Positions 1-64,000 of a DNA stretch of 64,000 nucleotides are shown here, piece after piece. Made by a program: the position numbers and the translations under genes. The stretch is from Halomicrobium zhouii. GTDB lineage: Archaea; Halobacteriota; Halobacteria; Halobacteriales; Haloarculaceae. Numbering within the stretch: the stretch's first letter is position 1; each line of letters begins with the position of its first letter. The notes below the pieces were generated by a model that made no database searches, was not told the DNA's origin, and was given only the letters and a program-made list of their open reading frames with translations. Location: contig NZ_FOZK01000001.1 in NCBI RefSeq assembly GCF_900114435.1, positions 992,001-1,056,000 on the forward strand. Reading direction: 5' to 3'.

Positions 1-404
1 TTACCCGAGGGGTTGTACTGGGCGTTGTAGTCGATGTTCCGGCGCGACCCGGTGCTCCATCCTTTCCCGCAGACGAAGTTCCCGGTGTCGCTCCAGTTGA
101 CGCTATAACTCCCGCCGGACTCCAGGTTCATCGTCACGGTCCCCTCGGAGTTCGTCCAGAACGAGTAGTAGTAGCCGCCGTGGTTCCCCGTCTGGTTCGA
201 GGTGATGGCGGCGGCGGGGTTCGTCGCGGCGCCGACTCCCACTGCCGTCGCCGCGGCGGTGCCCACTGCTTTCACGTAGTCTCGACGGCCCATCCCACCG
301 AGGCCGTTCCCGTCGTTCTCGGCAGCTACGTCTTCGACGCCCCCGCGGCCGTCGTCACTGCAGTTCGATCCGTCCCGCTTCGATCGCGTGTCGTCGTCTA
401 TCAT
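1..404 (-). CDS. GH11 endo-xylanase, copy 1 (partial, C-terminus outside window)
   Basis: N-terminal 134 codons of a secreted family 11 endo-beta-1,4-xylanase, which would hydrolyse xylan outside the cell. The ATG at 404-402 opens an acidic N-region, then a twin-arginine motif (GRRDYVK) and an Ala-rich hydrophobic stretch ending in PAAA, the usual haloarchaeal Tat signal. The mature part ([30 protein letters not shown]) matches the next gene almost residue for residue, so GH11 is inferred from that complete paralogue. The catalytic glutamates lie beyond base 1 and cannot be checked. It lies downstream of its paralogue on the same strand, 228 bases away. An AT-rich stretch at 438-455 could hold its own TATA box. 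Confidence 0.88.
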
Positions 405-632
405 GGTGTCTGTTCACACCGTCGTTGCAATAGCACTCATAGTTAATAAAACATACAGATCATTTAATGAATTATACTGAAAATTAGGAATAATCGGGCA
501 CCGGTCTGCGCCGTGGCGACGCGGCCACCGACGTCAGCGCCCGTCACGGCCGCACGTCGTGGGCGGAGGTCGAACGTCGCGCCAGCGTTGACCGGCAAAA
601 AATCGGGTGCGGTCGGAAGGGATCTGCGCCGA
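405..632. promoter_or_regulatory. Intergenic between the two xylanases, probable promoter of copy 1
   Basis: The half next to copy 1 is markedly AT-rich. On the minus strand a TTTATTAAC-like TATA candidate lies about 36-50 bases upstream of the ATG at 404. No small gene is convincing here. Confidence 0.45.
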
Positions 633-1877
633 CTACGGCGACTCGAACGTCCAGAGCTGGTTGCCGTTGCCGTTCCAGTCGTACTGCTGGACGTTGGCGC
701 CGTCGGACGTCGAGCCACTCTCGACTTCGACGGCCTTCTCGCTGTGGACGGGTTGGATGTGGTACTGGCCGCTCCCCTGGTCGTGGATGTGGAAGCGCTG
801 GTTGTCGCTCCCGTAGTCCGAGTACTGCTGGACGTTGGCGCCGTCGGACGTGGACGAGTTGGCGACGTCGAGCACTTTGCCGCTGTTGACGTTCTGGATG
901 CGGTAGCCGTTCCCGGTGTCCTCGACGTTCCACTGCTGGTTGGAGCCGCCCCAGTAGGAGTACTGCTGGACGTTGGCGCCGTCCTCGGTGGACGAGTTGG
1001 CGACGTCGAGGCCCTTGCCGCTGTTGACGTTCTGGATGCTGTAGGTCCCACTCGACAGCGATCCGGTGGACCCGTCGGAGCCGTCGTCGCTGCCACCGTC
1101 ATCGCCGCCGCCACCACCGCCACCACCGCCGGAGCTACCGACGGTGACGCTGGCGCTGCCACTGCTCTGGTAGCCCTCGGTGGCCATGATCTGGTAGTCG
1201 TGGCTGCCCATGTTCAGACCGTGGTTCTCCCAGGCGTCGAAGTGGTTGCCCGTGGTGACGGTCCCGCTCGTTCGTGAGTTCTGCCGGATGGACCAGTACT
1301 GGGTGAACGTCGCATTGCCCTCGATAGAGGGCTTGTTCACTCGCTCGGAGGTGTAGATCTCGTAGGTCGACCCGTCGGTGGTGTGGGTCCCTTGGTAGCT
1401 ATCACCTGGTTTGTAGCTGCCGTAGTCCTCGATGATGTAGTACTCGACGAGCGGGTTCGTCGTCCACCCGTACACACAGAGGTAGGAGTTACCCGAGGGG
1501 TTGTACTGGGCGTTGTAGTCGATGTTCCGCCGTGATCCAGTGGACCAGCCCTTGCCACAGACGAAGTTCCCGGTGTCGCTCCAGTCGACGCTGTAACTGC
1601 CGCCGGACTCGAGGTTCATCGTTACCGTTCCTTCGGAGTCCGTCCAGAACGAGTAGTAGTAGCCGCCGTGGTTCCCCGTCTGGTTCGAGGTGATAGCCGC
1701 AGCCGGGCTCGCTACGGCGCCGGCGCCGAGGCCGACCGCTGCAGTGGCGACGGCCGACTTCATGTAGTCGCGCCGTCCCATCGAGTCGAGCGCGCCGTCG
1801 TCGGCGTCCCCGGTCGCTTCGATGTCGCTCAGTTCGTCCGTCGATACTCCCGTGTCGCCTGTATCGTCGTTCGTCAT
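633..1877 (-). CDS. GH11 endo-xylanase with ricin-type (CBM13) carbohydrate-binding domain
   Basis: Secreted endo-beta-1,4-xylanase of 414 residues. Order: acidic N-region; Tat motif GRRDYMK near residue 34 with a hydrophobic stretch to about 61; GH11 domain about 65-247; Gly-rich then Asp/Ser-rich linker about 248-275; ricin B-type beta-trefoil (CBM13) about 276-414 with three repeats ending in QQW, QRF and QLW. The two GH11 catalytic glutamates are visible: nucleophile E145 in [10 protein letters not shown] and acid/base E234 in ATEGYQSSG. The trefoil should bind xylan or similar glycans. A near-identical paralogue follows on the same strand. Upstream on that strand lies the pentose-degrading aldehyde dehydrogenase, so the context fits extracellular xylan use. 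Whether copy 1 has the same C-terminal module is not visible. Confidence 0.95.
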
Positions 1878-2439
1878 TGTCGTGTTCGTTGGATAGCCGC
1901 ATCGCTGTTCGGACCGGGGTTCGTCGACTACCGGTGGGCTGGCACCGTCTCGCCAGCCGTTTCGACGGGGCGAAACCGTTACCGTGGGGCGTCAGTCGCG
2001 TCGCTACCGCTCTTCGTCCGTGAACCTGGTCTTCGCCGTCCCCGCTCTCGGCGGGAACGTGGTCTGCCCGGCGCACCGCGATGGACACTCCCCCGCTGCT
2101 CGCCCGATCTCGTACCCGTCGAACCGGCCGTACCGGCCCGCGTAATACGTCGTCTACCGTCTCGTCAGTTGCGTTGTTTTACCAACGAATTGGTCATTGA
2201 GCTGTATATAGTTAAAAATTACCTAGAAAGATTGTTGTAACAACGAGTAAATCGCCGACACGTAGTCGTCCGATTCCGCTCCGTGGGCGCGCGCACCCGT
2301 CGCTCGGGGCGAGAGAGTTCGACGGGTGACCGAGAGCAGACCCACCGCTCGCGAAGAGGCGCCGCTGTACTGCCGCTATCGACATCGCAACCGCTATCGA
2401 CGTCGAACTGACGAAAAATTGGCTGCGTCGCGAAACCGA
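1878..2439. other. Intergenic region upstream of xylanase
   Basis: No gene is convincing. The stretch around 2190-2240 is AT-rich, unlike its surroundings, and includes GTATATAGTTAAAAATTACC. It could be a promoter or the end of the upstream transcript, but it lies more than 300 bases from the xylanase start. The open frames crossing here have poor haloarchaeal composition. Confidence 0.4.
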
Positions 2440-3891
2440 CTAGTGGTTCATGTAGACCGTCTTGGTCTGGGTGAAGAAGTCGATGGCCGCGTCGCCCTGC
2501 TCGCGGAACGTGTTCGTCGAGGACTGCTTGTAACCCCCGAAGGGGACGTGCAGTTCGAGACCGGTGGTCTTCTCGTTGACCTTGACGACGCCGGACTCGG
2601 AGCGGTCGACGAACTCGTGGGCCTCGGCGAGGTCGTCGGTGACCACGCTGGCCGAGAGCCCGTACTCAGTGTTGTTGGCCACTTCGATGGCCTCGTCGAA
2701 GTCCTCGACCTCGGTCACGGCGAGCACCGGACCGAAGACCTCCTCCTGGAAGATGCGCATGTCGGGGGTGACGTCGGAGAAGACGGCCGGCGTGACGAAG
2801 TAGCCGTCCGAGAGGTCGCCCTCGTCGACGCGGTCGCCGCCGAACTCGTGGGTCGCGCCCTCGGTCTTGGCGATGTCGACGTAGTCGAGGGTGGACTCGA
2901 ACTCGCCTTCGTTGACGTGCGGGCCCATGCCCGGGTCGTCGAGGCCGGGACCGATGTCCAGGCTCTCGGCGTACTCGGTGATGCCCGCGACGAACTCGTC
3001 GTAGACGTCGGTGTGGACGATGGCGCGCGAGGTCGCGGTACAGGCCTGGCCGGTGACGCCGAAGGCGCCGACGCCGACGATGTCGACGGCCTCGTCGACG
3101 TCAGCGCTGTCGGTGACGATGGTCGGGTTCTTGCCGCCCATCTCGGCCTGGGCGCGCTTGGTGTCGTCGGTCGCCGCGTCGTAGACCTGGAGACCGACCT
3201 GCGTGCTCCCGGTGAAGGAGACGGCGTCGACGTCGTCGCTGTCGGTCAGCGTGGTGCCGACGCTGCTACCGGACCCGACGACGACGTTGACGATGCCGTC
3301 AGGGGCACCGGCCTCGTCGAGCGCCTTGGCGAGTTCGAGGGCCGGGCCGGGCGCCTGCGTGGCGGGCTTGAGGACGACGGCGTTCCCCGTCGCGAGCGCC
3401 GGCGCCATCTTCCAGGCCGGGATGGCGATGGGGTAGTTCCACGGCGTGATCAGACCGGCGACGCCGACGGGCTCCTTCCGCGTCGAGACGGAGGTGCGGC
3501 CGCCGCTGGCACCCTTGACGGTCCCACCGAAGTCGTAGGCCTTCTCCGCGTAGTAGTAGAAGATGTCGATGGCGCGCTGGACTTCCCCGCTGGCCGAGGA
3601 CAGCGGCTTGCCCTCTTCACGCGTGAGCAGCTCGGTCAGTTCCTCCTTGCGCTCTTCCAGGATGGCGCCGGTCTCCCGGAGGATCGCGCCGCGGTCCGGT
3701 GCGGGCATGTCTGCCCACTCGCCCTGCGCGGCCGACGCGGCTTCGACTGCCGCGTTCGCGTCGGACTCGCCACCGTAGTGGTACGTGTTGACGACTTCCG
3801 TCGTGTCGGCGGGGTTGGTCACGTCGACCGTGTCGCCGGACTCGGCGGCGACCCACTCCCCGTTGACGTAGTTCTGCTTTGGCTCTGGCAT
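2440..3891 (-). CDS. xacF: Aldehyde dehydrogenase, likely 2,5-dioxopentanoate (alpha-ketoglutarate semialdehyde) dehydrogenase
   Basis: NAD(P)-dependent aldehyde dehydrogenase, 483 residues, the normal family length. Visible motifs: TPWNYP (near 149-154), cofactor-loop FTGSTQVG, the general-base region EMGGKNP, the nucleophile cysteine in GQACTATSR and EEVFGPV. In haloarchaea the closest functional match in this setting is XacF, which oxidises 2,5-dioxopentanoate to 2-oxoglutarate as the last step of D-xylose/L-arabinose oxidation. The assignment rests on general similarity plus context: adjacent xylanases and a divergent IclR regulator, as in the known xac arrangement. The sequence alone does not prove the substrate. 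Start ATG at 3891, with an AT-rich TATA-like stretch about 25 bases upstream on the minus strand. Confidence 0.85.
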   Translation of the reverse strand: MPEPKQNYVNGEWVAAESGDTVDVTNPADTTEVVNTYHYGGESDANAAVEAASAAQGEWADMPAPDRGAILRETGAILEERKEELTELLTREEGKPLSSASGEVQRAIDIFYYYAEKAYDFGGTVKGASGGRTSVSTRKEPVGVAGLITPWNYPIAIPAWKMAPALATGNAVVLKPATQAPGPALELAKALDEAGAPDGIVNVVVGSGSSVGTTLTDSDDVDAVSFTGSTQVGLQVYDAATDDTKRAQAEMGGKNPTIVTDSADVDEAVDIVGVGAFGVTGQACTATSRAIVHTDVYDEFVAGITEYAESLDIGPGLDDPGMGPHVNEGEFESTLDYVDIAKTEGATHEFGGDRVDEGDLSDGYFVTPAVFSDVTPDMRIFQEEVFGPVLAVTEVEDFDEAIEVANNTEYGLSASVVTDDLAEAHEFVDRSESGVVKVNEKTTGLELHVPFGGYKQSSTNTFREQGDAAIDFFTQTKTVYMNH

Positions 3892-4057
3892 ACACTGAAA
3901 GGATCGACGCCCGGTTACTTACTATTTCCCTTCCGGGAGACAGAGCGGCGAGTCCCGGAGTGGTCGCCGGCCCTCTCCACCTGTGCCCTCGGACGCCGTA
4001 GATCGGCCGCTCGTCCCCACTGCTGGAGCTCTGACGGTCGCCCGCAGGCGAACTCAC

Positions 4058-4074
4058 GTTCGTAAATACTGAAC
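4058..4074. promoter_or_regulatory. Possible operator between aldehyde dehydrogenase and IclR gene
   Basis: GTTC and GAAC arms face each other across nine bases (GTTCGTAAATACTGAAC), directly upstream of the TATA box of the IclR gene. An autoregulatory or divergent operator would sit here. The arms are short and this is inference only. Confidence 0.25.
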
Positions 4075-4077
4075 AGA

Positions 4078-4085
4078 TTTTTATA
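4078..4085 (+). promoter_or_regulatory. TATA box of the IclR regulator gene
   Basis: TTTTTATA lies 22 bases before the ATG at 4107. This is the spacing expected for a leaderless or near-leaderless haloarchaeal transcript and it supports that start. Confidence 0.65.
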
Positions 4086-4106
4086 GGTGGCACCGCCAGG
4101 GGAACT

Positions 4107-4868
4107 ATGGGCCCGTCAGCAACGAACCCGGTGAAATCGATCGAGGCGATGTTCACTATCGTCGAAGCTCTCAAGGAGCTCGACGGTGCGGGCGTCACCG
4201 AGCTCGCCGACCACCTCGAACTCCCCAAGAGCACCATCCACAACTACCTCGCCACGCTCGAACAGGAGGAGTACGTCGTCAAGGAGGGGACGACCTACCG
4301 CGTCGGCCTGCGCTTTCTCGACCTGGGCGCGTACGCCCGCGACCAGGTCGAGATGTTCGAAGTGGCCAAACCCGAGCTCGAACACCTGGCCAGCGAGACG
4401 GGCGAACTCGCCAACCTCCTCGTCGAAGAGCACGGGAAGGGATCCTACCTCTACCGGACGCGCGGCGAGATGGCCGTCCAGGTCAAGGGCCACGTCGGCA
4501 CGCGCGCGCCCCTCCACAGCACCGGTCTCGGCAAGGCCATCCTCGCGCACCTCCCCGAGGAGCGCGTCGAGGCCATCGTCGACCACCACGGCATGCCCGC
4601 CTCCACCCCCGAGACCATCACCGACCGCGACGAACTGTTCGACGAACTCAAACGGATACGCGACCGGGGCTTCGCCTTCGACGACGAAGAACGGCTGCGC
4701 GGGCTCCGCTGCGTCGCGGCGCCCATCCTGGCCAACGACGACGTCGTCGGGGCGATCAGCGTCTCCGGCCCGACCAACCGGCTCCGGGACACCCGGTACA
4801 GGGAGGAACTCCCCCAGAAACTCCTCGAAGTCCAGAACGTCATCGAACTGAACGTCACCTACTCCTGA
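4107..4868 (+). CDS. xacR: IclR-family transcriptional regulator, XacR-like
   Basis: IclR-family DNA-binding regulator of 253 residues. A winged HTH spans about 8-70, with the recognition helix in ELPKSTIHNYLATLEQ. The IclR effector domain spans about 80-250, with HVGTRAPLHSTGLGKAILA, DDEERLRGLRCVAAPI and ISVSGPTNRL. It is divergent from the aldehyde dehydrogenase and shares a 215-base promoter region with it. In Haloferax volcanii the IclR protein XacR sits beside xacF and activates xylose/arabinose genes, so the same role is inferred here, perhaps including the neighbouring xylanases. The symbol is a context-based assignment; an IclR regulator of another sugar pathway is possible. Confidence 0.85.
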   Translation: MGPSATNPVKSIEAMFTIVEALKELDGAGVTELADHLELPKSTIHNYLATLEQEEYVVKEGTTYRVGLRFLDLGAYARDQVEMFEVAKPELEHLASETGELANLLVEEHGKGSYLYRTRGEMAVQVKGHVGTRAPLHSTGLGKAILAHLPEERVEAIVDHHGMPASTPETITDRDELFDELKRIRDRGFAFDDEERLRGLRCVAAPILANDDVVGAISVSGPTNRLRDTRYREELPQKLLEVQNVIELNVTYS

Positions 4869-5332
4869 CGGCCGACCGTACTGTTCACGATCGCTGAATA
4901 CGTGGCCTGACCGACCGCATATTCGCAAGCCGGCGGGCCTATCCGGTCGAATTTCTCCGTCGTCGGCGCCTAACACCGGTACGTCTGTTATCTGACCTGC
5001 CGCCGCGTCGACTGCGATCCGTCACTGAAACACCGGCCGATCGCTCGATCCCAGAGGGCGGTCGGGATCTCGTCGCCGCCTCGCTGTCACTTCAGCGCCG
5101 GTCTCGGAAACTGTCGCCCGGGCCGACTCCGCGACGGCAGCAAGCTGTCGCCTATACTGAATGGCATCCAGGCGGGAGTGACTGGGACGTACGTCTCGGG
5201 TTCGTCGCAACCGCCGTCTTGCAGTTGCCGGCCCAACTTTCTGATGGAAGCGGCCCCAATCGACCGCTGGCGCGCTTCGTCGACGACTGTATCGCCCGCA
5301 GAACAGCCACGACCGCGACTGCGACGAACCCA
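4869..5332. other. Intergenic region after IclR gene
   Basis: No RNA gene or convincing protein gene seen. CTATACTG near 5151 is a weak TATA-like match, but it lies about 180 bases before the next start. Minus-strand frames here lack haloarchaeal protein character. Confidence 0.4.
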
Positions 5333-6310
5333 ATGACTCACCACAACCACGACGATTCCCGACAGCAGCGACGCCAGCATCGCACCAGACAGCCGACCCA
5401 GCACCGCGGCGGCCAGGGCGACCAGCGGGGCGAACACGCGGAGAGCCAGCAGGGGCCTGGTCGGATGGGCGCACAGCGACACCAGCAGTCACAACAGCGC
5501 GGCCACCGGTCACAGCCTGCCCAGCAGTCACAGCAGCACACCCAGCAGTCACAGCAGCACACCCAGCAGACAGGTGGTGGGCAGCAGCGCCAGCCCACAG
5601 GCCAGGGGCGCCGGGAGCAAGCGGGTCACCGGGGCGGTCAGCAGCGGGCTGGTGGCCGGGGCTTCACCCCCCAGTCCAGCCCACAGCGCAACCAGCAGCG
5701 ACCGGGCCAGCAGGGAAGCCGCCAGCAACCCGGCCAGCAGCAGCCGGGCCAGCGAGGCGTCGGACAGCAGGGCGGCTGGCAGGGTGAGACGAACGCGGGC
5801 CTGCAGTACGGCGGCGAGGCCCGTCACGACCAGTCGCCCCACCACGTCGGCGCACAGCAGCGTTTCGGCGAGCCCAGCCGGGCCGAACAGGGCGGTCGAC
5901 TGAACGAGCCACAGTCCTCGCCACAGGACCAGCACTACTCCCAGGGGTCCTACCCACAGGTCGGCGGGGCTCAGGGCGGTCCACAGCAGCGCCGCTCCCA
6001 GGCCCAGCAGGGACAACAGCGCCGGGAGCGGCAGCATCAGAGCACTCAGTCCCGTGGCCAGCAGCGAGGCGGTCAGGCTGGCCAGCAGCGAGGCGGTCAG
6101 GCTGACCAGCAGCGAGCCGGTGGTCAGCAGGGCGGATACGGGCAGGCTGACCAGCAGTATGGCGGTGGTCAGCAGGGCGGCTACGGCCAGGAGAGCCAGC
6201 AGCGTCCGCAGGGACAGCGAGCTCAGCAACGGGGCCAGCACAGCGGCCAGCAGCGCCAGGCCGGCGGGCCAGACGAGCGGGAACAGCGGAACCTGCCGCG
6301 CCAGGAGTAA
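5333..6310 (+). CDS. Gln/Gly/Arg-rich low-complexity repeat protein
   Basis: Predicted 325-residue protein made almost wholly of Q, G, R, H, P and S, with QQ pairs throughout, a QQSQQHT tandem repeat and a C-terminal QQGGYGQ repeat resembling prion-like or phase-separating tracts. No known domain, signal peptide or membrane segment. It is basic, against the acidic norm of haloarchaeal proteins. The reading competes with a Leu-rich reading on the other strand. The plus strand is preferred because it is open for more than 325 codons while the minus reading has several TGA stops, and because two differences between the 45-base repeat copies (6104-6148 and from 6149) are silent Gly changes on plus but alter residues on minus. 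The ATG at 5333 is a guess; the frame stays open upstream to a TTG at 5219. Function unknown. Confidence 0.55.
   Translation: MTHHNHDDSRQQRRQHRTRQPTQHRGGQGDQRGEHAESQQGPGRMGAQRHQQSQQRGHRSQPAQQSQQHTQQSQQHTQQTGGGQQRQPTGQGRREQAGHRGGQQRAGGRGFTPQSSPQRNQQRPGQQGSRQQPGQQQPGQRGVGQQGGWQGETNAGLQYGGEARHDQSPHHVGAQQRFGEPSRAEQGGRLNEPQSSPQDQHYSQGSYPQVGGAQGGPQQRRSQAQQGQQRRERQHQSTQSRGQQRGGQAGQQRGGQADQQRAGGQQGGYGQADQQYGGGQQGGYGQESQQRPQGQRAQQRGQHSGQQRQAGGPDEREQRNLPRQE
5522..5563 (+). repeat. 21-bp tandem repeat, two exact copies
   Basis: The 21-base unit from 5522 to 5542 recurs exactly at 5543-5563. It is in frame with the plus-strand protein (QQSQQHT twice) and puts TGA stops into the minus-strand frame. Confidence 0.9.
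6056..6190 (+). repeat. 24-bp and 45-bp tandem repeats in the Q/G-rich gene
   Basis: A 24-base unit occurs exactly at 6056-6079 and 6080-6103. A 45-base unit follows at 6104-6148, with a diverged copy from 6149. All units are multiples of three and keep the plus frame (GQQRGGQA, then DQQxxGGQQGGYGQ). Confidence 0.85.
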
Positions 6311-6425
6311 CTGGCCTCATCGTGTCGGTTGAAAGCCCGTACCGTCGTCCGGCGTGACCTGTGCCGTCGAACGCCGGGGAAACGGTACAACCGACACGAT
6401 CAGACAGCGTCGGCGTCGAAGACTA

Positions 6426-9371
6426 TCAGACAGCGTCGGCGTCGAAGAGGCGCCGGCAGAGTTTCCGCTGGGCGCTCCGGAGGTGGCCGTTGAACGTCGG
6501 CTGACTGATGTCCATCGTCTCGGCGATCTCCTTTCCGGTCCGGGGACGAGGTCGTTCGAAGAAGCCGCTGAAGTAGGCCGTCTGTATCGCCTCCAGCTGC
6601 CGCGGCGTCAGTTCGTCGGTCATCGTCCCGTGGAACTCCGCCGTCGTTCGGCAGCCGCGTTCGTCGCTGTAACGGGCCAGCAGCTCCGACCCGGGGTACC
6701 TGGTCCGGAACATCTCGACGAACTCGCGGACGGCGGCGTCGGCGGCGAGTTCGACGACCACCGTCGCCTCCCCGTCCGCGGCGGTCCCCTCGCGGAGGCG
6801 GCCGCCGTGTTCGAGCACCGTCCCGGCCAGGCTCTCCGCCTCGAGCGTCGCCTCGAAGTGACAGCGTTGCTCGCCGTCGTCGGTCTGGGCCGAAACCAGG
6901 TCCAGGTCCGTCACGGGGAGGCGCGGTTCGAGCGCGAGGACGTCGTCGGCCGGGGAACCCGTCGTGGTGAAGTACCCGCGCAGGCGGCCGTCAGATCGCG
7001 GAACGACGGTGTCGAGAGACGCCGAACAGTCGGCCTCGTCGGCGATCGTCACGAGTGGGAGCGCGTCGTCGTCGACGGCGAACTCGAGGACCGCGGCCTC
7101 CTCGCTCACGAGCGCCTTCTTGCTCTCGACGGCGTTGATCGCGTGGGCGATGGTCTCGCTCAGTTCGCCGAGCACGGACCGTTCGAGTTCGTCGAACACG
7201 CCCGGGCTGTCCCCGTAGAGCGTGAGGACGCCGTAACAGGTGTCCTGGTACACAAGCGGGAGCGAGATGGCGGCGTGGTAGCCACGGTTCAGGGCCGCCT
7301 GGCGCCAGGACGCACAGCGCTCGTCGGAGAGCACGTCGTTGGCGAACTGGGGCTCCCGGCGGTCGACGGCACGAGCGGCGGGGTGGTCGCTCTCCTCGCC
7401 CTCGTCGGCGTCGACTGTGAGGCCGTCGAGGGAGCCCTTCTCGGCGCCCGCGGACTCCCGTGGCCGTACCGCCCCGGTGACCCGGTCGACGTCGCCGACC
7501 CACGCGAGTTCGTAGGGGCCGCCGGTCGCCAGGCGCTCGCAGACGACGGACTCGATCTCCGTCCGCGTCGACGCCTGGACGAGCGCCTGGTCGATGCTCC
7601 GGATGATGTCGTTGACCCGGTCCAGCCGTTCGAGCGTCTCGTTTTGCGTCTCCAGGGTCTGTTCGCGCTCCTGGAGCTGTCGTTCCCGTTCGACGCGGGC
7701 AGTCACCGTCTCGAGGGTGGCTGCCGTGGCCTCGACGAAGTCGCGCTCGGCGGACCCGAACCCGTCGCGGTCTATCGTCGCCGTCACGAACAGCCCGTGG
7801 GCGCCGAGGGGGATAGCGACGGCCTCGGTGAGGTCGTCGTTCGCGCCGGGCAGTTCACCCACGTCGTCGACCGTCCGCACCTCGTTCGCGACGAACGTCT
7901 CCCAGAACGGGCCCGTCTCGGGGTCACACAGCGATTCGGTCGGCATGCCGTCGGCGGCGTCGTCCGTCTCTGCGATGGCGCGCAGGCCGCCTTCGTCGTG
8001 GTCGTACCCGAGGACGGTCGAGACGGGCAGTTTCAGCGTGGACTCGGCGTGGTCGACGGCGGCCTCGGCGACGTCCTCGTGGCCCTCCATGCGGAGCAGG
8101 TCCCGGGCCATCTCGTTGAGCGCCGCGAGCTGGGCCTCCCGGTGTTCGCGTTCGAGTTCGTAGCCGATCCACTGGCTCGTCAGCTCCACGACGGTCCGTT
8201 CGTGGTCCGTGAACGGTTCCGTTCGCGGCGACCCGGAGGCGAAACAGACGGTCCCGTACAGTTCGCTCCCGAGCGTGACCGTGGTCCCGACGTAGCTCTC
8301 GTGGCCCCAGACGTCGTAGGCCGGGTCGTCGTCCCATCCCTGCCTGGCCGCGTGTTCGACGGTCAGGGGCGCTTCGCGGGAGAGGACCTTCCGGCAGTAC
8401 GTCTCCTCGACCGGCGTCGGGTCCCCGTCGTCGAACCGCTCGTGACCGCCGACGGCCGCGACGGTCGCCAGTTCGTCGCCGTCCCACCGGGTCAGCGCGG
8501 CACAGTCCAGGCCGAGGCGCTCCTGGCCCAGTTCCAGCAGTCGCTGCACTTTCCGTTCGAAGGGCCTGTCGGGGTCGGCGACGACCTCGTTCTGTTCGCG
8601 GAGGTAGCGTTCGCGCTCCTGGAGCGCGACCTTCGCCTCGGCCCGCTCGGTGAGCGTCCGCAACATGCGGTCGATCTCGCGGTCGGGCTGGTCCGGCCCG
8701 AAGAACTCCTCGGGCGGGGTGTAGTAGACGTTGTGGCAGACGGTACTGTCGTAGACGAGATGCGGGTGGGTCTGGATGACGGTGCCGAGCACCTCCGGTG
8801 GGAACCGCGACCGGTCGTACTGGCACAGCGCGATGCAGTCCTCGCCGTGGAACAGGTCGTTCACCTTCGACTCGTAGGCCATGAAGTCGGCCGTCGAGGT
8901 GGCCTCCTCGAGCAGCCAGCCGACGGACGCCGCGAGCCGGAGCGCCTCGTATTCGCGGGTCGCCTCGTCGATGACGTCCGCGTAGAACTCGAGCATCTCG
9001 TCCGGGTCGAACTGCCCGTCTCGCAGGTAGGTCTCCTCGACCGTGTGGAAGGTGAGCGCACCGGTGTCGAGCGCCGCGTCCACGTCGACGTCGGTGCGTC
9101 GGAGGCCCGCGAGGACGGCGTCCTTGCTCTCCGTTTCCAGGAGGCACATGCACCGTTCGCCCCGGCGGAGGCCCTGTTCCAGGTACGGCACGGTCGCCGC
9201 GACCTGTTCGGCCCGGTTCTCGTAGATCAGGGCCATGTGTTCGTTCGCCTCGTGCCCGTCGAGCGACTCGACGGGGCCGCGGAACGACGGGCTCGACCGG
9301 AGCGCGTCGAGGCCCCGCTCGAGGGTGAGGACGTCGTCCTCCTCGCGCGATACCCGTTCGATCAGGCTCAT
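6426..9371 (-). CDS. Bat-like sensor regulator: MEDS, GAF repeats, HTH_10
   Basis: A 981-residue one-component regulator, predicted cytoplasmic. Order: MEDS (DcmR-like sensory) domain about 45-215; coiled linker; GAF-like domains about 245-390, 400-545 and 595-745; bacterio-opsin-activator GAF/HTH-associated domain about 750-905; C-terminal HTH_10 about 915-975 (LTPRQLEAIQTAYFSGFFERPRPRTGKEIAETMDIS, given here only as a motif region near 917-952). The stereotyped FFERPRxxxGKEIAE-type segment identifies the HTH_10/Bat class. GAF domains bind small ligands or chromophores; the signal is unknown. A second such regulator lies 0.8 kb upstream on the same strand. Start ATG at 9371; the next upstream in-frame options add no domain. 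Confidence 0.93.
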   Translation of the reverse strand: MSLIERVSREEDDVLTLERGLDALRSSPSFRGPVESLDGHEANEHMALIYENRAEQVAATVPYLEQGLRRGERCMCLLETESKDAVLAGLRRTDVDVDAALDTGALTFHTVEETYLRDGQFDPDEMLEFYADVIDEATREYEALRLAASVGWLLEEATSTADFMAYESKVNDLFHGEDCIALCQYDRSRFPPEVLGTVIQTHPHLVYDSTVCHNVYYTPPEEFFGPDQPDREIDRMLRTLTERAEAKVALQERERYLREQNEVVADPDRPFERKVQRLLELGQERLGLDCAALTRWDGDELATVAAVGGHERFDDGDPTPVEETYCRKVLSREAPLTVEHAARQGWDDDPAYDVWGHESYVGTTVTLGSELYGTVCFASGSPRTEPFTDHERTVVELTSQWIGYELEREHREAQLAALNEMARDLLRMEGHEDVAEAAVDHAESTLKLPVSTVLGYDHDEGGLRAIAETDDAADGMPTESLCDPETGPFWETFVANEVRTVDDVGELPGANDDLTEAVAIPLGAHGLFVTATIDRDGFGSAERDFVEATAATLETVTARVERERQLQEREQTLETQNETLERLDRVNDIIRSIDQALVQASTRTEIESVVCERLATGGPYELAWVGDVDRVTGAVRPRESAGAEKGSLDGLTVDADEGEESDHPAARAVDRREPQFANDVLSDERCASWRQAALNRGYHAAISLPLVYQDTCYGVLTLYGDSPGVFDELERSVLGELSETIAHAINAVESKKALVSEEAAVLEFAVDDDALPLVTIADEADCSASLDTVVPRSDGRLRGYFTTTGSPADDVLALEPRLPVTDLDLVSAQTDDGEQRCHFEATLEAESLAGTVLEHGGRLREGTAADGEATVVVELAADAAVREFVEMFRTRYPGSELLARYSDERGCRTTAEFHGTMTDELTPRQLEAIQTAYFSGFFERPRPRTGKEIAETMDISQPTFNGHLRSAQRKLCRRLFDADAV

Positions 9372-9778
9372 GCGACCACCCGGACCGTCGATACTCGCCG
9401 TCCAGTGCGGGAGTCCGTGGCGAGTTCGAGTGCTATCGACGCGGCGCCCGTGTCGATCTGTGACGATCGAGAGGATGGTTGCAGTTCAGACATGATTGTC
9501 TCACTCAGTTCGCCCGGGCCCACCGGATCCCGCGTGGAACTTCCCGACGTCCCCGGGTTCGTAACCACTTGGCCGGATGATTCACTGGGGCATAAGAATT
9601 GTGCCTCGACAATCAGATCTGCAGATTGACACCGACGGCGAGCCGGTTCGTTACCAGTTTCGGACCGGCGCCGGCGGTGTTCGGGGGACGAAACCGAGAA
9701 CTGCGAAACCGACAACTCTGCTAGAGACGGCCAGTGAACGGCGCGTTCGCACCGGGTCGTGGCCCGGTCGTCACGGGG
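9372..9778. other. Intergenic region with weak inverted repeat
   Basis: No gene seen. ATTGT and ACAAT face each other across six bases near 9598-9614 (ATTGTGCCTCGACAAT) in a less GC-rich patch that may hold promoter elements of the downstream regulator. Evidence is weak. Confidence 0.35.
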
Positions 9779-10084
9779 TCACTGCCCGGCCGCGCTGGCC
9801 CGGGAGTCCTCCCCGACTCCGGCGGCCCGGTGCGGCCGGACGTCGACTTCGACGCCGTCGACGGTGCCCCGCTCACCGGTGACCACCACCTCGTGACGCT
9901 CGTAGGTGAACGCCACCTGCCCCGCACAGCCGCCGTCGAACAGCGCGTCCAGCGCCTCCGGGTCGATGGTCTCGTACAGCGGGTCCAGGTCGACCGGGTC
10001 GACGTCGTCGGCGTCCGCGACGGCGTAGATGACCGCTTCGTGCACTGACGTCTCGTGAACAATCGCGTCCGAACTGAAACTCAT
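9779..10084 (-). CDS. HalOD1 output-domain protein
   Basis: A 101-residue protein consisting mostly of a HalOD1 (halobacterial output domain 1) module. Typical features are SVHEAVIYAVADADDVDPVDLDPLYETIDPEAL (roughly residues 13-45) and a C-terminal beta-rich GQVAFTYERHEVVV. HalOD1 proteins are common in haloarchaea near two-component and sensor genes; their biochemical role is not established. The start at 10084 (MSFSSDAIVHE) is preferred over an in-frame start at 10162, because the extra residues are basic and unlike the family. It lies between the two giant HTH_10 regulators on the same strand. Confidence 0.75.
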   Translation of the reverse strand: MSFSSDAIVHETSVHEAVIYAVADADDVDPVDLDPLYETIDPEALDALFDGGCAGQVAFTYERHEVVVTGERGTVDGVEVDVRPHRAAGVGEDSRASAAGQ

Positions 10085-10192
10085 CGTCGTGACCAATGCC
10101 CGCCCGTGGCATATGCGTGCTCGCGATATCGATAGGGCCCGGGAACGTCGGGACCTATCCATATCGGATCCGGGGGCCTGCGACCACCACTG

Positions 10193-13100
10193 TCAGGTGA
10201 GGATCGAGTCGAGGAGCTTCTGCTGGGCCTTCCGGAGGTGCTGGTGGAACGTCGGGGCGGTCACGTCGAGGGACTCGGCCACCTCTTCACCGGAGCTCTC
10301 GCGGGGCCAGTCGAAGAAGCCGGCGTGGAAACTCGCCTCCAGCGACGCTCGCTGGCGGTCGGTGAGTTCCTCGATCAGGGTCCGTTCGATCCGCTGGCGG
10401 GAGTCGGTGCGACTCACCTGCTGACGGGTCACCAGCGTCGCGTCCGCGTAGGTGTCACGGACGTCGTCGACCATCCGCCGGACGTCGATGGTCGGCGGCA
10501 GGTGGACCCGGACGTGCATGGTGTCGCCCTCGATCCGCGCCTCGTCGACGTACCCGCCACTGTCCGCGACCGCGGAGACCACCGGCGGCTCCGACAGCTT
10601 GAGTTCGAACCGGCGCTCCTCGCCACCGTCCGGGTCGTCGCCGAGGACGGTGAGCGCCTCCCAGTGGGAGAGTTCGTCGACGAGCGACGCCATCGAGTCC
10701 AGGGCCTCACCCTCCGCGGTCCCGTACTGGAGGAAGGTGTCGTCGCCCACAGAGATCGTCTGGGTGACGGTGATCGTCCCCGACACGGAGCGGTCCGCCT
10801 CCGCGAGGACGTCGTCGATCTGGACGTCGATCTCGACGACGTCGTCGCTCATCAGCGCCTGCTTGCGCTCGATGCTGGCGATGGCGTGGCCGATGATCTC
10901 ACCGAGCTGGGCGATCACCTCCTCCTCTTCGTCGGCGAACGCGCCGGCCCGGTCGGTGTAGACGCCGAGGACGCCGTACAGCGTGTCCTGGTGGACGATG
11001 GGGATGGCTGCACAGCTCCGGTAGCCGTACGCCTCGGCGACGTCGCGCCAGGGCTCGAACGTCGGGTCAGCGAGCGCGTCGTGGACGACCTGGACCTCCT
11101 TCGAGCGCGCCGCGCGGCCGGCCGGGCCCTGCCCCTCGGGGCGGTCACCGTCGACGCTGATCTCGGCGTCCGCGACGTATCCCTCGACGCCCGCTTCGAC
11201 GCGCGGCGCCAGCGAGTCGGTCCTGGGGTCGACCTCGGCCGTCCACGCGAACCGGTAGGTGTCTGAGTCGGCGAGCCGGTCACACACCGTCTGCTCTATC
11301 TCTTCGCGCGTGGACTGGGCGACGAGCGCCTCGTTGATGTCGCGGACGACGCCGTTGAGGTTGTCGAGCGCGGAGAGGTGTTCGCGTTGCTCCTCCAGTT
11401 CGCGCTCGTTGTCGCGCCGGTCGACGGCCGCCGCGAGGATGTTGGCGACCGACTGGACGAACAGCGCGTCGTCCTCGGAGAACTCCCGGCGGTCGGTGTC
11501 GTGGGTCGCGAGGACGCCCCAGGGACTCGCGCGGGAGCCGACGACGGCGCTGATCCCACTCCCGACGGTCGTCTCCACGACACTGTCGGGCCGGTCGAAC
11601 CGGTCCTCAGCGGCCATGTCTTCGACGACGATCGGTTCGTCGGCCAGCAGCGTGTATCCCGCCTGGGACTGGCGGCCGACGTCGACAGCGGCCGACCCGA
11701 CGCGCTCGGGCGCCATCGTGGCGCTTGCGCGCATCACCAGGTCCTCGGCCTCCCGGTCGAGGTCGAACACCTTGCAGTAGTCGCTGTCGAGCGTCTCCGT
11801 CACCAGGTCGACGGCCTCGTCGAACAGCCCGTCGAGGTCCTCGGAGCCGAGCGCTCGCTGGCCCAGGTCCGCCACTACTTCTTGCTGGCGGGCCCTGGCC
11901 TCGAGTTCGCGTTCGCGTTCGACGCGCGTGTAGGCCGCCTCCGCGTTGGACGCGAGGATTTCGATGAGTCGGCGGGTTCGCTCGTCACACGCGTCTTCGT
12001 CCTGCCAGCCCACGGCCAGTACCCCGTGGTCACCCAGTGGGACGAACAGCCCGGCGGTCATGTCGACCTCGTCGGGACTGGCCATGAGGTGGTCCGACTC
12101 GCGCACGTCCGCGTAGTAGTTCGCCTCGCCGTCGCAGTAGGTGTGGCCGACGACGCTCGAGTGGTCGACCGGGAACTCCGGGAGCGCCTCCCGCATGAAG
12201 TCTGTGTCGACGGACCGCTCGTCCAGTGTCAGCACGCCCGCCTCGCCGTCGTAGCGATAGACGACGACGCCGGGGAGGTCGATCACGGAGGTGGCGGCGT
12301 CGACCACGGTCCGGCTGACGTCGCTCTCGTCCTGCGAGCGGATGAGCTCGCGTGAGGACTCGTGGAGCGCCTGGAGCGTGTCCTCGAACAGTTTTCGCTC
12401 GGTCGCGTCCCGCGTGTAGGTGACGATTCCGTCGACGGTGGGGTCCTCGAGCAGGTTCCGACCCTTGGCTTCGAGGACGACCCAGGAGCCGTCCGCGTGT
12501 TCGAACCGGAACTCGACCAGCGGGTTGTGGTCAGGGTCCTCGACCAGTCCCGCGTACTCGCTCTGGATGGCCTCCCGGTCCTCGGGATGGATGTACTCGA
12601 AGACGTTCTCGCCCGCCAGATCCGCGGGGTCGTAGCCGAGGACGTGCTTCGCCGACGGGGTGACGTACCCGAGGGTACCGTCGGGGTCGATGATCGCGTT
12701 GACGTCCTGTGACTCCTCGAACAGCGTCTCGTAGCGTTCGAGTTCCCGTTCGCGCTCCTTGCGCTCGGTGACGTCCTGGACGACGCCGTCGAAGTACACG
12801 TCGCCGTCCTCCTCGGTCCGCATCGCGGTCACCGAGATCCAGATCGTCCGCCCCGCCAGGGTCTCCTGTTTCAGTTCGTAGTCCTCGACGACGCCCTCCG
12901 CCATCAGGCGCCGGCTGAACTCGGCGCGTTGCTCCGGGTCCGTATAGAGGTCGCTGACCCGGGACCCGACGAGTTCGTCGACGGAGTCGGCGTCGAATAT
13001 CGCCGCCAGTTCCGCGTTCCCCGCGACGAACTCCCCGTCCGGGCCGGGCGTGTTCCGGTAGACGCCGACGGGCACGTTCTCGACGATCCGTTCGTACCGT

Positions 13101-14182
13101 TCGAGTTCGTGCTCGCGCTCCTTGCGCTCGGTGACGTCGGTGAAGTACACCGAGAGGCCGGACTCGGACGGGTAGGCGTCGACCTCGAACCACGTCCCCA
13201 GTGGCGGGTAGTACTCCTCGAAGTGGATCTGTTCCTGGGTTTCCGCGGCCTCGCGGAACGCCGCCTCGAACGCCGACCCGGCCGTCCCGTCGAACGCGTC
13301 CCAGATGCGCACGCCCGGCAGTTCGGATTCGGGCCGGCCGAGCACGTCCGCCGCGAGGTCGGTGACGGCGGTGATGCGCCACTCGTCGTCCAGGCCGACG
13401 AACCCGTCCGACACTCGCTCGAAGACGTCGTTCAGTTCGCTCTCGAGTTCGTCGCGCCGGGTCGCTAGCCGCTCGTTTTTCTCCTCCAGTTGTCGCTCGT
13501 ACTCGCGCCGGTCGGTCGTGTCGCGGGTGACCGTCGCGAACCCACGGACTCCGCCATCGTCGTCCCGGATCGGGGTGATCGTGATCGACGCCCAGAACCG
13601 GGACCCGTCGGCCCGAACGCACCATCCCTCGTCCTCGGCCGACCCCTCTTCGAGGGCGCGCGAGAGGGTCTCCGCCGGCACGCCTGCAGCCACCTCCTCG
13701 TCCGTGTAGAACGTCGAGACGTGCTCACCGACGATCTCGGACTCCTCGTACCCCGTGATCCGTTCGGCGCCGGCGTTCCAGCTGACGACGTGACCGTCCG
13801 GGTCGAGGGTGACGATAGCGTCCTCCTCGATGGCCTCGACGAGGGACCGGAAGCGGCCGTTCTCGCTCTCCACCACGTCGTCCCCCGCGTCCGTCACCCC
13901 GTCTTCCGCGTCCGTTGCCCCGTCTTCCGCGTCCGTTGCCCCGTCTTCCGCGTCCGTTGCCCCGTCGCCGTCCGGTTCCCACCAGACGCGTTCGGTCCCG
14001 CCGACGCGCTTTCGCGCCAGCACCCCCTCCTCGACGAGTCCCTCCAGCCGCTCGCTGGCGGCCTGCTGCGAGCAGTCGAGGGCGTCTGCGACCTCGGCCG
14101 TCGTCAGGGGCTCGTCACGTGCACCGGTGGACCGAAAGACGGCCAGGACCGATTCCCGCCCGTCCCGGTTCCTGCTGACCAT
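10193..14182 (-). CDS. Multi-PAS/GAF sensor regulator with N-terminal wHTH and C-terminal HTH_10
   Basis: A 1329-residue regulator with a DNA-binding domain at each end. N-terminus: winged HTH about 8-68 (TTAEVADALDCSQQAASERL, VWWEPDGD). Then an acidic linker with three exact 7-residue repeats GATDAED, and four PAS/PAC modules about 105-225, 245-365, 370-490 and 490-605 (FATVTRDTTDR, VYFTDVTERK, GVVQDVTERK and TYTRDATERK mark the PAC ends). GAF domains follow about 605-765, 775-935 and 955-1110. The Bat-associated domain is about 1115-1260 and HTH_10 about 1265-1325 (LTDRQRASLEASFHAGFFDW). Signals and targets are unknown. A TATA box at 14207-14215 supports the start. Confidence 0.93.
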   Translation of the reverse strand: MVSRNRDGRESVLAVFRSTGARDEPLTTAEVADALDCSQQAASERLEGLVEEGVLARKRVGGTERVWWEPDGDGATDAEDGATDAEDGATDAEDGVTDAGDDVVESENGRFRSLVEAIEEDAIVTLDPDGHVVSWNAGAERITGYEESEIVGEHVSTFYTDEEVAAGVPAETLSRALEEGSAEDEGWCVRADGSRFWASITITPIRDDDGGVRGFATVTRDTTDRREYERQLEEKNERLATRRDELESELNDVFERVSDGFVGLDDEWRITAVTDLAADVLGRPESELPGVRIWDAFDGTAGSAFEAAFREAAETQEQIHFEEYYPPLGTWFEVDAYPSESGLSVYFTDVTERKEREHELERYERIVENVPVGVYRNTPGPDGEFVAGNAELAAIFDADSVDELVGSRVSDLYTDPEQRAEFSRRLMAEGVVEDYELKQETLAGRTIWISVTAMRTEEDGDVYFDGVVQDVTERKERERELERYETLFEESQDVNAIIDPDGTLGYVTPSAKHVLGYDPADLAGENVFEYIHPEDREAIQSEYAGLVEDPDHNPLVEFRFEHADGSWVVLEAKGRNLLEDPTVDGIVTYTRDATERKLFEDTLQALHESSRELIRSQDESDVSRTVVDAATSVIDLPGVVVYRYDGEAGVLTLDERSVDTDFMREALPEFPVDHSSVVGHTYCDGEANYYADVRESDHLMASPDEVDMTAGLFVPLGDHGVLAVGWQDEDACDERTRRLIEILASNAEAAYTRVERERELEARARQQEVVADLGQRALGSEDLDGLFDEAVDLVTETLDSDYCKVFDLDREAEDLVMRASATMAPERVGSAAVDVGRQSQAGYTLLADEPIVVEDMAAEDRFDRPDSVVETTVGSGISAVVGSRASPWGVLATHDTDRREFSEDDALFVQSVANILAAAVDRRDNERELEEQREHLSALDNLNGVVRDINEALVAQSTREEIEQTVCDRLADSDTYRFAWTAEVDPRTDSLAPRVEAGVEGYVADAEISVDGDRPEGQGPAGRAARSKEVQVVHDALADPTFEPWRDVAEAYGYRSCAAIPIVHQDTLYGVLGVYTDRAGAFADEEEEVIAQLGEIIGHAIASIERKQALMSDDVVEIDVQIDDVLAEADRSVSGTITVTQTISVGDDTFLQYGTAEGEALDSMASLVDELSHWEALTVLGDDPDGGEERRFELKLSEPPVVSAVADSGGYVDEARIEGDTMHVRVHLPPTIDVRRMVDDVRDTYADATLVTRQQVSRTDSRQRIERTLIEELTDRQRASLEASFHAGFFDWPRESSGEEVAESLDVTAPTFHQHLRKAQQKLLDSILT
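13899..13961 (-). repeat. 21-bp tandem repeat, three exact copies, in linker of the PAS regulator
   Basis: Units at 13899-13919, 13920-13940 and 13941-13961 are identical and encode GATDAED on the minus strand; a diverged fourth unit (GVTDAGD) adjoins. This is a flexible acidic linker likely to vary in copy number between strains. Confidence 0.9.
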
Positions 14183-14807
14183 GTCCGAGTATGGGACAGG
14201 GCAGCCTTATTTAAACTCTGTTAACGGTAACAAATCACTGCCTTCACAGGTTGAGCGGTGTGTGGTCTGCTTCGACGTGGGGAAACAATGGTGACTCGTC
14301 TGAAAGCAGACGGAACCGATTCGACGGCTGCCGTGGCCGTTTCCGGCGAGTACTTCCGACGGGTTCGTAACAAAATCAGCGGTTTCGACTCCCGTTTTCT
14401 GGCGATGCGGCCGGGGCCACGAGGGCCGTTCGAAGTCCCCCCTCGATCGCACGGGTTGCCGCCTGGTGTCTCGTGAACACGTCAATCCGGATGGGTGGAA
14501 CACAACTGAGTCCTGACAGCTGGCCCCGGCGGAACGCCGCGGCTGACGACCGGATCGTTGCCGTGTTCCAGCCAATTCCTGGTCGTGAACGGTGGCAACC
14601 GCTTCCCTCTCCGTAGACGTCAACGAATACTGACCTGAAACCAATCAGACTCGCTAGTGGTCGAACGGATCCGAGTTACCGGCCACGCCTGGGCCGCGTT
14701 CCTGCAGGTCGTCGCGTCGGTCACCGGGGTGGCAAACGACCCGGGACTGGCCGCGCCGCCTTTGCCGGTTCCGGTAGCCTCACCCCGGTTCTCACCCACC
14801 TACGGTC
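14183..14807. promoter_or_regulatory. Divergent intergenic region with TATA box for the PAS regulator
   Basis: TTATTTAAA at 14207-14215 reads as a TATA box on the minus strand, about 25-33 bases before the ATG at 14182. Otherwise no gene is seen in this 625-base stretch; its GC content is lower than in the flanking genes, and open frames in it lack family resemblance or haloarchaeal composition. Confidence 0.55.
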
Positions 14808-15911
14808 GTGACTGTACGGATCGTTCTCGTCGGCACGGGGAACCAGGGCGAGGCGTGGTGTCGGGACTTTTTGCCCCCGAACGAGGCCGACGACACCGTC
14901 GAAGTCGTCGCGGCGGTCGATGCGGACGCGGACGCCCTCGAGCGGGGCAGAGCGTTGCTCGGCCTCTCGCCCGACCGGTGTTACACGGACGCTCAGGCCG
15001 CCGTGGCGGCTCACGAGGCCGACGCACTGGCGCTGGTCGTGCCGCCCCACGTCCGCGAATCGCTGGTCGAGTTGGCCGTCGAACACGACCTGGACGTGCT
15101 CTGCGAGAAGCCCCTGGCCGACTCGCTGGAGACGGCGGCCCGCATCGTTCGGCGCGTCGAGGACGCCGGGCTGAAGCTGGGCGTCACGATGACCCAGCGC
15201 TACCGCGACGACGTGACGTCGCTGCGCCGGCAGGTCCGCTCGGGCGAGTACGGCGACGTCGACGCCATCTACAGCCGCTACGCCGTCAACGCCCGCTCCT
15301 ACGGCACCTGGAAGCCCGAACGCCTCTACGACGTGGCGAACCACCCCATGCTCGTCGAGGGCGCCATCCACCACCTGGACCTGCTGGCCGACCTGGCCGG
15401 CGACCGCGTCGACCGGGTGTTCTGCAACGCCTGGAACCCGCCGTACTCCGAGTTCGTCGGCGACCCGAACGCCCACGTCCACCTGGTCATGGAGAACGGG
15501 ACGAGCGTGAGCTACGAGGCGTCGAACACGAGTGCGGTGACGTTCAACGGCTGGGGCGACGAGCACGTCCGCGTCGATTGCGCCGAGGCGACGCTGCTGC
15601 TAGACGGCCACGAGCTACGGTCGTTCCCCTACGACGCGGCCGAGGAGGACTTCCTCGGCAACACCCGCATCGAGGACGGCGAGTTACTCGCGCTGGCGGA
15701 GGGCGAGAAGTGGGGCAACACCTGGCTGGTCGAACGGTTCGCCGAGTGGTGCGAGGGTGGCGAGCCGATGGAGACCAACGCCCGCGACAACCTCCAGGCG
15801 ATGGCCACCGTCTTCGCCGCCATCGAGAGCGACGAGACGGGTGAGGCCGTCGACGTCCAGGCGATGCTCGCCGACGCCGAAGCGGCCGCCGGGGACGGCC
15901 AGCAGGACTGA
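14808..15911 (+). CDS. Gfo/Idh/MocA family NAD(P)-dependent oxidoreductase
   Basis: A 367-residue dehydrogenase of the Gfo/Idh/MocA type, probably acting on a sugar or cyclitol. The Rossmann motif GTGNQG is near residues 9-14 and the family signature CEKPLA near 100. The substrate-side His lies in EGAIHHLD about residue 185, where members keep a Lys/His-based active site. It starts with GTG at 14808. It is convergent with a ThuA-like gene ending 28 bases away; Gfo/Idh and ThuA genes often accompany each other in carbohydrate catabolism. It does not look like the haloarchaeal D-xylose dehydrogenase, so a role in the pentose pathway upstream is not supported. Substrate unknown. Confidence 0.88.
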   Translation: MTVRIVLVGTGNQGEAWCRDFLPPNEADDTVEVVAAVDADADALERGRALLGLSPDRCYTDAQAAVAAHEADALALVVPPHVRESLVELAVEHDLDVLCEKPLADSLETAARIVRRVEDAGLKLGVTMTQRYRDDVTSLRRQVRSGEYGDVDAIYSRYAVNARSYGTWKPERLYDVANHPMLVEGAIHHLDLLADLAGDRVDRVFCNAWNPPYSEFVGDPNAHVHLVMENGTSVSYEASNTSAVTFNGWGDEHVRVDCAEATLLLDGHELRSFPYDAAEEDFLGNTRIEDGELLALAEGEKWGNTWLVERFAEWCEGGEPMETNARDNLQAMATVFAAIESDETGEAVDVQAMLADAEAAAGDGQQD

Positions 15912-15939
15912 ACGACTGGGTCGGCCGGCAGCCCGCCCG

Positions 15940-16671
15940 TCAGTCGTCGTCGCCGATCTTCTCCCGCGGTTCCACGTTCTCCAGCGTCGGCAGTTCGCGC
16001 TCGCCGGGCGTCGTCGCCCATTCGGCCGCATTCGCGAGCACCTGCTGAATCTCGTCGTCGTGGTAAATCGGGTGGGTCTCGTGACCCGGCCGGAAGAAGA
16101 ATATCTTCCCCCTGCCGCGCTGCCAGCAACAGCCAGAGCGGAACACCTCGCCGCCCTCGAACCAGGAGGTGAAGACGACCGAATCCGGCGTCGGCACGTC
16201 GAACGGTTCGCCGTACATCTCCGTCGGCTCCAGTTCGATGCACTCGTCGATGCCGTCGGCGATGGGGTGAGTCGGCTCGGTCACCCACAGGCGCTCGCGC
16301 TCGTCCGCCTCCCGCCACTTCAGCGTGCCCGTCGTCCCCAGCAGCGAGCGGAACACCTTCGAGAGGACGGCCGAGTGGAGGACGATCAGCCCCATCCCGC
16401 TCCTGACTGCGTCAGCGACTCGTTCGGCAACTGCGTCCTCGACCTCGTCCTGGGCGATGTGACTCCACCAGACGAGGACGTCGGTCTCCGCGAGGACGGC
16501 CTCGGTCAGGCCGTGTTCGGGCTCCTGGAGGGTCGCCGTCGCCGTCTCGAACCCGCGGTCGGCGAGCGCGTCGGCGATCGTTCCGTGGATACCGTCGGGA
16601 TAGAGGTCGGCGACGGCGTCGTCTTCCCGCTCGTGGACGAACTCGTTCCAGACGGTGACTGTCGGTGCCAT
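15940..16671 (-). CDS. ThuA-like domain protein (glutamine-amidotransferase-like fold)
   Basis: A 243-residue protein of the ThuA (trehalose utilisation) family. It begins [10 protein letters not shown] and has the ordered motifs [13 protein letters not shown] (about 85-98), [14 protein letters not shown] (about 113-126), TLKWRE, HPIADGI and [14 protein letters not shown] (about 190-205). ThuA and relatives act with Gfo/Idh-type dehydrogenases on 3-keto sugars in bacteria. That role is inferred here from the convergent oxidoreductase; the biochemical activity in archaea is not settled. No signal peptide, so cytoplasmic. Confidence 0.88.
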
Positions 16672-16801
16672 GCGTGAGGGTGGGCGCTGTCCTCAAAACG
16701 GGTTCCCGTAGCGGCAACTTACGGCGACGGCGGCGTGGCGGGACCAGAAGGCGGGCGGCGACGGCGCGCCCGCCAGACGGGGGCGGCCCGCGACCCGCCC
16801 G

Positions 16802-17158
16802 TTACTCCAGTTCGTAGCTCCCCTTCGAGTCCCAGATCTCGCCCATGAGGTCGGCGAACGCCGCGGTCCGGACGGGGTAGCCGTCTGGGTTCTCCCGGTC
16901 GAGGGGTTCCTCGGCCATCTTCTCGACGAACGTCTCGTTGTAGTCCAGGTCGTCGATGGTCTCGCGGACGTCGAACGTGATCGTCCCGTCCTCGTCGGTC
17001 TGGAGCCAGCCCGCGGCCTGGGCCTCCTCGTCGTACTCCAGCGTGTAGCTCTCCCCCAGAATCTCGCAGACGTCGTCCATCGACCCGATCTCCAGGTCGC
17101 CCTCGCCGGCCTCGATGTAGAGGGTCCCGTCGTCGATGCGCGTGTCGTAGCGTTGCAT
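16802..17158 (-). CDS. Conserved-looking acidic protein of unknown function
   Basis: A 118-residue soluble, strongly acidic protein with typical haloarchaeal composition, so very likely a real gene, but I do not recognise the family. It begins with a beta-rich segment (YDTRIDDGTLYIEAGEGDLEIGS region, residues 4-26) and ends with an alpha-helical part about 65-112. No Cys, signal peptide or membrane helix. It sits between a ThuA-like gene and an SMC-like gene on the same strand, 76 bases downstream of the latter; co-transcription is possible. Confidence 0.75.
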   Translation of the reverse strand: MQRYDTRIDDGTLYIEAGEGDLEIGSMDDVCEILGESYTLEYDEEAQAAGWLQTDEDGTITFDVRETIDDLDYNETFVEKMAEEPLDRENPDGYPVRTAAFADLMGEIWDSKGSYELE

Positions 17159-17234
17159 ACGTGGTGTGGGGGATCGATCGAGTAAGGGAGTGTCGATTAC
17201 GTTCGACGAGGAATACAGGGGACGACCGACTCTC

Positions 17235-19178
17235 TCAGATGTCCGTGATGCGGGTGTAGTCGTCGTCGAGCGCCTGGGCGTCCTCGGGGAGGAGCGCGAC
17301 GACGAGATAGGAGGCGTACTCCGAGAGGTAGTCGACCAGCGCGGCGATGCGGTCGGAGTCGATGGCCTCCAGCGAGTCCAGCAGCATGAAGGGGACCTCC
17401 TCGTGGACGTCGTGGACCAGGTAGCCCGCCAGCGCGAAGACGAGGCCGGTCACCTCCCGTTCGGACTCCGAGAGGTGCGCGACGGTGTCCTCGTAGGCCG
17501 CCCCGCTCTCGGTGCTCCGGACGACGTGGAGCTCGAACACCGTCGTCGTCACCTTCTCCCGTCCCTGGCGGACGGTCTGTTCGAGCCGTTCGATCCAGAT
17601 GCGCTCGAGGTTGTCGTAGCCGAGCACGTCGAGGATCGCCTCCATGTGGGTGTTGAACTGCTCGACGGCGTCGGCCTCGATCTGGTCGATCCGGGTGCGA
17701 CACTCCTCGAGTTCGTCGAGCAGCGCTTCCCGTTCCTCGCGCAACTCGTCCTCGCGGGCGATGGCCTCCTCGATGGACTCGATCTCCCCGGAGACGTCCT
17801 CGAGGTCGGACTCCAGGCGGTCGAGTTCGAACTCGAGCTGGTTGGCCTCCTTGTGGAGGTCGAGCACCTCGCTGAAGTCGTCGGATTCGAGCTTCTCGAC
17901 CTCGGTTTCGAGCGACTCGACGTCGTCTGTCAGCGCCGACTTCTCCGTTCGGAGTTCGTCGAGGCGCTCGCGGCGGCTCTCGATCTCCGAGTCGACGTCG
18001 TCGAGCCGGCGTTCGAGCTTCGTCCGCTGCTCCTGCTGTCGTTCGGCCTCGCGCTGTTCTGACTGCAGTTCCTCGAGGCGGTCCTCGATGTCGCTCGTCT
18101 CGCCGAGTTTGGTCTCGCGCAGCGACCGTAGCGATTCGAGCGTCGAGTCGATCTGGTCGGCCGTCACCTCGGAGCCGCAGGTCCAGCAGACGACCTCGTC
18201 GTCCTCGACCAGTCTGGCGGTGACGTCCGAGTCCCCGTCCTCGACCAGTTCGTCGAGGACGCCCTCGCCCTCGTCGTCGAGCATCTCCTCGTTGAACTGG
18301 ATCGCGCTCTGGAGGTCCTGTATCTCCCGTTCGACGGTCTGCTTCTGTTTCCGGAGGCGGTCGATCTCCGCGTCCAGGTCCGCGTGGTCGCCCATCGGCG
18401 CCTCGGGGAGGTCGGCCAGTTCCTCCGCCAGGTCGTTGCGCTCCTGTTTCAGCGACGTGATGCTGTCGTCGGTGGACTCGATCTCGTAGCGAACCTGTTC
18501 GAGGTTGCTCCGGGTGTCACGTAGCTCGTCGAGTTTCTCCTCGAACTGGGCCTTCTCGTTGCGGGTCTCCTCGATGCTGGCGCTGGAGGCTTCGATCTCT
18601 TCTTCCTTGGCCTCCAGTTCGTCGCGCTTCTCGGCGATGTCGTCTCGCAACGCGGTGCGGCGCTGTTCGAGGGTGGGCAACTCCTGTTTGAGCGAGCCGA
18701 TGTCGGCGAGGTCGTCGTTTATCGACTCCTTCTCGTCCTCGAGGCGACTGATCTCCTCGCGGATGGCGTCGATGTCGACCGGCCGCATGATGATCTCCCG
18801 GAGGTCCTCGGCCCTGGCGACGGCCCGGCGCGCCTCGTTCGCCTCGAGGAGGAAGGCGAACAGATCCGCGACGGTGGCGTCGTCGAGGTAGCCGTTCCCG
18901 GAGAAGGAGACGTGGCCGTTCGTCCGCTGCAGGCTGCGTTCGTACGTCTCTTCGCCGAGCTCGAGTTGCACGTCTCCGGTGTCGGCGTCGCCCTTGAGCG
19001 ACGCGTTCGTGCTGCCGAGCGCCGCCTGTATCGCCTGGAGAAACGACGTCCTGTTCGTGGCGTTCTTCCCCGCGAGCACCGTCACGCCGGGTGGAACGTC
19101 GACAGAGGTCTCGTCGATCCCCCCGATCTTCTCGACCTGGAACCGGGCGAGCTGGTCAGCGTGCTGTGTCGTCGTCAT
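17235..19178 (-). CDS. Archaea-specific SMC-related protein (Sph-like)
   Basis: A 647-residue ATPase of the SMC/Rad50 type. The Walker A-like loop is at about 36-45 (AGKNATNRTS, with Asn/Arg where Rad50 has the usual GKS), followed by a long coiled coil about 138-310. A zinc-hook-like CWTC (C331, C334) stands at the hinge, then a returning coiled coil about 345-500. The C-terminal ATPase half has signature LSESEREVTGLVF and Walker B VPFMLLDSLEAID. Such proteins (Sph/ASRP) occur beside rdfA, and Sph3 with RdfA has been tied to cell-shape control in Haloferax volcanii. rdfA lies directly upstream on the same strand, 119 bases away. That gap holds a TATA-like ACTTATTAG near 19205, so this gene may also have its own promoter. 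Confidence 0.9.
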   Translation of the reverse strand: MTTTQHADQLARFQVEKIGGIDETSVDVPPGVTVLAGKNATNRTSFLQAIQAALGSTNASLKGDADTGDVQLELGEETYERSLQRTNGHVSFSGNGYLDDATVADLFAFLLEANEARRAVARAEDLREIIMRPVDIDAIREEISRLEDEKESINDDLADIGSLKQELPTLEQRRTALRDDIAEKRDELEAKEEEIEASSASIEETRNEKAQFEEKLDELRDTRSNLEQVRYEIESTDDSITSLKQERNDLAEELADLPEAPMGDHADLDAEIDRLRKQKQTVEREIQDLQSAIQFNEEMLDDEGEGVLDELVEDGDSDVTARLVEDDEVVCWTCGSEVTADQIDSTLESLRSLRETKLGETSDIEDRLEELQSEQREAERQQEQRTKLERRLDDVDSEIESRRERLDELRTEKSALTDDVESLETEVEKLESDDFSEVLDLHKEANQLEFELDRLESDLEDVSGEIESIEEAIAREDELREEREALLDELEECRTRIDQIEADAVEQFNTHMEAILDVLGYDNLERIWIERLEQTVRQGREKVTTTVFELHVVRSTESGAAYEDTVAHLSESEREVTGLVFALAGYLVHDVHEEVPFMLLDSLEAIDSDRIAALVDYLSEYASYLVVALLPEDAQALDDDYTRITDI

Positions 19179-19297
19179 TGATAGTCGGGTAGGAACGTCT
19201 ATCTCTAATAAGTATTCATCTTTCTGTCCGTCTGGGACGTATCTGTCGGCCCCGGTTCGAAGCCGTGGCCCACGGATCTGTCCCCCGTCGAAAGTAC

Positions 19298-19951
19298 TCA
19301 GTCGTCGACCTGCGCCGTCTCGACGTCGTCGTCGCAGTCACAGCCGCCGCGTTCGAGCAACTCGGCGACGGTGTACTGCGAACCACACTTCTCACAGAGC
19401 ACGTCGACGGTGACGAACAGTCGGAACTCGTCGAGGGTGATCCGGTCTGTCTCCCGGAGCTGGTTCAGGTTCGTCTCGCAGACCGAGGAGAGTCGCGAAC
19501 TCAGTCGCTCGATGCTGTCGGCGGTGCGCTCCAGTCGGTCCTCGTCGCTGGCCCCTTCGTACTCGGCCCCGCGCTCGTTCTGGAGGTACGACCGGATGGC
19601 CTGGTAGGTGACGAAGTCGCGTTCGAGCTGTTCGACGTCGATGCCGTTGCGTTCGAGCCGGCTGCGGGCCTCCGTCCGGGTCCCCGACGTGACGTCTTCG
19701 GCGGTCAACAGCCGGAAGATGTTGTCGACTTCCCCGTCGAGCGTGGACATGCCGGCGTCGCTCATCGCCGCCGCCAGCAGCCGCCGGTTGAACTCTTCTG
19801 CGAGGTCACGGAGGCTCTTTCGCTCCGTGCCGTCGTCGGTCCAGGCCGCCTCCAGTTCCCCGCCGTACTCCGGTCCCAGGTCGTAGCCCTCGATCAGTCG
19901 GCCCACCTTCGTCTGCGTGGCCCCGCCGGTGCTTCCGTTACCCGATGCCAT
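19298..19951 (-). CDS. rdfA: Rod-determining factor RdfA family protein
   Basis: A 217-residue cytoplasmic protein matching the haloarchaeal RdfA family: N-terminal TKVGRLIEGYDLGPEYGGELEAAW region (about 14-37), helical middle with SLRDLAEEFNRRLL, and a C-terminal zinc ribbon-like cluster LCEKCG...CDC. RdfA is needed for rod formation in Haloferax volcanii. Its gene neighbours an SMC-like gene there, as it does here, which strengthens the call. Whether it shapes cells in this organism is inference. TTAACTTTATG at 19984-19994 is a minus-strand TATA candidate upstream of the ATG at 19951. Confidence 0.85.
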   Translation of the reverse strand: MASGNGSTGGATQTKVGRLIEGYDLGPEYGGELEAAWTDDGTERKSLRDLAEEFNRRLLAAAMSDAGMSTLDGEVDNIFRLLTAEDVTSGTRTEARSRLERNGIDVEQLERDFVTYQAIRSYLQNERGAEYEGASDEDRLERTADSIERLSSRLSSVCETNLNQLRETDRITLDEFRLFVTVDVLCEKCGSQYTVAELLERGGCDCDDDVETAQVDD

Positions 19952-20425
19952 TTACTTGCCTTCGAGTACCGGACCGTCGTACCTTAACTTTATGATGCCC
20001 CGCTCGTACCGCACCGACGCCGCGCCTTCCCGCAGATTGGATAACATGCATACGTCTGTTATCGACCGGTGGGCCTCCCCGCTCGCGACCGAGAACGGAC
20101 TGCCGATAATCATGTCAGGTACCCGTTTGCTCCTGCGTCCTATACGACAGTTGTCTGCATTTCGAACTGGTGATCGACGATGCCGTTCGCGCTAACCGGG
20201 GCTCCCTGTCTCGTATCGTTTCCCGGATCGGCGACGGACGACCCGGTCTTAGATACGACGCCCTACGCGCACCGGCGCCACCGAAGCCGACACGAACCGA
20301 TGCCACCGAAGCCGACACGAACCGATGCCACCGGCGAGTCCAGCGGTCACGATGCCACTAGGTGACAGAAGCAGATGATATACTCGAATCTTACAATTCT
20401 CGAACCTGGCCGGGCAACGCGGCCG
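19952..20425. other. Intergenic region with 25-bp direct repeat
   Basis: No gene seen. A 25-base direct repeat occurs twice in tandem at about 20280-20330 (unit begins CCGAAGCCGACACGAACCGA). The part nearest rdfA is AT-richer and probably holds its promoter. Confidence 0.5.
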
Positions 20426-20860
20426 TCACTCGATGTCGATGGAGTGACCCGTCGAGTCGGGAGCGGCCTTCGGGATGGTCACCGAGAGGACGCCCTGTTC
20501 GAGCGTGGCCGTGACGTCGTCGGCGTCGACGGGTTCGGGCAGGCGGACGCGACGGGAGATCGACTTACTGGTCCGCTCCTGGTGGACGAACTCCCCGTCC
20601 TCAGTCGATACCTCGTCGCTCCGGGCCGCGTCGAGGTGGAGGGTCTGGTCCACGACGCGGAAGTCGACGTCGTCGGGTTCGAACCCGGGGAGGTCCGCCC
20701 GTACGTCGAACGCGTCGCCGCGGTCGACCACGTCGATGGAGGAGGCGCCGGACAGTTGCTGGGGATTCAGCCCGCCCCACTGCCGAGAGGCGTCCTCGAA
20801 CTGCTCGCCCATCCGGTCGATCAGTCGCTCGATGTCGTCGAACGGCGTGCGTCGAGACAT
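20426..20860 (-). CDS. Hsp20/alpha-crystallin small heat-shock protein
   Basis: A 144-residue small heat-shock protein that should hold unfolding proteins in the cytoplasm. The alpha-crystallin domain covers about 40-140: DVVDRGDAFDVRADLPGFEPDDVDFRV (about 43-69), a loop with charged residues, SISRRVRLPEPVDADDV, and the conserved LEQGVLSVTIPK. The N-terminal arm has amphipathic helices; the C-terminal I-x-I is represented by HSIDIE. Length is normal for archaeal Hsp20. It is transcribed alone. Confidence 0.92.
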   Translation of the reverse strand: MSRRTPFDDIERLIDRMGEQFEDASRQWGGLNPQQLSGASSIDVVDRGDAFDVRADLPGFEPDDVDFRVVDQTLHLDAARSDEVSTEDGEFVHQERTSKSISRRVRLPEPVDADDVTATLEQGVLSVTIPKAAPDSTGHSIDIE

Positions 20861-21190
20861 ACCCGTACTCGGGTCCGGTCGACCTTTGTTACGTCGCCGT
20901 TACGCGATTGTCCGTCCGCCCGTCCACCCGACGCTGTCACGAGCGAGCGTCCGCCCGGGAGAGCCGACGACCGCCCGAGAACACGCTCCAACGGGCCGGT
21001 CGCGACGGGCAAAGCACGTGTTACTCCACGGCAAGCAGGGCTGAACCTCGGCACGGCGACAGGTCGGGCACGGGTCTGGCCGTCCGGTCGCTCGTTGCTC
21101 CCACTGTCAGGTCGACCGCCCGCCGCGGACAGGTGACTTCCACGTCACTGGCCCGTTTTTCCGTCTCGGGAGCGTAGACGAGACCGACCA
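20861..21190. other. Divergent intergenic region (Hsp20 / VOC protein)
   Basis: Carries the promoters of both flanking genes by position. No clear TATA box on the plus side, no RNA gene and no small gene recognised. Confidence 0.35.
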
Positions 21191-21820
21191 ATGACCACAG
21201 ACCCATCGACGGACGAGGCACCGGTCACCGCGACGCCCCCCGAGTCGGCGTTCCGGACGACCGGACTCGACCACGTCACGCTCGTCGGCAGCAACGAGGC
21301 GGAGACCATCGAGTTCTACCGCGACGTCCTCGGCATGCCGTTGGTGCTCAGGCAGCCGAACCTGGACCAGCCGGAGGTCACCCACCTCTTCTTCGACACC
21401 GGTGACGGCCGCATCCTCACGTTCTTCGTCGAGGACGACCGGGACTCGAGCCGCCAGCCGCTCCGGACCCCCGTCGGCGGCGTCCACCACGTCGCCTTCA
21501 CGGTCGACCCCGAGCGCTTCGACGAGGTGAAATCGGGCCTCTCCGAGAACGGCTACCAGTTCAACGAGTTCGATCGGGGCATCTTCCACTCGCTGTACAC
21601 CCGCGACCACAACGGGCTCACCCTCGAGTTCGCCACCGACAAGTACGAGATCCCGGACGACCGCCGCGGCGAGGTGCTCGCGCTCGCCCACGCGAAGCGC
21701 GTTGACGACGGCGCCGAGTACGCGAAGGCCGAGCACCTCGAAGCCGCGCTTTCCGAACTCGGCCTGGACAGCGAGGCGGTCGACCTCGGCGACGCCGCGA
21801 CGGGCGCGGGGGTGGAGTGA
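21191..21820 (+). CDS. VOC-family protein (glyoxalase / extradiol dioxygenase-like)
   Basis: A 209-residue vicinal oxygen chelate protein. Paired beta-alpha-beta-beta-beta modules are visible: LDHVTLVGSNEAETIEFYRDVLGM (about 26-49) and GVHHVAFTVDPERFDEV (about 98-114), with the C-terminal LTLEFAT. The metal-site residues expected for the fold are present: His in LDHV, His in GVHHV and Glu in LTLEFA. Its stop overlaps the region of the next start (TGA then ATG one base on), so it is in an operon with a carboxylesterase. In Bacillus the same pair (MhqO/MhqE dioxygenase and MhqD esterase) detoxifies quinones. A quinone or catechol substrate is therefore a guess from context. Confidence 0.85.
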   Translation: MTTDPSTDEAPVTATPPESAFRTTGLDHVTLVGSNEAETIEFYRDVLGMPLVLRQPNLDQPEVTHLFFDTGDGRILTFFVEDDRDSSRQPLRTPVGGVHHVAFTVDPERFDEVKSGLSENGYQFNEFDRGIFHSLYTRDHNGLTLEFATDKYEIPDDRRGEVLALAHAKRVDDGAEYAKAEHLEAALSELGLDSEAVDLGDAATGAGVE

Positions 21821-21821
21821 G

Positions 21822-22463
21822 ATGAGCGACGCCATCCACGCCGACCAGCCGACCCGGACCGCCGGCGCCCCGCTGGACGAGGCCGACGCCGCCGTCGTCA
21901 TGTTCCACGGCCGCGGTGCGACGGCCCAGAGCGTCCTCTCGTTCGGCGGGGAGTTCGACCACGACGGCGTCGCCTACGTCGCGCCCCAGGCCGCCCGCAA
22001 CACCTGGTACCCCCAGTCGTTCATGGCCCCGATGGAGCAGAACGAACCGTGGCTCTCCGCCGCGCTGGACCGCGCCGACCAGGCCGTCGCGGACGTCGAA
22101 GAGGCGGGTGTCCCCGCCGACCGAATCGTCCTGCTCGGGTTCTCCCAGGGTGCGTGCCTGGCCTCGGAGACGGTCGCGCGCAACGCCCGCCGCTACGGTG
22201 GTCTAACCGTCCTCTCCGGCGGCCTCATTGGCCCCGAGGGGACCCCCCGCGACTACGAGGGCTCGCTCGACGAGACCCCGGTGTTCATCGGCTGTAGCGA
22301 CCAAGACCCGCACATCCCGCTGGAGCGCGTCCACGAGACTGCGGAGGTGCTGGACGACCTCGGCGGGGACGTCGACGAGCGCATCTACGAGGGCATGGGC
22401 CACACCGTCAACGAGGACGAACTGGCGGCCGTGGACGAGATTATCGGTGATCTGGTGAACTGA
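21822..22463 (+). CDS. Phospholipase/carboxylesterase family alpha/beta hydrolase
   Basis: A 213-residue serine hydrolase. The oxyanion region is VVMFHGRGAT (about 24-33), the nucleophile elbow GFSQGA has Ser near residue 110, an acid Asp is in GCSDQDPHIP (about 160-169), and the catalytic His is in EGMGHTVNEDE near 192. This is the compact esterase fold of the phospholipase/carboxylesterase family. Start ATG at 21822 lies one base after the stop of the VOC gene, so translation is coupled. The pairing mirrors MhqD with MhqO in firmicutes; the native ester is unknown. Confidence 0.88.
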   Translation: MSDAIHADQPTRTAGAPLDEADAAVVMFHGRGATAQSVLSFGGEFDHDGVAYVAPQAARNTWYPQSFMAPMEQNEPWLSAALDRADQAVADVEEAGVPADRIVLLGFSQGACLASETVARNARRYGGLTVLSGGLIGPEGTPRDYEGSLDETPVFIGCSDQDPHIPLERVHETAEVLDDLGGDVDERIYEGMGHTVNEDELAAVDEIIGDLVN

Positions 22464-22654
22464 GTCTGGGCCTGTCGGTACGTTCCGCTGTTTCCCGTTT
22501 CTGGGGGACCCAAACTCCTTTCTCCGCTACCTTCAGATAGCGAGAGAATTTCGCCGTTCACGGCACGGGGGATGTCACTTCTCTGATCGATACAGTGTGT
22601 AGAGGTCTCGTTTGGTCGGTCTCGAACTGGTGACGTGGCTGGAGACGACACTAC
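22464..22654. other. Spacer before composite repeat
   Basis: No gene recognised; lower GC than the flanking genes. It ends where the first arm of the composite repeat begins. Confidence 0.35.
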
Positions 22655-23047
22655 CTCGAAAGCCCTCGGCGCGCTCGACTCGTGCGAACCCACTGCGCGC
22701 GCTCGTTCCTCGCGTGCTTGCGGGTTCGGACGTCGTCGAGCCCGCCTCGCCCTTTCATTCCGCCAGGATCAGCCTCGCTCGCGCGATAAAACGCGCTCGC
22801 GATTAGGGCCACCACTCCTCCCCGGTCGCGCCGCGTCCGCGGCGCGACACGCGTCCCTTCCGCAACCGCGCGGCGGTCGGCCGGGAGCGCGTTTCATCGC
22901 GCGACCAGGGGGAGGGCAGGGCTGCGGTCCCTGGAGGACTGAAAGGGCGAGGCGGGCTCGGGGAAGCCGGGCGATGCAAGGACCGCAGCCGAAGGCGAGG
23001 ACCGCAGCGAGCCCCGCGACCCGAGCGCGCCGAGGGCTTTCTGGTTC
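22655..23047 (-). repeat. Composite structured repeat, locus 1 (two inverted hairpin elements around a hairpin core)
   Basis: Two about 115-base elements lie in opposite orientation: 22655-22767 (minus) and 22929-23047 (plus). Each starts with GAAAGGGCGAG and ends with GAGGGCTTTC when read in its own direction, and each can fold into a long hairpin. The spacer holds GCGCG-ATGAAA-CGCGC-type hairpins and a perfect 10-bp stem with 2-base loop at 22826-22847. The same composite recurs inverted at 42946-43519. No protein is encoded. The family is not one I recognise; a transcribed RNA or a MITE-like element are both possible. Confidence 0.8.
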
Positions 23048-23441
23048 TTGCTGTCGGTGTTCATTTCACCAACACAACCGAGAACCACCCGTTCCATAAA
23101 CAGAGACACCCAACAGTCGAATCTCACACTCGAAGACCACTCCGGGACACGCGATACGAACCGTTCGGATGGGATCAATAGCACTCCGGATCCCTCATAG
23201 CAAGCGACTCCACCTGTGGGTCCCTCTCCTCACTCGCTCGTCCCCGAGAGGTGAACCATCGCCGTCACTACCACTGAGTCACCGCAGGCTGTCAGATCCA
23301 TCGGCCCGGTCCCGCTCATTTTTCGAAAGCACTGAAAACCGAACCGGAGCGACGTCGAGCGTCGGCGTCCGAATTGCGGCAGCTGAAAGTTCGTGGGCCG
23401 TGACCGGCCCACGCGAAACCGTTCGGTTCGGACGCTCGCGG
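23048..23441. other. Intergenic region downstream of BGTF protein
   Basis: No gene seen. The part 23048-23220 has lower GC than the genes around it. Open frames here lack initiation context and haloarchaeal composition. Confidence 0.35.
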
Positions 23442-24569
23442 TCAGGAACGCTGGATGGAGAGCGCCCCGATGTCGTCGGGACCACCGTCTGCAGACGATC
23501 CGCGGTACACGGCGAGGTCGTACGTGGCGGGCGAGAGCGGCCCGTCGACGTCGGTTTCGCTGGTGATGGTGACCGAGTCACCGTCGTCGCGGACCATCAT
23601 CGTCGGGGCCGACTCGTTCCCTGCGGCCGTGGGGTCGAGCACGAAGACGACGCGGCCGTCGCCGTTCTCGTCGCGCGCGGTCGCGTTGATCTGGTAGTTG
23701 ACGTCGTCCTCGTCGCCGACGCTGAGCGTCGCGGCGTCGGCGTCGCCGACGGCGACCGCGATCTCGGCCGTCCCGTTCTCCTGGGCGACGGGCACGTCTT
23801 CTTCGAGACCGAACTCCGAGGGCGGGGTCCCCTCACCGGCGCTCGACGATTCACAGTTCTCCTCGCACGGCTCTATCCGGGCCTCGGCCTCTGTCAGTTC
23901 CTCGTCGTCGTGCGAGACGGTCAGCGTGGCGTTCGCCGTTTCGGAGACGAAAGACGTGTCCATCGTCACGGCGAAGGAGCCATTCTCCGTGACGTTCGTG
24001 CGCTCCCGCAGCAGGAACGGGCTCGTCGCGTCCGTGGACTCCAGCGTGAGTTCCAGTTCCGTCCCCGGCTCCAGGTCGCTCTGGCCGGAAATCTTCGACG
24101 CTGTCCCCGAGACGAGGGTCAGCCGCTCCCCGTCGTGGTCGACGGTCGTCCCCGACTGTGGCTCGTCGGTCTCGGTGGCAGCTTCGCAGTCGTCGTCACA
24201 GGGGACGACGGCGACGGTCTCGCTGGCCAGGACGCTGTCGTTGTGGCGGACCGTGAGGTTACCGGTCGCACCAGCGGCGACACCGCCGAGGTTCAGCGTC
24301 GTCGAGAACGACCCGTTCTCGGCGACCGTCGCCTCCTTGGTCTGCAGGAAGGGGTTGCTCGCGTCGGTAGAGGTGAGGCGAACGTCGAGGGTGGTTCCCG
24401 CGTCGAGGTCGGTCTGGCCGCTCACCGCCTGTCCGGGAGCGGCGGCCAGCGTCACGTTCTCGCCGTCGTGGTCGATGGTGGTCCCACCGTCGGACGCGAG
24501 GGTCACGGCCGTCACCGCGAGCGCGGCCGCGACCAGGACGGCGCCGGCCACCACCGCCAGGCGTTTCAT
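23442..24569 (-). CDS. BGTF-domain cell-surface protein, copy 1
   Basis: A 375-residue exported protein. A Sec-type signal peptide (MKRLAVVAGAVLVAAALAVT) is followed by two beta-sandwich repeats of about 110 residues (about 30-135 and 142-245). Each begins with a TTxDHDGExxTL motif and carries FL..xE..V.ENGSF. and CxxxC pairs (PCDDDC, PCEENC). The C-terminal BGTF surface domain follows about 250-375 (VAVGDADAATLSVGDEDDVNYQINATARDENGDG region). It ends without a membrane anchor, unlike its 545-residue paralogue. BGTF domains occur in haloarchaeal surface and S-layer-type proteins; no enzymatic role is known. It is divergent from the subtilisin gene, and a shared palindrome lies between them. 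Confidence 0.82.
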   Translation of the reverse strand: MKRLAVVAGAVLVAAALAVTAVTLASDGGTTIDHDGENVTLAAAPGQAVSGQTDLDAGTTLDVRLTSTDASNPFLQTKEATVAENGSFSTTLNLGGVAAGATGNLTVRHNDSVLASETVAVVPCDDDCEAATETDEPQSGTTVDHDGERLTLVSGTASKISGQSDLEPGTELELTLESTDATSPFLLRERTNVTENGSFAVTMDTSFVSETANATLTVSHDDEELTEAEARIEPCEENCESSSAGEGTPPSEFGLEEDVPVAQENGTAEIAVAVGDADAATLSVGDEDDVNYQINATARDENGDGRVVFVLDPTAAGNESAPTMMVRDDGDSVTITSETDVDGPLSPATYDLAVYRGSSADGGPDDIGALSIQRS

Positions 24570-24685
24570 CTGTCCACCTCCGGGCGGGGTGTACTCGTCA
24601 GGCGATGCGAGCTAGCAGGGCGGTCGGCCGGGGCGGCCCCGGCTGGAGGGATGGCTGTCATGCCAGTCGACGGGTCGGGGTCTGG

Positions 24686-24693
24686 ACTAGTAT
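24686..24693 (-). promoter_or_regulatory. TATA-like box for BGTF copy 1
   Basis: ATACTAGT on the minus strand, 13 bases downstream of the palindrome at 24707-24721. The same palindrome-to-TATA spacing is seen at the wHTH regulator and BGTF copy 2. It implies a leader of roughly 90 bases before the ATG at 24569. Confidence 0.5.
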
Positions 24694-24706
24694 CCCCGGC
24701 GATAGC

Positions 24707-24721
24707 TTAAATCGCGATTTA
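24707..24721. promoter_or_regulatory. Palindromic operator candidate, site 1
   Basis: TTAAATCGCGATTTA contains the perfect 14-base palindrome TAAATCGCGATTTA (24708-24721), in the divergent promoter region of BGTF copy 1 and the subtilisin. Its core AATCGCGATT is shared with site 3 at 28449-28466. Confidence 0.7.
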
Positions 24722-24761
24722 CGTGGCGTCCCGTCCGGCAGCGTTTTTGTCCACGTGGTCG

Positions 24762-26075
24762 ATGCGGCGAACGATGTCCCCGGGAATCGACCGGTCGCTG
24801 GCGGGCGTCGCCGTCGCCGTCCTGGCACTCACTGCCTGTATCGGTGGCCTCGCGGTCACCGCGCCGACGGCCGAGACCGACGTGGTCGCCCGGCCGGCGG
24901 GACAGGCAGCGGATCCGGTGGCCGGCGTCGAGGCGATCCACGACGCGGGGGTGACCGGCGAGAACGTCACGGTCGGCGTCGTCGACGTGACCGGGTTCGA
25001 CCCTGACCACCCGGCGCTCCGGAGCCAGGTCGCCGCCACGCGCGCGTTCGCGCCCCAGGAGACGGTCCGCAACGGCGGCCGGCACGGTCACGGGACCGCC
25101 GCGGCGTCGCTCGTGACGACGGTCGCCCCCGACGCGGACCTCTATCTGGCCTCCTTCGACACCGCCGCCCAGTACGAGTCCGCCATCGACTGGCTCCGGT
25201 CGGCCGACGTCGACGTCGTCGTCGTGCCGGTCTCCTTCTACGGCACGCCGGGCGACGGGTCCGCCCGCGTCGCGCAAGTGACGGCCAGAGCGGCCGGGGA
25301 CGACACCGTGGTCGTCGCCCCCGCCGGGAACCTCGCACAGGGACACTGGACCGGCCGGTACGACGACGTCGCCGACGGCAAACTCCGCTTCGAGGGCGGC
25401 ACGCGCAACTACCTCCGGGGCAACGACTCGCGGGACCTCACCGTCTGGCTCTCCTGGGACCGGGAACGCGCCGACGAGGACTACACCGCCGAACTGTACC
25501 GGACGAACGGGTCGACGGCGAATCTCGTCGCCCGGTCCCGGCCCTACGAGGCCGACCACGTCCCCAACGAGCGCATCTCGGCCCGGCTCGCCGGCGGGAC
25601 GTACTTCCTCGTCGTCCGCGGCCCCGAGAACGCGACGGGCACTGGCCTCCGCCTCTCCTCGCCGACCCACGCGCTCCAGTACCGGACCGAGCGGGGCAGC
25701 ATCGTCGCTCCGGCGACTGCCGAGTCCGTCCTCACCGTCGGCGCGTCGGAGTACGCGACGGGGTCGCCGGAGCCGTTCAGCTCCCGTGGCCCCACCGCGG
25801 ACGGCCGCCGCGGCGTCGACGTCGTCGCCCCGGACGGGTTCCGCGCCGCGAGTCGGCCCGACGGCTTCGTTGGTTCGTCGGCCGCGGCACCCTACGTCGC
25901 GGGCGTGGCGGCGCTCGTCCTCGACGCGAACCCTCACCTCGACCGCGCGGAGGTCGAGCGCCTCATCGAAGGGAGCGCTATCGACGTCGGCGAGCCGGGC
26001 CCCGACCCAGTGGCTGGCCACGGCCGCGTCGACGCCGCGAGCACCGTCGAACGGGCCCGGAACGAGACCGCTTAA
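24762..26075 (+). CDS. Subtilisin-like (S8) serine protease, exported
   Basis: Predicted 437-residue S8 protease. An N-terminal hydrophobic segment (about 11-34) contains LTAC, which fits a lipobox, so it may be a lipoprotein facing outward. Catalytic residues counted from the ATG at 24762: Asp75 (GVVDVTGFDPDHP), His110 (GRHGHGTAAA), oxyanion Asn190 (APAGN) and Ser373 (VGSSAAAPYVAGVAAL). An insert of about 120 residues between Asn and Ser resembles a P-domain-like beta module (WLSWDRERADEDYTAELY). An in-frame ATG 13 codons upstream exists but adds no signal feature. It is divergent from BGTF copy 1. Its stop codon lies inside operator site 2 of the following regulator, which suggests tight regulatory linkage. 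Confidence 0.9.
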   Translation: MRRTMSPGIDRSLAGVAVAVLALTACIGGLAVTAPTAETDVVARPAGQAADPVAGVEAIHDAGVTGENVTVGVVDVTGFDPDHPALRSQVAATRAFAPQETVRNGGRHGHGTAAASLVTTVAPDADLYLASFDTAAQYESAIDWLRSADVDVVVVPVSFYGTPGDGSARVAQVTARAAGDDTVVVAPAGNLAQGHWTGRYDDVADGKLRFEGGTRNYLRGNDSRDLTVWLSWDRERADEDYTAELYRTNGSTANLVARSRPYEADHVPNERISARLAGGTYFLVVRGPENATGTGLRLSSPTHALQYRTERGSIVAPATAESVLTVGASEYATGSPEPFSSRGPTADGRRGVDVVAPDGFRAASRPDGFVGSSAAAPYVAGVAALVLDANPHLDRAEVERLIEGSAIDVGEPGPDPVAGHGRVDAASTVERARNETA

Positions 26076-26087
26076 AACGAGATTTAA
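26072..26087. promoter_or_regulatory. Palindromic operator candidate, site 2
   Basis: TTAAAACGAGATTTAA is an imperfect palindrome of the site 1 type. It overlaps the protease stop codon (26073-26075) and lies 13 bases upstream of the TATA-like CTTAGTA at 26101-26107 of the wHTH regulator gene. This arrangement suits autoregulation. Confidence 0.6.
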
Positions 26088-26100
26088 CCCAAACACAGCG

Positions 26101-26107
26101 CTTAGTA
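26101..26107 (+). promoter_or_regulatory. TATA-like box of the wHTH regulator
   Basis: CTTAGTA, about 37-43 bases before the ATG at 26144. It resembles the box of BGTF copy 2 (CTTTAGTA). Confidence 0.5.
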
Positions 26108-26143
26108 CGTCGGCCTTCGAGGTGCGGACAGACGCTGGCACGC

Positions 26144-26758
26144 ATGTCGGGACTCATCGACCGGATACAGGAGCGGACGGCGACGTCGAACGAACACGCG
26201 CGCGTCCTGGAGATGGCCGACACGGACGCCGACGAGGTGCTGAACGCGCTCTCCTCGGACACCGCGCGGGCCACGTTCAGGACGCTGTTCGACGAACCCG
26301 GAACCCCCTCCGAGATCGCCGACGCGGTCGACACGTCGGTCCAGAACGTCCACTACCACCTGACGAACCTGCAGGAGGCGGACCTCGTCGAACCGATAGA
26401 CACGATCTACTCCGAGAAGGGCAACGAGATGACCGTCTACGGCCCGGCCAGCGACCCGCTGGTCTTCGTCGGCGACGAACGGCGGACGCCAGCGGTCCAG
26501 CAGTCCCTGACCGACGTCGTCGGCGGTCTGGGTGTGCTCGGCCTGGCCAGCCTGTTCGTCCAGTTCGGCGCCGAGCGATTGATGCAACGGGCCAGCCGCG
26601 CGCCCGACGTCGTCGGCCCCGCGTCGCCGGACGCGACCGTCACGCCGCCGCGGGGCACCGTCGCCTGGGTCGTCTTCGAAGTCGTCGAACCGGGCGTCCT
26701 CTTCTTCCTCGGCTGTCTCGCCGTCGTCGGCGCGGTCGCAGTGCTCCGGGCCCGCTGA
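26144..26758 (+). CDS. Membrane-anchored winged-HTH transcriptional regulator
   Basis: A 204-residue regulator. The ArsR-like winged HTH is at about 28-105: VLNALSSDTARATFRTLFDEPGTPSEIADAVDTSVQNVHYHL region, then a wing with EKGNEMTVYG. Two hydrophobic segments at about 121-143 and 170-202 should anchor it in the membrane. One-component membrane regulators of this layout are frequent in haloarchaea next to exported proteins. It lies 68 bases after the subtilisin gene and between two BGTF genes, and it has a palindrome before its own promoter. The proposal that it binds that palindrome is inference. Confidence 0.87.
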   Translation: MSGLIDRIQERTATSNEHARVLEMADTDADEVLNALSSDTARATFRTLFDEPGTPSEIADAVDTSVQNVHYHLTNLQEADLVEPIDTIYSEKGNEMTVYGPASDPLVFVGDERRTPAVQQSLTDVVGGLGVLGLASLFVQFGAERLMQRASRAPDVVGPASPDATVTPPRGTVAWVVFEVVEPGVLFFLGCLAVVGAVAVLRAR

Positions 26759-26768
26759 CGGCCCGCGA

Positions 26769-28406
26769 TCACGACCGGAACAGGCCCAGCAACAGGCCGA
26801 CGCCGACGACGGCGAACACCGCGCCCGCTGCCAGCGCGCCGACCCCACCGAGGTCGATGCCCCGGTCCCCGGCCTGCGAATCGTCGAGCACTGCGGTCCT
26901 CGGTCCGTCGGATCCGCTGCCGACCGAGAGCGTGCCGATGCTGACCGGATCGTTGGCGGCCTTCTGTCCGGGATACAGGGCGATGTCGTATTCGGTCGGC
27001 GGGAGCGGTCCGTCGAGCGACGGCTCGGGGTCGGTGATCGTCAGATCGTCGTCCGTCCCCTCGACGTCGAGCGTCGGCCGGTCCGTCCCGGCGTTGTCGG
27101 TCCGGAACCTGAGGACGACTCGATCGTCACCGTCGCCGTCGGTGACCCGTGCGGCGATCCCGTAGTTGTCCGCGTCGCTCCCGATCGTCACGACCGCCGC
27201 GTACTCGCTTCCGAGGTGAATCGGTAGCGACGCGACGTCTCCAGGTGAGGTACGCAGTACGGACTTCTCCAGGGCCGGCTGGTCACCGTCGCCCGGGCCG
27301 GACTCGCGGACGACGAGGACGCCGACGTCGTCCGGCTTTCCGGTCGCCGTATCGCCCTCGTACAGTCGCGTGTCATAGTCCGCCGGGTCGATACTGTCGC
27401 CGAGGTCGGGTTCCGGATCGGTGACGGTGAGTTCGTCGCTCTCGTTTGCGACGGTGAGCGTCCGGCCGTCGGTCCCCGCCGCGGCCGCGTCGAACAACAC
27501 CCCCACGCGGTCGTCGCCGTTCCCGTCGCGGACCGTGGCGTTGACGACGTAGTTGACGTCCTTGCTGCCGACGACGAGCGTGGCGGCGTCGGCGTCGCCG
27601 AGCGTCACCGGGACGTACGCGGTCTCCTCGTCGGTGACTTCGACGATCGATTTGAAGCCGAACTCGTCCGGGTCGAGCGTCGGCGTGGGCGTCGGCGTCT
27701 GTGTCGTGACCGGGCCGCACTTGCCGTCACAGGCGACTACCCGGCCGGTGGTCTCCTTCAACTGGTCGCCGTCGTGGAGGACGACGGCCCTGAACGACGA
27801 CCCGGGCTCCACGTCGCTCACGTCGAGAAACGTGGCGAAGGCCCCTTCGTCCGTAACTGTCGTCTCTTTCGCGACCAGAAACGGCTGTTCGGGATTCGTC
27901 GACTCCAGGCGAATCGTTACGGGGGCCCCTTCTTCGAGGGAGGTGTTCCCGGTAATCGCCTGTCCGGGTCCGGCCTGGAGCGTCAGCCGGTCGCCCTGCC
28001 GATCGAACGTCGCCGTCTCGCAATCGCTCCCACAGCCGGCTATCCTCGCCTCTTCCCGTGTCAGTACCTCGCCGTCGTGACGGACGGTGACGGACATGGG
28101 AATGCCCTGACCGAGGTTCTCCAGGTCGACGGTGACCTCGAACCGGCCGTCCTCGGTGACCGTTGCCTCCGACCGCGTCAGAAACGGCGACTTTGGACTC
28201 TCCGATTGCACCGTCACTTCGACGGTCGATCCGGGCTCCAGGGTGGCGTGGCCTTCTATCGGCTGGCCGGGCGCCGCGTCGAGCACCAGTTCCTCGCCGT
28301 CGTGTACCACTACAGCCGACTGCGCCGTCGCGGCGCCCGCTAGTCCGAGCGCGCCGACGAGGAGAGCCGTAACCAGGAGTGTGCGTGGAGGGCCGCTGCG
28401 TCGCAT
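26769..28406 (-). CDS. BGTF-domain cell-surface protein, copy 2, with C-terminal membrane anchor
   Basis: A 545-residue exported protein. Signal peptide about 1-29 (ending GAATAQS), then two CxxxC-bearing beta-sandwich repeats about 30-130 and 133-235 (GCGSDC, ACDGKC). A Thr/Pro linker follows (TPTPTPT, about 236-245), then two BGTF domains about 250-370 and 380-500 (LGDADAATLVVG; LGSEYAAVVTIG). A C-terminal transmembrane helix spans about 519-543, ending LLLGLFRS. It is paralogous to the gene at 23442-24569, with one extra BGTF domain and an anchor. It converges on the wHTH gene, with 10 bases between stops. The promoter carries the palindrome at 28449-28466 upstream of a TATA-like box. Confidence 0.85.
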   Translation of the reverse strand: MRRSGPPRTLLVTALLVGALGLAGAATAQSAVVVHDGEELVLDAAPGQPIEGHATLEPGSTVEVTVQSESPKSPFLTRSEATVTEDGRFEVTVDLENLGQGIPMSVTVRHDGEVLTREEARIAGCGSDCETATFDRQGDRLTLQAGPGQAITGNTSLEEGAPVTIRLESTNPEQPFLVAKETTVTDEGAFATFLDVSDVEPGSSFRAVVLHDGDQLKETTGRVVACDGKCGPVTTQTPTPTPTLDPDEFGFKSIVEVTDEETAYVPVTLGDADAATLVVGSKDVNYVVNATVRDGNGDDRVGVLFDAAAAGTDGRTLTVANESDELTVTDPEPDLGDSIDPADYDTRLYEGDTATGKPDDVGVLVVRESGPGDGDQPALEKSVLRTSPGDVASLPIHLGSEYAAVVTIGSDADNYGIAARVTDGDGDDRVVLRFRTDNAGTDRPTLDVEGTDDDLTITDPEPSLDGPLPPTEYDIALYPGQKAANDPVSIGTLSVGSGSDGPRTAVLDDSQAGDRGIDLGGVGALAAGAVFAVVGVGLLLGLFRS

Positions 28407-28428
28407 CTGGTCGACGTTTTCCGCCCTG

Positions 28429-28436
28429 TACTAAAG
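28429..28436 (-). promoter_or_regulatory. TATA-like box of BGTF copy 2
   Basis: CTTTAGTA on the minus strand, about 25-30 bases before the ATG at 28406 and 12 bases from the operator palindrome. Confidence 0.6.
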
Positions 28437-28448
28437 CCTCCCCGGTAG

Positions 28449-28466
28449 GTTCAATCGCGATTGAAC
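28449..28466. promoter_or_regulatory. Palindromic operator candidate, site 3
   Basis: GTTCAATCGCGATTGAAC is a perfect 18-base palindrome sharing AATCGCGATT with site 1. It sits upstream of BGTF copy 2 and, on the other side, 59 bases upstream of hyuA. Confidence 0.75.
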
Positions 28467-28525
28467 GGGTCGCTATTGCTGCCACCACCGCAACCGATTA
28501 GCGGCGCGGGCCGCCACTCACGTCC

Positions 28526-30562
28526 ATGAACGACGGTGCGGCGCTGGGCGTCGACGTCGGCGGCACCTTCACCGACGTCGCACTGCTCGCCGACGGGGAC
28601 CTGACGACGGCGAAAGTGCCGACCACGGGCGACCAGCACGTCGGCGTCCTCCGCGGCGTGGCGGCGGCGTGCGAATCGGCCGGCGTCGACCCCACTGGCG
28701 TCGGTCGCTTCCGTCACGCCACGACTGCCGCCGTCAACGCGCTGCTGGAAGGCCAGGGAGCGACGACCTACCTGGTCACGACAGCTGGCTTCGGCGACGT
28801 CCTCGAAATCGGTCGCCAGGACCGCCCCGAACTGTACGACCTCGCGGCGCGCAAACCCGACCCCCTCGTCCCTCGCGAGCGCCGTTTCGAGGTCGACGAG
28901 CGCGCGACGGTCGACGGGATCGAACGTCCCGTCGACGAGGGTGAGATCCGCGACATCGCCGACGAGATTCGCAAGGGCAGGGGCGGCGGTGGCGACAGCG
29001 GCGACGACGTCGAGGCGGTCGCCGTCGCGTTCCTCCACGCCTACGCTCACCCGGCAAACGAGCGTCGCGCTGCCGAAATCCTCCGCGAAGAACTCGACGC
29101 CGCCGTCTCGGGGAGCCACGAGGTGCTCGCGGAGTTCCGCGAGTACGAGCGGACCGCGACGACCGTCGCCGACGCGACGGTGACTCCCGTGGTCGACGAC
29201 TACCTCGCGAGGCTCGACGAGCGGGCGACCGAGCGGGGGCTGCCGAGTCCACGGGTCATGCAGGCCAACGGCGGCATCGCCGACGCCGGGACGGTCCGCC
29301 AGGACGCCGTGACGACGGTGCTCTCCGGCCCGGCGGCGGGGGTCGTCGGCGCGTCGGCCTTCGAACCCCCCGACGCCGACGGCCTGGTCACGTTCGACAT
29401 GGGCGGGACCTCCTGTGACGTCTCGCTGGTTCGCGACGGCGACGTCGAACGGACGACCGAGGGGTCGGTGGGCGGCCACCCCATTCGGATTCCGATGGTC
29501 GCCGTCGAGACAGTCGGCGCGGGCGGTGGCTCCGTCGCCTGGGTCGACGCCGGCGGCGCGCTCCGTGTCGGACCGCGGTCGACCGGCGCCGACCCGGGCC
29601 CGGCCTGCTACGGGAAAGGGGGCACAGCGCCGACGGTCACCGACGCGGCGCTCGCGCTGGGGTACCTCGGCGCCGACACAACCCTGGGCGAGGGGCTGGA
29701 ACTCGACGCCGAGGCCGCGGAGTCCGTCCTCGCCGACCTCGCGACGGACGCCGATCTGGACGGCCCCGTCGCGGCCGCCCGCGGCGTCGTCCGCGTCGCC
29801 AGCGCCACGATGGCCCGCGCGGTCCGCCGGGTGACGGTCGAGCAGGGCTACGACCCGCGCAACTTCGCCCTCGCGGCCTTCGGCGGCGCGGGACCGATGT
29901 TCGCCGCGTCGCTGGCCGACCGCCTGGGCATCGGCCACGTGGTCGTCCCCCGGGCCAGCGGCGTCCTCTCCGCGTTCGGCCTGCTCGCGGCCGACGAGAG
30001 CCACGACGCCGTCCGGACCCACCGGGTCCCGCTCGCCGACGCGGATCCGGTCACCGTCGACGGCCTGTTCGGGGATCTCGCCGAATCGGTCCTGTCCGAC
30101 ACCGCCGACCCGGACCGGGCGACCGTCTGCCGGCAGGCCGACCTCCGCTACGCCGGCCAGAGCCACGAACTGACCGTCGACGTGCCCGATGCCTTCGACC
30201 CGGCCGCCGTCCGCGACCGGTTCCACGCGGCTCACGAGTCGGCCCGCGGCTACCGCCTCGACGACGAACCCGTCGAACTGGTGAGCCTCCGCGCGACGGC
30301 GAGAGTCCCCGGCGAGACGCCGGCGCTCACGCACGACGCCGACGGCGACTGCGCAGGTGACGCCCTGACCGGCCGGCGCGAGGTCGTCTTCGCCGAATCC
30401 CGGACCGAGGCGCCGGTTTACGACCGCCGACGACTCCCCGCCGGCACCGACATCGACGGTCCCGTCGTTTTCGAGGGCGGCGAGAGCACCGTCGTCTGCC
30501 CGCCCGACTGGACCGCCAGGGTGGACGACCGGGGGACCATCCACCTGGAGGCGAGCGAGTGA
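28526..30562 (+). CDS. hyuA: Hydantoinase/oxoprolinase subunit A
   Basis: A 678-residue ATP-dependent amidohydrolase subunit of the HyuA/OplahA family, which opens hydantoins or 5-oxoproline with ATP in the cytoplasm. The N-terminal actin-like ATPase motif is GVDVGGTFTDVALL (about 8-21), and RHATTAAVNALLEGQGA follows near 59. The central phosphate-binding region is VTFDMGGTSCDVSLV (about 289-303), then AGGGSVAWVDAGGALRVGPRSTGADPGPACYG (near 333-364) and the C-terminal GAGPMFAASLADRLG. Length is normal for the family. HyuB follows downstream, so the two should form one enzyme. The actual substrate cannot be read from the sequence. Confidence 0.92.
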   Translation: MNDGAALGVDVGGTFTDVALLADGDLTTAKVPTTGDQHVGVLRGVAAACESAGVDPTGVGRFRHATTAAVNALLEGQGATTYLVTTAGFGDVLEIGRQDRPELYDLAARKPDPLVPRERRFEVDERATVDGIERPVDEGEIRDIADEIRKGRGGGGDSGDDVEAVAVAFLHAYAHPANERRAAEILREELDAAVSGSHEVLAEFREYERTATTVADATVTPVVDDYLARLDERATERGLPSPRVMQANGGIADAGTVRQDAVTTVLSGPAAGVVGASAFEPPDADGLVTFDMGGTSCDVSLVRDGDVERTTEGSVGGHPIRIPMVAVETVGAGGGSVAWVDAGGALRVGPRSTGADPGPACYGKGGTAPTVTDAALALGYLGADTTLGEGLELDAEAAESVLADLATDADLDGPVAAARGVVRVASATMARAVRRVTVEQGYDPRNFALAAFGGAGPMFAASLADRLGIGHVVVPRASGVLSAFGLLAADESHDAVRTHRVPLADADPVTVDGLFGDLAESVLSDTADPDRATVCRQADLRYAGQSHELTVDVPDAFDPAAVRDRFHAAHESARGYRLDDEPVELVSLRATARVPGETPALTHDADGDCAGDALTGRREVVFAESRTEAPVYDRRRLPAGTDIDGPVVFEGGESTVVCPPDWTARVDDRGTIHLEASE

Positions 30563-30601
30563 TGGCGACCACTGAACACAGCCGATGGATCAACCGAAAG
30601 G

Positions 30602-30712
30602 GTGGGACTGAAAGGGGCCGGTCGCTCGCGGAGCGAGAACCCGCAAGCACGGTCGAAGGCCGCGCGCAGCGAGGTTCGCAGCCCGCGAGCGACCGGGGGC
30701 TTTCCTTGTCTG
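30602..30712 (+). repeat. Hairpin repeat element, single copy between hyuA and hyuB
   Basis: Member of the same family as the 22.7- and 43-kb elements. It opens GGACTGAAAGGGG and closes GGGGGCTTTCC. CCGGTCGCTCGCGG (from 30618) pairs with CCGCGAGCGACCGG (near 30692), separated from the GAAAG/CTTTC base stem by three G-G mismatches. An inner GAACC/GGTTC stem and CGCAAGCAC are shared with the element at 22655. It lies in the only gap of the hyuAB operon. Confidence 0.75.
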
Positions 30713-30767
30713 TTGGCGGTAATGCTTGTGGGAGCAGCGTTGGCGGTTCGGGAACGAGGTGTCCCGC

Positions 30768-32339
30768 ATGAACAGGAATCAAAAACTGGACGCCGTCGAA
30801 CTCGAGATCCTCCGGAATCAACTCGAGAGCGTCGCTGAGGAGATGGGCCAGGTCCTCATCCGGGGCGCCTACTCGCCCAACATCACCGAGCGGCGGGACT
30901 GCTCGACGGCGGTGTTCGACGCCGACGGGCGCCTCGTCGCGCAGGCCGAACACGTCCCGGTTCACCTCGGGGCGATGCCGCGTGCAGTCGACGCCGTCCT
31001 CGAGAAGGACCCCCAGCCGGGCGACGTCTTCGTCCTCAACGACCCCTTCGCCGGGGGAACGCACCTCCCGGACGTGACGCTGGTCTCTCCGATCAGTCCC
31101 GAGGACGAAATCGTCGCCTACGCCGTCTCGCGGGCCCACCACGCCGACGTCGGGGGGATGGCGCCGGGGAGCATGCCCGCGGGCGCACGAGAGATTCAAC
31201 AGGAGGGCGTCCGCGTCCCACCGATTCGACTCGTCCGGGACGGCGAGGTAGTCGATGACGTGCTGGACCTCTTCCTGGCGAACGTCCGCAATCCCGAGCA
31301 GCGCCGACCGGACGTGCGCGCGCAGCTAGCGGCCAACGAACGCGGGGCCGAGCGAATCGACGACCTCCTCTCGACCCACGGCGACCGCCTCCGCACCGCC
31401 TTCGACGCGGTGATCGACTACTCGCGCGAGCGCGTCGAGACCGAAATCAGGGATCTGCCGGACGGCACCTACCAGGCCAGCGACGTGCTGGAGGGCGACG
31501 GGGTGACCGAGGACGACGTCCCCGTCGAGGTGACGGTCACCGTCGACGGCGCTGCCCTCGACGCCGACTTCGCGGGGACGGCCTCACAGGTCGCGGGCAA
31601 CGTCAACGCGCCGCTGGCGGTCGCCGAGAGCGCAGTGTACTACGTCGTCCGCTGCGTCACCAATCCGGACGTGCCGCCGAACGCGGGCTGTTACGAGCCA
31701 ATCTCCGTCAACGCGCCGAAAGGCTCGCTGTTGAATCCCGAGCCACCTGCGGCAGTCGTCGGCGGCAACGTCGAGACGAGCCAGCGGGTCACCGACGTCG
31801 TCTTCGACGCACTCGCCGAGGCGGCGCCCGACCGCGTCCCCGCCGCTGGACAGGGGACGATGAACAACCTGATCGTCGGCGGGCCGGGCTTCACCTACTA
31901 CGAGACTATCGGCGGCGGCGCGGGTGCGAACCCGGCCAGCGACGGCCTCTCCGGCGTCCAGGTCGGGATGACGAACACGGAGAACACGCCCGTCGAGGCC
32001 CTCGAAGCCGAGTACCCGCTCCGGGTGACGACGTACGCCCTCCGCGACGGCAGCGGCGGAGCAGGCCGCTACCGCGGCGGCGACGGACTGGTCCGGGAAC
32101 TCCGGCTCGAAGCGGACGCCACCGTGTCACTACTCACCGAGCGTCGTCGCGTCGCGCCGCCGGGACGGGCCGGTAGTGAGGACGGCACGACGGGCCTGAA
32201 CCTCGTCGACGGCGAGGCCGTCCCGGCGAAGACGACGCTGCAACTCGACGCGGGGACGACCGTCCGCGTCGAGACGCCGGGCGGTGGCGGCTACGGGACG
32301 TCGGACGACGGGGATACGTCCCGTTCCACGAACGATTAA
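30768..32339 (+). CDS. hyuB: Hydantoinase/oxoprolinase subunit B
   Basis: A 523-residue HyuB-family subunit, the partner of HyuA. Typical blocks: [38 protein letters not shown] region at about 13-50, [10 protein letters not shown] (about 62-71), [19 protein letters not shown] (about 84-102), [16 protein letters not shown], and the C-terminal [18 protein letters not shown] with [10 protein letters not shown]. The start ATG at 30768 is chosen because family members begin a few residues before the DAVELEIL motif; an in-frame upstream start would run into the repeat element. The 205-base gap to hyuA is occupied by a hairpin repeat, so the genes may rely on read-through. Confidence 0.92.
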
Positions 32340-32367
32340 ATACGGCGACGGCTGATGCTAGCTCACA

Positions 32368-33306
32368 ATGGACGAGCGAGCGATACTCGTCGTCGTGGTG
32401 GTGCTGGGTGTGGTGGGGCTCTCCGCGTCGGCTGCGAGCATCGGCGATTCGCGCGACACTCGTTCGGTAGGGACGGGCACGACCGCCTCCGAGGGCGTCG
32501 GCGAGGGAGGTGAGGAGGGGATGGGAAGCGGACCGCGGCCGTCGATCGGTAACGCCGGCGACACCGAGACGCCGCAGCTCGAACTCGTTCCGAAACTACT
32601 GGCCGCCATCGCCATTCTCGCCCTCGTCGTTCCGCTCCTGCTATCGCTGGTTCTGTACGGCTTCGAGACCGTCGTCGAGTTCGTCAGGTCAGTGCTACAG
32701 ACGACGACGGGCGTGCTCGCCTCGGTCCTCTACCTCGGCGTGGTCATCTATCTCCTGACGTTATTCGACGGTGAGGGGGCCGCAAAACGCGTGTCTGGCG
32801 TGCTGGAGGGTGGGGGGAGCGGGTCGTCGTTCGGTCCGGCGCTCTCGGTTCCGTCGGGGAACGTCCCACTGGTCGTCGTCGCGCTCGGTGGCCTCGTCGT
32901 GGTGGTCGCCGTGGTCCTGTTCGCCCTGCGCTCCACGTCGGGTCCGTCGCTCGGGTCACCCGATACCGAGCCCGTCGCCGACGACCCGGGTATCGACCTG
33001 GACTCACCTCGAGAAGGGCCCGAGGGCGGACGAACGGCCGAGTCGGGCTTCGCCGACGTCGAGGCGTCCAACCCGGTGTACCGGGCGTGGCGTGAGATGG
33101 CCGAGACGGCCGACGGCGCAAGCCTCCGGACGCACACGCCCGGCGAGGTGGCGCGCCGCGCCGTCGACGCCGGGATGGACCGGGACGCCGTCCGGACCCT
33201 GACGGAGGTGTTCGACCGGGCGCGCTACGGGCCCGGCGTCGACGAGGAGTCCGAGCGGCGGGCCCGGTCGGCCCTCGCCGCGATAACGGAGGGCGAGGAG
33301 ACGTGA
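32368..33306 (+). CDS. DUF4129-domain membrane protein
   Basis: A 312-residue membrane protein. Hydrophobic helix about 5-25, a Gly/Ser-rich exposed segment, helices about 74-96, 108-131 and 165-187, and a cytoplasmic C-terminal DUF4129 domain about 228-305 (NPVYRAWREMAETADG, THTPGEVARRAVDAGMD, LTEVFDRARYGPG). DUF4129 proteins accompany MoxR ATPases, DUF58 proteins and transglutaminases. First gene of a four-gene operon with 4-base overlaps. A TTAAATA TATA-like sequence lies about 30 bases before the start, overlapping the hyuB stop. Confidence 0.85.
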   Translation: MDERAILVVVVVLGVVGLSASAASIGDSRDTRSVGTGTTASEGVGEGGEEGMGSGPRPSIGNAGDTETPQLELVPKLLAAIAILALVVPLLLSLVLYGFETVVEFVRSVLQTTTGVLASVLYLGVVIYLLTLFDGEGAAKRVSGVLEGGGSGSSFGPALSVPSGNVPLVVVALGGLVVVVAVVLFALRSTSGPSLGSPDTEPVADDPGIDLDSPREGPEGGRTAESGFADVEASNPVYRAWREMAETADGASLRTHTPGEVARRAVDAGMDRDAVRTLTEVFDRARYGPGVDEESERRARSALAAITEGEET

Positions 33307-33872
33307 ACTGGCGACTGCTGGCGGTCGCCGTCGGCCTGGCCGGCGCCGGCTTCGGGCTGGCCATCGCGTTCGTCCCGTCGCTGAACGCCGGCCTCTCGGT
33401 TCCGGACAACACGCCGACGCTGCTGGCCATCGCCGCGGGGCTCGTGGGACTCCGGCGACTCCGGGCGTTCCTGGGCCACGACGCCGCCGACTACCGGCCG
33501 CCGGTCCGGGAGCCCGGGCCGCGACTCGACGCGCCGGGTGACGAGTTCGACGACCTGCTCGCCCGCGTCTCGGGGGCCTCGGTCGCCGGGAACCCCACCG
33601 CGCTGAAGGCCAAGCAGGACCTGCGCGACGTCGTCGTGGAATTTCTCGTCATGTACCACGGCTGCTCCGAGGCAGAGGCGGAGGGCCTCGTGGACCGGGG
33701 GGAGTGGACCGACGACGAACTCGCTGCACGGTTCCTGGCCACCAGCGCCGGCTTCGGATCGGGTTTCACGGAGACCATCGGGATGACGCTCGGCCGCCGT
33801 CAGCCCTTCCACCGCCGGGTCCGCCACGTCACGCGCGAACTGTACGAACTGTCGGGGGGTGAGCGTGAATGA
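33303..33872 (+). CDS. DUF7269-like membrane protein of the MoxR/DUF58 cluster
   Basis: A 189-residue protein with two N-terminal membrane helices (about 4-24 and 36-53) and a soluble domain with LLARVSGASVAGNPTALKAKQDLRDVV (about 79-105) and EAEGLVDRGEWTDDELAARFLA. It overlaps the DUF4129 gene by four bases and the DUF58 gene by four bases, so it is translationally coupled to both. The family name is assigned from this stereotyped haloarchaeal gene order; function unknown. It starts with GTG at 33303. Confidence 0.78.
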   Translation: MNWRLLAVAVGLAGAGFGLAIAFVPSLNAGLSVPDNTPTLLAIAAGLVGLRRLRAFLGHDAADYRPPVREPGPRLDAPGDEFDDLLARVSGASVAGNPTALKAKQDLRDVVVEFLVMYHGCSEAEAEGLVDRGEWTDDELAARFLATSAGFGSGFTETIGMTLGRRQPFHRRVRHVTRELYELSGGERE

Positions 33873-35251
33873 GTGGGGAGCCGATGGCGTTCCACGAGAT
33901 GGGCGCGGAGTTCCCCGAGTTCGACGAGACGCCGACGGAGCTGGTCGTCGGGCCGGGCGACGCCGCCGACCACCAGACGAAGCGGTGGTTCGGCGTGTCG
34001 GCGTTCGCGCTCCTCGCGCTGGCCGTCGGCGTGTTCACCGCCCAGGGTGGTCTCCTGCTCGCGAGCGCACTCGGCATGGCCTTTTCTGGGTACGGCCGGC
34101 TCACCTCGCCACCGCCGGTCTCCCTCGCCATCGAACGGACCATCAGTGACGCCCACCCGAACCCCGGCGACGAGGTGACTGTCTCGCTCACCGTCACCAA
34201 CGACGGTGACCGGCCGCTGCCGGACCTGCGGCTCGTCGACGGCGTCCCCGACCGGGCGGCCGTCACTGGCGGGTCACCCCGAATCGCGACGGCGCTGCGG
34301 TCGGGGGAATCGACCACTATCGAGTACACCATCGCCGCGACGCGCGGCGTCCACGAGTTCGAACCGCTCACGGCCATCGTCCGCGACGTCAGCGGCGCGA
34401 CCGAACGAATCGCCTCGGTGGAACAGGGCGACGCCTTCGCCTGCGAGCCGGACTTGCCCAGTCCCACGCTCGACGTCCCGCTCCGACCCCAGACCACCCA
34501 GTACACGGGGCGAACGCCCGCCGACGCCGGCGGCGACGGCGTCGAGTTCTACGCGACGCGGGAGTACCGGATGGGCGACCCGATGAGCCGCATCGACTGG
34601 AACCAGACGGCCAAGACCGGCGACATGCGGACCATCGAACACCGCGTCGAGCGGTCGGTCACGGTCGCCCTCCTGGTCGACGCGCGGCCCAGCGCCGACG
34701 TCAGTCCGGGTGACGGCGCCAGCGCGGGCAGTGTGGCCGGGTCGACGCTCGAACGCAACCTCGAGGCGGCCCGCGAAGTCGCCGCGTCGCTGCTGGCCGA
34801 GGGCCACTCGGTGGGACTTGCGGCCTTCTCCGAACACGACTGCTGGCTGGCGCCCGCGTCGAGCGACAATCACCGCATCGAACTCCGTGAGACGCTCGCG
34901 ACGCACCCGGCCTTTTCTCCCGGAGACGAGGACGCCGACGTGAGCGTCTTCTCCGTCGCCCAGCGACTCCGCCAGCGCCTCCCCTCGGACGCCCAGGTGA
35001 TCCTGTTCTCCCCGCTGGTCGACGACTTCGTCTTCCGGACGACGGTCCGACTGGACGCCCACGGCCACCGGACCACGGTGGTCTCCCCCGACCCGACCAC
35101 GGCGGACACGTCGGGCCACCGGCTCGCCAGCGTCGAACGGCGGATGCGGATCACGCGCCTGCGCCGCCGGGGGCTTCCCGTCGCCGACTGGGCCGTCGAC
35201 GAGTCGCTCGCCCACGCCATGGCGCGCATCCGCGGGGGGCGGTCGGTGTGA
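33869..35251 (+). CDS. DUF58 domain-containing protein
   Basis: A 460-residue protein. Two membrane helices at about 44-80, then a DUF11-like beta region about 85-190 (NPGDEVTVSLTVTNDGDRPLPDL region) and the DUF58 domain about 210-420. The domain holds the hallmark EYRMGDPMSRIDWNQTAKTGDMRTIEHRVE segment (near 230-259) followed by a von Willebrand A-like VALLVDARPSADVSPG. DUF58 proteins work with MoxR AAA ATPases, probably in assembly or maturation of other proteins. The MoxR gene lies at the end of the cluster, convergent. Confidence 0.88.
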   Translation: MSGEPMAFHEMGAEFPEFDETPTELVVGPGDAADHQTKRWFGVSAFALLALAVGVFTAQGGLLLASALGMAFSGYGRLTSPPPVSLAIERTISDAHPNPGDEVTVSLTVTNDGDRPLPDLRLVDGVPDRAAVTGGSPRIATALRSGESTTIEYTIAATRGVHEFEPLTAIVRDVSGATERIASVEQGDAFACEPDLPSPTLDVPLRPQTTQYTGRTPADAGGDGVEFYATREYRMGDPMSRIDWNQTAKTGDMRTIEHRVERSVTVALLVDARPSADVSPGDGASAGSVAGSTLERNLEAAREVAASLLAEGHSVGLAAFSEHDCWLAPASSDNHRIELRETLATHPAFSPGDEDADVSVFSVAQRLRQRLPSDAQVILFSPLVDDFVFRTTVRLDAHGHRTTVVSPDPTTADTSGHRLASVERRMRITRLRRRGLPVADWAVDESLAHAMARIRGGRSV

Positions 35252-35853
35252 GCGACGCCGTTCTGGAGTCGACGTCGGACCGGCCGGCTGACGACCCGGC
35301 GGCCGGCGACCACGAGACTGCCGACCCGACGGCGACCGACGCCCCGACGTCGGAGGACGACTGGTCCTTCGACCAGTCGCCCTCGACGCTTGGCGTCGCC
35401 ACCACCATCGTCGCGGGACTGGTCGCAGTCGCCGCGACGACCGTCTCGCCCCCGGCCGCGCTGCTCGCGCTCGCCGGCCTCCTCGTCCTCGCGGTGGGCG
35501 TGCACCGCGGCTCGAACCAGGCCCACAAGCTCGGGACGGCGGGGCTGTTCGCCGGCGTCCTGCTCGCCGGTGCGGCGGGAGCCTCGCCGGCCGCGTCGCT
35601 CGTCGCCTTCGGCGGCGCCGTCCTCGCGTGGGACGCGGGTGAAAACGCGATCAGTCTCGGTCGACAGCTGGGCGCGCACGCACCGACGCGGCGGGCCACC
35701 GTCGTCCACGTCGCGGCGACGGGGGCGGTGGCGAGCGTCGTCGGTGTCCTCGCGCTCGTCGTCTACGACCTGAGCCGGGCCGGCCAGCCCACGACCGCCG
35801 TCGCCCTGCTCCTGGTCGCGGCGTTGCTGTTCATCTGGCTGCTCGACGACTAG
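35248..35853 (+). CDS. DUF7519-like membrane protein of the MoxR/DUF58 cluster
   Basis: A 201-residue membrane protein. An acidic Asp/Thr-rich N-terminal tail (about 1-45) is followed by five hydrophobic helices (about 49-68, 69-86, 94-112, 115-133 and 155-198) and a short C-terminal WLLDD. It overlaps the DUF58 gene by four bases and ends four bases into the convergent MoxR gene. The family name is from gene order and topology; role unknown. Confidence 0.75.
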   Translation: MSDAVLESTSDRPADDPAAGDHETADPTATDAPTSEDDWSFDQSPSTLGVATTIVAGLVAVAATTVSPPAALLALAGLLVLAVGVHRGSNQAHKLGTAGLFAGVLLAGAAGASPAASLVAFGGAVLAWDAGENAISLGRQLGAHAPTRRATVVHVAATGAVASVVGVLALVVYDLSRAGQPTTAVALLLVAALLFIWLLDD

Positions 35854-36803
35854 GCGGCGACGGTCGGCACGGGGACGCTGTCGAGCACCTCGTCGACGAT
35901 GTCGGCCTCGTCCACGTTCTCGACGCGGGCCTCCGGCGTCAGCACGATGCGGTGGGCCAGCACCGCCTGCGTGACGGCCTTCACGTCGTCGGGCGTGACG
36001 AACTCGCGACCCTGGATGATCGCCCGCGCACGGACGGCCTCGAAGAGGCGCTGGGTCCCGCGCGGGGAGACGCCCACGTCGACGTTGCGGTGGGTCCGCG
36101 TCGCCCGCGCCACCTTCCCGATGTAGCGCAGCACGTCGTCCTCGACGGTGACTGTCTCCGGGAGGTCACGCACGTCGTCGACCTCCTCAGGGGTGAGGAC
36201 GGTCTGGACGGAGGGGCTCTGCTCGGTGCGACCGCGGCGGCGCTGGAGCAGTTCGAACTCGCCCTCCTCCTCCGGATAGCCGATGGAGGTCTTCGCGAGG
36301 AAGCGGTCGACCTGTGCCTCGGGGAGTTCGAACGTCCCCTCCATCTCGACGGGGTTCTGCGTCGCGATGACGAAGAACGGCTGGGGGAGTTCGTACGTGT
36401 CGCCGTCGACGGTGACCTGGCCCTCCTCCATCGCTTCCAGCAGCGCCGACTGGGTCTTCGGCGGCGCCCGGTTGATCTCGTCGGCCAGGACGACGTTGGC
36501 GAAGATGGGTCCCTCGTTGAACTCGAAGGTCCGCTCGCGCTCGTTGAACACGTGCGTCCCGGTGATGTCCGCCGGCAGCAGGTCCGGCGTGAACTGGATG
36601 CGGGAAAAGGAGAGGCCGAGCGCCTCGGCGACGGTCCGCGCGGTCAGGGTCTTCCCCGTCCCGGGCACGTCCTCCAGCAGTACGTGGCCGCGGCCGACGA
36701 CGCCCATCAACACCGTCTCGAAGAACGCTCTGTCGGCGATGACCGCGTCGCTGACCTCGTCGAGCACCGTGTCACACACTTCGCTTGCTTCGGCGACGTC
36801 CAT
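35850..36803 (-). CDS. MoxR-family AAA+ ATPase
   Basis: A 317-residue MoxR ATPase. Walker A is in LLEDVPGTGKTLTAR (near 37-51), with FTPDLLPADITGTHVF and Walker B VVLADEINRAPPKTQSALLEAMEE (about 108-131). The sensor region is FVIATQNPVEMEGTFELPEAQVDRF. A C-terminal lid contains SPRGTQRLFEAVRARA and YVTPDDV-like sequence. MoxR ATPases act as chaperone-like partners for DUF58/VWA proteins. It is convergent with the DUF4129-DUF7269-DUF58-DUF7519 operon and is presumably its ATPase. The predicted promoter is AT-rich TTAATATGTATG just upstream (about 36822-36835). Confidence 0.92.
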   Translation of the reverse strand: MDVAEASEVCDTVLDEVSDAVIADRAFFETVLMGVVGRGHVLLEDVPGTGKTLTARTVAEALGLSFSRIQFTPDLLPADITGTHVFNERERTFEFNEGPIFANVVLADEINRAPPKTQSALLEAMEEGQVTVDGDTYELPQPFFVIATQNPVEMEGTFELPEAQVDRFLAKTSIGYPEEEGEFELLQRRRGRTEQSPSVQTVLTPEEVDDVRDLPETVTVEDDVLRYIGKVARATRTHRNVDVGVSPRGTQRLFEAVRARAIIQGREFVTPDDVKAVTQAVLAHRIVLTPEARVENVDEADIVDEVLDSVPVPTVAA

Positions 36804-36895
36804 ACCCGGCTATGTCTCTCGCGTTTAATATGTATGTCGGGGCTACCGATCGAATCCGAAACCCATAAAGACCAGATAGCAGTACAGTCGAGTGA

Positions 36896-36980
36896 GCCGA
36901 GGTAGCCTAGCCCGGCCAAGGCGGTTGCCTCGAAAGCAACTGTCCTCACGGACACAGGAGTTCGAATCTCCTCCTCGGCG
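36896..36980 (+). tRNA. tRNA-Ser (anticodon CGA)
   Basis: An 85-nucleotide class II tRNA. Acceptor stem GCCGAGG (36896-36902) pairs with CCTCGGC (36973-36979), followed by discriminator G. The anticodon loop in TTGCCTCGAAAGCAA gives CGA. A long variable arm (CTGTCCTCACGGACACAG) and the T-loop GTTCGAATC are present. No intron. It decodes UCG. Confidence 0.95.
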
Positions 36981-37120
36981 TTCTGTCGACACTATCCGAC
37001 GAGCATCGCGAGTCGTCCGTGCTGCCGGAACGCCACACGTGGAGATTCGAATGAGAGGAGTCACAGCCCCGGAATCGCAGGCGAACGGAGTGAGCAGAGC
37101 ATCCCGGAACGTCTCCGCGT

Positions 37121-37133
37121 AGTTCGAATCTCC
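37121..37133 (+). repeat. Copy of the tRNA-Ser T-arm 3' segment (possible att remnant)
   Basis: AGTTCGAATCTCC matches 36959-36971 inside the tRNA exactly over 13 bases. It is followed by a short GC-rich sequence that loosely mimics the acceptor end. Such 3'-end duplications mark integration at tRNA genes, but 13 bases is short. Confidence 0.35.
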
Positions 37134-37143
37134 CCGGGCTAGT

Positions 37144-37156
37144 CTTTATATATTAA
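37144..37156 (+). promoter_or_regulatory. TATA box of tnpB
   Basis: CTTTATATATTAA lies 20-32 bases before the GTG at 37176. It is one of the strongest TATA boxes in the window and suits a leaderless transcript. Confidence 0.7.
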
Positions 37157-37175
37157 CACGGTTCCAAGCGTAGCT

Positions 37176-38411
37176 GTGCCCGACGAGGAGTATCGGACGG
37201 CAGTTACCCGATTGGAACTCTCTCAAAGTAGTCGACAGCTGCTAGAGCAGACTATCTCGGAGTGGCGACGTGGCTGCAATATTGCTGTGGATGCAGCCTG
37301 GGGGATTGATGATCTTTCTTCTCGTCGAGTCCAATCGATCGCCTACGATCGTATCCGAGAGCGGACTGAACTGAAAAGTCAACACGCCGTTCTCGCAACG
37401 CACCACGCTGCGGAAGCGATGCGAAGCTGTGTCGAACAGCTCGGTTACAGGTCAGGCACGAGTCCCACCTTTTCCTCGCCGACGATCAAGTACGATCCTC
37501 GGACGATGACGTTGTTCGAAGATGGGACCGTCTCTCTGACTACACTCGGATCCCGAGTGCGGTGTTCACTTGCACTCCCTGAGGAGTCTAACGGATACCA
37601 GTTTACGTTTTTAGATGACGATGCGTGGTCGCTAAAACAGAGTACTCTCACAATTCGAGGTGGTACGTTCTATCTCCATCTCGGATTCCGTCGGGCAATT
37701 TCCGCCAGTGAGTCGACTGCCGAGGACGGAGCGGTTCTCGGAGTCGATCTCGGGCTGGAAAATATCGCAGTTACGAGTACAGCGCGGTTCTTCTCTGGTA
37801 GTGAACTCAGACATCGTCGAAGAGAGTTTAGCCGCATTCGCAGACGCATACGACAAACTCGGACTCGAAGCGCGTACCGAACACTGTCTCGATTGAGTGG
37901 ACGGGAGGAACGGTACGCTCGTGACGTCTTGCACAGTGTCGCAAATGGCATCGTGGAGGAAGCACTTCGATATCAGTGCCAAGTGATCGCTTTTGAGTCG
38001 CTGGAGGGTATTCGTGACCGGATACCTGAGGCGAGCTTCTTCCATCAGTGGGCGTTTCGGCAACTTCAGAAATTTGTCCAATATAAAGCCGAGAGTCATG
38101 ACATCAGTGTCGTAACAGTTGATCCTGCGAATACCTCTCTAAAATGCGCAGATTGCGGATATTCCGCGTCTGCGAATCGGCCTACCAGAAATCATTTTCA
38201 ATGCGAGAAATGTGGCACGGAGGCGAACGCAGACTACAACGCGGCGAAGAACGTCGGACTCCGCTACGTCCGTCGCGGCCTTCAGTCGTCTCGGCGGACG
38301 GGCGCCAGTCGATGCGCCCTGAAGTCCGGAACAGTGACGCCGAACGGGAATTTCGCTCCCTACCATGATGGGTTCGAGGCTGAGTTTACGGACAAGGTTG
38401 CTATCTCCTAG
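37176..38411 (+). CDS. tnpB: TnpB-type RNA-guided nuclease (IS200/IS605 family, no TnpA nearby)
   Basis: A 411-residue TnpB. N-terminal helical recognition part about 1-90, beta-rich WED-like part about 90-175, RuvC motifs and a zinc ribbon. The catalytic triad is intact: Asp191 (VLGVDLGLENIAV), Glu274 (VIAFESLEGIR) and Asp353 (NADYNAAKNVG). The zinc ribbon has Cys324, Cys327, Cys343 and Cys346. TnpB is a guide-RNA-directed DNA endonuclease whose RNA normally overlaps the 3' end of the gene and the element right end. Here that would be about 38250-38480, but I cannot define it. No TnpA transposase is present, so this is a solitary or decayed element. Base composition is far lower in GC than its neighbours, with AT-ending codons, a mark of transfer. 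Confidence 0.93.
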   Translation: MPDEEYRTAVTRLELSQSSRQLLEQTISEWRRGCNIAVDAAWGIDDLSSRRVQSIAYDRIRERTELKSQHAVLATHHAAEAMRSCVEQLGYRSGTSPTFSSPTIKYDPRTMTLFEDGTVSLTTLGSRVRCSLALPEESNGYQFTFLDDDAWSLKQSTLTIRGGTFYLHLGFRRAISASESTAEDGAVLGVDLGLENIAVTSTARFFSGSELRHRRREFSRIRRRIRQTRTRSAYRTLSRLSGREERYARDVLHSVANGIVEEALRYQCQVIAFESLEGIRDRIPEASFFHQWAFRQLQKFVQYKAESHDISVVTVDPANTSLKCADCGYSASANRPTRNHFQCEKCGTEANADYNAAKNVGLRYVRRGLQSSRRTGASRCALKSGTVTPNGNFAPYHDGFEAEFTDKVAIS

Positions 38412-38528
38412 CGATCAGTCGATATCGCCTCCTCGGTGTCACCGAAGGAACAGATACGAGACATCGGTCGGATCCCGAAAACATCGCTCAAAATGAACTA
38501 TTACGCTATCTTCTCCCGGCGTGTAACT
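38412..38528. other. Probable right flank of the tnpB element
   Basis: Low-GC sequence continuing from tnpB to about 38520. The right end of the element and the 3' part of any guide RNA should lie here; no terminal motif is recognised. Confidence 0.3.
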
Positions 38529-38640
38529 ATGGCAACGTTCGTCCTCCTTCCCGGCGCACAGCTCGGCGGGTGGTAATGGGAGTACGTGGCGTCGCCGGTT
38601 CGCGACGGGGGAGACGCCACGAACGATGCGGTAGACACGG
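38529..38640 (+). pseudogene. Broken alpha/beta-hydrolase N-terminal fragment
   Basis: ATG at 38529 reads MATFVLLPGAQLGGW, then TAA at 38574. This matches the start of esterase/hydroxynitrile-lyase-type hydrolases, which continue with Trp and a VxxxLRDxGHxV stretch. Shifting frame after the GGW gives WEYVASPVRDGGDATNDAV, which resembles that continuation. It looks like a frameshifted remnant beside the tnpB element. Short, so tentative. Confidence 0.4.
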
Positions 38641-38700
38641 GTACTGGTGTCGAGGAAGCGCTGGAACCTGCGCAGGCGGCGAACACGACGAGACGCAGCG

Positions 38701-38898
38701 CTATGCAGGTGGGCTACTCGGCAAAGGGCCCATTCCGTACAGGAGGTACCAGATCACGAGCTGTAGCAGCGCCCCCACCAACAGCACGGCCAGGAGATCT
38801 GACCAGCCGAAGTCGGAGCCCGGCTCGGTGCCGCCGGACTGCGCCATCGCGTCGGAAACATGGGTGTTGGAACGCCGACCGCGAGATTCGTCGCCCAT
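38701..38898 (-). CDS. Single-helix microprotein 1 of 4
   Basis: A 65-residue protein: hydrophilic N-terminus (MGDESRGRRSNTHVSDAMAQ) with Ser/Asp/Glu, one hydrophobic helix about 33-55 (WSDLLAVLLVGALLQLVIWY), then GMGPLPSSPPA. The start at 38898 is chosen over an in-frame upstream start because the extra residues are basic. It is the last of four same-strand genes with the same plan. No known family recognised; probably a membrane microprotein. Confidence 0.55.
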   Translation of the reverse strand: MGDESRGRRSNTHVSDAMAQSGGTEPGSDFGWSDLLAVLLVGALLQLVIWYLLYGMGPLPSSPPA

Positions 38899-38991
38899 AT
38901 CGTGATGTTTGAAGTTCGACACATGAGCCTTCTGCTGGTCGTCCACCTGCCGTTGCGTTCGGACACCCGCCGCTCGTTGCACTCTCGGTTC

Positions 38992-39147
38992 CTATCCGTA
39001 CATGACGTACCCGAACGCGAGCGCCAGCAGGACCACTGCCAGCAGGACGAACAGGACGGTGAACCAGTCGTTCCCGTCCGACGACCCGTCGTTGCCCTGC
39101 GCGAGCGAATCGGGCATCGGTTCACCGGGGTCTAATCCAGGGACCAT
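38992..39147 (-). CDS. Single-helix microprotein 2 of 4
   Basis: A 51-residue protein: an acidic Ser/Gly/Asp-rich N-terminus (begins MVPGLDPGEPMPDSLAQ) and a C-terminal hydrophobic helix (WFTVLFVLLAVVLLALAFGY) ending VMYG just before the stop. A TATA box TTTATAC (minus strand, 39169-39178 region) lies about 25 bases upstream of the ATG, which supports a leaderless real gene. Tail-anchored topology is inferred. Confidence 0.6.
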   Translation of the reverse strand: MVPGLDPGEPMPDSLAQGNDGSSDGNDWFTVLFVLLAVVLLALAFGYVMYG

Positions 39148-39168
39148 ACTCAGATGTCAGTTGTTTGA

Positions 39169-39178
39169 TGTATAAATG
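39169..39178 (-). promoter_or_regulatory. TATA box of microprotein 2
   Basis: CATTTATACA on the minus strand, 22-31 bases before the ATG at 39147. Confidence 0.6.
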
Positions 39179-39273
39179 TTATCCCGGCCGCAGTATCGCT
39201 TCTCTGTCCGGGATTCGACCTTCCAGCTCGTGCGCTTCACTGTCGGTACGGAAGAATCGGGCGAATCTCCGCG

Positions 39274-39426
39274 TTACAGGAAGTACTTCACCACGAACAA
39301 CAGCAGAATCGCCACAGCCATCGCCACCAGCAGGGAGGCCGGGCCCCACCTGGGCCAGGCGATCGTGCTGTCGGATTGCACCGTCGAGTCGGCGGCCATC
39401 GAGTCGGTAATCGCGTCTTGATCCAT
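39274..39426 (-). CDS. Single-helix microprotein 3 of 4
   Basis: A 50-residue protein: hydrophilic MDQDAITDSMAADSTVQSDS, then WPRWGP and a C-terminal helix (ASLLVAMAVAILLLFVV) ending KYFL at the stop. The start at 39426 gives the same plan as its neighbours; an upstream in-frame start adds Arg-rich residues atypical here. It shares the Tyr-aromatic C-terminal ending with microproteins 2 and 4. Confidence 0.55.
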   Translation of the reverse strand: MDQDAITDSMAADSTVQSDSTIAWPRWGPASLLVAMAVAILLLFVVKYFL

Positions 39427-39511
39427 ACGATGTTGTAATCTGGCCGACGCAAAAGCTTTCTCCCGGCCGTGCTCTCGCCGGTCCGAGACAGAACTCGCCG
39501 GACGCGACCCG

Positions 39512-39652
39512 CTACAGGAAGTACGCAAGTACCAGGGCCAGCACGACGACGACCGTGAGCACGATCAGGAGGGCGGACCGGCCATTCTCGTACGGTGACT
39601 CGGCACCGTCGGGCCGGTTCTGCGAGTCGGAGATGGGGCCGTGCGGGGCCAT
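39512..39652 (-). CDS. Single-helix microprotein 4 of 4
   Basis: A 46-residue protein: hydrophilic MAPHGPISDSQNRPDGAESP, then a C-terminal helix (LLIVLTVVVVLALVLAYF) ending at the stop with AYFL. It lies 107 bases downstream of the DUF2070 gene on the same strand, so it may be co-transcribed with it. The same architecture as the next three genes suggests diverged duplicates. Confidence 0.55.
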   Translation of the reverse strand: MAPHGPISDSQNRPDGAESPYENGRSALLIVLTVVVVLALVLAYFL

Positions 39653-39759
39653 ACCGATCCTTCCGGCCGGGGGATTGATGAAGCTACTCCCGGCCGAGAC
39701 GCCGCCACCAGCGGGTCGGAGCGTCGCTGCTCCTCGCGTGGCACCTGCGTGCTCCCCGT

Positions 39760-41619
39760 CTACGCACCGGCGAGGAAGAAGATCAGCACGCTCACGGCGA
39801 GCACGCCGAGGATGAACGCGGCGGCGAGCGCGCCGCCCAGGGAGACGACGGCGTTGGCCGTCGAGGCGAGCATCTCGGTGCGGTCGTTGCCGAACACCGT
39901 CACCTCGGCCTTCTCGCTGGCCATGCCGGCCTCGACGGGTTCGAGGTCGTCGATGGCGGCGTCGACCAGTTCGTCGATGAGCGCGAGGAGTTCGTCGTCG
40001 GGGATGGCGCCGCCGACCTGGTTCACCGCCTCGATGGTGTTGACGATGTGGGTGTCGGTGGTCATCACCTCGACGACGTCCACCGAGTCGATGGCGCCGA
40101 CGATGGTCTCGCGGAGCCCGGGCTCCATGTTGTTGCCGTCGACGAGCACGTAGGCGGTGGTCTGGCCGCCCGTCTCGAAGACGGCGACGCGGATGCCGAG
40201 CGGACCGATGCCGTCCTCGGGGTCCCAGGGCGTCTGGTCCCAGGCGACGCCGCAGCGGAGGTCGTCCTGGTGGGCGCTGGCGAGGCGGTCGCCGAGGCGG
40301 CCGGCGCCGTAGATCATGTCGAAGGAGCGCTGGCTCCCGGGGACGACGTGGCCCAGGTCCTCGCCCTCCAGGCCGTCGTTGCAGTTGTGGGCGTCGGCCA
40401 GCAGAATCTCGTCGACGTCGTCCGAGCGGGCCTCCGCGGCCGCCGAGAGGCCGACGGCGTAGTCGACGTCGTCGGCGAACCCGGGCGAGTACGTGGCCGC
40501 GAGGAAGGCGCCGTCGCCGAAGGCCTGGCCGGTGAGGGTGGCCTCGCCCTCCTGGACGCGGATGCTCTGGGTCGCCTGGTCGGTGTAGTCCAGGCGCTGG
40601 TAGGCCGTCTCGGCCGCCGAGAGGATGGGGTCGACCTCGCGCTCGGTGACGAGGTTGAAGTCGTGGCCGGCGGTGGCGTGGGGCGGGAACGCGAGGCCGT
40701 CGGCCTCCCAGGCGACGCGCTGGGGGAGGTTGCCGCCGCCGATCTCCCCCATCGGGCCGGGGTGGATCATCGGCAGGACGAAGCGGGCCTTCTCCTCGCC
40801 GCCAGGCCGGCGAACGGAGAGCACCGTCACGGGGACGATGGCGTCCTCGCCGAGTTCCTCGAAGAAGTCCTCGAGTTCCCGCGAGCCCTCGGCGACGTGG
40901 CCGATGAACCCCTGGAGGAAATCGAGGACGGAGACGCCGAGGCTGGAGCGCCACGGTCGGTCGAGGACGACCAGGAAGAGCCAGACGGCACCGGCGTAGA
41001 TGACGCACATGATGCCGAGGAGGCCCAGCTCCGTGGCGCCGACGGAGAGCAGTTCGGGCGGGGCCTCCTCCGGTCGGGAGAGCAGGTCGCGGAGCACTGG
41101 GTTGTCCAGCAGGAGTCCCGTCGTCCCGCTGTAGATGGAGAGGAGGACGGCCGCGGCGCCGGTCTGGATGCTGGCGGGAATAGCCGCGACGGGCAGCGAG
41201 TGCCGGGAGACGGCCATGACGATCAGGAGGCGGAAGGCGAAGATAGAGGCCAGCGACATCAGCAGGGCGTCGATGACGAACCGCTGGCCGAAGCCGGTCA
41301 GGAACGTGACCAGGCCCGCGAACGTGAGGATGACGATGACCACGAGTTCGCAGAACAGCGCGAGCAGGGAGGCCCGGTTCGGCGTCAGGTGGCCACCCAG
41401 TGCCCGGTCGACGGTCGGCGTGAGGGCGCTGGCGACGACGGTCGGGATGCCGACGTAGAAGATACCTTGCCAGGCGTCCTCGTAGACGAACTGGGACTCG
41501 AAGGCGGCGACGCCCATCACCGCGGCGAGCAGGAGGGAGAAGGCGACGCTCGCGTGCCAGCTCGGGGCTTTGAAGATAAATCGCGAGAGGCCCGCGAGGT
41601 TCCCCTGGGTCGCCGTCAT
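39760..41619 (-). CDS. DUF2070 family membrane protein
   Basis: A 619-residue archaeal membrane protein. About seven hydrophobic helices lie in the first 235 residues, then a large soluble domain about 245-590 and a final C-terminal helix about 595-617. The soluble part contains conserved-looking polar motifs: PMIHPGPMGEIGGGNLP (about 280-296), HATAGHDFNLV, LLADAHNCNDG (about 405-415) and TTDTHIVNTI (about 507-516). The conserved His/Asp/Asn residues suggest a metal or hydrolase-like site, but the family has no assigned activity. Start ATG at 41619. Confidence 0.88.
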   Translation of the reverse strand: MTATQGNLAGLSRFIFKAPSWHASVAFSLLLAAVMGVAAFESQFVYEDAWQGIFYVGIPTVVASALTPTVDRALGGHLTPNRASLLALFCELVVIVILTFAGLVTFLTGFGQRFVIDALLMSLASIFAFRLLIVMAVSRHSLPVAAIPASIQTGAAAVLLSIYSGTTGLLLDNPVLRDLLSRPEEAPPELLSVGATELGLLGIMCVIYAGAVWLFLVVLDRPWRSSLGVSVLDFLQGFIGHVAEGSRELEDFFEELGEDAIVPVTVLSVRRPGGEEKARFVLPMIHPGPMGEIGGGNLPQRVAWEADGLAFPPHATAGHDFNLVTEREVDPILSAAETAYQRLDYTDQATQSIRVQEGEATLTGQAFGDGAFLAATYSPGFADDVDYAVGLSAAAEARSDDVDEILLADAHNCNDGLEGEDLGHVVPGSQRSFDMIYGAGRLGDRLASAHQDDLRCGVAWDQTPWDPEDGIGPLGIRVAVFETGGQTTAYVLVDGNNMEPGLRETIVGAIDSVDVVEVMTTDTHIVNTIEAVNQVGGAIPDDELLALIDELVDAAIDDLEPVEAGMASEKAEVTVFGNDRTEMLASTANAVVSLGGALAAAFILGVLAVSVLIFFLAGA

Positions 41620-41658
41620 TTGTCTATGCCATCCCCCGGATCCGGTTAAATCTACTCG

Positions 41659-42210
41659 TCAGCTCGAATCGCAAACCGCGAGGAAGTTCTCGAACACTTC
41701 CTCCCCTTCCTCCGTGTGGGCGACCTCGGGGTGCCACTGGACGCCGAAGCGGTCCGCGCCGTTGCTCATCGCCTCGACGCCGCAGACGTCGGAGTCGGCG
41801 GTGACGGCGTACCCTTCGGGCACCTCCTTGACCTCGTCGGCGTGACTCGCCCAGACGCGCGTTTCGGGCGCCAGCGAACCGACGAGCGGGTCGTCGTCGT
41901 CGAGGATGTCGACCGTCACGTCGGCGTAGCCGCCGTAGTCTCCGGAGCCGACGGTGCCGCCGAGTTCCGTCGCCATGAGCTGCATCCCCAGGCAGATCCC
42001 CAGTATCGGCACGTCGAGTTCGAGGTAGTCGGGGCAGTTGCCGATGCGGTCCATGTCGGGGCCGCCGGAGAAGACGAGGCCGTCGGCGTCGACCTCCTCT
42101 GGCGGCGTCTCGTTGTCGATGGTCTCGACGTCCACGCCCATGTCCCGGAGCGCGCGCTGCTCCAGGTGGGTGAACTGGCCGTGGTTGTCGACGACGGCGA
42201 TGCGAGTCAT
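41659..42210 (-). CDS. guaAA: GMP synthase, glutamine amidotransferase subunit A
   Basis: A 183-residue class I glutamine amidotransferase, the stand-alone GuaA subunit of archaea that delivers ammonia to XMP for GMP synthesis. Catalytic Cys is in ILGICLGMQLMA (near 75), with oxyanion SGGPDMDRIGN (about 48-58) and His/Glu in FGVQWHPEVAHTEEGE (about 158-173). The start ATG at 42210 (MTRIAVVDNHGQ) matches the family N-terminus; longer in-frame readings upstream are nonsense. The ATP-pyrophosphatase subunit B is not in the window. Confidence 0.93.
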   Translation of the reverse strand: MTRIAVVDNHGQFTHLEQRALRDMGVDVETIDNETPPEEVDADGLVFSGGPDMDRIGNCPDYLELDVPILGICLGMQLMATELGGTVGSGDYGGYADVTVDILDDDDPLVGSLAPETRVWASHADEVKEVPEGYAVTADSDVCGVEAMSNGADRFGVQWHPEVAHTEEGEEVFENFLAVCDSS

Positions 42211-42293
42211 TAGTGGCCAGAAGACCGCGGGGGCGTATATATCCCGTGAAAAACGGTCGGGTGACGCTGCGTCGTCGTCACTCCGCGTCGCCC

Positions 42294-42854
42294 TCACTCC
42301 CCGTCGCCGTCGAACCGCTCGGCGGCCGACTGGAACCCCAGCTCGTCGAGTTCCCGGGACTTCCGGCCCTCCTGCTCGGCGACGGCCTCCGGGTCGGGAT
42401 TGACGTCGTCGGTGACTCTGGCCCACGAGTTGTGGACCTTCGCGTGACACCACCGGCAGAGGAAGACCGTGATTTCGTGGGTCGGGTCGCCGTCGCCTTC
42501 GTCGCTGCCCTCGCTGTAGGACAGGTGGTGTTCTTCGAGGAGGGGCCGCTCGTCGGTGTGGGCCATCCGCCTGGCTTCGAGACCGCACCGTTCGCACTCG
42601 CGCTCGCGGTTCTGACACCGGAAGTGCGGGCAATCCTTCCACTCCCAGGGACCAGTTAGTCCCTCCTCGTCGGTGTCGCCCGCGACGGGACACTGGAACT
42701 CCTCGGCGCTGCGCTCGTTGGCGAACTCCGGGTCGTGGTGGCCGTGATCCACCGCCCACCGGCACTTGCCCTCGTCGGTGAGGTGGTCACACCGGCCCAC
42801 GTGCTCGTACGGGTCGTCGACGCCGACGGGCGACCCGCCCGGTGCCTTCTCCAT
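42294..42854 (-). CDS. HNH-like zinc-binding protein
   Basis: A 186-residue protein with many Cys/His. The N-terminal part has YEHVGRCDHLTDEGKCRWAVDHGHHDPEF (about 16-44) and CPVAGD; the middle has CPHFRCQNRERECERCG. An HNH-like motif follows: LLEEHHLSY (about 104-112), then CRWCHAKVHNSWARV (about 132-146). The pattern CxxC...HH...CxxCHxxVH fits an HNH nuclease-type zinc fold, but a catalytic role is uncertain. Probably a haloarchaeal conserved family, cytoplasmic. It lies 83 bases upstream of guaAA on the same strand. Downstream of its promoter side lies the composite repeat. Confidence 0.75.
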   Translation of the reverse strand: MEKAPGGSPVGVDDPYEHVGRCDHLTDEGKCRWAVDHGHHDPEFANERSAEEFQCPVAGDTDEEGLTGPWEWKDCPHFRCQNRERECERCGLEARRMAHTDERPLLEEHHLSYSEGSDEGDGDPTHEITVFLCRWCHAKVHNSWARVTDDVNPDPEAVAEQEGRKSRELDELGFQSAAERFDGDGE

Positions 42855-42945
42855 ACTGGTCCACGGCTATCTTCCCTTTTGAATCGTTCGCTAGGAGCAG
42901 GATTGGTCTGATATGAAGCAAGGTGTACGGGATCTGAGACCAAAA

Positions 42946-43519
42946 CCTCGAAAGCCCTCGGCGCGCTCGGGTCGCGGGGACCACCCTGCGCTCCTCGCTG
43001 CGCTCCGGTGCTTGGGGGCCCCGGCTTCGCCGAGCCCGCCTCGCCCTTTCAGTCCTCCAGGACGGCACAGCACCGCAGCCCTGCCCTTCCCCTTCCACGC
43101 GAGCGAAGCGAGTGTGGGCTCGAAAGACGAGGTGTGCCGAGTCTTTCGGTGGGTCGCGCGATGAAACGCGCTTCCGGCCGGGTGGTTGCGGAAGGAAGCG
43201 TGATTCGCGGCGGACGCCGCGAATTCGGGGAAGGGTGGTGTCTCGGCGAGCGGAGTGAGCCAAGGCTCGTCAGAGCAAGCTCTGACGGTGGAGTCAACCG
43301 CGAGCGCGTGGCGAACGGAGTGAGGCCGCGCGAGCAACACTGTCTCTGGTGTCGTGCGCGAACGCAGTGAGCGCACTGCTCAGGAGAGCTTGCTCTCCTG
43401 GTGGACTGAAAGGGCGAGACTCGTTCCGGGAACCCCGACGACGCAAGGACCCGAGTGAGCGGAGCGAACGAGGACCGCAGCGAGTCGCGGGACCGGAACG
43501 GGTCGAGGGCTTTCTGGTC
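42946..43519 (+). repeat. Composite structured repeat, locus 2 (two inverted hairpin elements around a hairpin core)
   Basis: The element at 42946-43061 (minus orientation) and that at 43395-43519 (plus) flank a core. The core 43155-43230 (GCGCGATGAAACGCGC, CCGGCCG, GGTTGCGGAAGG, then a perfect 10-bp stem at 43203-43224) matches locus 1 read in reverse. The distal stem of the 43395 element differs from the other copies yet still pairs (GACTCGTTCCGG with CCGGAACGGGTC). About 180 extra bases with repeated GAGCGGAGTGAG-like words separate core and right element. Non-coding. Confidence 0.8.
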
Positions 43520-43624
43520 GTTGCCGGTTCTATCGTCAGTCACGTCTCGACATACAAGTATCAGCTCAGTTTTCGATCCTAGTCGACGGAACGCTTTTCA
43601 CGGGAGATACGTATCTCAGAGTCA

Positions 43625-43999
43625 ATGCGCGTCGTCCACGAGCCGGAGGGGGAAGCCACGATTCTCGCCACCAACGTCGAGACGGCGGACACCTCCGGTG
43701 AACAGCTGAAGGGCCTCATGGGCCGGTCGTCGATTCCCGACGACTACGCCATGGTCTTCCGGTTCGAGGACCCGCCGTTCTGGACGCCCGCTGCCCTCGC
43801 GAACTGGCGGTCGATCCACATGCTGTTCGTCCGGTTCCCGCTCGACGTCGTCTGGCTGCTCGACGGCGAAGTCAGGCAGGTGAAGACGCTCCAGCCGTGG
43901 CGCGGCGTGGGAATGGCGAAGGCCGATACGATTCTGGAACTCCCCGCCGGCGCCGCCGACGGGATGGAGGCCGGGGATGCCGTCGTCGTCGAGGACTGA
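43625..43999 (+). CDS. DUF192 family protein
   Basis: A 124-residue DUF192 protein. Motifs: TSGEQLKGLMGRSSIPDDYAMVFRFE (about 24-49), WSIHM-type SIHMLFVRFPLDVVWLLDGEV (about 63-83) and LELPAGAADGMEAGDAV (about 101-117). The family is a small beta-barrel of unknown function, often with membrane or export links; no signal peptide here. It starts at ATG 43625, about 105 bases after composite repeat locus 2. Transcribed alone, convergent with the next gene. Confidence 0.88.
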   Translation: MRVVHEPEGEATILATNVETADTSGEQLKGLMGRSSIPDDYAMVFRFEDPPFWTPAALANWRSIHMLFVRFPLDVVWLLDGEVRQVKTLQPWRGVGMAKADTILELPAGAADGMEAGDAVVVED

Positions 44000-44039
44000 A
44001 AGCGCTCTGTCGCGCGGTTCTCGCCACTCGTCTAAGTAT

Positions 44040-45014
44040 TCACTTGGGCATCACCGACTCCAGTAGCTCCGCGGCGCCGAAGGCGGCGACGCAGGAGAGA
44101 AACGCGATGGTGCCGAGCTTGCCCCCGGCGCCGGCGAACGCGGGCGAGACGGCGACGAACACCAAGCCCGAGAGCGCGCCGGCGAGGGCGACGTGGCCCT
44201 CGTGGCCGAGCCGCTCCGTCGTCGACATGCCGACGAACGACGCGCAGAAGGCGACGGCGGCCAGCGTCGGTCCGAGGTCCGGGACCAGCCGGGGCAGCGC
44301 CAGCCCCGTGACGAGCCCGACGATGGCAGAGCCGACGACGGCGCCGAGGTCCAGCCGGATGCTGAGGGCGACGGTCGCCACGGCGCCGGCGATGGCGACG
44401 GGGACGACGACGGTCGCACTGGTCCACGCGAGTCCGCTCCCGGTTGCGTACTCGACGCCGGGGAGCGCGAGCGTCGTCGCACAGCCGAAGAAGGCGATGG
44501 TGCCGAGCTTCCCGCCGAAGCCGCCGAAGAGTTCCGTGGTCGTCACGAACGCCGCCGCCGCGAGGAGGCCGGCCACGACGACGTAACCGGTGGTGGGGAA
44601 CAGCGAGGGGGAGGCCATGCCGACGAACGTCCCGCAGTACGCCGGGACCGCCACTCTGGGTGCCCCCACGCCGGCGACGAGTCCCACGAAGGCGGCGGCG
44701 ACCACCGGCCCGAGTCCGGCCGCGGTGCTCAGGAGGTAGGTGACGACCGCTGCGACGACGACTGCGACCGCGTCGACCGCGTCACCGCTGTCGAAGCCGG
44801 CGGCTTCCGCGCGGACCAGTAGCGCTTCGCGTTCCTGGACGGCGGCTGCACCGCCCGTCAGGGCGACGCCGACGCCGAGTCCGAGGGTCCCCGACCTGAC
44901 CGTCGACGGATGGACCATCGTCGCCGCGAGGAGTGCGCCGGGGGCTACCACCAGGGCGAGAAAGCCCGCGAGCCGCGCGTACCGGTACACAGGCTCCCTC
45001 GCTGGTACCGTCAC
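44040..45014 (-). CDS. Polytopic membrane protein with internal duplication
   Basis: A predicted 324-residue membrane protein with about nine hydrophobic helices. Two halves repeat: YCGTFVGMAS then FGGFGGKLGTIAFFGC in the first, FCASFVGMST then FAGAGGKLGTIAFLSC in the second. Such duplicated GGKLGT motifs suggest a transporter-like or pore-like pseudo-symmetric fold. I do not recognise the family. The start is uncertain: GTG at 45014 gives VPAREPVYRYARLAGF just before the first helix, while the frame stays open to a TTG at 45131, whose extra residues are Pro/Arg-rich and unlikely. Confidence 0.72.
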   Translation of the reverse strand: MTVPAREPVYRYARLAGFLALVVAPGALLAATMVHPSTVRSGTLGLGVGVALTGGAAAVQEREALLVRAEAAGFDSGDAVDAVAVVVAAVVTYLLSTAAGLGPVVAAAFVGLVAGVGAPRVAVPAYCGTFVGMASPSLFPTTGYVVVAGLLAAAAFVTTTELFGGFGGKLGTIAFFGCATTLALPGVEYATGSGLAWTSATVVVPVAIAGAVATVALSIRLDLGAVVGSAIVGLVTGLALPRLVPDLGPTLAAVAFCASFVGMSTTERLGHEGHVALAGALSGLVFVAVSPAFAGAGGKLGTIAFLSCVAAFGAAELLESVMPK

Positions 45015-45133
45015 GAGAAGGTTGTGATCCGGACGCGGTGTGGGACTCGGCTCCGTCCGCGGTCCCGGCGGCGGACGCTCCCAGCGCGAACCCAACAGAT
45101 TAATGGCCGGCCACCCCAACGACTCATTCAACT

Positions 45134-45208
45134 ATGTCGGACAACGACAACGGGGATAGAGGAAGTCGCCTCACGGCGGCTGGCCGTGAAATTCTCCGGC
45201 AAGCGTGA
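45134..45208 (+). other. Possible upstream reading frame of 24 codons
   Basis: ATG at 45134 follows a TATA-like GATTAATGG (45098-45106) at leaderless distance and reads MSDNDNGDRGSRLTAAGREI then LRQA and TGA at 45206. It overlaps the GTG start of the next gene in another frame. It could be a translated leader, or a sign of a frameshift in the true N-terminus. Uncertain. Confidence 0.35.
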
Positions 45209-46769
45209 TTCAGAGGACGGGACTGTGAGCGGGTCCGCGCTGTTCGGGCGCCACCCGCTGACGGAACCCCTCTCCGACGTCGGCGACGTACAGTTCTTCG
45301 ACACGACGCTCCGTGACGGCGAGCAGGCCCCAGGTGTGTCGCTCTCGCCGGACGAGAAGGCCCACATCGCGGGGCTGCTCGACGACGCGAACGTCGACGT
45401 CATCGAAGCCGGCAGCGCCTGTACCGGCCCCGGCGAGCGCAAGACCATCTCCCGGGTCGCCGACCTGGACCTCGACGCCACGGTGACGAGTTTCTGCCGC
45501 GGCATCAAGAACGACGTCGACCTGGCGCTGGACTGTGGCGTCGACGGCGTGGACATCGTCGTGCCTGCCAGCGACCGCCACGTCGTGGACAAGGTCGGTA
45601 CCTCGCGCGAGGAGAACGTCCAGGACACCGTCGAACTCGTCGAGTACGCCAAAGAGCACGGCCTCTGGGTCGAGGTCATCGGCGAGGACGGCTCCCGGGC
45701 CGACCTGGACTACCTCGAAGAGTTGCTGGGTGCAGCCATGGACGCGGGCGCGGACCGCATCTGCTGGGCCGACACCGTCGGCCACGCGACGCCCGACGGC
45801 GCCGTCGAGGCCGTCTCGCGGCTCTCCGAACTCGGGCCGGTGAGCACGCACACCCACGACGACCTGGGGCTAGCTGTGATGAACGCGCTGGTCTCCGTCG
45901 CCGCGGGCGCGGACATGGTCCACGGGACCATCAACGGCATCGGCGAGCGGGCCGGCAACGTCGCGCTGGAGGAAGTCGCCATCGCGCTGGACCACGGCTA
46001 CGGCGTCGAGACGATGGACCTGACGAAGGCCTACGAACTGGGCGAACTGGTGGCCAACGCCACCGGGATGCCGCTCCCGCCGAACAAGGCCGTGGTGGGC
46101 GCCAACGCCTTCACCCACGAGTCGGGCATCCACACGGACGGGACGCTCAAGGACGACGCGATGTACGAGCCCTACCCGCCCGAGAAGGTGGGCCGGGAGC
46201 GCCGTCTCGCGCTGGGCAAGCACGCCGGTCGCGCCGGCGTCGAGGCCGCGCTCGAAGAACGGAACTTCGACGTCACCGACGAGGAACTCGGCGAGATCGT
46301 CCAGCGCGTCAAGGAGATCGGCGACCGCGGTCGGCGCGTCACCGACGCGGACCTCATCACCATCGCCGAGGAGGTCCAGGGTGCCGAACACGACCGCCGC
46401 GTCGAACTGCTGGACCTGACGACCGTCGCCGGCGGCGGCACGCCCACGGCGAGCGTTCGCCTCTCCGTCGACGGCGAGGAGCGCAAGGAGGCGGAAGTGG
46501 GCTCGGGTCCGGTCGACGCCGCGCTCAACGCCATCCAGTCGGCGCTGGGCCACGCCGCCGATACCCACCTCGAATCCTACCACGTCGACGCCATCACCGG
46601 CGGCACCGACGCCGTCGTCACCGTCGAGGTGGAGATGTCCCGGGGCGACAGGACGGTCGCCGTCACCGCCAGCGACTCGGACATCACCCGCGCGTCGGTC
46701 CACGCGATGGTCGACGCCATCGACCGGCTCATCGCCGACGACTCCGAACACGTCATCGCGGACGACTGA
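45186..46769 (+). CDS. cimA: (R)-citramalate synthase / 2-isopropylmalate synthase
   Basis: A 527-residue member of the LeuA/CimA/NifV family, which condenses acetyl-CoA with a 2-keto acid for isoleucine or leucine synthesis. The catalytic barrel begins QFFDTTLRDGEQAPGVSLS (about 36-54). It continues with EAGSACTGPGERKTI, HTHDDLGLAV (His-x-His metal ligands), and GNVALEEVAI, then HESGIHTDGTLKD and the C-terminal regulatory LeuA-dimer domain about 385-525. The AGSACTGPGE segment is characteristic of the archaeal CimA-like branch, so citramalate is favoured over isopropylmalate; this is judgement. The start is uncertain between GTG 45186 and GTG 45225. Confidence 0.87.
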   Translation: MKFSGKRDSEDGTVSGSALFGRHPLTEPLSDVGDVQFFDTTLRDGEQAPGVSLSPDEKAHIAGLLDDANVDVIEAGSACTGPGERKTISRVADLDLDATVTSFCRGIKNDVDLALDCGVDGVDIVVPASDRHVVDKVGTSREENVQDTVELVEYAKEHGLWVEVIGEDGSRADLDYLEELLGAAMDAGADRICWADTVGHATPDGAVEAVSRLSELGPVSTHTHDDLGLAVMNALVSVAAGADMVHGTINGIGERAGNVALEEVAIALDHGYGVETMDLTKAYELGELVANATGMPLPPNKAVVGANAFTHESGIHTDGTLKDDAMYEPYPPEKVGRERRLALGKHAGRAGVEAALEERNFDVTDEELGEIVQRVKEIGDRGRRVTDADLITIAEEVQGAEHDRRVELLDLTTVAGGGTPTASVRLSVDGEERKEAEVGSGPVDAALNAIQSALGHAADTHLESYHVDAITGGTDAVVTVEVEMSRGDRTVAVTASDSDITRASVHAMVDAIDRLIADDSEHVIADD

Positions 46770-46875
46770 CCGACGACCGGGCGGACCGGCCGACGACGGC
46801 TCGCCGACTCGACTTTCGGACGCTACCAGCGAGAAACCACTCTGTAACTTAGTACGTGCACCCCCTGGTAGGTAT

Positions 46876-47904
46876 ATGACCACCATTGCACAGTTCGGCC
46901 TGGGCGGTCTCGGTCGCACGCACCTGGACGCGTTCACCGACCTCCCGGGCGTCGAAGTGCTGGCCGGTGCGGACCCGTTCGACGACGCACGCGAGTCCTT
47001 CGCTCGCGACTACGGCGCGGCGGGCCACCGGTCGTACGAGGGCCTGCTCGCCGAACACGCGGCCGAACTCGACGCCGTGAACGTCGTCACGCCCCACAGC
47101 CTCCACTTCGAACAGGCGATGGCGGCGCTGGACGCGGGCCTGTCGGTCCACCTGGAGAAGCCGATGGTGACCGGCCTCGACGACGCGCTCCGGCTCACCG
47201 ACGCGGCGGCCGACACCGAGGCGTCCGTCCAGGTGGGGTACCAGCGTCACTTCGACCCGCGCTTTCGCGCGGTGCGGGAGACGATACTGTCGGGCGCCAT
47301 CGGCGAGGTGGTCGGCGCCAACTGCTTCCTCGAACAGGACTGGATCCAGCCGGTGTCGGGCACCTGGCGGACTGACCCGTCGCTCTCGGGCGGCGGCCAG
47401 CTGTACGACTCGGGGTCGCACCTGCTCGACGCGCTGCTGTGGACGACGGACACGCGGCCGCGGTCGGTCGGCGCCGTCGTCGAGGCCAACGACGCCGACG
47501 TGGACGTCCACAGTTCGCTCTCGCTCTCGCTCGAACGCGGCGGCCGCACCGTCCCCGCGAGCGTCTTCGTCACCGGCGACGGACCGACCGGCCCGGACAC
47601 GCGCGAGGGACTGTACGTCTGGGGGACGGATGGAAGCGTCGAGTACGGGCCCGACGGCGTCGTCGTCCGTCAGAAAGGTGGCGGAACGTCGTGGGAGGAC
47701 GTCCCCGAGTACGACTCTCCCGAACTCGAACGGCGGAAACTCGGCGCCTTCGTCGAGACGGTCGACGGCGAGCGCGCCAACCCGGTTCCGCCCGAGACGG
47801 GGCTCGACGTCATCGCCGTCACGGAGGCCGCCTATCAGGCGAGCGACGGCGGCCGGACGGTCGACGTTCAGCGACTCCTCAGGGACGCCCGACCGGCGGC
47901 CTGA
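46876..47904 (+). CDS. Gfo/Idh/MocA family oxidoreductase, second copy
   Basis: A 342-residue NAD(P)-dependent oxidoreductase. Rossmann motif FGLGGLGRTHLDAF (about 7-20), LEKPMVTGLDDALRLTD (about 95-111) and the catalytic-side DSGSHLLDALLW (about 178-189). It is only distantly similar to the other Gfo/Idh protein at 14808, so not a recent duplicate. The promoter ACTTAGTACG lies about 25-30 bases before ATG 46876. Substrate unknown; no sugar gene neighbours here. Confidence 0.88.
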   Translation: MTTIAQFGLGGLGRTHLDAFTDLPGVEVLAGADPFDDARESFARDYGAAGHRSYEGLLAEHAAELDAVNVVTPHSLHFEQAMAALDAGLSVHLEKPMVTGLDDALRLTDAAADTEASVQVGYQRHFDPRFRAVRETILSGAIGEVVGANCFLEQDWIQPVSGTWRTDPSLSGGGQLYDSGSHLLDALLWTTDTRPRSVGAVVEANDADVDVHSSLSLSLERGGRTVPASVFVTGDGPTGPDTREGLYVWGTDGSVEYGPDGVVVRQKGGGTSWEDVPEYDSPELERRKLGAFVETVDGERANPVPPETGLDVIAVTEAAYQASDGGRTVDVQRLLRDARPAA

Positions 47905-47934
47905 ACCGACCAGGTTACCGCTGTTAACGTCCCG

Positions 47935-48642
47935 TTACCCGGCGTGGACGACCAGCATCTCCGTCGCGCCGGGCTGGAACTCGTAGGGAACCTCGCGGAA
48001 CTCGACGCCGTAGCCGTCCGCGCGCAGGCGCTTGACGACAGGGTCGACGAGTTCGGAGCGCGTGCGGTCGAGCGACGCGAGCGTGAAGACCCGGACTTCA
48101 CCGTCTGTCACCCGCGTCAGCTCTGCCATCGCGTCGTGGTGGAACCCCTCGTCCAGCCGGTCGTCGTAGAGGAAGAGGAGGTTCGCCGACAGCGTCAGGT
48201 CGAAGGCGTCGTCGGCGAAGGGCAGGTCCGGCAGCGCCGAGGTGCGGTAGCGCTCCGGGTGGTTCGCGTAGTCGGCGAGGAACCGCTCGGCGGCCGCCCG
48301 CTGGTATCGCCCCCGCGTTTCCACGTCGCCGTAGTGGTGCCAGACGAACAGGTCCCGCTTCTCGCGGAGCTGGTCGACGTTCTCCCTGACCGACCGGCGA
48401 CACAGCGGTTCGAGGTTGCTCGCTGGCGGGCCGTACTCCGGGTCGACGGCCGTCACCGAGTTGGCTATCTCCGCGGCGACGGCCGTGAACGAACCCGGCC
48501 CGCCGGGACAGTCGAGGACGTCTCTCCCCTGCAGCGAGTCCACGTCGAGATCGAACATCCGTCTGTACTCGGCGAAGGTCCGCCCGAGGAACGCGAACTC
48601 CTCGTCCACCTCGAAGGCCTCGCTCTCTGACGCGTCCGCCAT
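47935..48642 (-). CDS. SAM-dependent methyltransferase-like protein
   Basis: A 235-residue Rossmann-type methyltransferase. The SAM-binding motif I is VLDCPGGPGSFTAVAAEI (about 42-59) with VTAVDPEYGPP (about 63-73), and FDLTLSANLLFLYDD (about 149-163) follows as motif II/III. CPGGPG is an atypical glycine loop, and its Cys and Pro are unusual. The start at 48642 is chosen over the in-frame ATG at 48681 because the TATA box (48665-48678) lies between them. Substrate unknown. Confidence 0.8.
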   Translation of the reverse strand: MADASESEAFEVDEEFAFLGRTFAEYRRMFDLDVDSLQGRDVLDCPGGPGSFTAVAAEIANSVTAVDPEYGPPASNLEPLCRRSVRENVDQLREKRDLFVWHHYGDVETRGRYQRAAAERFLADYANHPERYRTSALPDLPFADDAFDLTLSANLLFLYDDRLDEGFHHDAMAELTRVTDGEVRVFTLASLDRTRSELVDPVVKRLRADGYGVEFREVPYEFQPGATEMLVVHAG

Positions 48643-48664
48643 GAACGACACTTCTGTACACCGA

Positions 48665-48678
48665 TGTATAAATATATC
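48665..48678 (-). promoter_or_regulatory. TATA box of the methyltransferase gene
   Basis: ATATATTTATACA-type sequence on the minus strand, about 23-36 bases before the ATG at 48642. It indicates a leaderless transcript. Confidence 0.65.
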
Positions 48679-48717
48679 CAATCCAGTGGCGGGCCGCCGG
48701 GAAGCGGGTCGGGGAAC

Positions 48718-49455
48718 TTACAGCATCGAGCGGAACTCCTCCCTGTCGTCCCATCCCTCGACGCGGTCACGCAGATCGGGATCCTCGTCGAACCGTTTCT
48801 TCAGCGACGACGCGGTCGCCCGGCGGACGCGGTACTCGTCGTCGCCCGAGAGCCGGTAGGCCAGGTCGACCGCGTGGTCGGTCGCTCTTCCATACCCACC
48901 GCCGATGGCCTTGGCGACGTTCCACCGCGTCCGGAGGTCGTCGGACCGGCTCCACCGGTCCAGGTACGCCCGACCGACGGCCGGGTCCGTGGCCGCGACG
49001 TTGCTCAGCGCGAAGGCGCCACAGCTCTTCTTGACGTAGTCGTCGGAGTCGGCGACGAGGTGGTCGAACAGGTCGAGCGCCGAATCGACGTGCTCGGGCG
49101 GCGTCCGCATCAGGCCGACCTCGCAGGCCCGCCGAACGTAGTTGTCCTCGTGGGTCACCCACTCCTCCCAGGCTGGCTCGACCTGCTCGAACGCGTGTTC
49201 GTTGACGTACTTCAGCGCCATCGCGGCGGCCTCCCGGACCCGCCAGTTCTCGTCGCGCGCGAGCTCCCGGAGGTAGTCGAGTCGCGCCGGCAGGTCGTCC
49301 TCGGCGACGGCCTTCCGGGCCCAGGCCTCAGCCTTGAACGCCTTGTGGTCCCGGTCGTTCGCCGCCAGTGTCTCGATCTCTTCCCACCCGTGATTCCGGG
49401 CGTACTCGTCCGCCAGGTCGCGGATTTCGGGGAGGCCGTGGTCGCTCAGATCCAT
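48718..49455 (-). CDS. HEAT-repeat protein (DNA alkylation repair-like)
   Basis: A 245-residue all-helical protein of HEAT-like repeats, for example KAFKAEAWARKAVAEDD, WRVREAAAMALKYVNE, YVRRACEVGLMRTPPE, YVKKSCGAFALSNVAA, RTRWNVAKAIGGGYG and YRVRRATASSLKKRFDED. It resembles the AlkD-type or general HEAT family. AlkD active-site aromatics cannot be assigned, so enzyme activity is not claimed. The start ATG at 49455 (MDLSDHGLPEI) is preferred over 49494. It is divergent from the next gene. Confidence 0.82.
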   Translation of the reverse strand: MDLSDHGLPEIRDLADEYARNHGWEEIETLAANDRDHKAFKAEAWARKAVAEDDLPARLDYLRELARDENWRVREAAAMALKYVNEHAFEQVEPAWEEWVTHEDNYVRRACEVGLMRTPPEHVDSALDLFDHLVADSDDYVKKSCGAFALSNVAATDPAVGRAYLDRWSRSDDLRTRWNVAKAIGGGYGRATDHAVDLAYRLSGDDEYRVRRATASSLKKRFDEDPDLRDRVEGWDDREEFRSML

Positions 49456-49554
49456 GATCTCCGCTCCATCGTTCCGAACGCGACGGGGTAACAATAAACT
49501 GTGGTACCCCGTCTCAACGAAAGCAGTTTAGGACCGTCCGGTCGGCGTCCCAAT

Positions 49555-50319
49555 ATGGTCGAGACGGTCACGCTGTATCGCGCGCCGACGACCGAGACCG
49601 ACGCCGACGCCATCGCCGACTGGCTCGGCGACCGCGTCGAGGCCGCCGTCGAGGTTCGCGACCGCTTTCTCTCGCTGTACGCAGACGACGGCCTGGCAGA
49701 GGATTTCGCCGAGGCTCGGGTGCTCTCGCCCCACGAGCGCGACACCGGGAACACCATGCTCGGCATCGTCCGGTACGAGGAACGGGCGCTCGAACGTCCC
49801 GAGCGCGCTGGCGGGGTCATCTACGACGGCCGGCAAGTCCAGGATGCCCTCCGTCGCCGGGTTCCGGACGACGAGTGCGGGCTGGACCACCTGCACGTCC
49901 CACTGCTGGACCGCGTCGTCGGCACCTGGGGCGACCACGACGGCCGCTGGCACAAACGAGTGAACGTCCTCGGACAGCCCGCCATCGTCTCGGTGCCGGG
50001 GCTGTACGAGGCGCCTGCCAAGCCCGAACAGTACTACGAGGAAAAGCAGAAGCACGCGCTGCTCTCCGGCGATTCGCCGCCGCGCGAAGTCCTCGAAAAC
50101 GAGGTGGAAGGCGAGTTCCTCCTCGAGGCCGACCCGCGAACGACCGACGCGCTGAAGGGGTACGTCCTGCAGGCGTACCACTTCCTGGCGACGGGCGAGG
50201 ACTTCTGCGAGAACGACGGCTGTCGGCTGGCCAACCCGCACCGACAGCCCGGCGTCGTCGAGGCCCAGCTGGACGAGCCGGAGTTCTGCGACGACCACGC
50301 CGGGCGGTACGGGGACTGA
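49555..50319 (+). CDS. Conserved haloarchaeal protein, putative DUF6775-type metallopeptidase-like
   Basis: A 254-residue protein I only partly recognise. It begins VETVTLYRAPTTETDADAIADWLGDRV (about 2-28). A C-terminal Cys/His cluster FCENDGCRLANPHRQP...FCDDHAGRY (about 216-252) resembles the cysteine tail of archaemetzincins. The zinc-protease HExxH is not present where expected (LQAYHFLATG). A degenerate or different zinc site is likely. The start ATG at 49555 is chosen over one at 49501 because CAGTTTAGG, a TATA-like sequence, lies between them. Confidence 0.65.
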   Translation: MVETVTLYRAPTTETDADAIADWLGDRVEAAVEVRDRFLSLYADDGLAEDFAEARVLSPHERDTGNTMLGIVRYEERALERPERAGGVIYDGRQVQDALRRRVPDDECGLDHLHVPLLDRVVGTWGDHDGRWHKRVNVLGQPAIVSVPGLYEAPAKPEQYYEEKQKHALLSGDSPPREVLENEVEGEFLLEADPRTTDALKGYVLQAYHFLATGEDFCENDGCRLANPHRQPGVVEAQLDEPEFCDDHAGRYGD

Positions 50320-50356
50320 TTCGGCGTCCCGTCGTTCGCGACCGACCGGCAGTTCG

Positions 50357-50380
50357 ACGGTCAAATCCCGGTTTGACCGT
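50357..50380. promoter_or_regulatory. Palindrome upstream of serpin, operator site 4 candidate
   Basis: ACGGTCAAA and TTTGACCGT form perfect nine-base arms around TCCCGG. The inner GTCAAATCCCGGTTTGAC resembles the operator type at 24707, 26072 and 28449 (TYAAATC..GATTTRA), though its centre differs. It sits about 5-10 bases upstream of the TATA-like TAGTATTT (50385-50392). Confidence 0.6.
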
Positions 50381-50417
50381 CCGGTAGTATTTCTCGGTCG
50401 CCGGGTGAGGTCGCTCC

Positions 50418-51752
50418 ATGGACCGCCGCCGCTATCTGACGCTCACCAGCACCCTCCTGGCCGGCTCTCTCGCCGGCTTTCTCTCGGAGGCGAACCCCGC
50501 GCCTCCCGTCGACGCGGAGGCGCAATCGACGCCAGGCGTCGACCCGGACGTCGACGACGAACAATTGAGCGAACTGGTCGCCGGTGCGAACGCGCTCGCG
50601 TTCGACCTGTTCGACGGACTCCAGGCCCAGGGCGAGGACGGGAACCTGCTCGTCTCGCCGACGAGCGTCACGACGGCGCTGGCGATGACCTACGCCGGGG
50701 CCGAAGGCGATACTCGTTCCCAGATGCGCGAGACGCTCCGGTACACGCTGGACGACGAGACGCTCCACGAGGGGTTCAACGCCCTCCAGCGGACGCTCGA
50801 CGGACGGGGCGAGGACGTGGACGAAGCGGACCTCGACCGGGAGTACGACGAGGACGACGACCCGGTTCCGTTCCAGCTCGACCTGACGAACGCCGTCTGG
50901 GGCCAGGAGAGGGTTCCGTTCAGCGAGGCGTACCTGTCGACACTCGCCGACCACTATGGCGGCGGGTTCAACGAGGTCGACTTCTCCGAGGACCCCGACG
51001 GCGTCAGGCAGGGGATCAACGACTGGGTCGGGGACCAGACCGAGGACCGCATCGACGAGCTACTGCCGGCCGGATCGCTTCGCGCACAGACGCGGCTCGT
51101 CCTCACCAACGCCATCTACTTCATGGCAAACTGGCAGTACCCGTTCGAGGAAAATTACACCGAGCCGGCGGCGTTCACCGCGCTGGACGGTTCGACGGAC
51201 GAGGTGCCGATGATGTCCCAGGACCAGGCGTTCCCCGTCGCCGAGGTGGACGGCGCCCGCGCCGTCGACCTTCCGTACGTCGGCGGAGACGTCTCGATGC
51301 TCGTGATCCTCCCGCCGGAGGGCGAGTTCGAGTCTTACGAGTCGGAATTCGACGCCGACGAACTGAATCGCATCGTGGACGCCCTCGAAGAGCGACGTGG
51401 GATTGTCAGGCTCCCCCGGTTCGCCTTCGACTCGTCCTTCCAACTCAAACCGGCGCTCTCGGCGATGGGGATGCCCGACGCGTTCGACCGGGGAGCCGCG
51501 GACTTCTCGGGGATGACGGAGGGGACGAAGGACAACGGCCTGCACGTCGACGAGGTGTACCACGACACGAATATTGCAGTCGACGAGATGGGGACCGAGG
51601 CAGCCGCGGCCACCGCCGTCGTGATAAACTACGTCTCGGCCCCACCGACGGTGCTCGAAGCCGACCGCCCCTTCCTCTTCGTGATCCGTGACCGACCGAC
51701 GGGGACGGTGCTGTTCGTGGGACGGGTCGTCGACGCCGGGGCAGCCCAGTAG
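50418..51752 (+). CDS. Serpin (serine protease inhibitor), exported
   Basis: A 444-residue serpin. A Tat-like start (MDRRRYLTLTSTLLAGSLAG) is followed by the serpin fold about 50-440. Hallmarks: NLLVSPTSVTTALAMTYAGAEG (near 76-97), LVLTNAIYFMANWQYPF, PRFAFDSSFQLKPAL, and the C-terminal ADRPFLFVIRDRPTGTVLFVGRV. The reactive-centre hinge GTEAAAATA starts at residue 392, so the inhibitory type is expected. Counting from the hinge, the scissile bond should lie around Tyr405-Ser407, which suits chymotrypsin/subtilisin-like targets. A subtilisin in the same window (24762) is a conceivable partner. Serpins are uncommon in archaea. The palindrome upstream hints at shared control. Confidence 0.93.
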   Translation: MDRRRYLTLTSTLLAGSLAGFLSEANPAPPVDAEAQSTPGVDPDVDDEQLSELVAGANALAFDLFDGLQAQGEDGNLLVSPTSVTTALAMTYAGAEGDTRSQMRETLRYTLDDETLHEGFNALQRTLDGRGEDVDEADLDREYDEDDDPVPFQLDLTNAVWGQERVPFSEAYLSTLADHYGGGFNEVDFSEDPDGVRQGINDWVGDQTEDRIDELLPAGSLRAQTRLVLTNAIYFMANWQYPFEENYTEPAAFTALDGSTDEVPMMSQDQAFPVAEVDGARAVDLPYVGGDVSMLVILPPEGEFESYESEFDADELNRIVDALEERRGIVRLPRFAFDSSFQLKPALSAMGMPDAFDRGAADFSGMTEGTKDNGLHVDEVYHDTNIAVDEMGTEAAAATAVVINYVSAPPTVLEADRPFLFVIRDRPTGTVLFVGRVVDAGAAQ

Positions 51753-51759
51753 CGGTCGC

Positions 51760-52398
51760 CTACGTCACCTGTCCGCTCGCCAGCCGCAGGTAGCCGCCGG
51801 CCAGCGTCCGTTCGCGGTAGTCGGTCGTCCGCGCCGCCAGCGCCTCCAGGCCGGCGTCGACCCGGCGGTCGTGGCTGCTCGCGACGTCGCGCACGCGAGA
51901 CTTGTCCGTCGACGAAAGCCAGACGAACGCGCGGTAGCCGGCGTTGACGGGCCGGGCCCACGCTCGCTCGCTGCGGGTGAAGTGCAACAGCGCGACGCGG
52001 CCGCTGGGGCGGACCAGGTCGCACCACCGGTCGACGACCGCGCCGGGATCGGTGAACATCGCGACGACGAAGGTGCCGAGCAGGCCGTCGACAGGTTCCG
52101 AGAGCGGCGGTCGCGCGGCGTCGGCCTGCAGCAGGTCGGCGTCGCCGCGCCCGCGTGCGCGTTCGAGCATCTCACGGGTCACGTCCAGACCGACGACGCG
52201 GCCATCGGGGCCGACGCGTTCGCGGAGGTGCGGGAGGTTCGCGCCGGTGCCACACCCCATCTCCACTGCCAGGTCGCCACGAGCAAGTCCGAGTTCGCCG
52301 GCGGCGCTCTCTCGCCACGAACTCACGCCCGGGAGGGTCGCCAGGACGTCGTAGAGGCGGGCCCAGCGGCCGTAGAACGCCCGGGTCGCGTCGCTCAT
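51760..52398 (-). CDS. Class I SAM-dependent methyltransferase
   Basis: A 212-residue methyltransferase of the Methyltransf_11/25 type. AVEMGCGTGANLPHLRERVG (motif I, about 38-57), VVGLDVTREMLERARGRG (about 63-80), LLQADAARPPL and VDGLLGTFVVAMFTDPGAVVDRW (about 97-119) are in order. It starts one base after the stop of thiR (52399), so it is translationally coupled with it. Substrate unknown; a ubiquinone/menaquinone-type methyltransferase resemblance is only general. Confidence 0.87.
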   Translation of the reverse strand: MSDATRAFYGRWARLYDVLATLPGVSSWRESAAGELGLARGDLAVEMGCGTGANLPHLRERVGPDGRVVGLDVTREMLERARGRGDADLLQADAARPPLSEPVDGLLGTFVVAMFTDPGAVVDRWCDLVRPSGRVALLHFTRSERAWARPVNAGYRAFVWLSSTDKSRVRDVASSHDRRVDAGLEALAARTTDYRERTLAGGYLRLASGQVT

Positions 52399-53298
52399 CT
52401 ACACGAGGTCGCGGACCGTCTCGGCGACGGCCCGGGCGTCGGCGCCGAGGACGTAGACGATGGGCTCGACGCCGAAGCCGCCGGTCTGGTAGAGGACGTC
52501 GGCGTCGGGGTCGTCGGCCAGCGCGTCGCCGACAGCGGTCTGCAGGTCGGTAGTCTCGCCGTCGAACTCGACGGCGGTGTGGCCCGTCGATTCGAGGTCT
52601 TCGACCAGTTCTTCGTCGTAGTGGACGTTCACCGTCGCCAGCGCGTCGTTGCCGGCCGCCCGGGCGGCCAGCAGCACGCTCGCGACGTGGGCGCTGACGC
52701 CGAACTCGGGTTCGGCCGGAATCGTCGCCCGCCCCTTCACGTCGACGATGCGGCCCGGCACGCCCGCCACGTCGTCGACGCCGTCGGCGTCGGGCAGCGC
52801 CTGGACCAGGTTCGAGCCGACGGCGGGGATGAGCCCGGTGAAGCCGCTGGTGTTCTCGACGACGCGGAGGCCCTGCCGGACGTCGGAGAGCGTTCGCTCG
52901 GCCTGGCGCATGCGGCTGTCCGCGTCGTGGACGGCGAACTCGCCCTCGTAGTCGGCGAGTTCGGGCACCGCTTCCTCGTGCAACTGGGCGAGCAGGCCGC
53001 CGTGTTCGAGTTCCCGGACGAACACCTCCGTCTCGACCAGCGCCTGGACGGGCGTCACGTCGCCGCTGGCCAGCCCCTCGGCGAGGCGCTCGACCAGGTC
53101 CTGGAGGGGCTTGTCCTCGAGCAGTCGCTGGTTCCGCTCGACGTCGCCGTGGACGTACTTCGAGACGGCGCTCTGGCTGATCCCCAGCAGGTCGGCGACC
53201 TCGGACTGGGTGAGACTGCGTTCTCGCAACTCCTCGGCGAGCATCGACCGGAACGTCGGGAGGAACTCGTCCACGACGACTTCTTCGATGAAGTGCAT
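52399..53298 (-). CDS. thiR: HTH-ThiN regulator ThiR
   Basis: A 299-residue protein. The N-terminal Cro/C1-type HTH is about 20-60 (SLTQSEVADLLGISQSAVSKYVHG). A helical linker about 60-130 follows, then a C-terminal ThiN domain about 130-298 (GLIPAVGSNLVQALPDADGVDDVAGVPGRIVD, ARATIPAEPEFGVSAHVASVLLAA and DVLYQTGGFGVEPIVYVLG regions). In archaea this fusion is ThiR, a repressor that senses thiamine phosphate through ThiN and controls thiamine genes. Here it sits over a methyltransferase gene that follows immediately, and no other thi gene is nearby. Confidence 0.88.
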   Translation of the reverse strand: MHFIEEVVVDEFLPTFRSMLAEELRERSLTQSEVADLLGISQSAVSKYVHGDVERNQRLLEDKPLQDLVERLAEGLASGDVTPVQALVETEVFVRELEHGGLLAQLHEEAVPELADYEGEFAVHDADSRMRQAERTLSDVRQGLRVVENTSGFTGLIPAVGSNLVQALPDADGVDDVAGVPGRIVDVKGRATIPAEPEFGVSAHVASVLLAARAAGNDALATVNVHYDEELVEDLESTGHTAVEFDGETTDLQTAVGDALADDPDADVLYQTGGFGVEPIVYVLGADARAVAETVRDLV

Positions 53299-53378
53299 GG
53301 GTGGCTACTGATCCCCGCCAAATTCTACATCGTTTCTCGGCGACGTGATGCCCGAGCGCTCACAGTGTTCGCGCTCCG

Positions 53379-53966
53379 TCATTGGTCGCCTCCGAACTCC
53401 CTGTCGCCCTGTATCTTCGACGCCTGCGGCCCCCGCTGGTCCTGGTACTTCGACCCGCGCTCGCTCCCGTAGGGGCGGTCGGCGGGGGTCTTGAGTTCCG
53501 TGAACGTGAGCTGCGAGATGCGCATGCCGGGCGTGAGCGCAACGGGTGCCGTGCCCAGGTTCGAGAGTTCGAGGGTGATCTGGCCCTTGTAACCGGGGTC
53601 GCACAGACCGGCAGTCGCGTGCACGACGATTGCCAGGCGACCCAGCGACGAGCGGCCCTCGACGTGAGCGATGAGGTCGTCGGGAATCTCGACGCGCTCG
53701 TGGGTCGTCCCGAGCACGAAGTCGCCGGGATGGAGGATGTACTCGCCGTCCTCGTCGACGACGGTCTTCTCGGTGTACTCCCCGGTCTCCTGTTCGGAGT
53801 TGGGGTGGATACAGGGGATGTTGGCGTGCTGGAACTCCAGGAACTCCCGCCCCAGCCTGAGGTCGACGCTCGCGGGCTGGACCTGGATGTCGGGGTCCGA
53901 GAGCGGCTCGACGACGAGGTCGCCGTCCTCGAGCCGCCGGAGGATGTCCGCGTCCGAGAGTATCAT
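53379..53966 (-). CDS. dcd: dCTP deaminase
   Basis: A 195-residue dCTP deaminase, which converts dCTP to dUTP in the cytoplasm for dTMP synthesis. Motifs: [21 protein letters not shown] (about 17-37), [54 protein letters not shown] region at about 80-135 with the catalytic Glu in [10 protein letters not shown] and phosphate-binding residues, and [11 protein letters not shown]. The start at 53966 ([11 protein letters not shown]) matches the family. The longer in-frame reading to 54155 is Arg/Pro-rich and runs into a minisatellite. Confidence 0.93.
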
Positions 53967-54042
53967 ACGCCAATCACGGACGGGGGGCAGTGAAAGGTTT
54001 CCGTTCTCCGGGCTCGGGCGGCGTCGTCGGCGCGACGCGAGG

Positions 54043-54130
54043 GGTCGTCGGGCCGGGGCGTCGGAGTCGTCGGGCCGGGGCGTCGGAGTCGTCGGGCCGG
54101 GGCGTCGGAGTCGTCGGGACCTCGGAGTCG
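54043..54130. repeat. 22-bp GC-rich minisatellite
   Basis: Three near-exact copies of a 22-base unit (GTCGTCGGGCCGGGGCGTCG plus GA), followed by two decayed part-units. It lies between dcd and a response regulator gene. No gene fits. Confidence 0.85.
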
Positions 54131-54165
54131 TCGCTCGCCGATTCACTCGCAGCACGGCACGGCGT

Positions 54166-54630
54166 TCACCTGGGAAACGGTGGGAGGTGTGCGTGGTCGA
54201 ACCAGAACTCCTCGACCGCCTCGGCGAGTTCGACGAAGTTGGCCGGGTCGGTCGGCTTCGTCAGGTAGGCGTTGGCGTCGGCGTCGTAACTCCGCTCGAC
54301 GTCTTCGGGCGCCTCGGAACTCGTGAGCACGACGACCGGGAGCCGTCGCAGGCGTGCGTCGGCCCTGATCGCTTCGAGGATCTCGTGGCCGTCCCTCCCC
54401 GGCAGGTTCAGGTCCAGGAGGACGATGTCCGGGAGGTCGTGGTCGTCCGTCCGCGCGGCGCGCGTCAGTCGTTCGAGCGCGTCGTCACCGTGCTGAACGA
54501 CGGCGATGGCCGTCTCGCCCGGCGTCTCGCTGAACGCCTCTCGGGTGAGACGGACGTCACCGAGGTTGTCCTCGACGAGTAGCACGTCGATCGGTCCGTC
54601 GGTCGTGCGGTTGCTGATCTGTGTCGACAT
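54166..54630 (-). CDS. Stand-alone CheY-like response regulator (Rcp1-type)
   Basis: A 154-residue single receiver domain. Acidic pocket ED in [17 protein letters not shown] (about 17-33), phospho-acceptor Asp in [18 protein letters not shown] near residue 73, Thr/Ser in [12 protein letters not shown] (about 99-110) and Lys in [11 protein letters not shown] near 124. The DVRLTREAF helix and LNLPGRDG are typical of Rcp1-like regulators partnered with phytochrome-type or PAS histidine kinases. No output domain. Its kinase is not adjacent. Confidence 0.9.
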
Positions 54631-55043
54631 GGTGGCGGAACGAGTGTAGAGAATGTGATGCGCCCGACCGTTCCACCGGCAGGCCCTGCGACGCTGTGAC
54701 GGCGCACAGTGTAACTGAACTCGTCGTGTCTCCCCCTAGTGGTCTCACTCACTTAAGCAGGCGGTGAAACCACTTAGATCCGCCGTCGCTCGCTCGAGGC
54801 CGCGAACCGCGAGTCCGTCGACAGGGGTGCCGGCGACGTCCCCGAGTGCGACGCTCCCTGCTCCACGAGGGATGCAGCGGGCCGGCCGACGACCTGCTCG
54901 TCGGCGAGGTGTCCGTTCGGGGCTTTCAGACCACTCTCCGGGCTCTCTGTGGCGCTCCCCGTGCCCCGACTCCGGTCCGGGAGAACCCGGCGAAAAGCGG
55001 GGGAGAGGCCAGCCCTTTATCCGTGGGACTCCCAGCCGGAGGT
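54631..55043. other. Divergent intergenic region (response regulator / pth2)
   Basis: No gene recognised. CCTTTATCC near 55013-55021 is a TATA candidate about 25 bases before the pth2 start. A structured RNA cannot be excluded in the GC-rich part 54780-55000, but no known pattern is visible. Confidence 0.4.
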
Positions 55044-55382
55044 ATGAAGCAGGCCATCGTCGCCAGGTCCGACCTCGGAATGGGGGCGGGTAAACTGGCG
55101 GCACAGGTGGCTCACGCCTCGCTGATGGCCTTCGAGGACGCCGACAGGCAGGCCCGATCCGACTGGAAAGGGCAGGGCCAGAAGAAGGTGGTTCTCAAGG
55201 CCAGCGGGGAGAGCGAACTGTTCCGGCTCGCGGACAAGGCGGAGTCGGAAGGCCTGCCACACGCTATCGTCAGGGACGCCGGCCACACCCAGCTCGAGCC
55301 GGGCACCGTCAGCGCGCTGGCCGTCGGGCCGGCGGCGGACGACCTGGTCGACGCCGTGACCGGCGACCTCTCGCTGTACTGA
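55044..55382 (+). CDS. pth2: Peptidyl-tRNA hydrolase Pth2
   Basis: A 112-residue archaeal/eukaryotic-type peptidyl-tRNA hydrolase that frees stalled peptidyl-tRNA. [30 protein letters not shown] region (about 1-30), [18 protein letters not shown] (about 41-58), [28 protein letters not shown] (about 69-96) and DLSLY end are diagnostic. The start ATG at 55044 has a ribosome site GGAGG directly before it and gives the exact family N-terminus; the longer frame upstream is not protein-like. Its stop is 92 bases before the proteasome alpha start. Confidence 0.94.
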
Positions 55383-55428
55383 TAGCGGATCGCGCGACCC
55401 GCCGTCTCGCGTGCGACGAGCACACAAG

Positions 55429-55438
55429 GGATATAAAC
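55429..55438 (+). promoter_or_regulatory. TATA box of the proteasome operon
   Basis: GGATATAAAC centred about 40 bases before the ATG at 55475. It would place the transcript start near 55457-55462, giving a short leader. Confidence 0.65.
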
Positions 55439-55474
55439 ACCCATCCCTAACCCAGGGTGAACACCAACGAATCT

Positions 55475-56218
55475 ATGCAAGGACAGAACCAACAGCAGGC
55501 GTATGACCGCGGGATCACTATCTTCTCGCCGGACGGACGTCTCTACCAGGTCGAGTACGCGCGAGAAGCCGTCAAGCGCGGGACCGCCAGCGTCGGCGTC
55601 CGCACCGCGGACGGCGTCGTGTTGGCCGCGGACCGTCACGCCCGCTCGCCGCTGCTCGAACGCGACAGTATCGAGAAGATCCACAAGGCCGACGACCACG
55701 TCGGCATCGCCAGCGCCGGTCACGTCGCCGACGCCCGCAAACTCATCGACCTGGCGCGGCGCCAGGCCCAGGTCGAACAGCTCCGGTACGGCCAGCAGAT
55801 CGGCGTCGAGTCGCTGACCAAGGAGGTCACCGACTTCATCCAGGAGTACACCCAGACCGGTGGCGCGCGCCCCTTCGGCGTGGCGCTGCTGCTCGGCGGT
55901 ATCGAGGACGGCGAACCGCGCCTCTTCGAGACCGACCCCTCCGGGACGCCCTACGAGTGGCAGGCTGTCGCCATCGGCGGCGACCGCGAGGAGATCCAGT
56001 CGTTCCTCGAGGAGGAGTACACCGAGGAGATGGATCTGGAATCCGGCATCGAGCTCGCGCTCGAGGCCCTCGGCTCGGTCAGCGAGGACGGACTCGACGC
56101 GTCCGGCGTCGACATCGCGACCGTTGACGTCGAGTCCGAGCAGTTCACGTCGCTCACCGAGGACGACGTCGCCGAACGCGTCGACGAGTTCGACCTCGAG
56201 GGTGAGGACGATGAGTGA
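55475..56218 (+). CDS. psmA: Proteasome alpha subunit
   Basis: A 247-residue 20S proteasome alpha subunit forming the outer gating rings. AYDRGITIFSPDGRLYQVEYAREAVKRGTASVGV (about 9-42) is the alpha N-terminal signature with the YDR gate motif. HPxL-type RHARSPLL, KIHKADDHVGIASAGHVADARKLID and GGARPFGVALLLGG follow. The start at 55475 (MQGQNQQQ) matches other haloarchaeal PsmA. An in-frame GTG 18 bases upstream is less likely. It overlaps psmB by 8 bases, so the two are co-translated. Confidence 0.95.
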   Translation: MQGQNQQQAYDRGITIFSPDGRLYQVEYAREAVKRGTASVGVRTADGVVLAADRHARSPLLERDSIEKIHKADDHVGIASAGHVADARKLIDLARRQAQVEQLRYGQQIGVESLTKEVTDFIQEYTQTGGARPFGVALLLGGIEDGEPRLFETDPSGTPYEWQAVAIGGDREEIQSFLEEEYTEEMDLESGIELALEALGSVSEDGLDASGVDIATVDVESEQFTSLTEDDVAERVDEFDLEGEDDE

Positions 56219-56906
56219 GTTCACTGAGGACCCGTACGCGCCCGAGCTCGGCTCGTTCGAGGACCTCCCCCAGAACCCGCAGGCCGGCAACGACGAGGAC
56301 ACCGTCAACAAGACGGGGACGACCACCGTCGGCATCGCCGTCGAGGACGGCGTCGTCATCGCGACGGACATGCGCGCCTCGCTGGGCGGCCGGTTCGTCT
56401 CGAACAAGAACGTCCAGAAGGTCGAACAGATCCACCCGACCGGCGCGCTGACCCTCGTGGGCAGCGTCGGCGGCGCCCAGTCGTTCATCCGGACGCTCCG
56501 GTCGGAGGTCGACCTCTACGAGGCCCGGCGCGGCGAGGACATCAGCATCGACGCACTGGCCACGCTCGCGGGCAACTTCGCCCGCGGTGGCCCCTTCTTC
56601 GCCATCAATCCCATCCTCGGCGGCGTCGACGACGAGGGCAGCCACGTCTACAGCATCGACCCCGCCGGCGGCGTCATGAAGGACGACTACACCGTCACCG
56701 GGTCCGGGATGCAACTCGCCTACGGCGTGCTCGAGGGCTCCTACGAGGAGGGGCTCTCGATGGACGAGGCGGAGACGCTCGCGGCCCAGGCCGTCTACGC
56801 GGCCACCGAGCGCGACACCGGCTCCGGCAACGGCGTCTACCTCGCGCTCGTCACCGACGACGGCGTCGACATCACCGGCTACGACGACTTCGACGACGTC
56901 CTGTAG
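56211..56906 (+). CDS. psmB: Proteasome beta subunit
   Basis: A 231-residue catalytic beta subunit. A 36-residue propeptide ends NKTG, and processing exposes the N-terminal nucleophile Thr37 (TTTVGIAVEDGVVIATD). Lys and Asp partners are in the RASLGGRFVSNKNVQKVEQI region. SGSGNGV-type ERDTGSGNGVYLALVTDDGVDI and the GGVMKDDYTVTGSGMQLAYGVLE segment are conserved. Start ATG at 56211 lies within psmA (8-base overlap). PsmA and PsmB form the 20S core; regulatory ATPases are elsewhere. Confidence 0.96.
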   Translation: MSEFTEDPYAPELGSFEDLPQNPQAGNDEDTVNKTGTTTVGIAVEDGVVIATDMRASLGGRFVSNKNVQKVEQIHPTGALTLVGSVGGAQSFIRTLRSEVDLYEARRGEDISIDALATLAGNFARGGPFFAINPILGGVDDEGSHVYSIDPAGGVMKDDYTVTGSGMQLAYGVLEGSYEEGLSMDEAETLAAQAVYAATERDTGSGNGVYLALVTDDGVDITGYDDFDDVL

Positions 56907-57016
56907 GCACCGCTTCCGTCTCGTATTCTCGACGTCCGTTTTCCGCTCGTACGACCGCTGAAGAACAGTGTACAGCGACTGGTATCTGTCGAGTGCCGTC
57001 TGGCACTCGCGTCAGC

Positions 57017-58339
57017 TCACATCCCCGCGACGATACCGGCGACCTCGATGATCCCGGTGTAGAGGACGTACGCCAGGACGAGGACGACGGGGATCCGCAG
57101 TATCCAGATCCACGCCGTCGTCAGGGTCTCGCCGCCGGGCATGCCCTTCTGGAGCTCTTCGCGGGCGCCGCTGGCGTAGAACCAGCCGCCGAAGATGGCC
57201 AGCAGGAGGCCGCCGCCGATCAGGAGGATCCGGTTCGCGATGGCGTCGTACAGCGTGAGGTAGTCGAGGCTCATCGCCGTCGGGACGCCGACGAGGAAGA
57301 TGACCGCCGCGATGGCGACCGTCGCCGGTTTCCGGTCGACGTCGAAGGTGTCGATGGTGAAGGAGACGATCACTTCGAGGATGCTGAAGGCGCTGGTCAG
57401 CGCCGCGAGGAACAGCATCGCGAAGAAGACGAAGCCGACGACCTGTCCGGCGGGGAGGCTGCCGAACGCGCTCGCCAGGCCGACGAACGTGGTCCCGACG
57501 CCGCCGGTGCCCGGGTCGACGCCCTGGGCGAAGAGGAACGGGAACACCGCCAGGCCGGCCAGGATCGCGATCGAGGTGTCGACCACGACGATCAGCAGGC
57601 TGTCGCGGAGCATGTTGCGGTCCTCGCCCAGGTAGGAGGCGTAGGTGATCATCACGCCCATCCCGAGCGAGAGCGTGAAGAAGGCCTGACCGGCGGCGTC
57701 GGGCAGCAGGGCGATGGCGTCACCGACGAGCGTGCTCAGGTCGGGCGAGAGGTAGTAAGCGTACCCCTCGCTCGCGCCCGAGAGCGTCGCGCCGTAGGCC
57801 GCGAGGAGGACCAGGAGGCCGACGACGCTCGGGATCATCACCTTCGCCGCGCGTTCGAGGCCGTCGCGCACGCCGAAGGAGACGATAGCCGCGACGATGG
57901 CCATGAACAGCAGGTCGTAGGCGAGGGCGTTGGTCCCCTCCGCAGCGGAGCCGAAGAACGCCTCGGCGTTACCGGCGTAGCCGCCCGTGAGGCTGCCGAC
58001 CATGTACTGGATGACCCACCCGCCAACGACGCTGTAGTAGGACAGGATCACGAACCCGGCGAGGGCCCCGATCGCCCCGATGAACTTCCAGGTGGGCGCG
58101 CCGATCTCCGGGAACGCGTCCACGACGTTCTGTTTCGACTCCCGTCCGATAACGAACTCGACCAGCATGACGGGGAGCCCGATCACCGCGACCAGGAAGA
58201 GGTACGCGACGAGGAACGCCGCGCCACCCGACTCCGCCGTCAGGAACGGGAATCGCCAGATGTTGCCGAGCCCGACCGCGCTCCCCACCGCGGCCAGGAT
58301 GAAGCCGATGCGTGTCGCCCACGTCTCTCGTATCGCCAT
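57017..58339 (-). CDS. Sodium-dependent transporter, NSS/SNF family
   Basis: A 440-residue LeuT-fold symporter. TM1 has the NSS signature GFILAAVGSAVGLGNIWRFPFL (about 12-33), then RESKQN, with further helices throughout, about 11 in all. TFFTLSLGMGVMITYASYL (about 220-240) is the TM6 region. It should import amino acids or related solutes with sodium. The start at 58339 (MAIRETWATR) is preferred, since the longer reading to 58366 overlaps the TATA-like AAATAATTTTCG (58352-58365). The substrate is unknown. Confidence 0.92.
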   Translation of the reverse strand: MAIRETWATRIGFILAAVGSAVGLGNIWRFPFLTAESGGAAFLVAYLFLVAVIGLPVMLVEFVIGRESKQNVVDAFPEIGAPTWKFIGAIGALAGFVILSYYSVVGGWVIQYMVGSLTGGYAGNAEAFFGSAAEGTNALAYDLLFMAIVAAIVSFGVRDGLERAAKVMIPSVVGLLVLLAAYGATLSGASEGYAYYLSPDLSTLVGDAIALLPDAAGQAFFTLSLGMGVMITYASYLGEDRNMLRDSLLIVVVDTSIAILAGLAVFPFLFAQGVDPGTGGVGTTFVGLASAFGSLPAGQVVGFVFFAMLFLAALTSAFSILEVIVSFTIDTFDVDRKPATVAIAAVIFLVGVPTAMSLDYLTLYDAIANRILLIGGGLLLAIFGGWFYASGAREELQKGMPGGETLTTAWIWILRIPVVLVLAYVLYTGIIEVAGIVAGM

Positions 58340-58591
58340 AGCACCCTGTGGCACACAGACGCACAAATAATTTTCGAGACATATGGCTGAAAACTGATCG
58401 TTCGAGCGCCACTTTATGCCGACAGCGGGCCTCCTACCTCGCTTCCCTCTGGTGTAAAATCCGCTACCTGTTTCGCCACTGCCTGGTCGGTCACCGGTTT
58501 CGTGGTCCCGGACGGAGTCGGTCTCCGGTGCTGGCGCGTCGCTGGCATCGCTACGTCTTTACGCGTTCCGGGGCGACCAACGGACGACAGG

Positions 58592-59977
58592 ATGCGCGAG
58601 GCACACCCCATCGAGCAGGCGGTCGGGATGGACTACTACGTCAGCGACGCCAAGGGGACGGGTGGCCGTCTACGCGCCTCGCCCGAGGACTTCCGCGTCA
58701 CCGAACTGGAGGCCTTCGACGTCCAGCCGGTCGACGCGGACCCGGGCGGCTACCAGCACCTCGTCCTCCGCGCGACCCTGCGCGGCTGGGACACCAACGA
58801 CTTCGCCGGCCGGCTCTCGGACGGCCTCGGCATCTCCCGGGAGCGCGTCTCCTGGGCCGGGACGAAGGACAAGCGCGCTGTGACGACGCAGCTGTTCTCC
58901 GTCGACGGCGTCGACCCCGACGACCTGCCGGAAATCAGCGACGCCGACGTCGAGGTGGTCGGCCGCGCCGGCCGTCCCGTGCTCTTCGGCGACCTGGCGG
59001 GCAACGCGTTCGAGATCACCGTGCGCGACGTCGAGCGCCCCGACTCAGTGGACGCCATCACTGAGGACCTCCGCGAGTTCGCCGGCCTCGCGACGGGGAA
59101 CGGCGACGACGGCGATGCGGGTGGAGCAGCGGCCGACGAGGTGACCGTCGCCGTCCCGAACTACTTCGGCCAGCAGCGCTTCGGTAGCCGGCGGCCGGTC
59201 ACCCACGAGGTCGGTCTCGCCATCGTCCGCGAGGACTGGGAGGGCGCCGTGCTGGCCTACGTGGGCCGACCCCACGAACGCGAACCCGAGGCGACGCAGG
59301 AAGCCCGAGCCTACGTCGAGGAGACGAGGGACTGGCAGGGCGCCATCGACCGCTTCCCGCGCGCGCTCGGGTACGAACGGTCGATGTGCCATCGCCTCGT
59401 CGAGAACGGCGGCGAGACGCCCGAGGACTTCCGGGAGGCCCTCGAGGCCGTCCCGACGAACCTCCAGACAATGTTCGTCAACGCCGCCCAGTCGTACGTC
59501 TTCAACCGGGTCCTCTCGGAGCGCCTGGAACGGGGGCTCCCCTTCGACCGGCCGGTCGCGGGCGACGTGGTGTGTTTCTCTGACGCCGATGCTCCCGAGG
59601 GCCTGGCCCTCCCAGACACCGACCGCCTCCAGCGCGTCGACGAGAACCGGATCCGGACCGTCGAGCGCCACTGCGAGCGCGGGCGGGCGTTCGTCACGGC
59701 ACCGCTCGTCGGCACCGAGACGGAACTCGCCGACGGCGAACCGGGCGAGATCGAGCGCGCGGTGCTCGAGGAAACCGGCGTCGAGCCCGGCGACTTCGCG
59801 CTCCCCGGCGAGTTCGAGTCGACGGGGACGCGCAGGGCGATCCAGGTCCGGACCGACCTGGCCGTCGAGCGCGAGAGGACCGACGCGGTTCGCTTCTCGT
59901 TCGCGCTGCCGAAGGGGAGCTACGCGACCGTCGTGCTACGGGAGTACCTGAAGCGGGACCCGGAACACCTCGGCTGA
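58592..59977 (+). CDS. truD: tRNA pseudouridine(13) synthase TruD
   Basis: A 461-residue TruD that makes pseudouridine 13 in tRNA. The catalytic Asp is in the family motif [13 protein letters not shown] (near 88-100). Other blocks: [13 protein letters not shown] (about 33-45), [19 protein letters not shown] (about 190-208) and the TRUD insertion domain about 215-380 ([19 protein letters not shown] near 291-309). The ATG at 58592 matches family starts ([13 protein letters not shown]); upstream in-frame codons are discarded. Confidence 0.95.
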
Positions 59978-60133
59978 ACTGGTACGCGGGGCTGGACCGA
60001 GACGCGTTCGTCCCCCGCGGGCACGCTCGAACGACCGGGTCGGTGCGATCGGACGCCGGGTGCGGATCGCGTCCCTATCACGTTTGAGACTGAGGGGCAA
60101 CGCTTAGCAGGCCCTCCGTCGTGGATCCGACGA

Positions 60134-61171
60134 ATGGGAGCAGTCCGATCGCAGGTTCGGATGGCTGTCGACGCTGCGGACACGACCAGCGCCACAGTGA
60201 CGAGCGGCGCCCTCGCGGCGGTCCTGGCCGCGTTCGGCATCGTCCAGTGGGTCGTGTTTCCAGCGCGCGAGACGCTCTTCCTGGTCGGACCGGCGTTCGA
60301 ACTGGTCGGCGTCCTCGCGGCCGTCGCCGGGCCGTTCGTCTTCGACTTCGTCCGGTCCGACCGGCGACTCTACCGCGCGCTGCTCGCCGGCTGTACGCTG
60401 TTCGGCGTCTCGATGACGACGGCGATGCTGTTCGACCTCGTCGCCCAGCCCTTCGCCTTCAGATTCGTCTTCCAGGGCGTCACCCTGGGCCTTGCGGGCG
60501 TCAGCTTCCTCTACGCGGTGGGCCGATGGATCGAACGGGTCGAGGAGCGCAAGGCGGAACTCGAGCGGCAAAACGAGCGCCTCGACGAGTTCGCCGCGGT
60601 CGCCAGCCACGACTTGCGGAGCCCGCTCCAGGTCGCTCACGGGAGCCTGCTGGCGGTCCGGGAGGACGGCGACGAGGCGGCACTGGACCGGCTCGAACGC
60701 TCGATAACCCGGATGGACACCATCGTCGACGACGTGTTACAGTTCTCCCGGATCGCCAACGAGTCGATCGACCGGGAGTCGGTCCAGCTGTCCGCGGTGG
60801 CGACCGAGGCCTGGGAGTCGGTCCAGGCCGACGAAGCGACGCTCCGGATCGAATCCGACGGCCGCGTACCGGCCGACCCGCGCCTGCTCCAGCAGGCCCT
60901 GGAGAACCTCTTTCGCAACGCCATGGACCACGGCGGCGACGACGTTACCATCTGGATCGGCGCCACCGCCGACGGGTTCTACGTGATGGACGACGGGCCG
61001 GGCATCGACTCCGACCAGCGCGACCAGGTGTTCGACTCGGGCTACTCCGGCGGCGCCAGCACCGGGCTGGGACTCGCCATCGTCAGCCGCATCGTCGAGG
61101 CCCACGGCTGGTCGATCAGGACCGTGACCGGGCACGACGGTGGCGCGCGCTTCGAAGTTCGAACCGAGTGA
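60134..61171 (+). CDS. Membrane-bound sensor histidine kinase
   Basis: A 345-residue histidine kinase. Four hydrophobic segments at about 22-42, 46-72, 80-103 and 110-130 form the membrane sensor. A coiled coil about 133-155 leads to HisKA with the phospho-acceptor His in AVASHDLRSPLQVAHG (near 159). The ATPase domain has ENLFRNAMDHGGDDV (N box), MDDGPGIDSD (G1) and GGASTGLGLAIVSRI (G2). No response regulator is adjacent; the HalX regulator at 62320 and the receiver at 54166 are candidates only. Confidence 0.92.
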   Translation: MGAVRSQVRMAVDAADTTSATVTSGALAAVLAAFGIVQWVVFPARETLFLVGPAFELVGVLAAVAGPFVFDFVRSDRRLYRALLAGCTLFGVSMTTAMLFDLVAQPFAFRFVFQGVTLGLAGVSFLYAVGRWIERVEERKAELERQNERLDEFAAVASHDLRSPLQVAHGSLLAVREDGDEAALDRLERSITRMDTIVDDVLQFSRIANESIDRESVQLSAVATEAWESVQADEATLRIESDGRVPADPRLLQQALENLFRNAMDHGGDDVTIWIGATADGFYVMDDGPGIDSDQRDQVFDSGYSGGASTGLGLAIVSRIVEAHGWSIRTVTGHDGGARFEVRTE

Positions 61172-61309
61172 CTGTGGCTGCGGTCGTGTCGCGCGACCAG
61201 GGCGCTCGACGAGGCGCCGACGGCCGCCAGAAAACGAATTCCGCGGTTACGGCTCACGCAATTCGGGAACGATAGTCGCTTGCTCGCCGTAGCGATGCGT
61301 GACCGGACC

Positions 61310-62242
61310 TCAGTCGTCGCCGTTGACCTCTGCTTCCAGCATCTCGACCTTGGCGACGCGTTCGGCGTGGGCGTTGTGCTGGTGGATCGATTCGTCGTTC
61401 GACTGTTCCATCCTGACGATGGCGTCCTCGGGGAGCTGGGGGAACCGGTCGACGACGCCCTCGGCCATCGCACGCACGCAGTCTTCGACGAACTTGGCGT
61501 TCTTGTGGGACTCGTAGGTCATGTGGTCCTCGTCGGGGCGCTTGGCCAGGTTGTAGATGCGCGCGCTCATGGAGTCCCGGGCCACCTCGATGACGTCGTC
61601 GAGGTCTACCGGTGGCGACCCCTCGCTCTCTATGGTCAGCGTGGCGTGGCCGCGCTGGGAGTGGCCCGGCTGGGGGACCTCTTCGAGGAACGAGTCGATG
61701 GTCTCGTCGTCGACGTCGAGGCCCTGGAGCGTCTCGCGGGCGCGGGCGGCTGACATCCCCTGCGAGCAGGGGCAGACCGTCATCCCGGTGACGCGGGCAC
61801 CGATCTCCTCGCTGGTGCCGTCGTCGTCGGCCGTCGCCGAGGCGATGATGTCGGCGGTCGACTGTGTCTGCATGCCGGATTCGGGGGTCTGCTCGCGGGT
61901 GACGTACTCCGCCTCCATGCTCACCTCCGCGCGGGTGGTGTAGTCGTGTTTCTCGAGGAGGCGCTCGGCGGCCTCGCCGCAGACGTCCTCGACGCCGGAG
62001 ACCTCCTCCTGGACGGCGGCCTCCAGCGTCTCGTCGATGACCTCCATGTTGCGGCTCATGTCGGCGCCCTTCCGCCAGGACGGCAGGTCGACGAAGACGG
62101 AGAACTCGGCCATCAGGACGATGGGACGCTGGTCCTCGCGACCGATCTTGACCAGCTTCTCGACGCCGGTGACGCCGACGCGGTTGAGGCCCACGGTCAC
62201 GTCGGGACTCGAGGCCTGGACGTCCGGCAGTTGCTGACTCAT
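61310..62242 (-). CDS. mptA: GTP cyclohydrolase MptA (FolE2 type)
   Basis: A 310-residue metal-dependent GTP cyclohydrolase that opens GTP for tetrahydromethanopterin or folate-type pterin synthesis in archaea. [15 protein letters not shown] (about 19-33), [27 protein letters not shown] region, the metal Cys in [14 protein letters not shown] (near 153-166), [13 protein letters not shown] with its His residues, and [14 protein letters not shown] are diagnostic. Normal length. Transcribed alone on the minus strand. Confidence 0.94.
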
Positions 62243-62319
62243 TGGATAGCCCTAGAGCGGATCGGTGGTTAGTGCTTTCGAAAGCACCTGCGACGGGGAC
62301 CGAGCGGGCGTCGACGCGA

Positions 62320-62916
62320 TCACTCGCCGCCCGACGGCGACGGGTCCTGCGTGTCGAAGTCACGCAGCAACACCTCGTAGTCGTCCTCGTCGAACCCCGC
62401 GACGATGCGGTCGAGTTCCGCCCGGTGGGCCTCGAGTTCGGCCCGGAGCTCCCGGAACTCCTCGCTCTCTTCCAGTTCGGCGTCCGTCTTGGTCGCCTGT
62501 AAGGCGGCGTGTTTCGAGGACAGTGCGTAGAACGTTCGGACGTGGGACTCGTAGGCGGCGCAGGTGAGCAACCGTTCGACGGTGTCGAACAGGTCCTCGC
62601 CGGTCGCCGGCTTCACCAGGTAGTCGTCGAACGGCATGTCGATGATGTCGAAGTCCGGGTCGATGGCGGTCACCATCGCGACCCGGGCGTCCAGCCCGCG
62701 CTCGCGGATCTCGCGCAACACGTCCCCACCGGCGAGTTCTGGCATCCGCCGGTCGAGGAGCACCACGTCGACGTCCGGCGTCAGCGCGTCGAGGGCTTCG
62801 TGGCCGCTGTAGGCCGTCGACACCTCGTACCGGTCGGAGAGCTGCGCGGCGTAGGCGTCGGCCACCTCCCGCTCGTCGTCCACGACGAGGACCTGCGCGC
62901 GGTTCGTGCCCGTCAT
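62320..62916 (-). CDS. HalX-domain response regulator
   Basis: A 198-residue regulator. The receiver is about 8-120: VLVVDDEREVADAYAAQL with DD pocket, phospho-acceptor Asp in VDVVLLDRRMPELAG near 55, VTAID and VKPATGEDL. The C-terminal helical HalX domain spans about 125-195 (YALSSKHAALQATKTDAEL, ELEAHRAELDRIV). HalX replaces a classic DNA-binding domain in haloarchaea; its action is not settled. GTTTTAAAAG about 25 bases upstream acts as TATA box. No kinase adjacent. Confidence 0.93.
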   Translation of the reverse strand: MTGTNRAQVLVVDDEREVADAYAAQLSDRYEVSTAYSGHEALDALTPDVDVVLLDRRMPELAGGDVLREIRERGLDARVAMVTAIDPDFDIIDMPFDDYLVKPATGEDLFDTVERLLTCAAYESHVRTFYALSSKHAALQATKTDAELEESEEFRELRAELEAHRAELDRIVAGFDEDDYEVLLRDFDTQDPSPSGGE

Positions 62917-62938
62917 TGGACTACCTATGCGAAAAGAG

Positions 62939-62948
62939 TTTTAAAAGC
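62939..62948 (-). promoter_or_regulatory. TATA box of the HalX regulator
   Basis: TTTTAAAACT-type sequence on the minus strand, about 25 bases before the ATG at 62916. Confidence 0.55.
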
Positions 62949-63053
62949 ATTGCGGGGATTGGTAACACATACCGACACTCGGCCTGGCTGTCGTCCGCCG
63001 CCCGACCGACTGTCACGGCTGTCGTCTGCCGCCCGACAGACTGTCACCGCCGC

Positions 63054-64000
63054 TCACGCTCCGACGAGATCGTCGTACCGGGCGCCGGTCTGTTTCAGCG
63101 TCGCGGTCGAATACAGGCGCTCGTGGTCGAACGGCAGGTGTTCGCCCGCGAGTTCGTCTATCTTCTCGTCGACGGCGGCCGCTTCCCGGCCGTGGATCAT
63201 CGTGAACAGGTTGTACGACCACTCCTGGTCGGGCCGGCGCGGCCGGTGATAGCACAGCGTCACGAACGGCAGGCGGCCGACGGCCTCGCCGCGCTCGTCG
63301 AGTTCGTCGTCCGGGACGTCCCAGACGACCATGCAGTTGCTGTCGAACCCGGTCGCGACGTGGTTGACCACGCAGCCGATGCGCTTGATACAGCCGCCGT
63401 CGAGCAGTTTCCGGATCGATTCGAGGACCCCGTCGACCGGTGCACCGACGCGCTCGGCGATGTCTGCGTACGGCGTGGTCGAGAGCGGGAACCCCTCCTG
63501 GACGGCGAGCAGAACCTTGCGGTCGAGCGCGGAGAGGTCGGCGACCGACGCCTCGCTGATCCGGGTCGCCTCGACGTCTGTCGCCTGGAGCGATTCGCGT
63601 GCGAACCGGTCCCCGTTGACGACGGGGAACTCCAGGTCGATGTAGTAGTCTGTCAGCATCGGGAGGTTCAGGACCTCACAGCCCGTCTCGGCCGCTATTT
63701 CGTCGAGGATCCGGTCGCGCGTGGCCCGGTCGGCCGCGGTCACGACGAACCACATGTTCCACTCGTGGTCGCGGGCGTAGTTGTGGTTGACCTGCGGGTG
63801 GGCGTTGATCGTTTCGGCTATCTCGTCGAATCGGTCGGCGGGCGCCTGGACGGCCGCGAGCGTCGACGACCCGATGACGGGCGGGTTGAGGACCGGCCCG
63901 AACCGGCGGACGATGCCGGCGTCGATCAGGCTCGCTATCCGGTCTACCACGTCCGCCGCGTCGATTCCAAGTTCGGCACCGACGGCGTCGAACGGTCGCT
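63054..64000 (-). CDS. Siroheme decarboxylase AhbAB-like Lrp/AsnC protein (partial, N-terminus outside window)
   Basis: At least 315 codons, running off the right edge. Two tandem Lrp/AsnC units are visible. The first starts before the edge (FDAVGAELGIDAADVVDRIASLIDAGIVRRFG region) with NYARDHEWNMWFVV. The second has LSALDRKVLLAVQEGFPL (about the middle), GGCIKRIGCVVNH and CYHRPRRPDQEWSYNLFTMIHGR. The paired ExxxWNMWFVV and xWSYNLFTM cores are those of siroheme decarboxylase subunits AhbA/AhbB (NirD/NirH-like), here fused, which make heme by the archaeal route. A plain Lrp regulator is less likely because no effector RAM signature is apparent. The gene continues beyond 64000. Confidence 0.82.
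   Translation of the reverse strand, partial: RPFDAVGAELGIDAADVVDRIASLIDAGIVRRFGPVLNPPVIGSSTLAAVQAPADRFDEIAETINAHPQVNHNYARDHEWNMWFVVTAADRATRDRILDEIAAETGCEVLNLPMLTDYYIDLEFPVVNGDRFARESLQATDVEATRISEASVADLSALDRKVLLAVQEGFPLSTTPYADIAERVGAPVDGVLESIRKLLDGGCIKRIGCVVNHVATGFDSNCMVVWDVPDDELDERGEAVGRLPFVTLCYHRPRRPDQEWSYNLFTMIHGREAAAVDEKIDELAGEHLPFDHERLYSTATLKQTGARYDDLVGA

Follow-up and report, generated by a model that had tools for sequence, protein, structure and literature searches.

The dispersed hairpins of Halomicrobium zhouii analyzed here are probably the conserved core of class-wide, non-autonomous transposable elements of the IS6 type (MITEs). The family is assigned to this type because of its IS6-type ends, its 8-bp target duplications and the matching transposase genes. 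Within the hairpin core, covariation and a marked excess of G·U over A·C pairs indicate that one strand folds, and the same core is found at a plasmid locus beside a gene for an RPA-like protein. The mobility of the family was not visible to the reader of the earlier note on this DNA, who had the sequence alone.

Hairpin copies and the folded strand

The window is a stretch of 64,000 nt of the Halomicrobium zhouii assembly GCF_900114435.1 (NZ_FOZK01000001.1), and "the H. zhouii genome" below refers to the same assembly. All five hairpin copies listed in the earlier note were found, with slightly tighter limits. The note had missed that four of the five form two inverted pairs (minus, then plus), each with the two 5' ends turned inward, towards a stem-rich mosaic middle. 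The features of the window are as follows:

22477..23147, no strand: segment with pair A; congener G146 has 483 unrelated bases here instead of 671
22658..22761, minus strand: hairpin core copy 1, GAATGAAAGGGCGAG variant, left half of inverted pair A (CM R1, 104.7 bits)
22762..22935, no strand: mosaic middle of pair A, with first letters GCCAGG, last letters CCTGGA and several stems inside
22936..23041, plus strand: hairpin core copy 2, right half of pair A (CM R1, 85.8 bits)
23042..23106 (limits approximate), plus strand: Y-type outer flank of pair A, a flank common to other copies, with the presumed element end
30605..30704, plus strand: hairpin core copy 3, single, GAAAGGGGCC variant, between the hydantoinase A and hydantoinase B genes
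42892..43588 (approximate extent), no strand: inserted element B; the flank matches are 73-77 bp apart in relatives versus 769 bp here
42950..43055, minus strand: hairpin core copy 4, left half of inverted pair B (CM R1, 107.7 bits)
43056..43402, no strand: mosaic middle of pair B, made longer by small nested hairpins; the G146 middle at the same site is shorter
43403..43514, plus strand: hairpin core copy 5, right half of pair B (CM R1, 81.5 bits)

Middles homologous to that of pair A occur in more than 40 other pairs of the H. zhouii genome. Small GC-rich hairpins, e.g., GCTCGTCAGAGCTTGCTCTGACGGT and CGAGCGAAGCGAG, sit within the loops and middles of many copies (for example at window 43056-43402, L022 and L040) and resemble nested mini-elements. 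Tandem repeats of ~52 bp, each consisting of the 3' end ...GAGAGCGNGCCGAGGGCTTTC and flank, lie outside some copies (G000:C1:240354-240900 (L014, L206), L030, L043, L056, L067). The window also holds a leuA-Halobacteria leader RNA (RF03001; 45145-45197, plus strand) and a tRNA-Ser(CGA) (36896-36980, plus strand).

The architecture of the copies is as originally claimed, with a GAAAG/CTTTC basal stem, two G·G mismatches, a C-G pair, tandem G·A/A·G mismatches and a variable distal stem; copy 3, the GAAAGGGGCC variant, has three mismatches. A search with the 16-mer GGACTGAAAGGGCGAG, allowing up to 2 mismatches, gave 74+75 sites in the 4.25-Mb H. zhouii genome versus 2+2 for the reversed pattern, i.e., a family of about 149 copies against 4 in the control. 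Most of these copies form inverted pairs, minus then plus, with a middle of typically 165-350 bp. Across 83 aligned copies from this genome, the mismatch block is almost fully retained (G·G/G·G in 83/83, G·A in 82/83, A·G in 81/83), and it is kept in 131 of 134 copies from other genera, all fetched by the 5' 16-mer. Pairing in the 83 copies amounted to 91.1% of cells versus 77.6% after shuffling, and the covariation score was 0.330, compared with 0.119 ± 0.006 for shuffles and at most 0.06 for slid controls. Double (compensatory) changes were found in 19 of 31 stem pairs, which bears out the claim that the distal stems differ between copies and still pair. The 5' CCTGGYGGAC of the core is unpaired and invariant. 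In Halosimplex (L073, L098, L104, L111), a second type of distal domain, GGGCMCTATCCG...GAGGATATCCC, stands on the same basal stem in the place otherwise taken by the CAAGCAC...GCGCAG type.

A G·U pair on one strand corresponds to A·C on the opposite strand, so that an excess of G·U marks the strand that folds. In the first ten distal-stem pairs, the G·U:A·C ratio was 40:9 in the H. zhouii genome (p about 1e-5) and 52:11 at other loci, mostly from other genera (p about 2e-7), both p-values being uncorrected for shared ancestry. This excess points to the CCTGGYGGACTGAAAG strand, i.e., the one reading CCTGGYGGACTGAAAGGGCGAG, as the folded one, and argues for selection on one folded strand. The folded molecule may be RNA or single-stranded DNA: the sequence fits either, and the two cannot be told apart by the G·U excess. 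It appears improbable that the stems covary free of selection, through arm-to-arm templated correction in replication or gene conversion between copies. Template switching predicts that whole stems are exchanged in a single step and that modules form mosaics among the copies, and both are seen; however, the G·G and G·A mismatches should vanish under such a process, yet they persist, and the preference for G·U over A·C in both sets is left unexplained. Templated arm-to-arm correction may contribute to the covariation.

The covariation, the kept non-canonical block, the invariant unpaired 5' segment and the G·U excess would also suit a host structured-RNA family, either a trans-acting small RNA or an mRNA leader or tail element, that is selected at each site and mobile only incidentally. 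Copy 3 fits such a family as well, being located inside an apparent hyuA-hyuB operon (hydantoinase A, 28526-30562; hydantoinase B, 30768-32339); at the same site in G146 the hairpin is present with its whole stem replaced and pairing kept. We nevertheless consider a host RNA family unlikely, as there is no gene-orientation preference (single copies: 28 same-same, 17 opposite-opposite, 24 divergent, 20 convergent), the neighbors are random, with no recurrent gene near chromosomal copies, and near-identical copies with target duplications have spread recently. Moreover, no T-run was found 3' of the hairpin, and the window, the plasmid loci and selected relatives gave no Rfam match at the gathering threshold and nothing credible at E ≤ 5. 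A terminator or mRNA-tail role was rejected, given the absent T-run and the absent orientation bias. The proposal that a folded molecule is selected therefore survives in part: the covariation, the kept mismatch block and the one-strand G·U excess support it, but the hairpins are not a free-standing RNA gene family, their intact relatives having the make-up of MITEs of the IS6 type, with inverted repeats at their ends and 8-bp duplications of the target.

Element ends, target duplications and spread

The covariance-model search of haloarchaeal genomes suggested in the earlier note was run and detected the core in 126 out of 145 sampled Halobacteria genomes, representing 50 of 58 genera. Carriers include Halosimplex, Halorussus, Halonotius, Haloparvum, Halovenus, Natronomonas, Haladaptatus and Haloarcula. 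In the 17 genomes counted, each capped at 150 scored candidates, the number of copies ranged from 14 to 148. The copies are almost always intergenic. A phage or virus origin was rejected, since there were no phage matches and viral contigs gave one bare 16-mer; a literature search for the core sequence returned chance matches only.

In congener G114, copies are 97-99% identical across ~320 bp. The units there are of the twin-hairpin form, about 310-360 bp long, with 17-bp inverted repeats GGYRGTGTTCAGATAAG at their ends, which read GGTAGTGTTCAGATAAG and its inverse. The sequence TGTTCAGATAAG has 43+45 sites in this genome versus 0 for the control, mostly in pairs 300-420 bp apart, and 8-bp target duplications, many of them perfect, were found at most of 15 loci (e.g., cagcaccg, atcgcacg, ttcgcgcc, gtgcagtt). 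G089, from a different genus, carries 216-217 bp units with one hairpin each that share the ends of the G114 units, and perfect 8/8 target duplications occur at three loci (GAAATGAG, ACTCATAG, GTCTCACT). The hallmarks of the IS6 family are 8-bp duplications, GG tips and a cTGTt motif (PMC7986276), and the units resemble IS6 insertion sequences and MITEs in their 17-bp ends, GG tips, TGTT and 8-bp duplications and in the lack of a transposase gene. An IS6-family transposase flanked by these ends is encoded in a 695-bp element of the H. zhouii genome, GGCAGTGTTCAGATTAG...CTTATTTGAACACCGCC (L347; NF033587, E=2.4e-48, above cut-off), and another by a G114 ORF adjoining the same repeat (L348, L351; NF033587, E=1.7e-54, above cut-off). 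The L347 transposase, the sole one of its type found in the H. zhouii genome, may be frameshifted, in a frame without a clear N-terminus, a point against the MITE reading.

We propose that an IS6-family DDE transposase made elsewhere in the genome would recognize the 17-bp ends and insert the short element into intergenic DNA, giving rise to the 8-bp target duplication. The ends and duplications can be read in the sequences of G114 and G089; the transposition itself is presumed, and would occur in trans. The single-hairpin form consists of repeat, ~63 nt, hairpin, ~25 nt and repeat (216 bp), whereas a twin unit (about 310-360 bp) contains a pair of hairpins inverted relative to each other. In the window, pairs A and B are twin units that are old and enlarged, and a single copy is present as well. 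A DDE transposase is not known to require a fold within the element, which counts against the MITE reading.

In a set of copies mostly from other genera, position-locked IS6-type ends were present in 14/120 copies versus 1/875 controls, at 63 nt before and 22-25 nt after the core. The other 106 of the 120 scored below 15/24 and had no recognizable repeats, which also counts against the MITE reading. An unlocked search for repeats with a perfect 8-bp duplication around single copies in other genera gave 0/121, because the ends have decayed; ends were found by the position-locked test. Twin units of the H. zhouii genome are larger, and one outer flank terminates in GGTCAGTACAGGTGAGC, the opposite one in GGTGTGTGAGTTGAGC. 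In about half of 37 units these ends occupy fixed positions; they are degenerate and only resemble the IS6 repeat. Target duplications were found around 0/37 of these copies (mismatched-pair control, 2/432), and both results weigh against the MITE reading. With the duplications missing and the ends degenerate, the membership of the window copies therefore rests on homology, that is, on the shared core, the twin architecture and the evidence of insertion. At the site of pair B, the flanking matches are separated by 73-77 bp in four congeners and by about 47 bp in a fifth (G145); the element is present in G146 and absent from five congeners. Pair A is absent from G146. The window copies are old, being inserted relative to relatives, with half-decayed ends and the target duplication gone.

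Dispersed intergenic palindromes, inverted pairs and a single folded strand would also suit elements of the REP/BIME or PATE kind, mobilized in single-stranded form by an IS200/IS605-type Y1 (HUH) transposase. Haloquadratum has PATEs (PMC3119063), which are, like the present family, small, transposase-free, palindromic, haloarchaeal and high in copy number; REP/BIME elements associated with RAYT are likewise intergenic palindromes, often in inverted pairs with mosaic spacers. However, PATEs are IS605-type derivatives that by definition have neither terminal inverted repeats nor target duplications (PMC3119063), whereas the intact units here have both. REP cores are 20-40 bp long and Y1-linked, in contrast to the ~105-nt cores here and the DDE-type repeats that bound the units. 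No hairpin lies beside the Y1 transposases of the H. zhouii genome. We regard movement by a Y1 transposase as highly improbable, and the duplications already contradict it. An integron attC reading, suggested by the conserved base and variable stem, is unnecessary because of the target duplications.

The core at plasmid RPA-like loci

In many haloarchaeal plasmids, the core ends a conserved, strongly structured noncoding region of ~530 nt that is divergent from an RPA-like gene, the C-terminal part of which matches replication factor A models. The same arrangement of core and ~530-nt region stands beside both closest RPA-like paralogues of the H. zhouii genome. The RPA loci include L234-L241, L284, L285 and others, e.g., L236:4001-4551 on the minus strand; the ~530-nt region has no Rfam match there and is a candidate large RNA or origin-like element. 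At L238:4008-4117 (plasmid pHTIA of Halorhabdus tiamatea), the core and the end of a gene annotated as an HNH endonuclease overlap.

The core may possibly have begun next to the RPA-like gene, serving plasmid replication or maintenance, and later have been captured by an IS6 MITE, the chromosomal copies then being decoys or by-products. Such an origin is suggested by the near invariance of the RPA-locus cores, by their position at the end of the ~530-nt region without repeats and beside both close paralogues, and by the occurrence of the RPA-like gene in 82/126 core-bearing genomes versus 3/19 without the core. Against it, G114 and G089 are rich in copies and lack such a gene. The absence of IS6 repeats at 20 plasmid RPA-locus cores counts against the MITE reading. 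Capture concerns origin and is compatible with the MITE reading, and it may have run in either direction: the MITE may have taken up an element of plasmids, or a MITE core may have become fixed in them.

The core fold on the CCTGGYGGACTGAAAG strand would be selected by some factor, as the covariation, the kept mismatches and the G·U excess suggest. Most likely, although we hold this with roughly even confidence, the core acts as RNA upon read-through, as a putative binding site for a host or plasmid factor; alternatively, it may work as single-stranded DNA. We tentatively hypothesize that a transposon carried this strand-specific folded domain, shared with the ~530-nt plasmid region, across the Halobacteria, and that the MITE makes use of a fold-reading factor from the plasmid or the host.

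Relation to known elements and significance

ISfinder holds two IS6 MITEs of 227 and 336 bp (PMC7986276), which could be relatives, as compared by description; their lengths are close to those of the 216-bp and 310-360-bp units here. MITEHsal1 and MITEHsal2 of Halobacterium salinarum, the latter of 411-413 bp with an 8-bp duplication listed, are also haloarchaeal MITEs, again compared by description (PMC10264941). IS6 MITEs are thus already known; unlike those described in the texts searched, the present family has a class-wide core hairpin with a strand-specific pairing constraint, and a MITE with such a folded interior shared with a plasmid locus was not found in the literature searched.

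The interior of a MITE is usually expected to drift freely, because a DDE transposase depends on the ends alone. In this family, conservation is highest in the interior, which folds on one strand and is shared with a plasmid locus. For dispersed repeats, covariation alone is no proof of an RNA gene. If our reading is true, the family would account for a large unannotated share of haloarchaeal intergenic repeats, and its covarying variants, up to hundreds in a genome, would make a natural library in which to seek the protein recognizing the fold.
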